DNA of 23,852 bases from a virus. Below, piece after piece: positions 1-23,852 of this stretch. Position 1 is the stretch's first letter, and each line of letters opens with the position of its first letter. The translations under genes were made by a program, and so were the position numbers. The notes beneath the pieces were generated by a model. The model saw only the letters and a list, made by a program, of their open reading frames with translations. It was not told the origin of the DNA and did not search any database. The stretch is from IMG/VR virus record IMGVR_UViG_3300006752_000229, positions 1 through 23,852 of that record; one strand, 5' to 3'.

Positions 1-4
1 AGCT

Positions 5-1762
5 ATGAGCAAGGCAAGAACACTCGCTAACCTGATATCGGATAACGCAGAGTTAGCTGACGGACAAATTTCCGTTGCAGAAGTAGTCGGTGCTGCTCCA
101 CTGGCTTCTCCTACTTTTACTGGTACGGTAACGACAGACGCTGTCACGATGAATGGCAATACGACGATTGGTGATGCGTCGAGTGACACGTTGACGGTGA
201 ATGCAACTTCGACATTCAACTCGCAAGTTGAGGTTTCCAAAGCAGGGAATGTTATTCAAACGTGGGAGCGTAGTAATAAGACAAGCAACACCGGTTATGG
301 TTCATTAAATATTGAAACCAATTCTCAGCTTACATTGGCATATGATAGCGTAGGCGGCTTAATTATTGGTTCTTCAACCGATCCGGCAACACAGGCAGGG
401 TTTCAAAACGATTTGAGGTTTGTGGCGTCAGAAATCGTGGTTAATGAAGATGGCCGAGATAAAAATTTCCGTGTTGAGAGTGACGCAAACGCCAACGCCA
501 TATTTATGAATGCAGAAAACGGAACGACTGCGTTTGGAACGACAACCGATAATTATAACCACGCATCAAACGAGGGCATTTATTTAAGCCCCGGATCATC
601 ATCAAGTATGTCTGCCAACAGCCCCGTCTTGCGTTTGAACCGTAACGGCACGGGCGGCAACAACCGTTCAAACCTTGAGTTATATAACAACGGCACACTT
701 CGTGGATTTTTTGGTTCTTTGGGTGCTGAAGGCGGCATGTATTTTGGCACCGGCGATGGTGCCATGGTTAACATGACGTTGTATCAAGACGAAACAGTTG
801 TCAATGAAGACAGTGCTAACCACGACTTCCGTGTTGAGAGTAACAACAGCGCTAATATGCTGTTTGTTGATGCGGGGAATGATCGAATTGGCATTAACGA
901 AAACACTCCTGAACATATGTTGCATTTATCTGGTGCGGGTGATGCGGGTATCCATATCCAGGCAGATACCAACAACGTGGGGGAAAACGACAATCCTTAT
1001 TTGTCTATGAGCCAAGATGGTTCACACGCTCAACAATTTAAGATTGGGATGATTGGAGACGGGGGGCAAGAGTTTAATAATAGCGTAGCGAATTCCTCAT
1101 TCATTCACGCAAACAACTCAGTAAGTCAACCACTCCAAATAGCGCATTTTGGTGAAGCAGTTGCGGATTTTTATAATACTAGCCTAGTATTCAACCAACC
1201 CGGAAGGGATCAGGACTTCCGCATTGAGAGTGACGGCAACGCTAACGCATTTTTTGTTAATGCTTACAACTCCGAAATCTTTATGGGGATAAACTCACAA
1301 GCGGATGTAGCCGCTCGACTTCACGTTTCTGTCGCCAATAATATCGGAATTGAAGTGAGCGACCCCGACACCTCAGGATTCTATGGAATTTGGTTCGCCC
1401 GTGCAGGGGTTCAGAAGGGTTATACTCAAACAACTGCTTCTGGCACAACTTACAACACAGGCTCCGATGCTCGACTTAAAGAAAATGTCTCAACTATTAC
1501 TGATGGTATTGATGTTCTGAACAGAATGAGGGCCGTTGAGTTTGATTGGATCGACGAGGATGATGCCCCAAGAACCCGTGGGTTCATTGCTCAAGAGATG
1601 GTGGACGTTGCCCCAGAATCCGTATCGGGTGATCCTGATGGTGAAATTATGATGGGTATGGACTACGGACGTATTACGCCTGTTATTGTAGCCGCATTGC
1701 AAGAAGCCATCACCAAAATTGAAACACTCGAAGCCCGTATCACGGCTCTCGAAAACGCTTAA
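5..1762 (+). CDS. Tail fibre protein with C-terminal S74 self-cleaving chaperone domain
   Basis: A 585-residue protein, probably a trimeric tail fibre or tailspike used for host binding. The body is rich in Asn, Gly and Ser and has three spaced copies of a motif like VNEDGRDKNFRVESDANANA (about residues 145, 265 and 395), typical of beta-rich phage fibres. The C-terminus, from Ser487, has SDARLKENV followed by an RGFIAQEMVD segment: this is the peptidase S74 intramolecular chaperone. In that family the domain trimerises, helps the fibre fold, then cuts itself off just before the Ser; the Ser/Lys pair (Ser487, Lys492) is intact. The last residues (about 565-585) look like a short coiled coil. 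The protein holds only 8 lysines. The start ATG lies 4 bases from the window edge, so its ribosome binding site is not visible, and a start further upstream cannot be excluded. The domain call is strong; fibre rather than spike is inference. Confidence 0.88.
   Translation: MSKARTLANLISDNAELADGQISVAEVVGAAPLASPTFTGTVTTDAVTMNGNTTIGDASSDTLTVNATSTFNSQVEVSKAGNVIQTWERSNKTSNTGYGSLNIETNSQLTLAYDSVGGLIIGSSTDPATQAGFQNDLRFVASEIVVNEDGRDKNFRVESDANANAIFMNAENGTTAFGTTTDNYNHASNEGIYLSPGSSSSMSANSPVLRLNRNGTGGNNRSNLELYNNGTLRGFFGSLGAEGGMYFGTGDGAMVNMTLYQDETVVNEDSANHDFRVESNNSANMLFVDAGNDRIGINENTPEHMLHLSGAGDAGIHIQADTNNVGENDNPYLSMSQDGSHAQQFKIGMIGDGGQEFNNSVANSSFIHANNSVSQPLQIAHFGEAVADFYNTSLVFNQPGRDQDFRIESDGNANAFFVNAYNSEIFMGINSQADVAARLHVSVANNIGIEVSDPDTSGFYGIWFARAGVQKGYTQTTASGTTYNTGSDARLKENVSTITDGIDVLNRMRAVEFDWIDEDDAPRTRGFIAQEMVDVAPESVSGDPDGEIMMGMDYGRITPVIVAALQEAITKIETLEARITALENA
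437..1260 (+). repeat. Three dispersed copies of a 25-30 codon fibre repeat
   Basis: Inside the tail fibre gene, segments starting near 437, 797 and 1187 encode related peptides of the form V-N-E-D-x-x-x-x-D-F-R-V-E-S-D/N-x-x-A-N-x-x-F-V. The copies are about 360 and 390 bases apart and have diverged at the DNA level. They look like a repeated structural module of the fibre shaft, not a mobile repeat. Confidence 0.7.
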
Positions 1763-1789
1763 CCCCCAGCCATAAAGGAGAAACAAACA

Positions 1790-2140
1790 ATGGCTCAAAC
1801 AACAACATGGAAAGTCAACGACATGGTTCGTGACGATGCCACAGGCGGCGTAAAAACCGTCTATTGGGAATGTCGTGTACAAGACGATACCCACACAGAA
1901 TGCAGTGCAGTAGAGGGTGGCAAATTGCGACTAGAGCCTGATGCTACGGCGTCTGATTTTGTAGCATACGCTGACCTGACTGAAGCCACAGTGCTTGGCT
2001 GGGTCTACAACAGCTTGATCGAAGGCGAAGAAACAGCCCAAGAAGCAAAGGCTCGTATTGAAGAAAACCGCCAAGGTAAAGTAGACGCACAGGTTGCCCG
2101 TAAGACAGCCGAAGCTACTGGCACACCTTGGGCGGCTTAA
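1790..2140 (+). CDS. Small conserved phage protein of unknown function downstream of the tail fibre
   Basis: A 116-residue soluble protein with a strong ribosome binding site (AAAGGAG, 9 bases before the ATG), 27 bases after the fibre gene. The N-terminal half looks beta-rich (WKVNDMVRD, VKTVYWECRVQDD), followed by a segment SDFVAYADLTEATVLGWVYN and a charged helical tail. From memory it resembles the small proteins (possibly DUF7936) that often follow fibre or tail genes in marine phages; this was not searched. There is no signal peptide, membrane segment or catalytic motif. The position suggests a minor structural or assembly role, but no function should be assigned. Confidence 0.8.
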   Translation: MAQTTTWKVNDMVRDDATGGVKTVYWECRVQDDTHTECSAVEGGKLRLEPDATASDFVAYADLTEATVLGWVYNSLIEGEETAQEAKARIEENRQGKVDAQVARKTAEATGTPWAA

Positions 2141-2165
2141 TTTTAACTTAAATAGGAGAAAAACA

Positions 2166-2378
2166 ATGGCAGAAAACAAAAAAACCATTGTCATTAACGA
2201 CAAAGAATACACTGAGGATCAGCTTACTGACCAGCAAAAGATTATGGTAAACCATGTCGCTGATCTTGACCGCAAGATTGGCACTACTCAGTTTAACTTA
2301 GATCAACTAGGCGTAGGCAAAAAAGCATTTATGGATATGCTGACTGCTTCCCTAGAAGAAACAAAAGATGCAGCATAA
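2166..2378 (+). CDS. Small hypothetical phage protein (DUF6447-like)
   Basis: A 70-residue protein. The chosen ATG follows a good AGGAG site; the open frame runs further upstream, but there it overlaps the previous gene without a ribosome binding site. The sequence has a short beta hairpin (KTIVINDKEYTEDQLTDQQK) followed by helical stretches (MVNHVADLDRKIG, FMDMLTASLEETK). This layout recalls a family of about 70 residues found in phages and bacteria (I believe DUF6447), of unknown function. It is the last gene before a probable promoter, so it may close a transcription unit that starts upstream. Confidence 0.75.
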   Translation: MAENKKTIVINDKEYTEDQLTDQQKIMVNHVADLDRKIGTTQFNLDQLGVGKKAFMDMLTASLEETKDAA

Positions 2379-2382
2379 GGGC

Positions 2383-2412
2383 TTGCATTGGTGCTTTATT
2401 AAGTGCTATAGT
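2383..2412 (+). promoter_or_regulatory. Probable sigma70-type promoter before the acyltransferase gene
   Basis: The 60-base gap before the acyltransferase holds TTGCAT, an 18-base spacer, then TATAGT preceded by TGC (an extended -10 form). GCTATA also fits the -10 consensus of alphaproteobacterial housekeeping promoters. The spacer contains a weak dyad (2391-2406, GTGCTT and AAGTGC around TATT, with two G-T pairs). Transcription would start near 2419, giving a leader of about 20 bases. The -35 matches the consensus only in TTG, so this is a candidate. Confidence 0.5.
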
Positions 2413-2438
2413 TAGGTATCCCAAAAAGATAGAACTAT

Positions 2439-2861
2439 ATGCAATTACAGAAAGCTGTATTAGACAGTCTGTTTCTGTTCAACCAATCTCCAGATCACAG
2501 ACTGTATACCCTGGTTGAATTCAACCACTACTGCCTTTTCCCACTAATCCACCTAAAAGCCCGACTGTTTTATAACGGCGATAAACCAATAGGTTTTGTA
2601 TCTTGGGCTTGGCTTACTGAGGAAGAGGCTACCGAATTTCTATCAGAACGATGGATGCCCAGCGAAGAGGTACATAAACGTCCTGATGTAATTGATGACC
2701 AGTATCAACTTTGGGGAATAGATTTCATAGCCCCCTACGGTCATTCAACCAAAGTCATGCGAGGCATGATGAAACATTCACAATCCGTCTTGGGCCAACG
2801 TGTTCCTGCCAATTGGCGGCGGTTTAAACAGCCAGATAAAATTCATACGAAGGAGTTCTAA
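2439..2861 (+). CDS. HlyC-like (RTX toxin-activating type) lysine acyltransferase
   Basis: A 140-residue protein matching the family that moves fatty acyl groups from acyl carrier protein to internal lysines of RTX toxins (HlyC, CyaC, ApxC). Visible family features are the N-terminal QSPDHR around His20, which lines up with the SSPLHR catalytic His of ApxC; IGFVSWAWLTEEEATEFL (51-68), matching the CSWANL segment; and LWGIDFIAPYG (91-101), with Asp95 at the catalytic Asp position. Asn29 may stand for the catalytic Asn. The length is slightly below the usual 160-180 residues, mostly because the C-terminus is shorter. It has its own probable promoter but a weak ribosome binding site, and it lies 1 base before the gene for a large repetitive virion protein. 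No RTX toxin is present, so the substrate is unknown. The family call is confident; acylation of a phage protein is inference. Confidence 0.82.
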   Translation: MQLQKAVLDSLFLFNQSPDHRLYTLVEFNHYCLFPLIHLKARLFYNGDKPIGFVSWAWLTEEEATEFLSERWMPSEEVHKRPDVIDDQYQLWGIDFIAPYGHSTKVMRGMMKHSQSVLGQRVPANWRRFKQPDKIHTKEF

Positions 2862-2862
2862 T

Positions 2863-4758
2863 ATGGGCGGCGGCGGCGGTGACACAACCAATGTAACAAA
2901 TACAGGTTTGGGTGATGATCAGTACCAGACTTTAGCAGATAACCAGGTTGGCATTTCGGGTCAGATTACAGATGCCCGTGATGATGCTACGGCACGGTAT
3001 GATAACTTCGACACCCGTTTCGATAATATCGATACTTCAGTATCAGGCGTTGGGGATAATTTAACTGCGGGTTTTACTAACATCCAAGATTTAATGGATC
3101 AGTATAACACGGGTATGAATACTCAGTTTGATACCGTTAACACTGGTATTGGTACTAATAATACTGCGATTGGTGCGAACGCTACCTCATTAAATAACCT
3201 GTCTACAGATGTCTCTGGCGGCTTTAATGACATGAGTGGTCGTTTTGATACTGTTGATACTGGACAAGCAAATATTCAAGGGGCTGTAGATCAGGGGTTT
3301 GTTGATCAAGCACAAGGATTTGCTGATGCACAGGCTGACCGTACTGCTCAGTTTGATGCCGCAAATACAGCTATGAACACAGGATTTGAAACTACAGATG
3401 CCGCCGTTCAAGAGGGATTTGGTGAGGCTGCTACTCAGCTAACTAATACGCAAGCAAATGTCCTAGATGGTCAGGGCCAACTCCAGACAAATCTAGACAC
3501 AATGTCAGATACCGCTGATACTTATGCGGCTCAATCACTAGAGAACCAAGCTGCCCTACAACAAGGGCAAGACGGGTTTGTAACAAGCTTTGATAATTAT
3601 ACAGAGCGGTATGGCGAAGATCAGGAACTGGCTCAACAGTCACGGGCTGATCTGGCTACTGCACAGGCTAACCAAACAGATCGCCTACGGGAAGACTTGG
3701 GTGCATATGCTCAAGCTACTGCTACAGGCCAAGCTAACTTGGGTACTCAGCTAGGTGATGTTGCCACAGGAGTTGGTGCTGAGTTCGAGAATCTAGGTAC
3801 TGCGGTTGAAGGCGGGTTTAGTCAGGCAGGTACTGATGCCCTAGCACAGCAAGAAAACCTTACAACTCGACTTGGTAACCTTGGCGATATTATGACTACT
3901 ACAGGTGCTAATATTGATGAGAATACTAAGCAACAATATGAAGCCTTGTCCTCTAGTTTTGATGAAAACGGTCAGCTAATCCAAAATTCCATTGCGGAAA
4001 ACGGAGATACTATTAGCCGCCAGATGGATGATCAGGGAAATATTATTGCTACCCGTTTTGATCAGTCAGGCAATCAAGTTGATCAGGTTAATATGAACGT
4101 CAACGAAATGCTGACACAGGCAGAAAGTTATCAGCGTGATCTAACAGGGCAGATTCAGGGTGTAGGTGATGGGCTTATGTCTGGTCAGGCTGATTTAACT
4201 CAGCAAGTCGGGCAAAACCAAACTACCACCAACAACGCTGTCACTGACGTTCAACAAGCTATGGCAAATGGCTTCCAGAACTTAGATGGTGGTCAGGTAG
4301 CACAAGCCCGTGATCTAGCTAAGATTGCTGCGGCTCAGACTGATCTGGACATGACTATGCGTCAAGACTTTAACCAGCTTGGTGCAGCTTTCTCCGATAA
4401 CGGTGAATTGATTAAAAACAGCATCGATGAGCAGGGTAACACAATCTCCCGTGCTATGGATAATCAAGGCAATCTACTGCTTCGTTCTTTTGACGTAACA
4501 GGTAAGCAGATTGGCAATAAGGTAATTAATGTCAATCGTTCATTAGATAGTTTGAGTAAACTACAGACTATGCAAGGCGGTAATGCCTCTATGGGTAACC
4601 TATCCCCTGCTATGTCTGCGGCTGTTCCTAGCACAGGATTTGCTTCTCCGTTTGCCACTACGGGTACACCTAAACCAAATATGGAAAGGCCACCTAATCC
4701 TTTCGCAGGAACGATTCCCGTTAGCCAGCCAATAAATCCAAACACGTTTGCTAGGTAA
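2863..4758 (+). CDS. Repetitive, probably coiled-coil or fibrous virion structural protein
   Basis: A 631-residue protein; the ATG is fixed by AAGGAG 8 bases upstream (an in-frame start 63 bases earlier lies within the acyltransferase gene). After a GGGGG N-terminus and a DDQYQTLADNQ segment, most of it is low-complexity, made of units like RFDNIDT, FDTVNTG and GFETTDAAVQEGF with hydrophobic residues spaced as in long helical bundles or fibres. Residues 363-421 and 507-565 are a diverged duplication. It contains no Cys or Trp and only 7 Lys, the first at residue 356. The C-terminal 50 residues are rich in Pro and Gly. Between tail fibre and lysis genes, it is best read as a tail-associated structural protein. 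No catalytic motif or membrane segment is seen. Similarity to a named tail protein was not recognised. Confidence 0.72.
   Translation: MGGGGGDTTNVTNTGLGDDQYQTLADNQVGISGQITDARDDATARYDNFDTRFDNIDTSVSGVGDNLTAGFTNIQDLMDQYNTGMNTQFDTVNTGIGTNNTAIGANATSLNNLSTDVSGGFNDMSGRFDTVDTGQANIQGAVDQGFVDQAQGFADAQADRTAQFDAANTAMNTGFETTDAAVQEGFGEAATQLTNTQANVLDGQGQLQTNLDTMSDTADTYAAQSLENQAALQQGQDGFVTSFDNYTERYGEDQELAQQSRADLATAQANQTDRLREDLGAYAQATATGQANLGTQLGDVATGVGAEFENLGTAVEGGFSQAGTDALAQQENLTTRLGNLGDIMTTTGANIDENTKQQYEALSSSFDENGQLIQNSIAENGDTISRQMDDQGNIIATRFDQSGNQVDQVNMNVNEMLTQAESYQRDLTGQIQGVGDGLMSGQADLTQQVGQNQTTTNNAVTDVQQAMANGFQNLDGGQVAQARDLAKIAAAQTDLDMTMRQDFNQLGAAFSDNGELIKNSIDEQGNTISRAMDNQGNLLLRSFDVTGKQIGNKVINVNRSLDSLSKLQTMQGGNASMGNLSPAMSAAVPSTGFASPFATTGTPKPNMERPPNPFAGTIPVSQPINPNTFAR
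3949..4557 (+). repeat. Internal duplication (432-base offset) in the repetitive virion protein gene
   Basis: Residues 363-421 (3949-4125) and 507-565 (4381-4557) align without gaps: FDENGQLIQNSIAENGDTIS against FSDNGELIKNSIDEQGNTIS, continuing through DDQGNII/DNQGNLL and VNMNVNE/KVINVNR. The copies bracket a shorter Gln-rich stretch. This looks like tandem expansion of a structural module within the gene. Confidence 0.75.
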
Positions 4759-4762
4759 TAAT

Positions 4763-5494
4763 ATGCATCCAGTAACAGTATCCCAAGACTGCGTAGAACT
4801 TGTTAAAAAGTTTGAAGGTCTGCACAAAGTAAAAGACGATGGCTTAGTACACTCATATCGCTGTTTGGCAGGACGTTGGACTTGCGGATTTGGGGCAACC
4901 CGTGGCGTAAGATCTGGCGTTAAATGGACAAAAGAGTATTGTGAACAACGTCTTATCGAAGATTTAGATGAACACGGTAAGATAGTTAAGAAGTACGTCA
5001 ACGTACCTTTAACACAGCCGCAGTACGATGCCCTGACTTCATTTGTATTTAACTTAGGTGGCGGTAATTTTCGTAGTTCAACACTGCTTAAAAAGCTTAA
5101 CAAGGGTTTGTATGATGAAGTTCCTGAACAGATCATGCGCTGGAATAAAGCCCGTGTAGATGGCAAACTAACACCTATTCGTGGACTAACTCGCAGACGT
5201 TCCGCAGAGGCTGCTATCTTTGCCCGTGATGCACAACTGCCTTCTGATGAAGGTGGCCCAGCAATGCCACAGAAGCCTACCGCAGAGGCCCCTAAATCGC
5301 TTGCTAAGAGTAAGACAATGGCAGGTGCAGGGATCGCTGGTGCAGCCACTGCAATGAATGAGGTAGCGGGGCAAATCCAAGGGTTAGTTGCCTACGCCCC
5401 AATGCTTAAAACAATCTTTTTGATCTGTGCAATCGGCGGTATCGCATTGGCTGCATATGCACGGTTTAAAGATAACAAAGAGGGCATCCATTGA
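4763..5494 (+). CDS. GH24 lysozyme (endolysin) with C-terminal membrane segment
   Basis: A 243-residue muralytic enzyme. The N-terminal 150 residues are a T4/P21-type glycoside hydrolase family 24 domain: FEG (Glu18), YRCLAGRWTCGFG (Cys34, Thr40) and VPLTQPQYDALTSFVFNLG. The triad is Glu-Cys-Thr, with Cys where T4 has Asp; the P1 enzyme Lyz also has Glu-Cys-Thr. Glu18 and Cys34 are 16 apart, not the usual 9, so a short loop is inserted. After a Pro/Lys linker the protein continues into a small-residue stretch (MAGAGIAGAATAMNEVAG) and a hydrophobic helix near 214-234 (IFLICAIGGIALAAYARF) with a basic tail. There is no N-terminal signal. The ATG lies 4 bases after the previous gene; an upstream TTG would lengthen it by five residues. 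It heads a lysis cassette with the two spanin genes; no separate holin gene is visible. Confidence 0.9.
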   Translation: MHPVTVSQDCVELVKKFEGLHKVKDDGLVHSYRCLAGRWTCGFGATRGVRSGVKWTKEYCEQRLIEDLDEHGKIVKKYVNVPLTQPQYDALTSFVFNLGGGNFRSSTLLKKLNKGLYDEVPEQIMRWNKARVDGKLTPIRGLTRRRSAEAAIFARDAQLPSDEGGPAMPQKPTAEAPKSLAKSKTMAGAGIAGAATAMNEVAGQIQGLVAYAPMLKTIFLICAIGGIALAAYARFKDNKEGIH

Positions 5495-5733
5495 TGTTCA
5501 TATTCGGCAAGATAAAGACCTATATCATTGCCACTTTGGCTTTAGCTTTGCCCATTATCTATGTGATGGGTCAGGTTAAGGGTCGGGCCAAAGAAAAGAA
5601 TAAAGTCCTGCAAGATGATCTTCAGGCGCAAAAGAAAACGACCAATTTTTATAAGAAAATGGCAGAACATGAAGCTGACAGTCTTAATGACCGCAAGTCT
5701 CTTACTGACAGGCTGCGGGGGAACGGTTTATAG
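5494..5733 (+). CDS. Rz: i-spanin (Rz-like inner-membrane lysis protein)
   Basis: A 79-residue protein whose ATG overlaps the lysozyme stop by one base (TGATG), with AGAGGG upstream. It has an N-terminal membrane helix (YIIATLALALPIIYVMGQV, about residues 10-28) followed by a charged helical domain (residues 30-75) suited to a periplasmic coiled coil. This is the layout of Rz-type i-spanins, which join an outer-membrane partner to fuse the two membranes at the end of lysis. The next gene, an outer-membrane lipoprotein, begins inside this one in another frame, as in lambda Rz/Rz1. It is short for the family. The call rests on topology and context, not on sequence similarity. Confidence 0.78.
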   Translation: MFIFGKIKTYIIATLALALPIIYVMGQVKGRAKEKNKVLQDDLQAQKKTTNFYKKMAEHEADSLNDRKSLTDRLRGNGL

Positions 5734-5914
5734 AACCAATCTGGAAATATATTGCCCACCGATGGAGCAGTATTCTTCAGAATTTAATCAAGAATTAGCG
5801 GATGAGTTGGAGGCCCTAGACGGGGAACAGACAACTATACCGATGGCAATCGCTGATTACGCAAAGCTGCGTGACCGAATCCGTGCATGTGAAAAAGAGA
5901 AGGATAATATCTAA
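5669..5914 (+). CDS. Rz1: o-spanin (Rz1-like outer-membrane lipoprotein)
   Basis: An 81-residue lipoprotein in a different frame from the i-spanin gene, starting inside it and running 181 bases past it. MKLTVLMTASLLLTGCGG is a lipoprotein signal peptide with lipobox LLTGC; lipidation would be at Cys15. The mature part, about 67 residues, begins with a short segment containing CPP and then a charged helical region. It is less proline-rich and longer than lambda Rz1. The frame is open further upstream, but the signal peptide fixes the start at 5669; the ribosome binding site is weak, which suggests coupling to i-spanin translation. Its stop shares one base with the next ATG. Confidence 0.78.
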   Translation: MKLTVLMTASLLLTGCGGTVYRTNLEIYCPPMEQYSSEFNQELADELEALDGEQTTIPMAIADYAKLRDRIRACEKEKDNI

Positions 5915-8340
5915 TGGGCTTATGGTCATCCACATTCGGCGGCGGTAACAGCTTTACGGAAAGCGTAGCCAACACATTTACTCCTGACGATGGCGCATCC
6001 TACGTTAATGGAACGCTAACGTATGACTCTGGGTCTAACGCAGGTACTGTTGTTCCTACAAACTCTTCGGGGGGATACGGAAGTGATAGTGACGGCAATT
6101 CAGTTTATACAGGTAGTGCGAACACCACAGGAAACGACAATGAGGCCAATGTTACTTCTAGTGGAGTAAACGAAGACTTCGTACCAAAGGGTTCTGCCCC
6201 GTCTGGAATTAATAAGATTTTAGGGTTTGCTTCACCTACTGGTGTAATTGGCGCATTAGCAGGATGGGCTAACGGAACAGACCCTGAAAAAGATCCTAGT
6301 CAGGTTATCGATGGCAGGGTGGTATATACTCGACCAGGAAAAGATGGTGAACCAGATTTTCAATACTCCCATAATTTTTTGGGAATGCAGTATCAGGTAG
6401 AAGTGAATGAAACCACAGGCCAAGTACAAGACTTCTTACGCAAAGACGCATCTGGTAAATATCCCGGTGACGAAGGGTATGATCAATCAACGTCTGGCTA
6501 TGAGAAAATGGCCCAAGATGCCCGTGACCGTGGGGATAATGATCAGGCAGACGCTATTCTTCAAGAAGCTGCCGACAACGCTACTGAGGACGATGGTAGT
6601 AATGATGCGACTAAGGGCGCAGAAGTTATTATTAAGATGGCTGAAGAAGCTGGTATGGCTACTAGCAACGAACAAATACAAGCTATCCTAGATGATCCTG
6701 CGGGATGGTTAAAAGATAATGGCGCTTCGCTTTTAGATAAAGTACCTAATCTTGATCCTGAGACTGCAGGAACATTGCTAGACCCTACTAACCCTAACTA
6801 TTTATTAGGTGATAGTCCTACTGTTGCAGTCGCAACCACAGGGGATGCATCTACAGTCGATAGTGTAGTTAATCCTGGCGCAGAAACATATGATGCCAGT
6901 ACAACCGCAGATCAGCTAGGAACAGACGCAACCACCGTAGATGCAGCCACAGGTGAAATTCGTGATGAAAACCTAGTAGACGCTGCCCAAATTGATATGA
7001 CAGGCGCTGCCACAGGCGTAAATGAAGACGGTACAGTTAGTGTAACAGGCGAGGCCCTTAATGACTTTGCCACACAAAATATTAGTAATATCATCGATAC
7101 GTCTACGGTTGCAGGTAAACTGCTTGCCCAGAAATTAGGTGAAGGTAACTACACCGATAGTAAGGCCACCATTCTAGGGCAGATGGAGATTATCTCTGCC
7201 GAATTTAAAGATAGTAACGGCAACCCTGTAATACCGCCTTGGGCACAATCACTTTCCCGTGACGTTGCAAAGACAATGGCTTTCTCTGGTATTTCTGGAA
7301 CCGCCATGACTGCGGCAATGAGCAACGCAATTATGGAAGCAACCTTGGGTGTTGCAGAAAAAGAGGCCTCTTTCTTCCAAACCCTCACAACTAAAAACCT
7401 AGATAACCGACAAGAAGCTATAATTAACAAAGCCGCCGTGCTGGCTAAATTTGAGGTAGCAAATCTGGATGCCCGTCAGGCGGCTGCGGTACAAAATGCC
7501 AAGGCATTCTTGGAAATGGATTTGGCTAACCTGACTAATGAGCAACAGGCTGAAGTTATAAATACGCAAGCTATGGTTGATGCCATCTTTAACGATCAAT
7601 CGGCTATTAACGCAGCCCGTTTGTTTGGGGCAGAGCAAGCCAACGATATGCAGAAATATTATGATAATATGAATGCACAGATTTCGTTGCAGAACGCTGA
7701 ACAAATCAATCAGATGAAGCGATTTAATACTGGCGAGATTAACGACAACCGTGAGTTTAATTCTAAGCTAGAGCAGTCTCGCCAAGAGTTTTATGCAGAT
7801 ATGCAATACAACTTGGATCTTGCTAATGCCAAATGGAGACAAACAGTAGCCACTACAAATACGGAAATGGAATTTGATGCGGCAACGCTAGATGTTAAAA
7901 ATGCGTTTGATCTGTCTACAGAATCAATGACCCGACTGTGGGATCGTGTAGACAATCTTTTGGATTATATTTTCAAGGGATGGAATGCAGAAGCAGACCG
8001 TGACGCCACTATATTGGGCGCAGAGATTAGAGCGCAAGCAGGACAAAGCAGCGGCGGTAATGGCATTATGGACGGCCTCATAACTCTAGGTGCTGCATGG
8101 ATTAGTTCTGGTCGAGGGTGGCCTTCTGATGAACGATTAAAGACAGACATTCAGTATCTGAATACTGAAAAAGGCTTAAAGATTTATAGCTGGAAATGGA
8201 ACAAAGAAGCCAAGCGTATAGGGGCAGATAAGTTCCCTGCTTACGGGGTTATAGCACAACAAGTTCAGAAGAAATATCCGAATGCTGTTTCTGTCGGTTC
8301 TCATGGCTATCTCACAGTTAACTACGGAGAAATCCAATGA
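5914..8340 (+). CDS. Large virion structural protein with C-terminal S74-type chaperone motif
   Basis: An 808-residue protein with AAGGA 9 bases before its ATG. The first 100 residues are low-complexity (Gly, Ser, Asn, Asp). The middle (about 230-380) is acidic and Thr/Asp-rich. From about 470 to 690 it is strongly helical, rich in Ala, Gln and Asn, with repeats like NLDNRQEAIINKAAVLAKFE, NLDARQAAAVQNAKAFLEMD and NLTNEQQAEVINTQAMVDAI, suggesting a long coiled coil. The C-terminus has PSDERLKTDIQYL, then YGVIAQQVQKKYPNAV and YLTVNYGEI: the S74 intramolecular chaperone signature, with Ser738 and Lys743 as the likely self-cleavage pair. The domain is only 71 residues, shorter than in the tail fibre gene. 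A tail or other virion component is likely; the exact role is unknown. It abuts the lysis genes and is coupled to the next gene by ATGA. Confidence 0.8.
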   Translation: MGLWSSTFGGGNSFTESVANTFTPDDGASYVNGTLTYDSGSNAGTVVPTNSSGGYGSDSDGNSVYTGSANTTGNDNEANVTSSGVNEDFVPKGSAPSGINKILGFASPTGVIGALAGWANGTDPEKDPSQVIDGRVVYTRPGKDGEPDFQYSHNFLGMQYQVEVNETTGQVQDFLRKDASGKYPGDEGYDQSTSGYEKMAQDARDRGDNDQADAILQEAADNATEDDGSNDATKGAEVIIKMAEEAGMATSNEQIQAILDDPAGWLKDNGASLLDKVPNLDPETAGTLLDPTNPNYLLGDSPTVAVATTGDASTVDSVVNPGAETYDASTTADQLGTDATTVDAATGEIRDENLVDAAQIDMTGAATGVNEDGTVSVTGEALNDFATQNISNIIDTSTVAGKLLAQKLGEGNYTDSKATILGQMEIISAEFKDSNGNPVIPPWAQSLSRDVAKTMAFSGISGTAMTAAMSNAIMEATLGVAEKEASFFQTLTTKNLDNRQEAIINKAAVLAKFEVANLDARQAAAVQNAKAFLEMDLANLTNEQQAEVINTQAMVDAIFNDQSAINAARLFGAEQANDMQKYYDNMNAQISLQNAEQINQMKRFNTGEINDNREFNSKLEQSRQEFYADMQYNLDLANAKWRQTVATTNTEMEFDAATLDVKNAFDLSTESMTRLWDRVDNLLDYIFKGWNAEADRDATILGAEIRAQAGQSSGGNGIMDGLITLGAAWISSGRGWPSDERLKTDIQYLNTEKGLKIYSWKWNKEAKRIGADKFPAYGVIAQQVQKKYPNAVSVGSHGYLTVNYGEIQ

Positions 8341-8516
8341 AGTTTGAAGATGCAGTAAAGAAGTCGATTAAGGCTTTTATGAACGGTAAAATACCCGCCG
8401 CTACCAATGAATTAAGCGAAGAGGGAATATTTCATACCCCTGCATACTTCGATGAACTTGAAGAAGAAATGTTGTCAGAAGACAATGATGAGGAGATCGT
8501 AGATGAAGATGTTTGA
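8337..8516 (+). CDS. Small acidic hypothetical protein
   Basis: A 59-residue open frame beginning with the ATG of an ATGA overlap with the 808-residue protein, preceded by GGAG at 7 bases. The N-terminal third is basic and helical (MKFEDAVKKSIKAFMNGK); the C-terminal third is very acidic (DELEEEMLSEDNDEEIVDED). It overlaps the next gene by 14 bases, and without it a gap would remain in an otherwise gapless operon. No family was recognised. The acidic tail, shared in style with the next gene, could suit a scaffold-like or DNA-mimicking role, but nothing in the sequence proves this. Confidence 0.7.
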   Translation: MKFEDAVKKSIKAFMNGKIPAATNELSEEGIFHTPAYFDELEEEMLSEDNDEEIVDEDV

Positions 8517-9066
8517 TTTCCCGATTGCTGGTGCAAACTACGCTGCAGACACCCGTAATTATCCTTGGCACAGACCACCTGATATCGTCAGTTACGATGA
8601 GGGTGTTGATTATTTAATCAGAAAAATGAATGAGCCAGAAGAATTAGAACTGGTTTATGCTCTTTTAAAAATTGATACGCACGTTGCTACGGTCGTAAGC
8701 GCAATACTTATGCAGGGCATTTCCCGTGGTAAGTTTTCTATTGATTTAGCTATCTTAATGGCAGGCCCACTAGCCCGTTACATTGGTATTATAGCCGATG
8801 AACAGGAAATTAAGTACGACATGGGGCTGAACGAAGAAAACCGTGTGGTAATTACACCTACTTCCCTAAAACTGGCGCTTGGCATCTTTGATGATGACGA
8901 AGAAGAAGATCCTGATGAAATTGTGGAAGAGGCAGTAACCAATTCAGAGGGTGGCTTAATGGCTACACCAACAGATGCAGAAACAGCCAGTGAAGAAGAA
9001 CAGGCTGCAATGCTAGGTTTATCAACTGATGAAGAAGAAGAGGAGCCTGTAGATGGGTTGGCGTGA
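8503..9066 (+). CDS. Conserved phage structural-region protein with acidic C-terminus
   Basis: A 187-residue protein with AGGAG 7 bases before its ATG. The N-terminal half has a YPWHRPPDIVSYDEGVDYLI segment followed by helices (LELVYALLKIDTHVATVVSA, FSIDLAILMAGPLARYIGII). From memory this pattern (NYPWxRPP, a helical pair, then a segment like GxHSIDVxLLI) occurs in uncharacterised proteins near the structural genes of marine phages. The C-terminal 60 residues are strongly acidic and low in complexity (FDDDEEEDPDEIVEEA, TDEEEEEP). The hydrophobic stretches look like buried helices, not clear membrane spans. It overlaps its neighbours by 14 bases on both sides. The function is unknown. Confidence 0.75.
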   Translation: MKMFDFPIAGANYAADTRNYPWHRPPDIVSYDEGVDYLIRKMNEPEELELVYALLKIDTHVATVVSAILMQGISRGKFSIDLAILMAGPLARYIGIIADEQEIKYDMGLNEENRVVITPTSLKLALGIFDDDEEEDPDEIVEEAVTNSEGGLMATPTDAETASEEEQAAMLGLSTDEEEEEPVDGLA

Positions 9067-11530
9067 TACACAAGCGGCGGTTTCTTCTGGTAAAAAGAAT
9101 TATTACAAAAACGAAGATTCATTTGGTTTAGCCTTCTCAAAGGGCGCAGACATCATTGCTAAAAGCTGGATGCAGCAAGCGGCTGATGAAAAAGAAGAAG
9201 CAAAGATTAAAGCCAAAGAGGAAAGAGCGGCACGAAGGGCTGCGGCTGAACGGCAACGTAAGGCAGAAGATAAGGCACAGAAGAATAAAAAGAATGCCCT
9301 GATCTTATCTGAAACTTTTTCTGGCACAAACAATAACCCGCAGGCGGTAAACTATTTCCAACAGCAACTTACCTTGATGGACGGAGATGTTGGTGCAGTT
9401 ATGACTGCTACTCAGAATATGGTGGAAAGCGGAAGGCTGGAATTTACAACTGAAACTGAGAGCCTTGAATTACAGGGGCCGCTGCTACGGCGTAGTGACG
9501 TAGATACGGATGTTGCCGATAGCAGTACACTCGCTGCTTATAAGAATGCTGGAGCCATAGACGATTTTGAGACTAAAGATAGAATCCGTGACACTGTTGG
9601 TGATTTAAGAGACTTGGGCGGTACTATAAAGGGCGGCATGGAAAAGCAGATGGATGCTATTCTTGGCCCTGAAGGTGAAAATGATGCTTCCCTTGAACCC
9701 GTAGAAATAGAGAAGCGTGGAATTAAAATCACGCCATTTGGGGAAACCCCTGCTAAACTTGATTACACAAGATTAAAAACCCTAGAAGATATTGAGTTAT
9801 ATAAAGATGAACTCAAGGGCGACAATGTTACCTTAGATGCGGATCTCTTAAAAATACTGGAAGACAGAGAAGCACTGCTTAAAGGAAGAGGTTTAAAAGC
9901 TACCATTAATTCTCTTGCTGGTGATTTAGAAGCTGCAAAAAACCAGCTTCAGGCCGCAGAGGTATTAGGAGAAACGAAAACAGACGAATACATTGCTATT
10001 CAAGCACTTGTAACCTCTGAAGAGAAAAACCTTAAACCGTGGGAAACTATCGTAGAGCCTGACTCTTTTATAGGATTGAATAAAGGTGAGATGGAACAGA
10101 AGCGGCGGGTTGCTAAATCTTTGGGTGCTAAAGATGATGACCTAAAGATTATTGATGCAGAAATAACGGCATTGAAGGAAATCAAGGAACCAATCGAGTG
10201 GAGTACAATTACTAAAGATAACTTTGAAGGCGAAGCCAAAGAACTTGAAGATGCTGGTGATCTCGATGGTGCTAAACGAGTTAGAGAATACGGCAAGGTA
10301 ATATCTGCAGATAAGCCTCTAAGTATAGTCGATTTAGATAAACTAAGTGATGATGTTCTTGAAATTCTATCGTCTACCGTTACAGATTCTGATTATAAGG
10401 CAGACATTGATAGGGTAAGAGTACAGAAAAGCGCATCCGCTGCAGCACAAGAAATAAATGATTTTAATATTGCAGACTATGACGATGTAGATACCGCTAC
10501 TATTACTTCTATAATAAATACGGAAGGCACTGCACCTCAAAATATTGTTAAGTTACAAGAACTTCTTAATAACAGGAATGCTCAAGCACCTAAGATTTTA
10601 CCAGGAAGCGAAACTTTCCTAATTAAGTACAAATCTGAAACGGGAGAAATTGAAAGTACTACTGCTAAACTTAATGAAAATAATCAGTATGTTGATCTTA
10701 ATGATCCTACTAAAACCCGTATTCCTGTTGAGGGAGAACAGGTTATAAACTTGGATCTACAAGATGATATATACGATGGTGTAATTAAGATTAACCAATC
10801 TACTATTCAGCCTCTTAAAAAGCAGCGTATAGGTATGGCTACTACGCTGGAATCAGCAAAGAAACTTGATGATTTAGTTAACCCTGAAATGGGTGGTAAT
10901 CCCGCTATATTAACTACAGTAGGCGGTAAAGTACTTCCATTTATAAAGAGAGTAGGCGTAGAAGTTGGAACTATCGTAGATACGTTTAACGAAACTAGAT
11001 CTTTATCAGATATTGAGACAAATATTGATAGTGCAGTAAATCAATATCTAAACAGTATCCCTGGATTAGACGAAACCACAAGAAAAGCTGCTCTGTTTCA
11101 AGCAGAGAAGATTAAACTGGCGTTTACCTTTGCAGCAAGTTCTCTAGGACAATCAGGGCAAGGACTATCGAACAAAGACTTTGAAAAAGCACTTGCCATA
11201 TTAGATCAAGGTAACACCTATGAAACCTTTAGTGCTAACCTGAAGAGTCAAGCAGCGGCAGTCGTTAAAAAGACCCAGAGGATGATTAATGACTTCAACG
11301 AAGATGATGCTGTTATTATGTTACAGAGGCGTGATCAAAACCTATTTAAAGGTTACGGAAAATCAACAGGTCTTTATGCAAATGATAACGGGATGGCAGA
11401 CGCATTCTCATGGTTATCAGGAAAACCTACTTTAGAAAATTTCTTATCCCGTGCTAGGGAAGAAAATCCTGGTGTAAGCGATAAGGATTTAACAGATTTC
11501 TGGTCTAAAACTTACGGGGTATTAAAGTAA
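9053..11530 (+). CDS. Large probable internal virion protein
   Basis: An 825-residue soluble protein; AGGAG lies 7 bases before the ATG, inside the end of the previous gene. Residues about 40-85 form a highly charged helix (EEAKIKAKEERAARRAAAER), followed by a long, mostly helical body with acidic and Leu-rich segments (DLEAAKNQLQAAEVLGETK, AKELEDAGDLDGAKRVREYG). The C-terminal third contains ETTRKAALFQAEKIKLAFTF and SLGQSGQGLSNKDFEKALAI. No enzymatic motif or signal was recognised. Position between a tail structural protein and a 1132-residue partner, and the size of both, fit the pair of large internal or DNA-ejection proteins of podoviruses (compare T7 gp15 and gp16), but that comparison is by context only. 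Confidence 0.68.
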   Translation: MGWRDTQAAVSSGKKNYYKNEDSFGLAFSKGADIIAKSWMQQAADEKEEAKIKAKEERAARRAAAERQRKAEDKAQKNKKNALILSETFSGTNNNPQAVNYFQQQLTLMDGDVGAVMTATQNMVESGRLEFTTETESLELQGPLLRRSDVDTDVADSSTLAAYKNAGAIDDFETKDRIRDTVGDLRDLGGTIKGGMEKQMDAILGPEGENDASLEPVEIEKRGIKITPFGETPAKLDYTRLKTLEDIELYKDELKGDNVTLDADLLKILEDREALLKGRGLKATINSLAGDLEAAKNQLQAAEVLGETKTDEYIAIQALVTSEEKNLKPWETIVEPDSFIGLNKGEMEQKRRVAKSLGAKDDDLKIIDAEITALKEIKEPIEWSTITKDNFEGEAKELEDAGDLDGAKRVREYGKVISADKPLSIVDLDKLSDDVLEILSSTVTDSDYKADIDRVRVQKSASAAAQEINDFNIADYDDVDTATITSIINTEGTAPQNIVKLQELLNNRNAQAPKILPGSETFLIKYKSETGEIESTTAKLNENNQYVDLNDPTKTRIPVEGEQVINLDLQDDIYDGVIKINQSTIQPLKKQRIGMATTLESAKKLDDLVNPEMGGNPAILTTVGGKVLPFIKRVGVEVGTIVDTFNETRSLSDIETNIDSAVNQYLNSIPGLDETTRKAALFQAEKIKLAFTFAASSLGQSGQGLSNKDFEKALAILDQGNTYETFSANLKSQAAAVVKKTQRMINDFNEDDAVIMLQRRDQNLFKGYGKSTGLYANDNGMADAFSWLSGKPTLENFLSRAREENPGVSDKDLTDFWSKTYGVLK

Positions 11531-14500
11531 TGGTAGATATTGTAGACCCATTTGCTACTGAAGAAGACGAAACAAATACAAGTAGTGTTATACCTATAGA
11601 AACAGACAACACAGAGCCTGTTCCTGTAGAGGCAAGTAGTGAAACTAGCATCGTTGATCCTTTTGCTTCTGATGATTTAGAAAACACACAAGAGGGCGAA
11701 GAAGATGAGCCTACTTTAAAAGAAATAGCTGAAGAAGAACCTGATGCTATTAGCACACAGATGTACTCAGGCCTTACTTATAGTGAGGCTAGAGAAAAAT
11801 ACGATACTCTCATGGAAAGCCCTGATGTTATAAAGCCTTTATTTGGTTTGGGTTACGCAGTATACGAAGACCCCGAAACAGGTAGGCGTGAATATATACC
11901 CCGACCAGATATGAAGATGTTTGGTAAAAATGGTATGTTGGACAATACTTATGATGTTATTGCGGGGCTACTAACTGGTGATTTGGACAGGGCATCGACG
12001 GCTTTTGATGACACTGAAGCCAAGGTAGATGAATTTAGTAAAATTGCTTTGGGTCTTAGTGAAAGTGCTGGGGCTATACTTGAAGCAGGCGCTGCAGGAG
12101 CAGAAGTATTAGGGGCAGAGGGCGCAGTAGATGCCATAAGCCCGTTAATCGTTAATGTCGATACTGGCGACAGCTTTGGGGATGCTATCCTAACAGATGC
12201 TGTTCCTGCGGTAATAACTTCTTTTGGGGGGGGTGCTGCCGCACAGGTAGTTACAAAGGCTCTACCTAAAGTAATTAGAGGTTTTGCAGTTCTTGCCGCC
12301 GCTGAAACAGGCGCTGCAGCTACAACCAGTACAGACGAAGGAACCTTATTCCTTGGTGGAGAAAAGGCTGCTCTTATCCCAATAGCGCAGGGCCTTGATC
12401 TTGGCGACAGCAAGGCAGAAGACATAATTGAGCAGCGTGTAAATGTGCTTGTTGAAGGTATGTTTTTAAACAGTGCGCTTTCAGGGGTTGTAATGACAAC
12501 CGCACAAGCCGCTAAACTGGCATCTAAATTCACTATCCTTCCATTATTAGACGCAGGAAGAGAACAAACTATTACCCGTAGGATCTATGATGAATTAACC
12601 GAAAGCCTTATAAAGATTGATTTTTCTACTACACCTCAAGAAATAGCAGAAGCAAAAAGAGAACTTGCTCGAATTGTTGAAGAAAATAAAACAGTTCTTC
12701 TTCCTGAGATACAAAATCTTGCTGCTAAAGAAGTACCAGTAGATACTCTTTCTGCTCTTTTGAGGGGCACTGCAGAACCAGAAGATATAGCAAGAATTTC
12801 AGGGGTTCGTGCAGGTAATATACAAAAAGCATCTAATAACCCGCAGTTAATTGCTGCTTCTGAGGGGCCTGCTAGAGAACTACAAAAACAAGTGGATGAT
12901 CGCCTAGCGGAAATATCCTCAGATGTTCCTGCAGAACAAGTTGATACTATTGCCGCCGCCGCAGATGAATTGGCAACAGATGCCCGTGCTTCCGTAGCAT
13001 CCGCTGATATTAACGCCGTAGATGCACAAACTAATTTTGACGCTGCAGCAAAACAGGTAGTCGAAGGTATCCAGAATGCAGATCTGGAACTTAGTGGTCA
13101 GATTAGTCGTTTAGAGCAGGTAACTGGAACGGACATTGTTACAGATAAATCTGCTTCCTTTGATCAAATCAGAAACGGTTTGATGCAAGCTAAAGAAACA
13201 ATGAGCAAAACAAAAGACGATCTGTATAATGCAATACCAGACGGTACGCCTTTTGATTATAGTAGCTTTGCCGCACAGGTAGAAGAGGCCGTAAAACAAA
13301 TAAATCTTTTGGATACAAGCGGTACAAGAACCAAGAGTGTTGATCTTATCAATACAATTAGGTCTGTTTTAAAACCAAAAGAAGTCGTAGAAGATGCGCC
13401 CTTTGTACCATTTGGGGTACAGGGAACAACTACAACTACTACAGAAGCAGGAGACTTTGCTGAAGAGTTACTCAACGGTGGCGTTGATTTTAAAACCTTA
13501 TACAACAAGGTTCGCCCAGAACTTTCTAACCTAATTGATCAGGCCTATAAGCGTGGCGATGATATGGTAGCCAAACGCCTTATAGATGTTAAACGTGCTA
13601 TTGATGATCAGGTACAGTGGGTTGCGGAAAATGCAGACGAAGAGGCGGCAGATGCTGCCACGAAAGCATATACCTATTATTCAGATCAATACGCCCCTGT
13701 TTGGCGAGATGGTGGAGTAGTAGCTGATTTTGGCGATCTCTATGAGCCAGTTATGACAAGGGGAACTCAGAAAGCTGGTTTTAAAGAGCGTAGCCGTGAA
13801 CTGGTAACCTCTGTTCTTGAGGGTAATAATGCTGATGCTGTATTAAATATGAAAACAGCACTTGAGCAAGTAGAAGACCCAAAGGCAATTGCTGATTACA
13901 TGATTACAGATGTAATTAATGGGTTTGCTTCAAAGGTAAGGTCAGAAGGATCTATGACGCCTGAAGCACTAAAAGGAATGTCGGATAGACTACAACAATA
14001 TGCGGATTCGCTTAACCAAGCTTTTCCTGAACGGGCTAAACAAATTAATTCTTTAGTTGCCTCAATTGAATCTGCAGCGGGAAATAAAAAATTACTAGAA
14101 GCTGCCCTTACTACTGCAGAAGAAGTCGCATCACAGACACGAAAAGAAGTTAAAAAAACAGAATTGGGTAAGTTTTTAAGTAATGTATACGGAAGGGAAA
14201 TGGCTACAAACCTAAACCCAGAAGATGCTTTTGTTAAAATATTTAGAGAATCTGAAGGCATAGGAACAATACAGGATATTGTTGCCCGTTTAGATGATAT
14301 GCCCCCAGCCCGTGCTTCTGTAGTTCGTGATGGTATGGAAACTGCTTATCTAAGATATCTGTCAGAAAAAGTATCAGGTGCGAAAGTACAAAGCGGCGGG
14401 GCTACAACATTAAAGGGTGCTAATGTTGATCGAACACTGGAAGAGGCTAACAATATACTTTCGATAGGTAGAGAAATTTACTCTGAACAACCAGAGCGAA

Positions 14501-14928
14501 TGGAAACTTTTGAGATCCTGTTAGATGCAGCCCGTATGATTGATAAATCTAATCAGGCAACTCCTGTTCCGGGGGTATCTGCAACGGCATTTAATAAAGA
14601 AGCGGTACAAGCAACTAATCGAATGATTATGACACTTATTGGGCCTCTCAATAGAACTGGTGCAAAAATTCGTTCGATAGCAGGTGCAACATTTGATGCT
14701 TTAGATACAACTAACAGGGCGCAGAAAATTTTAGATAATATTTTAGCGGACCCAGAGAGGTTTCTAGAATTAGCTAAAAAATACGATACATACCCAATGG
14801 ATCCTTTAGTTTATGAAAACTTAATTACAGCAATAACTGCGGGTACAACTAAAGCAGTAAGTGCTGAGAAAGAATATATGTACGACCAAAACAATGTAGA
14901 TCAGCAAATGATGGATCTTATTCCTTAG
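11530..14928 (+). CDS. Very large probable internal or DNA-ejection virion protein
   Basis: An 1132-residue protein whose ATG overlaps the previous stop by one base (TAATG). The acidic N-terminus holds a duplicated motif, IVDPFAT (4-10) and IVDPFAS (41-47). Residues about 180-275 are rich in Ala and Gly with several hydrophobic helices (SAGAILEAGAAGAEVLGAEG, AVPAVITSFGGGAAAQVV, GFAVLAAAETGAAATT), which could contact or cross membrane. The rest is long helical, coiled-coil-like sequence (DRLAEISSDVPAEQVDTIAA, KKLLEAALTTAEEVASQTRK). It is the last gene of the plus-strand arm, ending before the terminator cluster. Size, membrane-active-looking segment and helical body fit a podovirus ejection protein, but no lytic transglycosylase motif or named family was recognised. 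Confidence 0.68.
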   Translation: MVDIVDPFATEEDETNTSSVIPIETDNTEPVPVEASSETSIVDPFASDDLENTQEGEEDEPTLKEIAEEEPDAISTQMYSGLTYSEAREKYDTLMESPDVIKPLFGLGYAVYEDPETGRREYIPRPDMKMFGKNGMLDNTYDVIAGLLTGDLDRASTAFDDTEAKVDEFSKIALGLSESAGAILEAGAAGAEVLGAEGAVDAISPLIVNVDTGDSFGDAILTDAVPAVITSFGGGAAAQVVTKALPKVIRGFAVLAAAETGAAATTSTDEGTLFLGGEKAALIPIAQGLDLGDSKAEDIIEQRVNVLVEGMFLNSALSGVVMTTAQAAKLASKFTILPLLDAGREQTITRRIYDELTESLIKIDFSTTPQEIAEAKRELARIVEENKTVLLPEIQNLAAKEVPVDTLSALLRGTAEPEDIARISGVRAGNIQKASNNPQLIAASEGPARELQKQVDDRLAEISSDVPAEQVDTIAAAADELATDARASVASADINAVDAQTNFDAAAKQVVEGIQNADLELSGQISRLEQVTGTDIVTDKSASFDQIRNGLMQAKETMSKTKDDLYNAIPDGTPFDYSSFAAQVEEAVKQINLLDTSGTRTKSVDLINTIRSVLKPKEVVEDAPFVPFGVQGTTTTTTEAGDFAEELLNGGVDFKTLYNKVRPELSNLIDQAYKRGDDMVAKRLIDVKRAIDDQVQWVAENADEEAADAATKAYTYYSDQYAPVWRDGGVVADFGDLYEPVMTRGTQKAGFKERSRELVTSVLEGNNADAVLNMKTALEQVEDPKAIADYMITDVINGFASKVRSEGSMTPEALKGMSDRLQQYADSLNQAFPERAKQINSLVASIESAAGNKKLLEAALTTAEEVASQTRKEVKKTELGKFLSNVYGREMATNLNPEDAFVKIFRESEGIGTIQDIVARLDDMPPARASVVRDGMETAYLRYLSEKVSGAKVQSGGATTLKGANVDRTLEEANNILSIGREIYSEQPERMETFEILLDAARMIDKSNQATPVPGVSATAFNKEAVQATNRMIMTLIGPLNRTGAKIRSIAGATFDALDTTNRAQKILDNILADPERFLELAKKYDTYPMDPLVYENLITAITAGTTKAVSAEKEYMYDQNNVDQQMMDLIP

Positions 14929-14934
14929 TAATAG

Positions 14935-14961
14935 AAAAACCCCCAGACCTAAATCTGAGGG
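14935..14961 (-). terminator. Intrinsic terminator candidate for minus-strand transcription
   Basis: Read on the minus strand, CCCTCAGA and TCTGGGG form a stem with one bulged base around a short loop (TTTAGG), followed directly by GGTTTTTC. This is a good minus-strand terminator and sits beyond the stronger hairpin at 15023-15051, so it could be a back-up that stops replication-arm transcripts from running antisense into the late genes. Confidence 0.5.
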
Positions 14962-14980
14962 TTCAATCTAAAACGACTAG

Positions 14981-14996
14981 GAACCGACCAAGGTTC
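14981..14996. other. Small hairpin between the two terminators
   Basis: GAACC and GGTTC form a perfect 5-bp stem around GACCAA, and the flanking TAG and TA could add pairs with a bulge. There is no T-tract on either side, so it is not a terminator by itself. It may add to the structure of the convergent region or be chance. Confidence 0.35.
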
Positions 14997-15022
14997 TAAT
15001 CACCTACTGTTATATAAAAACT

Positions 15023-15059
15023 AAGCCTTGAGGTCAATCGCCTTGAGGCTTTTTCTTTT
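15023..15059. terminator. Strong bidirectional intrinsic terminator between the converging arms
   Basis: AAGCCTTGAGG and CCTTGAGGCTT pair over 11 bp, including two G-U pairs, around a 7-base loop (TCAATCG), followed on the plus strand by TTTTTCTTTTA. On the minus strand the same stem is perfectly placed after the last gene and is followed by AGTTTTTATAT. The two genes converge here (ends at 14928 and 15058), so one element can end both transcripts. The minus-strand gene's TAA lies within the T-tract. Confidence 0.85.
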
Positions 15060-15477
15060 ATATAGTTTGCACAAATATGGCATCTTCTTTCGGTATATCG
15101 AAGAACTTTTCGCCAAACGCAATCTTCCTGTTTGGTACATCTACTTTAGTCGCATTTAGCACCTTTTTGCGACCTATTACGGCAGCATGGGTAAGGCTAT
15201 TATTGAAGACCATGAACTGCGTAGGTTTACCTAAGAACTTAGCCTTACGAACAGGAATATGAATGGTATTGTACTTAAAGTCTTTGCCATGCCAGACGGT
15301 CTTTACCTCAACTTCACAGTAAAACCGCTTACCGTCCTTTTCTACTACAAGGTCTACGTCATATTCATTGTCGTGATCCGTACAGGTGTAGCCCTGCTTA
15401 GTCCAAAACTCTTTAGCACGGTTTCTTGCGGCTTCATCATACTTGCTGAAGTCTTTCGATTGGAATGCTTTGTACAT
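15058..15477 (-). CDS. PD-(D/E)XK family nuclease (small phage endonuclease)
   Basis: A 139-residue protein; the ATG at 15477 follows CAGGA and is preferred over an upstream in-frame ATG that would add 33 residues lying over the previous gene. The nuclease core is visible: a helical N-terminus (YDEAARNRAKEFWTKQGY), then NEYDVDLVVEKDG with Asp42, and RFYCEVEVKTVW with Glu57-x-Lys59, the metal-binding and catalytic residues of PD-(D/E)XK enzymes. The rest alternates short strands and helices, as expected for a compact restriction-like fold. It closes the minus-strand operon and ends at the terminator. Its likely job is cutting host DNA or resolving branched phage DNA; the exact substrate cannot be read. 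This is one of three such nucleases in the operon. Confidence 0.72.
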   Translation of the reverse strand: MYKAFQSKDFSKYDEAARNRAKEFWTKQGYTCTDHDNEYDVDLVVEKDGKRFYCEVEVKTVWHGKDFKYNTIHIPVRKAKFLGKPTQFMVFNNSLTHAAVIGRKKVLNATKVDVPNRKIAFGEKFFDIPKEDAIFVQTI

Positions 15478-15628
15478 GTGTATTCCTGTTGTAAAAATAG
15501 GCTTTGTTGAAGCCCCGATGCCACTCACGGTGGTAGTGAGACTTTGGGCGGTACTGGCATACAAACTCCCCGTCAAAGAAGGCTTGGTAACCTAACTCAA
15601 ACGGAGAATCTGATGTATTATGGCGCAT
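15437..15628 (-). CDS. RMF-like small protein (ribosome modulation factor family)
   Basis: About 63 residues when started at the ATG that overlaps the reductase stop (TAATG), the junction style common in this operon; ATGs at 15643 and 15658 would add 5 or 10 residues from inside the reductase gene, with no better ribosome binding site. The core (ELGYQAFFDGEFVCQY, then HYHREWHRGFNKAYF) lines up with E. coli RMF (RGYQAGIAGR..CPYQ..RSQWLGGWREA): shared GYQA, Gly, Cys-x-Tyr, Arg-x-Trp and Gly-x3-Ala. RMF pairs 70S ribosomes into inactive dimers in stationary phase. RMF-like proteins recur in phages, where a role in shutting or tuning host translation is conceivable but unproven. It overlaps the next gene by 41 bases. 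Confidence 0.62.
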   Translation of the reverse strand: MRHNTSDSPFELGYQAFFDGEFVCQYRPKSHYHREWHRGFNKAYFYNRNTHVQSIPIERLQQV

Positions 15629-17622
15629 TACCGAATTGGACATGCACCTGTCGCACATTCGTCTTCTGTTAATTCTAACAGGCTGTTTGCACCGTCCAAA
15701 TCAACAGGCCAAAGATTGTCGGAGTAGGTTTTATACTCATCATGCGTAACTACCTCTTGCGGTAAATATGCATAACCCAGATCTTCGGCTGTTTTGGTAG
15801 GATCATTACGGTAGATAAACGAAACACCTACATAGCTATCCCAGTTTTCCATAATCCAATCGATGATGGCAGGGATCTCACCTACGTCATAGGAAATGGT
15901 TACGGAACAGTTGTGATCAACATAATGATCCATCATCATTTTATATCGATCTAGCTGTTTTACGGCTGTTTCAATATTGACGTACTTCCCATCAACTTCT
16001 GTGAATTTAACATCGTTATAAACCACAGGAAACGTAACCAACACGCTGTCTGGCTCAAATGGCTTTGTAACTACTTTATAGTTAGCCGCTTTGAGCACAG
16101 GAACCAACGGATCGTGCTTGGAGAAGGTTACGTTGTTAAACACATACTTCCCTAAAGGTTTGTGAACCCCCTCAGTCGTATCAAAGATTTTTGAGAGGCT
16201 TCCGCTTGGCTTAACGGTGCAGATATTCTGTGGGCGTGGCAATCCAAGTGTATCTGCCATGCTATTTGCGCCCGTATGGGCCTGATACTTTAGGTTTCTA
16301 AGCCTATTGGGTGATTCAGGCCCATGAAAGTCCAAAAACTTCACGATACCCGTCAATCCAACACCGCATAGACGCAGAAATTCATTTAGTTCATGCCATG
16401 AACGCTGTAGCACCCCGTCATCTAGATTAACGCAGGTTTGCCGATAGTTTGCCCGTGCGATAACCCACATTGCACGTTCTAGGGCCGGGGTATCTGACAG
16501 GAACTTGCCTAGATCACACTCGACTAGGTTGCAAAAACTCTTATTTCCTAAAAGTATTTCAAAACATGGATTCCCGCCTTTAAAATAGGGCGCTCTACGC
16601 TTTGCAGCTTCTGCGTTAACAAATCCTGGTTCGCTTCCACCAGCTTCAACCATGCGGTCAAAGATGTAGGATAATTCCCACTTTGTTGGTTTAGAGTGAA
16701 ATACAATTGAGTTATTTGATTGCTGGCGGTGTTCATTGCCATGTTCCCAGAAATCTTTTTTCGCCACAATGAATTCATCGATCTCTGGATCATCAATTGG
16801 CATGAGAGCAATCTCAGCGCTTCGACGTGATGATAGTGTAGTGCCTAGATGATTCAGGATGTCTAAGATATCGATGCGAGTGAGAAGTTTACCTGCACGT
16901 TTATTTAGGATGCCGCATATCTTAACGAAGGCAACGCTGATTGTATCATCACCCGACGAAATCCACCCGTAACCTTTTAGGCGTTCACCCGCAGGGCGTA
17001 TTTCTGAGAAGTCTAAAATTAGAGTATCAATCGGCTTTTTAAGCGCCAGCACTTTACCTATGCTTTTAGCCCATGCCTCTGCGCTATCACCCACAGTTAT
17101 TTGATGAACTTTTTTTCCATCATCACTGATGTATGTTTTCTCTTGGTTACCCTCAATGCCACGCTCTGTTCGGGTGGATCTAATGACCTCAACCTCTACA
17201 GGCTTTGCAAATCCGTTAAGTGTACCACGAACAGGCTCAAAGCCTACTCCACAGCCCTGAAGGAGAAGCCAGAACTGATCCACAATATCATGTACGGTTT
17301 CAGAGCGCCCAAAGCTGCAATTGAACTGCGAGGCCTCACGGTTTTTGGCTACGTCCGTGCCGCCTAACCAAAGGGTGCGTCCTGATACGGTAGCTTGGCG
17401 GTTGACCATAAGGTCACGAAGTTCTTCAAGTTCTGAAAGTTCAGATTCAACTAAGGTGCTTCCTTTAGCACGTTCCCACAACCACTTCTGGTGATCAATC
17501 ACACGGTCAACTGTCTGTTCCCATGTCTCAAAGACTGTACCTTCATCATTCAAAGGGCGGTTATATGTGCGGCGTGTAATTACGTTGGCACGGGTTGAAA
17601 AGGTTTGTTGGTTACTGCTCAT
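15628..17622 (-). CDS. nrdJ: Adenosylcobalamin-dependent (class II) ribonucleoside-triphosphate reductase
   Basis: A 664-residue monomeric class II reductase that makes deoxynucleotides with vitamin B12 as radical source. All key cysteines of the Lactobacillus leichmannii enzyme can be placed: Cys102 (SQFNCSFG) and Cys364 (KSFCNLVE) as the redox pair, Cys353 (GGNPCFEI, with Glu355) as the radical cysteine, 11 residues before Cys364 as in the reference, and the C-terminal shuttle pair Cys656 and Cys661 (ECATGACPIR). QNICTVKPSGSLSKIFDTTEG matches the family's phosphate-binding region. The length is slightly below the reference (about 740). GGGAG precedes the ATG, which overlaps the cysteine-rich gene by 11 bases. 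No intein or frameshift is seen. It implies a host that makes or imports cobalamin. Confidence 0.95.
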   Translation of the reverse strand: MSSNQQTFSTRANVITRRTYNRPLNDEGTVFETWEQTVDRVIDHQKWLWERAKGSTLVESELSELEELRDLMVNRQATVSGRTLWLGGTDVAKNREASQFNCSFGRSETVHDIVDQFWLLLQGCGVGFEPVRGTLNGFAKPVEVEVIRSTRTERGIEGNQEKTYISDDGKKVHQITVGDSAEAWAKSIGKVLALKKPIDTLILDFSEIRPAGERLKGYGWISSGDDTISVAFVKICGILNKRAGKLLTRIDILDILNHLGTTLSSRRSAEIALMPIDDPEIDEFIVAKKDFWEHGNEHRQQSNNSIVFHSKPTKWELSYIFDRMVEAGGSEPGFVNAEAAKRRAPYFKGGNPCFEILLGNKSFCNLVECDLGKFLSDTPALERAMWVIARANYRQTCVNLDDGVLQRSWHELNEFLRLCGVGLTGIVKFLDFHGPESPNRLRNLKYQAHTGANSMADTLGLPRPQNICTVKPSGSLSKIFDTTEGVHKPLGKYVFNNVTFSKHDPLVPVLKAANYKVVTKPFEPDSVLVTFPVVYNDVKFTEVDGKYVNIETAVKQLDRYKMMMDHYVDHNCSVTISYDVGEIPAIIDWIMENWDSYVGVSFIYRNDPTKTAEDLGYAYLPQEVVTHDEYKTYSDNLWPVDLDGANSLLELTEDECATGACPIR

Positions 17623-17809
17623 TATGGCTCCCGATTTCTTGTACTGTTTTTGGTTTTAAATAAGAGGAACAGCCCGTGGACTGATCCGATGTTAAGACGG
17701 GCAATCCCGCATCTTTGGCGTCCTGTAATACGCCCGTGTCGTAATAGAGGTGACAGATCATGTTGGTGCAATCGCACTCACAAAACGTCTGATCCCGATA
17801 CGATTTCAC
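17612..17809 (-). CDS. Cysteine-rich small protein between MazG and ribonucleotide reductase
   Basis: A 65-residue protein started by GTG in a GTGA overlap with mazG, and overlapping nrdJ by 11 bases, so it is embedded in the operon. The N-terminus has FCECDCTNMICH, with four Cys and a His within about 12 residues, which could bind zinc or act in thiol exchange; a further Cys sits in STGCSSYLK. It is not a recognisable glutaredoxin, NrdH or thioredoxin (no CxxC followed by cis-Pro). The only in-frame ATG is past the Cys cluster, so GTG is the likely start. The position suggests an accessory role in nucleotide metabolism or zinc binding, without proof. Confidence 0.66.
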   Translation of the reverse strand: MKSYRDQTFCECDCTNMICHLYYDTGVLQDAKDAGLPVLTSDQSTGCSSYLKPKTVQEIGSHNEQ

Positions 17810-18132
17810 CTGTGATCACCGCTGCCAGAGATAACCCCACGGGCCATGCGGCTGTTAAGTTTATCCAGATTGCGCTGGGCGATGGTTTCCATTCCGATAT
17901 CTAAATCGGTGCAGAGAGCAGCAAGATACCAGAGAACATCACCGACTTCTTCGGCAATTTTCTCCCGCTCAACAGGATCGAAATTTCCGTTTTTATCACG
18001 CAGGACTTTTTTAATTTTACCTGCAACTTCACCTGCCTCGCTCAACATACCCAATGCTGGATAAATGATGATATCCGCATCGTTGTAGATTGCTGTTTTA
18101 GAGGCCTGTGTTTGATAATCCTGCATGTTCAT
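17806..18132 (-). CDS. mazG: MazG-like nucleoside triphosphate pyrophosphohydrolase
   Basis: A 108-residue single-domain MazG-type enzyme. The two metal-binding motifs are present: GMLSEAGEVAGKIKKVLRD with Glu32 and Glu35, and EEVGDVLWYLAAL with Glu62 and Asp65. These enzymes split NTPs or dNTPs to NMPs and pyrophosphate; phage versions are thought to clean or recycle nucleotides, and an effect on ppGpp has been proposed for cyanophage MazG. It lies two genes upstream of the reductase in the same operon, with ATGA and GTGA overlaps on its two sides. GGGGAG 7 bases upstream supports the ATG at 18132 rather than the second ATG two codons later. Confidence 0.92.
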   Translation of the reverse strand: MNMQDYQTQASKTAIYNDADIIIYPALGMLSEAGEVAGKIKKVLRDKNGNFDPVEREKIAEEVGDVLWYLAALCTDLDIGMETIAQRNLDKLNSRMARGVISGSGDHR

Positions 18133-18434
18133 AGATGCTCTCCCCGCTTATGCATTTCGATTAAATCTTCGATGAAAAACTTCATCTTGTTCAGGTCATA
18201 AAGCGTGTCTGTGCCCTGCTTTTCACCTAGCCTGTAGCAAGCCTTGAAGATGTCGCCACGGCTTTTAGACATGCCCTTGTGACTGATCAGATGCCGCAGT
18301 TCAGTGGCGTGTTCTGGGATCTGATAATATGAAGTAGACAGCCCATCTGATGCCACCTTCTTGCGGTCATGGGTGATGTCGTAGGTAGCGTTTGGATCTT
18401 CGTTAAGATCATACCAAGTGTCATCCATACCCAT
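18129..18434 (-). CDS. DUF3310-like small phage protein
   Basis: A 101-residue protein of replication-region type. The C-terminal two thirds (STSYYQIP, LRHLISHKGMSKSRGDIFKA, CYRLGEKQGTDTLYDLNKMK) has the layout of DUF3310 proteins of many phages: SxYY near the start, a helix, then G-(N/D)-x2-K-x3-R-x-G-K/E and a final D-L-x-K helix. Such proteins are sometimes labelled as nucleotide kinases, without good evidence. The ATG follows AGG at 8 bases and overlaps the previous stop by one base; the end overlaps mazG by four. A role in nucleotide metabolism fits the neighbours but is inference. Confidence 0.7.
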   Translation of the reverse strand: MGMDDTWYDLNEDPNATYDITHDRKKVASDGLSTSYYQIPEHATELRHLISHKGMSKSRGDIFKACYRLGEKQGTDTLYDLNKMKFFIEDLIEMHKRGEHL

Positions 18435-18754
18435 TAGTTTGGCCTATGTTTACCGTTGATAGGAATGATTTTTGCGTCTTGAAGCTTCTCTACCAGTTCT
18501 TCGTCAGGCTCAAATACTAGATCGCTTTCTTCGTACTTATCTAGGATTGCCATGATGTTACCTATAGACGCTAACAGGTTACCGCCTGCATAGGCATTGA
18601 ACTCTAAGCCTTTAAGTAACAGAGCCAGAAAGGTGTTTTCGTCTTCTGTCTGTTCGTCTGTAAGGTTGGAATACGCATCAACAACAGGCAGGCCTTCATC
18701 ATCCAAAGATACAACCAAGGAGACTGAATTTTTAGGAAGATATTTAGAATTCAT
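18434..18754 (-). CDS. Hypothetical protein in the replication operon
   Basis: A 106-residue soluble protein. AAGGAA before the ATG and overlaps with both neighbours (ATGA upstream, TAATG downstream) support it as a gene. It starts with a beta-rich segment (SVSLVVSLDDEGLPVVDAYS), then has acidic residues, a hydrophobic helix pair (TFLALLLKGLEFNAYAGGNL, LASIGNIMAILDKY) and a Glu-rich end. The hydrophobic part reads as buried helices more than a membrane span. No family was recognised. Confidence 0.7.
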   Translation of the reverse strand: MNSKYLPKNSVSLVVSLDDEGLPVVDAYSNLTDEQTEDENTFLALLLKGLEFNAYAGGNLLASIGNIMAILDKYEESDLVFEPDEELVEKLQDAKIIPINGKHRPN

Positions 18755-19104
18755 TTTTTATTCCTTTTTGCCAATTTGAAAAAGTGATCTGCATCCACAA
18801 CCGCCAATGGCTTCTTCTGGTCAGCCTTAATTATTGCTAGTGGAGTAGCGCCCTTGGGGCAGTTGCTGATGGCCTGTTCCATCACTTTATAAATCGCATT
18901 ACTTTTATTGTTTTTGCATTCCACTGAGTATGGAAAGCAGCGTCTTGCGGCGGGTGAGAACAACAGGTCTTCTCCAGAAGCCCCCATGCTGGTAGAGCGA
19001 ATGTCTCCGTCTTCTAACTTAGGGAAAGTGGAGTAGAGCCTGTCTCTCACCCATTGCTGCAGGCGGCGACCTTTTGCTTTCGCAGACTGCGGGGTTATTG
19101 CCAT
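18751..19104 (-). CDS. PD-(D/E)XK nuclease, putative Holliday-junction resolvase
   Basis: A 117-residue protein starting directly after the stop of the Cas4-like nuclease gene. The basic N-terminus (KAKGRRLQQWVRDRLYSTF) leads to GDIRSTSMGASGEDLLFSP with Asp46 and PYSVECKNN with Glu62-x-Lys64: the PD-(D/E)XK catalytic set. The end (KPLAVVDADHFFKL) is a final strand and helix. Proteins with SMGxSGEDLxLSPxAR and SVECKN occur in many phage replication regions, where they are annotated as endonucleases or resolvases. The small size and operon suit branch resolution of replicating DNA. The fold is clear; the specific substrate is inference. Confidence 0.75.
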   Translation of the reverse strand: MAITPQSAKAKGRRLQQWVRDRLYSTFPKLEDGDIRSTSMGASGEDLLFSPAARRCFPYSVECKNNKSNAIYKVMEQAISNCPKGATPLAIIKADQKKPLAVVDADHFFKLAKRNKK

Positions 19105-19974
19105 TTAAAGTTCCACACCCTCATACTGGACATACCAGTTTTTCTTAGGCTCTTTGGCCTTTGACATGGGCTGTGGAAGTAGCTTGGCCTTGGGCCAGCA
19201 TGACTTTTTAAAGTCGCACCAGCTACAAGATGCAGGAAGCTTTTTTGAGCCTGTGTATTTCTTATTGAAGAAGTCATCGACAGGCTCAAAACACCTATCA
19301 AACGACCAATCTTCTTTAAGCGCAGTGGCCTTCATCTGCATTTCCTGCAGGACTGTATCCTTCTCATCTTTAGAGAAATCGGCATCCATCACCAGAACCT
19401 GTCCAGTGCTTTTGCATACTACAATCCAGCCACCAGCTTTCTTGCTTTTGGCTTCTGAATAACCAACTAGCTGACCAACGTAACCAAAGTCATCGTTAGC
19501 TTTTAAGGCAGGTAACCCCATCTTCCACTTACGCTCAAAGGCAAAGGGAGAGCATGTTTTGATATCATAGACTTTATTGTCTATCTCAACATCATCTTCA
19601 CCTTTAACGGTTGTACCTTCTAACTCTAAGGCAACCTTATCTTTACTGCCTGTGATATTGGCCTTGGCGATTTTAAGGATCACATCCATTATGCATTCAA
19701 CAGCATCACCGTGCAGCATCCGCATAATAAAGTTGTAGTCTTTGCGTTCCTTCGTAGCGCCGCTTTTAGCCATCTGTAGCTGGCACAAGGGTTTACCGAT
19801 GTTGGACATGCGAAGACGAAAGTCTTCATCCTCACGCTTGGCAAACTGTCTGCGTAAGGCATCTTTGAATGCCTCACCCGCATCTTCGATCCAGCTATCA
19901 TCAATATCCAGCGTGTCGCCTTCGTTGTTAGATAGCTGGTCTAAGACCTTGTGTATGTCAGCCTGCAGGCTCAT
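19105..19974 (-). CDS. Cas4/RecB-like PD-(D/E)XK exonuclease with putative iron-sulphur cluster
   Basis: A 289-residue nuclease. RecB-type motifs appear in order: His88 (RMLHGDAVE), Asp127/128 in KGEDDVEIDN, Asp137-x-Lys139 in YDIKTC, and Gln168-x3-Tyr172 (GQLVGYSEA). One Cys before the core (Cys64, GKPLCQLQ) and three near the C-terminus (Cys250, Cys253, Cys259 in SCSWCDFKKSCW) match the four ligands of the 4Fe-4S cluster of Cas4 and AddB-type nucleases. There are no Cas1 or Cas2 genes nearby, so this is a phage DNA-processing exonuclease, probably for end resection, recombination or host DNA breakdown. Its start overlaps the ssDNA-binding candidate by four bases. Confidence 0.85.
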   Translation of the reverse strand: MSLQADIHKVLDQLSNNEGDTLDIDDSWIEDAGEAFKDALRRQFAKREDEDFRLRMSNIGKPLCQLQMAKSGATKERKDYNFIMRMLHGDAVECIMDVILKIAKANITGSKDKVALELEGTTVKGEDDVEIDNKVYDIKTCSPFAFERKWKMGLPALKANDDFGYVGQLVGYSEAKSKKAGGWIVVCKSTGQVLVMDADFSKDEKDTVLQEMQMKATALKEDWSFDRCFEPVDDFFNKKYTGSKKLPASCSWCDFKKSCWPKAKLLPQPMSKAKEPKKNWYVQYEGVEL

Positions 19975-20801
19975 GCTACATCTTCAAAATCATCGTCAAG
20001 GCTTTCGCCCAAAGCTTTAATGGCCTTGGTATCGATGCTGCCCTGTTTCATCTTCGCAAAGTGTTCTTTATCGATGTATTTGTTTTCGTCACGAATGGTT
20101 TGTGCAAAAACCTTCATTGTTTCAAACGCATCACGATCAAGAGCAAGCTTGTTGTTAAGAAGCGGCTTCCAGTGGATCTTAAAGAATACGGTTTCACCAA
20201 CTTTCATCCGCTCAGTGGACATTTCAGATTGGTAGTCGTGAAGATTTGCGTGTTTGGGCAAAAGCTTCATATATTCATTGAAAAACCCGCCGTAATTCGT
20301 ACTGCCTTTACCAAAGTAAATGGCTGGTTGGTTTTCAATCTTAACAGACGAACCGTCTAGTGTATGACCATCCATTGTGACCAAGCCACGAACCACACGC
20401 CGTTGGCAATCTTTGTATTTCTGCCGTAACTCTTTATCTTCCGCACGAACTTCCCATTCAGGCATTCCACACGCTATACCGCCTGCCGTATCACGGGCTT
20501 CATCCCGCAAATTATTACATACCAGTGATTTGGTAAGCTTATCGTCTTCCCACAGATAATACTGGATGTGGGCCATCAGAGGCCTAAATAAGGGCTTCTT
20601 TGCGTAGACAATCCCTTCGGGCATATGAAGCCGAAACTCGCCACGGGGCATTACGTTTCCATCATCATCATCTGGTGAATGCTGGTGATCAAATTTTGGT
20701 ACACGAACTAAGCCATCACTGGAATCTCCGACACTTGCGGAGCCTAAAATATCGGAGAATTGCTCTAACTCAATGCTATCAACTGTTGTTATATCGTTCA
20801 T
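19971..20801 (-). CDS. Putative single-stranded DNA-binding protein
   Basis: A 276-residue soluble protein, first gene after an internal promoter, with AAAGG 9-10 bases before its ATG. It lies between polymerase and Cas4-like exonuclease, where many phages put their ssDNA-binding protein, and ends in an acidic tail with an aromatic residue (LDDDFEDVA), as ssDNA-binding proteins such as T7 gp2.5 do. The body has alternating strands (VVRGLVTMDGHTLDGSSVKI) and an FGKGSTNYGGFFNEYMK segment. Three Cys (near residues 95, 110 and 132) are not arranged as a clear zinc site. The OB fold cannot be confirmed by eye, so this call leans on context and tail; it could be another replication protein. Confidence 0.5.
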   Translation of the reverse strand: MNDITTVDSIELEQFSDILGSASVGDSSDGLVRVPKFDHQHSPDDDDGNVMPRGEFRLHMPEGIVYAKKPLFRPLMAHIQYYLWEDDKLTKSLVCNNLRDEARDTAGGIACGMPEWEVRAEDKELRQKYKDCQRRVVRGLVTMDGHTLDGSSVKIENQPAIYFGKGSTNYGGFFNEYMKLLPKHANLHDYQSEMSTERMKVGETVFFKIHWKPLLNNKLALDRDAFETMKVFAQTIRDENKYIDKEHFAKMKQGSIDTKAIKALGESLDDDFEDVA

Positions 20802-20824
20802 CTAAGAACCTTTCTTTATTGGAA

Positions 20825-20854
20825 GTTATATTGTGGCACAACTAAGTGGCACAA
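20825..20854 (-). promoter_or_regulatory. Probable promoter for the second half of the minus-strand operon
   Basis: On the minus strand, TTGTGC, an 18-base spacer and TATAAC (5 of 6 to the -10 consensus) lie just after the polymerase stop and before the ssDNA-binding candidate. This is the largest gene-free gap of the right arm (54 bases), which fits a promoter. The -35 matches only TTG. The tandem repeat described at 20833-20854 covers the -35 and most of the spacer. Confidence 0.5.
20833..20854. repeat. Tandem 9-base repeat over the promoter
   Basis: GTGGCACAA occurs twice with a 13-base period (20833-20841 and 20846-20854), or TTGTGCCAC read in the direction of transcription. Two close copies over a -35 element look like binding sites for a regulator, though two 9-base copies could also arise by local duplication. 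Confidence 0.6.
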
Positions 20855-20855
20855 G

Positions 20856-22994
20856 TCAATCATATTCGACTTGATCTAGCCAGTTTTTGCCGCCTGATAT
20901 TTCGATTTCTAGGGGCAGAGCGAAGGTGTAATTCCAACGCTGTTCAGCCTCTTTGGTTACGTCCACCATAGCCCATGTCAGGGCCTCTTTGACTTTCTCA
21001 AGTTCGCCTGGATAGACGTCTGAGACAATTGAGTCATGGACAGTGAGTATCAGTTTAGAACGTAGTTTAAGTTCTCTGAACTTACGAAGCGCACGAACAC
21101 AGGACAGTAGCATCAAATCTGCGGCAGAGGACTGCACAGGGTAATTTACTATCTGTGTGTAGTGGCTTGTACGCCCACCACGCTTACGAACTACGTTAGG
21201 CCAAAAGAACTGTCTTCCAGATGGGATCTGCACAATACCATTCTTTAGAACCCCGTCTGCAAGCCTACGGTGATACGCACCAAGACCTTCATAAATCTCA
21301 AAAAAAGTTGAAAAATACGATCTGACGTGATCTGCCTCTCCAGCCCCCAATCCTCCATAAATCGGAGCAAAAGAGAATTTCTTCGAAGCCTGGCGGCGGT
21401 CTTTTGTAACTTCATCTTCACTGCACTGGTAGATGATAGATGCAGTCTGTTTGTGTAGATCCTTGCCTGTCTGAACATCAGATATGATCTGAGGGTCACG
21501 GGATAATTCTCCAGCCAAAACGAATTCAACAGAACTGAAATCACTTTCAACTATCGTTCCGTTTTCAAATCTACTAACGACCGCCTTACGCACAGGAAAC
21601 CCACGCTTTGGGGCGTTCTGCATATTTGGAGAAGTACTAGATAGTCGGCCTGTTGCAGTGACGTGCTGGGTGAAATTGGTATGCAGAATTCCATCTGCCC
21701 GTGTCCAATTTTCAAAGCCCTTAACGAAAGAATCCAAATACACACTGACTGCGTTTAGCCTGCTACTCTTAGTAAGAAACTCAACGGCGGTATCATTGCC
21801 CTTGGCCTCTGCCTGAGAGATTAAACGCTGGATAGTAACCTTGTCGGTCTTAAAGCCATTAATCGAAGCGTCAGAGGGCATGGTAGGGTTAAGGCGTAGG
21901 CCTGCTACTTTACCATTTGGCTGATAGAATGCTCCTACACCCGCACAGGACGGGCATTTAGACAGGTTCTTATATGGTTCACCTTGAACACGATACTTCT
22001 TACCGTTCTTTTGGCGGGTCTTCTGTTTATACTTCTGTATATACGCCCTACCATCACAAGCATCACAACAAACAGCATTTGTCTTATATACAACCCGTGT
22101 AGTGGCCCTTACCGCAGCGTTAAACTGTGATCTGTTCATTCTAGGTGGGAACAGGGGCTTGTTGTTGCTATCTGTGCCTATATTCCATACCTGTTGATGG
22201 TCATCACGATCAATAACCTCACGGCTATAAACAACCCGTGTCATGTCCTGACCGCTATTGAGATTTATGACGGTATCACCCATCACTTGCTCAACAATTT
22301 CTTCTAGGCGCTTGGTTAATTCAGTTTGCTCTGCAAGAAACTCTTCTTTGATCCCTGCAAGTACATCCAGATCCACTTTGATGCCGTTGCCCTCTATCTC
22401 TACAAGAAACAGAAGCATTTCGTTTGTAAGCTTAATCGTTTCACTTAACGATTTGTTGCTTTCATGGGCTAGGTCATTCTGTTGGGCCAGATATATCTCA
22501 GCGCAGGAGATAACATCAGCTTCTGCATATTCTAGAACAGTATCCAAGGGCATTGCCTCAAATCCCGTACCGCTCTTGAACAGTTCATCTACCAGATCGG
22601 ATTTCTTGCGGGTTACATCCCTTCGCTCTGCAGTAGCCTTTAGAGACAGTTCCTGCCTCTGACCCTTTGCCAGTATATATTCGCAAAGCATCGTGCAGAA
22701 TACATTTTCTGGTATGTCGAAGCCCATAGCAATGAGCCATGCAACATCAAACTTGGCGTTGTGTGCGACTAGCACGTCAGCCTGTTCTAACGAATGTTCT
22801 AACGCCTTGCGGCTATCAGGAGTTTCTTTTTCATTATGATGGAAGACAAGGTTAGTCACCTCGTCTACCGTATCCCACCCAAGAAAACCAAAGTGCGCTG
22901 AGACACACTTATTCTGTGGATTGAAGGGGCTGTTATCAATCTTTCCCTCGATTTTCTTAACGGTGGTTTCTAAGTCGAGTACAAGTACTCTCAT
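20856..22994 (-). CDS. polA: Family A DNA polymerase with DnaJ-like zinc-finger insert
   Basis: A 712-residue replicative polymerase. Residues 1-170 are the 3'-5' proofreading exonuclease with Asp7 and Glu9 (LVLDLETT), Asp83 (VAHNAKFD) and Asp160 (EYAEAD). The polymerase core has Asp485 (VESDFSSVE, motif A), motif B with Arg534, Lys538, Phe542 and Tyr546 (RRQASKKFSFAPIYGG) and motif C His653-Asp654 (TVHDSIVSD). The residue equal to E. coli 762 is Phe. Between exonuclease and polymerase, CCDACDG (Cys310, Cys313) and KCPSCAGVG (Cys347, Cys350) form a pair of CxxCxG knuckles about 33 residues apart, like half of the DnaJ zinc domain. This insert is the hallmark reported for HMO-2011-type marine phages. 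The ATG overlaps the previous stop (ATGA); the ribosome binding site is weak, so coupling is likely. Confidence 0.96.
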   Translation of the reverse strand: MRVLVLDLETTVKKIEGKIDNSPFNPQNKCVSAHFGFLGWDTVDEVTNLVFHHNEKETPDSRKALEHSLEQADVLVAHNAKFDVAWLIAMGFDIPENVFCTMLCEYILAKGQRQELSLKATAERRDVTRKKSDLVDELFKSGTGFEAMPLDTVLEYAEADVISCAEIYLAQQNDLAHESNKSLSETIKLTNEMLLFLVEIEGNGIKVDLDVLAGIKEEFLAEQTELTKRLEEIVEQVMGDTVINLNSGQDMTRVVYSREVIDRDDHQQVWNIGTDSNNKPLFPPRMNRSQFNAAVRATTRVVYKTNAVCCDACDGRAYIQKYKQKTRQKNGKKYRVQGEPYKNLSKCPSCAGVGAFYQPNGKVAGLRLNPTMPSDASINGFKTDKVTIQRLISQAEAKGNDTAVEFLTKSSRLNAVSVYLDSFVKGFENWTRADGILHTNFTQHVTATGRLSSTSPNMQNAPKRGFPVRKAVVSRFENGTIVESDFSSVEFVLAGELSRDPQIISDVQTGKDLHKQTASIIYQCSEDEVTKDRRQASKKFSFAPIYGGLGAGEADHVRSYFSTFFEIYEGLGAYHRRLADGVLKNGIVQIPSGRQFFWPNVVRKRGGRTSHYTQIVNYPVQSSAADLMLLSCVRALRKFRELKLRSKLILTVHDSIVSDVYPGELEKVKEALTWAMVDVTKEAEQRWNYTFALPLEIEISGGKNWLDQVEYD

Positions 22995-23170
22995 ACTTTA
23001 AAGCCTGCCAGCTTTGCGGCAATCTTGGTTTGGTTGAGAATAAAAGCTTGGATCAAATCAAACTGTTCATCCAACAGATCCTTAACTTCAGGGGATGGGG
23101 ATTTCTTGTACTCTTCTTTGTTCTTCTCAAGCATTTCATAGAATTCTTTTAAATCATCTTCACTCAGCAT
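22991..23170 (-). CDS. Small helical hypothetical protein between helicase and polymerase
   Basis: A 59-residue open frame with a strong ribosome binding site (GAGGTGA, about 6 bases before the ATG), overlapping the helicase end by 11 bases and the polymerase start by four (ATGA). The sequence is charged and helical throughout (SEDDLKEFYEMLEKNKEEYK, LLDEQFDLIQAFILNQTK). No family was recognised. The good ribosome site and tight coupling make it a likely real gene, perhaps an accessory factor or a feeder for polymerase translation. Confidence 0.72.
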   Translation of the reverse strand: MLSEDDLKEFYEMLEKNKEEYKKSPSPEVKDLLDEQFDLIQAFILNQTKIAAKLAGFKV

Positions 23171-23852
23171 AGCGGCTCACCTCTGGTAAAATTACGCATT
23201 GAACGCAGCCGTGATATCCGCTGAGTTTGTTCTTACTGATGTTTAGAAAACGATCATGGTTAGGTGAGTTATCGTCACCATCCCCGTTATGCTTACCTAT
23301 ACCTATGATAAGATCTGCCTCTGCGGCCTTACCTGTCTTTGAGCCTTCAAGCATAGAGAAGTCGATGCGGGTACGGCCTTCTGCATCTGCAGACGCTTGG
23401 CTTACACCTAGCAGGGCAGCATCGTGTCGCTTGGCTAGTTCCCGTAGTGATCGATAGAGTTCACGAATACGCTCATGGCTGGCGTTGTAGTTGCCAGCAA
23501 TATTAATTTTATCCGCTTGGTCTACGATAATGATATCAGGCTTAATCTTCTCACAATAAGAGTTAATCGTATCCAGATCCCATTCCTGCACGTCTTTCAT
23601 TATCAGGCGGTCTTTGATTGATAGGTATTTGCTCATAGCCAGATCAGGGTTGTCGGCTATCTGCTCACGGGTCATACCTGAACAGGCTTGTATCGCCCGC
23701 AGTTTAGTACGGGTAGTTTTCTCTTCGTTACCCAAGTAAAGAACAGTTGCTCCTTGCTGGCAAAAGCCGCCAGGGCCTGCAACTATGCTGATAACAAAAG
23801 CTGACTTACCTGTTTCAGGACGGGCAAAGACTATCCCGAATTCTGATGGCCC
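23160..23852 (-). CDS. DnaB/RecA-like replicative helicase (5' end cut by window edge)
   Basis: The C-terminal 230 residues of a RecA-fold ATPase; the N-terminus lies outside the window. The fragment has a Walker A motif at residues 10-17 (FARPETGKSAF), a Walker B-like IIIVDQADKI with Asp111, and ALLGVSQASADAEGR followed by DFSMLEGSKTGKAAEADLII, as in phage DnaB-family and gp4-type helicases. It would unwind DNA ahead of the polymerase encoded just downstream. The frame stays open to the window end with no stop, so this is a truncated view, not a pseudogene. Whether a primase domain is fused upstream cannot be told. Confidence 0.85.
   Translation of the reverse strand, partial: GPSEFGIVFARPETGKSAFVISIVAGPGGFCQQGATVLYLGNEEKTTRTKLRAIQACSGMTREQIADNPDLAMSKYLSIKDRLIMKDVQEWDLDTINSYCEKIKPDIIIVDQADKINIAGNYNASHERIRELYRSLRELAKRHDAALLGVSQASADAEGRTRIDFSMLEGSKTGKAAEADLIIGIGKHNGDGDDNSPNHDRFLNISKNKLSGYHGCVQCVILPEVSRYAE

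Follow-up and report, generated by a model that had tools for sequence, protein, structure and literature searches.

The stretch of viral DNA analysed here (hereafter the window) is a virus fragment of 23,852 bases, IMG/VR record IMGVR_UViG_3300006752_000229, which encodes on its minus strand a DNA polymerase of the HMO-2011 type with a cysteine-bearing insert (Table 1). The polymerase gene belongs to a phage replication module, whose other products are a protein of 276 aa, a DnaB-like helicase with only part of its gene in the window, a RusA-like resolvase, a Cas4-domain exonuclease, MazG and ribonucleotide reductase. Searches of Pfam, PHROGs and PDB sequences gave no match to the 276-aa product, which was therefore dropped as a candidate for a known ssDNA-binding protein; it is still a possible ssDNA-binding protein or docking partner. 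Elsewhere in the window, on the plus strand, positions 9053-11530 and 11530-14928 encode proteins of 825 and 1132 aa without a PHROGs match at E 0.01, and positions 5914-8340 encode a likely self-cleaving tail fibre or spike, a protein of 808 aa whose C-terminal domain is a Peptidase_S74 (endosialidase chaperone).

Table 1. Features of the polymerase locus, in window positions (residue numbers are those of the polymerase)
Feature	Positions	Strand	Basis or remark
DNA polymerase, family A with 3'-5' exonuclease, HMO-2011 type	20856..22994	-	712 aa
3'-5' exonuclease domain, about residues 1-175	22470..22994	-	PF01612, E 5e-8 (residues 62-172); conservation
Polymerase domain, residues 380-706	20877..21857	-	PF00476 match, E 6e-58
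Thumb-tip insertion, residues 259-384, between H1 and H2	21843..22220	-	Model secondary structure; E. coli PolA alignment
Putative DnaJ-type half zinc module, residues 302-363	21906..22091	-	PDB profile match; VIA-align, low Z
Knuckle 1, Cys310/Cys313 (CDACDGRA)	22044..22067	-	Invariant, 84/84
Knuckle 2, Cys347/Cys350 (CPSCAGVG)	21933..21956	-	Invariant, 84/84
12-residue basic hairpin extension, residues 325-336	21987..22022	-	37-spacing class only
Phe542, equivalent of E. coli Phe762	21369..21371	-	Alignment with E. coli PolA; 84/84
Next gene downstream, 276 aa, acidic C-terminal tail (ALGESLDDDFEDVA)	19971..20801	-	No family match

The window protein is a family A DNA polymerase in which the catalytic residues of motifs A, B and C are present: alignment with E. 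coli PolA pairs D485, R534, K538, F542 and D654 with D705, R754, K758, F762 and D882, respectively. In the exonuclease domain, D83 and D160 align with E. coli D424 and D501, and D7, E9, D83 and D160 are conserved among relatives, D7 and E9 being misaligned to the E. coli enzyme because of their position at the alignment edge. An AlphaFold2 model of the whole polymerase, computed from a 61-sequence alignment, has a pLDDT of 91.7, and the ten-residue blocks between residues 291 and 370 score 84-95. The nearest isolates in the phage collection are the Roseobacter phages CRP-235 (65.1% identity), CRP-738, CRP-3 and CRP-212, whose polymerases are 57.5-65.1% identical to that of the window and share its domain order, four cysteines and Phe762; the HMO-2011 polymerase itself is 37.6% identical. 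A tree built without the insert columns clusters the window polymerase with those of CRP-738 and CRP-235 with a support of 1.00, the deeper node that brings in CRP-3 and CRP-212 having a support of 0.09. Near-identical contigs (L001-L009, L011, L016-L018) and short fragments were excluded from this tree. In single datasets of the Global Ocean Virome (GOV 2.0), up to 19.7% of the family A polymerases are reported to be of the HMO-2011 type (PMC9038755).

Cys310/313 and Cys347/350 lie exactly where the earlier note had placed two DnaJ-like CxxCxG knuckles. This description holds for the four cysteines and for the second motif, which is complete, and has to be amended for the first, which lacks the last glycine (CDACDGRA). 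In 84 intact HMO-2011-type polymerases these four are the only fully invariant cysteine columns, and such conservation is not due to chance. Both pairs are present in 31 of 31 HMO-2011-type polymerases (the window, 19 IMG/VR contigs and 11 isolates) and in each of the 73 loci with an intact frame, out of 76 retrieved from the best 80 of 592 confirmed relatives, a sample that stops short of more distant HMO-2011-type polymerases. The contig search that yielded these loci used peptide patterns located outside the insert, which was thus not selected for. Three loci have broken frames (L068, L087 and L089, all left out of the 84-sequence set): the module is intact in another frame in the first two, and was not found in the other frames of L089. 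The four cysteines are present in all of the contigs L001-L019; the scan left out L020 (an N-terminal piece only), L216 and L217, together with L039-L041 and L085, which are second copies of contigs already covered. Ten further loci come from MAGs or from an uncultured isolate, in contigs about 8-63 kb long, and the eight tested all have the module. The view that the insert marks the HMO-2011 type is borne out: every intact relative examined carries it, including 84/84 polymerases, and a check for its absence in close relatives turned up only carriers among the intact ones.

The published definition of the type is a partial DnaJ domain with two CXXCXGXG motifs (PMC9038755), and the window polymerase belongs to it with four cysteines, a complete motif 2 and a motif 1 ending in GRA. 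The missing last glycine of the first motif sets it apart from its nearest isolates. Four of the 11 isolates also deviate, in motif 2 (CRP-345, CRP-207, CRP-2 and CRP-603; L027 and L030-L032), which reads CxxCxxxG without the middle glycine in contrast to the two published CXXCXGXG motifs. The constant part of the knuckles is the four cysteines, not the glycines. The zinc module has a dN/dS of 0.04-0.09 (four comparisons), and the remainder of the protein one of 0.05-0.07 (three comparisons); in the comparison with L042, the module value of 0.092 stands on a near-saturated dS of 2.6, and the rest of the protein is saturated. These ratios point to purifying selection on the predicted zinc module, with a constraint similar to that on the remaining protein. 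A search of 50,697 phage records gave no convincing match to the insert in unrelated phage proteins: 10 of 18 rows were HMO-2011-type polymerases and the other eight had E-values from 4 to 7, in a search that missed two known carriers, CRP-2 and CRP-603. A related polymerase occurs in 3,921 phage records, the cysteines having been inspected in a minority of them, and the insert is likely rare outside the HMO-2011 type.

The likeness to DnaJ emerges from profiles. A profile of the insert searched against PDB sequences returned E. coli DnaJ (1exk) first, with an E-value of 5e-4, in agreement with the DnaJ-like character that had been claimed for the Cys-knuckle insert; the alignment covers motifs 2 and 3 of the four CxxCxGxG motifs of DnaJ, which we take to form its inner zinc site. 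We therefore read the insert as probably one half of a DnaJ cysteine-rich region, matching only inner motifs 2 and 3, and since only these two are matched, a single zinc would be expected. The Pfam DnaJ match of the window protein itself is weak (E 1.3, below the cut-off); the other 60 of the 61 sequences in the alignment match this family at E<=1. Searching the PDB with the insert as one sequence gave no DnaJ match, its only match being unrelated (E 0.47). The insert modelled alone has a pLDDT of 87 and a pTM of 0.49. When this model was compared by VIA-align with 160 chains preranked by Foldseek, 10 of the 11 rows listed were DnaJ-type modules (from DnaJA2, DnaJA3, DnaJ, BSD2, Anti-TRAP and UvrA, the last of which we count as DnaJ-type), with Z-scores of at most 4.0 and some large rmsd values; the best row had a Z of 4.0 and an rmsd of 5.3 over 53 aligned residues. 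Foldseek with the insert alone returned nothing below E 2.7 and no DnaJ row. Anti-TRAP, BSD2 and UvrA are unrelated cellular proteins whose modules are weak fold matches of the insert model, and the Pfam Anti-TRAP and BSD2 families match 22 and 6 of the 61 relatives, respectively.

The earlier note had located the insert between the proofreading and polymerase domains. The model and the E. coli alignment instead put it inside the tip of the thumb, because the helices that flank it are the thumb helices H1 (residues 248-256, equivalent to E. coli 583-591) and H2 (residues 385-397, equivalent to E. coli 611-620). The H1-H2 loop is 128 residues long here versus about 14-20 in E. coli Pol I. Helix H spans residues 209-238 of the model, and the gap from H to H1 is only 9 residues; a T7-type thioredoxin-binding domain is therefore absent from this position in the model. 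A first alignment had equated the T7 thioredoxin-binding domain with the insert, an equivalence that was discarded on the strength of the T7 order: the T7 domain precedes H1 (T7 H1, residues 339-348; crosslinked stretches of the domain, residues 269-302; PMC9198812), whereas the insert lies between H1 and H2, and the two are neighbours. Both are basic thumb insertions in phage family A polymerases. They differ further in that the insert has cysteine pairs and T7 gp5 has no CxxC, which, for T7 itself, upholds the earlier statement that T7-like enzymes have no zinc site.

Between the knuckles, the model forms a two-stranded hairpin (strands 322-329 and 332-340) whose conserved positions include K321 (57/61), K323 (54/61), G338 (61/61) and P340 (55/61). 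The spacing from the first to the third cysteine takes only two values among the 84 polymerases, 25 (n=63) and 37 (n=21). The window polymerase shares the longer with CRP-738, in contrast to CRP-235, CRP-3 and CRP-212, which have the shorter; the difference is exactly 12 extra residues, rich in lysine and arginine. On the insert-free tree, spacing changes four times, compared with a mean of 18.9 and a minimum of 15 in 500 label shuffles. Over the stretch equivalent to residues 314-346, the 46 short forms average a net charge of +5.1 and the 15 long forms one of +9.1, the whole proteins being slightly acidic (net charge near -1.5 across the 61). In the window polymerase this stretch has a charge of +9, unmatched by any non-overlapping stretch of equal length; among the 61 proteins, the inter-knuckle stretch strictly exceeds all others of that length in basic charge in only 28.

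From features that can be read directly, namely the sequence of the insert, its conservation, its location, its predicted secondary structure and its charge, we infer zinc binding, DNA contact and an effect on processivity. The best explanation, to which we give an even chance on the analysis as a whole, is a zinc-clamped basic thumb hairpin that would grip the primer-template and raise processivity without thioredoxin. A single predicted zinc, with Cys310/313 and Cys347/350 as its ligands, would clamp the base of a Lys/Arg-rich hairpin (about residues 319-346); projecting from the thumb, this hairpin would grip the phosphate backbone of the primer-template duplex as it leaves the active site; and the enzyme would stay on the DNA without thioredoxin, much as the basic insertion loop 1 does for Pol theta from its thumb. 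The processivity contact raised as a possibility by the earlier note is thereby kept as the best reading. In T7, residues 346-355 (H1/6c) and 360-373 (6d/H2), which bracket the loop, crosslink to the template (PMC9198812). Loop 1 of Pol theta, likewise an additional Lys/Arg-rich thumb loop in a family A enzyme, binds DNA and raises activity through its lysine and arginine residues, and its deletion weakens binding, with a Kd of 138 instead of 29 nM, and reduces activity; it differs from the insert in being disordered (PMC9841435), and the exonuclease of Pol theta is inactive. The position and charge of the insert agree with this comparison, loop 1 itself probably lying in the H1-H2 loop. In VIA-align of the whole chain, Pol theta is the first row (Z 36.6), followed by Bst Pol I (35.2), which Foldseek ranks first. 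Against a grip on DNA stand the usual role of DnaJ-type modules, which bind proteins rather than DNA, the inter-knuckle stretch not being strictly the most basic in 33 of 61 proteins, and the low scores of the insert fold.

The protein-binding habit of DnaJ-type modules also speaks for the main rival, in which the insert docks the acidic tails of replisome partners. A gene starting at most 300 bases after that of the polymerase encodes a protein of 269-311 aa in 56 of 79 loci, and 46 of these 56 proteins have an acidic excess of at least 4 in their last 14 residues. A precedent is provided by the T7 polymerase, whose basic patches bind acidic helicase tails (PMC5997990, PMC12593628). Nevertheless, no ssDNA-binding family was found for the neighbour in the window by searches of Pfam, PHROGs and PDB sequences, and the window helicase has no acidic C-terminal tail. 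We consider docking possible, at about half the weight given to the grip; it is not exclusive of DNA gripping, and the two are compatible.

Polymerases outside the HMO-2011 type bear on both the grip and a second rival, according to which the zinc module serves only to brace a long thumb extension, of a type that other podovirus-type polymerases share, without any specific partner. In distant phage polymerases that lack the DnaJ module, the same loop has a large extension of its own with a basic motif, a point in support of the grip, and the length of this extension (67-146 residues in 56 such relatives) also favours stabilisation. Of 80 relatives retrieved with an alignment of polymerases without the module, 79 were translated and 73 parsed, and a GKN-x-GEPKTKK-like motif occurs in 66 of the 73 by a loose pattern that gave at least one spurious hit (L132); by eye it was also seen in 11 further sequences, six of them unparsed and five parsed but pattern-negative. 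This motif resembles the GEPYKNLSK of the insert, and a full-length profile alignment places both near each other. Ancestral homology of the two hairpins is nonetheless not claimed, which counts against the grip: an insert-only comparison scored 13.0 (E 0.15) and shuffles scored equally high, the 30 column shuffles giving 16.2, 14.1, 13.9 and lower values, plus one odd value of 132.

One of these relatives, the L156 polymerase (L156:1001-3376), has two CxxC pairs (CPKCRG and CEHCCD), both N-terminal of the basic motif. This single sequence suggests a second, independent addition of a putative zinc site in the same loop, and its different topology is compatible with zinc bracing that may recur, as stabilisation would have it. 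Against stabilisation, the hairpin is conserved as well as the cysteines, at K321, K323, G338 and P340, and its length has changed four times on the tree, each time by the same 12 residues, suggesting selection on the tip. Stabilisation by itself is, in our view, improbable.

The DnaJ likeness could also betray a co-chaperone contact recruiting host DnaK/Hsp70 to the replisome, as in lambda, and a role of DnaJ in lambda replication is mentioned in PMC9038755. The similarity of the insert to the inner motif pair of the DnaJ cysteine-rich region fits such a contact. The type I DnaJ/Hsp40 proteins, however, have four CxxCxGxG motifs, of which the window protein has only two, and hence one expected zinc site; the module is embedded in a polymerase thumb and its basic hairpin is longer than in DnaJ. 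Moreover, no J-domain family appears among the five Pfam matches of the window protein at E up to 10, in a search where the HMMER filters drop most matches above about 0.1. A co-chaperone contact is accordingly very unlikely. The last rival, a primer hand-off in which the zinc module of the polymerase stands in for a primase zinc domain that was lost, as might be imagined from the proposal that Pol theta loop 1 acts like the zinc-binding domain of the T7 primase (PMC9841435), is barely credible, as an N-terminal cysteine cluster is kept in 3/3 primases (HMO-2011, CRP-235 and the near-identical contig L016, whose gene was called a primase from its likeness to that of CRP-235), which rules out the loss for these three.

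Returning to the zinc-clamped grip, we propose more tentatively, and with less than even confidence, a broader scheme for this abundant marine phage lineage: the half-DnaJ zinc-clamped H1-H2 hairpin would act as a built-in processivity device in place of a T7-like thioredoxin-binding domain, zinc would have been added to this loop at least twice, and the grip of one clade would have been lengthened by the 12-residue basic step. The insert is already published as a hallmark of HMO-2011-type polymerases ("partial DnaJ central domain"). The HMO-2011 literature consulted gives no mechanism for the insert beyond a mention of DnaJ co-chaperone biology. With respect to that literature, four points are new: the placement at the thumb tip, the finding that the inner pair of DnaJ motifs is the one matched, the basic hairpin together with its step of 12 residues, and the proposed role in processivity or docking. 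A search for literature combining HMO-2011, DNA polymerase and zinc finger found no paper, and PMC9069017 makes no mention of HMO-2011, DnaJ, zinc or thumb. Placement at the thumb tip makes the insert directly testable as a processivity or docking device. If the proposal is true, these phages would achieve with a single chain what T7 achieves with thioredoxin, and their solution might help in the design of processive enzymes.

The alignment also bears out the earlier identification of Phe542 as the residue matching E. coli 762. Phe762 and Tyr762 are found only in virulent phages according to Schmidt 2014 (cited in PMC6302109), and the lifestyle link of this residue, on which the earlier note drew, fails here. 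Pfam Phage_integrase matches all 11 related records examined, namely two isolates and nine IMG/VR contigs picked mostly for their length, and 10 of these matches exceed the cut-off; CRP-3 is reported to integrate (PMC9038755); the window fragment ends before any integrase. A virulent lifestyle can therefore not be deduced from Phe762 in these phages, where the residue is a poor lifestyle marker. A 2026 preprint on the T7 Y526F substitution (PMC13228545) reports a specific activity lower by 50% and a burst smaller by 53%, and one of its section headings reads 'decrease efficiency but maintain fidelity', so that residue 762 may bear on speed more than on fidelity.

Finally, two sets of records deserve mention for their annotation. 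In the Vibrio phages ICP2_2013_A_Haiti and Saratov-15 (L033 and L124), the family A polymerase is annotated as two in-frame CDS of 399 and 294 aa, adjacent and parted by a stop and a few bases, and it is possibly naturally split. HMO-2011-type polymerases are also carried by MAG contigs labelled Flavobacteriales, Neomarinimicrobiota, Euryarchaeota and others (L208-L213); L208/L209 and L212/L213 have an identical contig number and length under two differently named MAGs, and the binning of these two pairs looks wrong.
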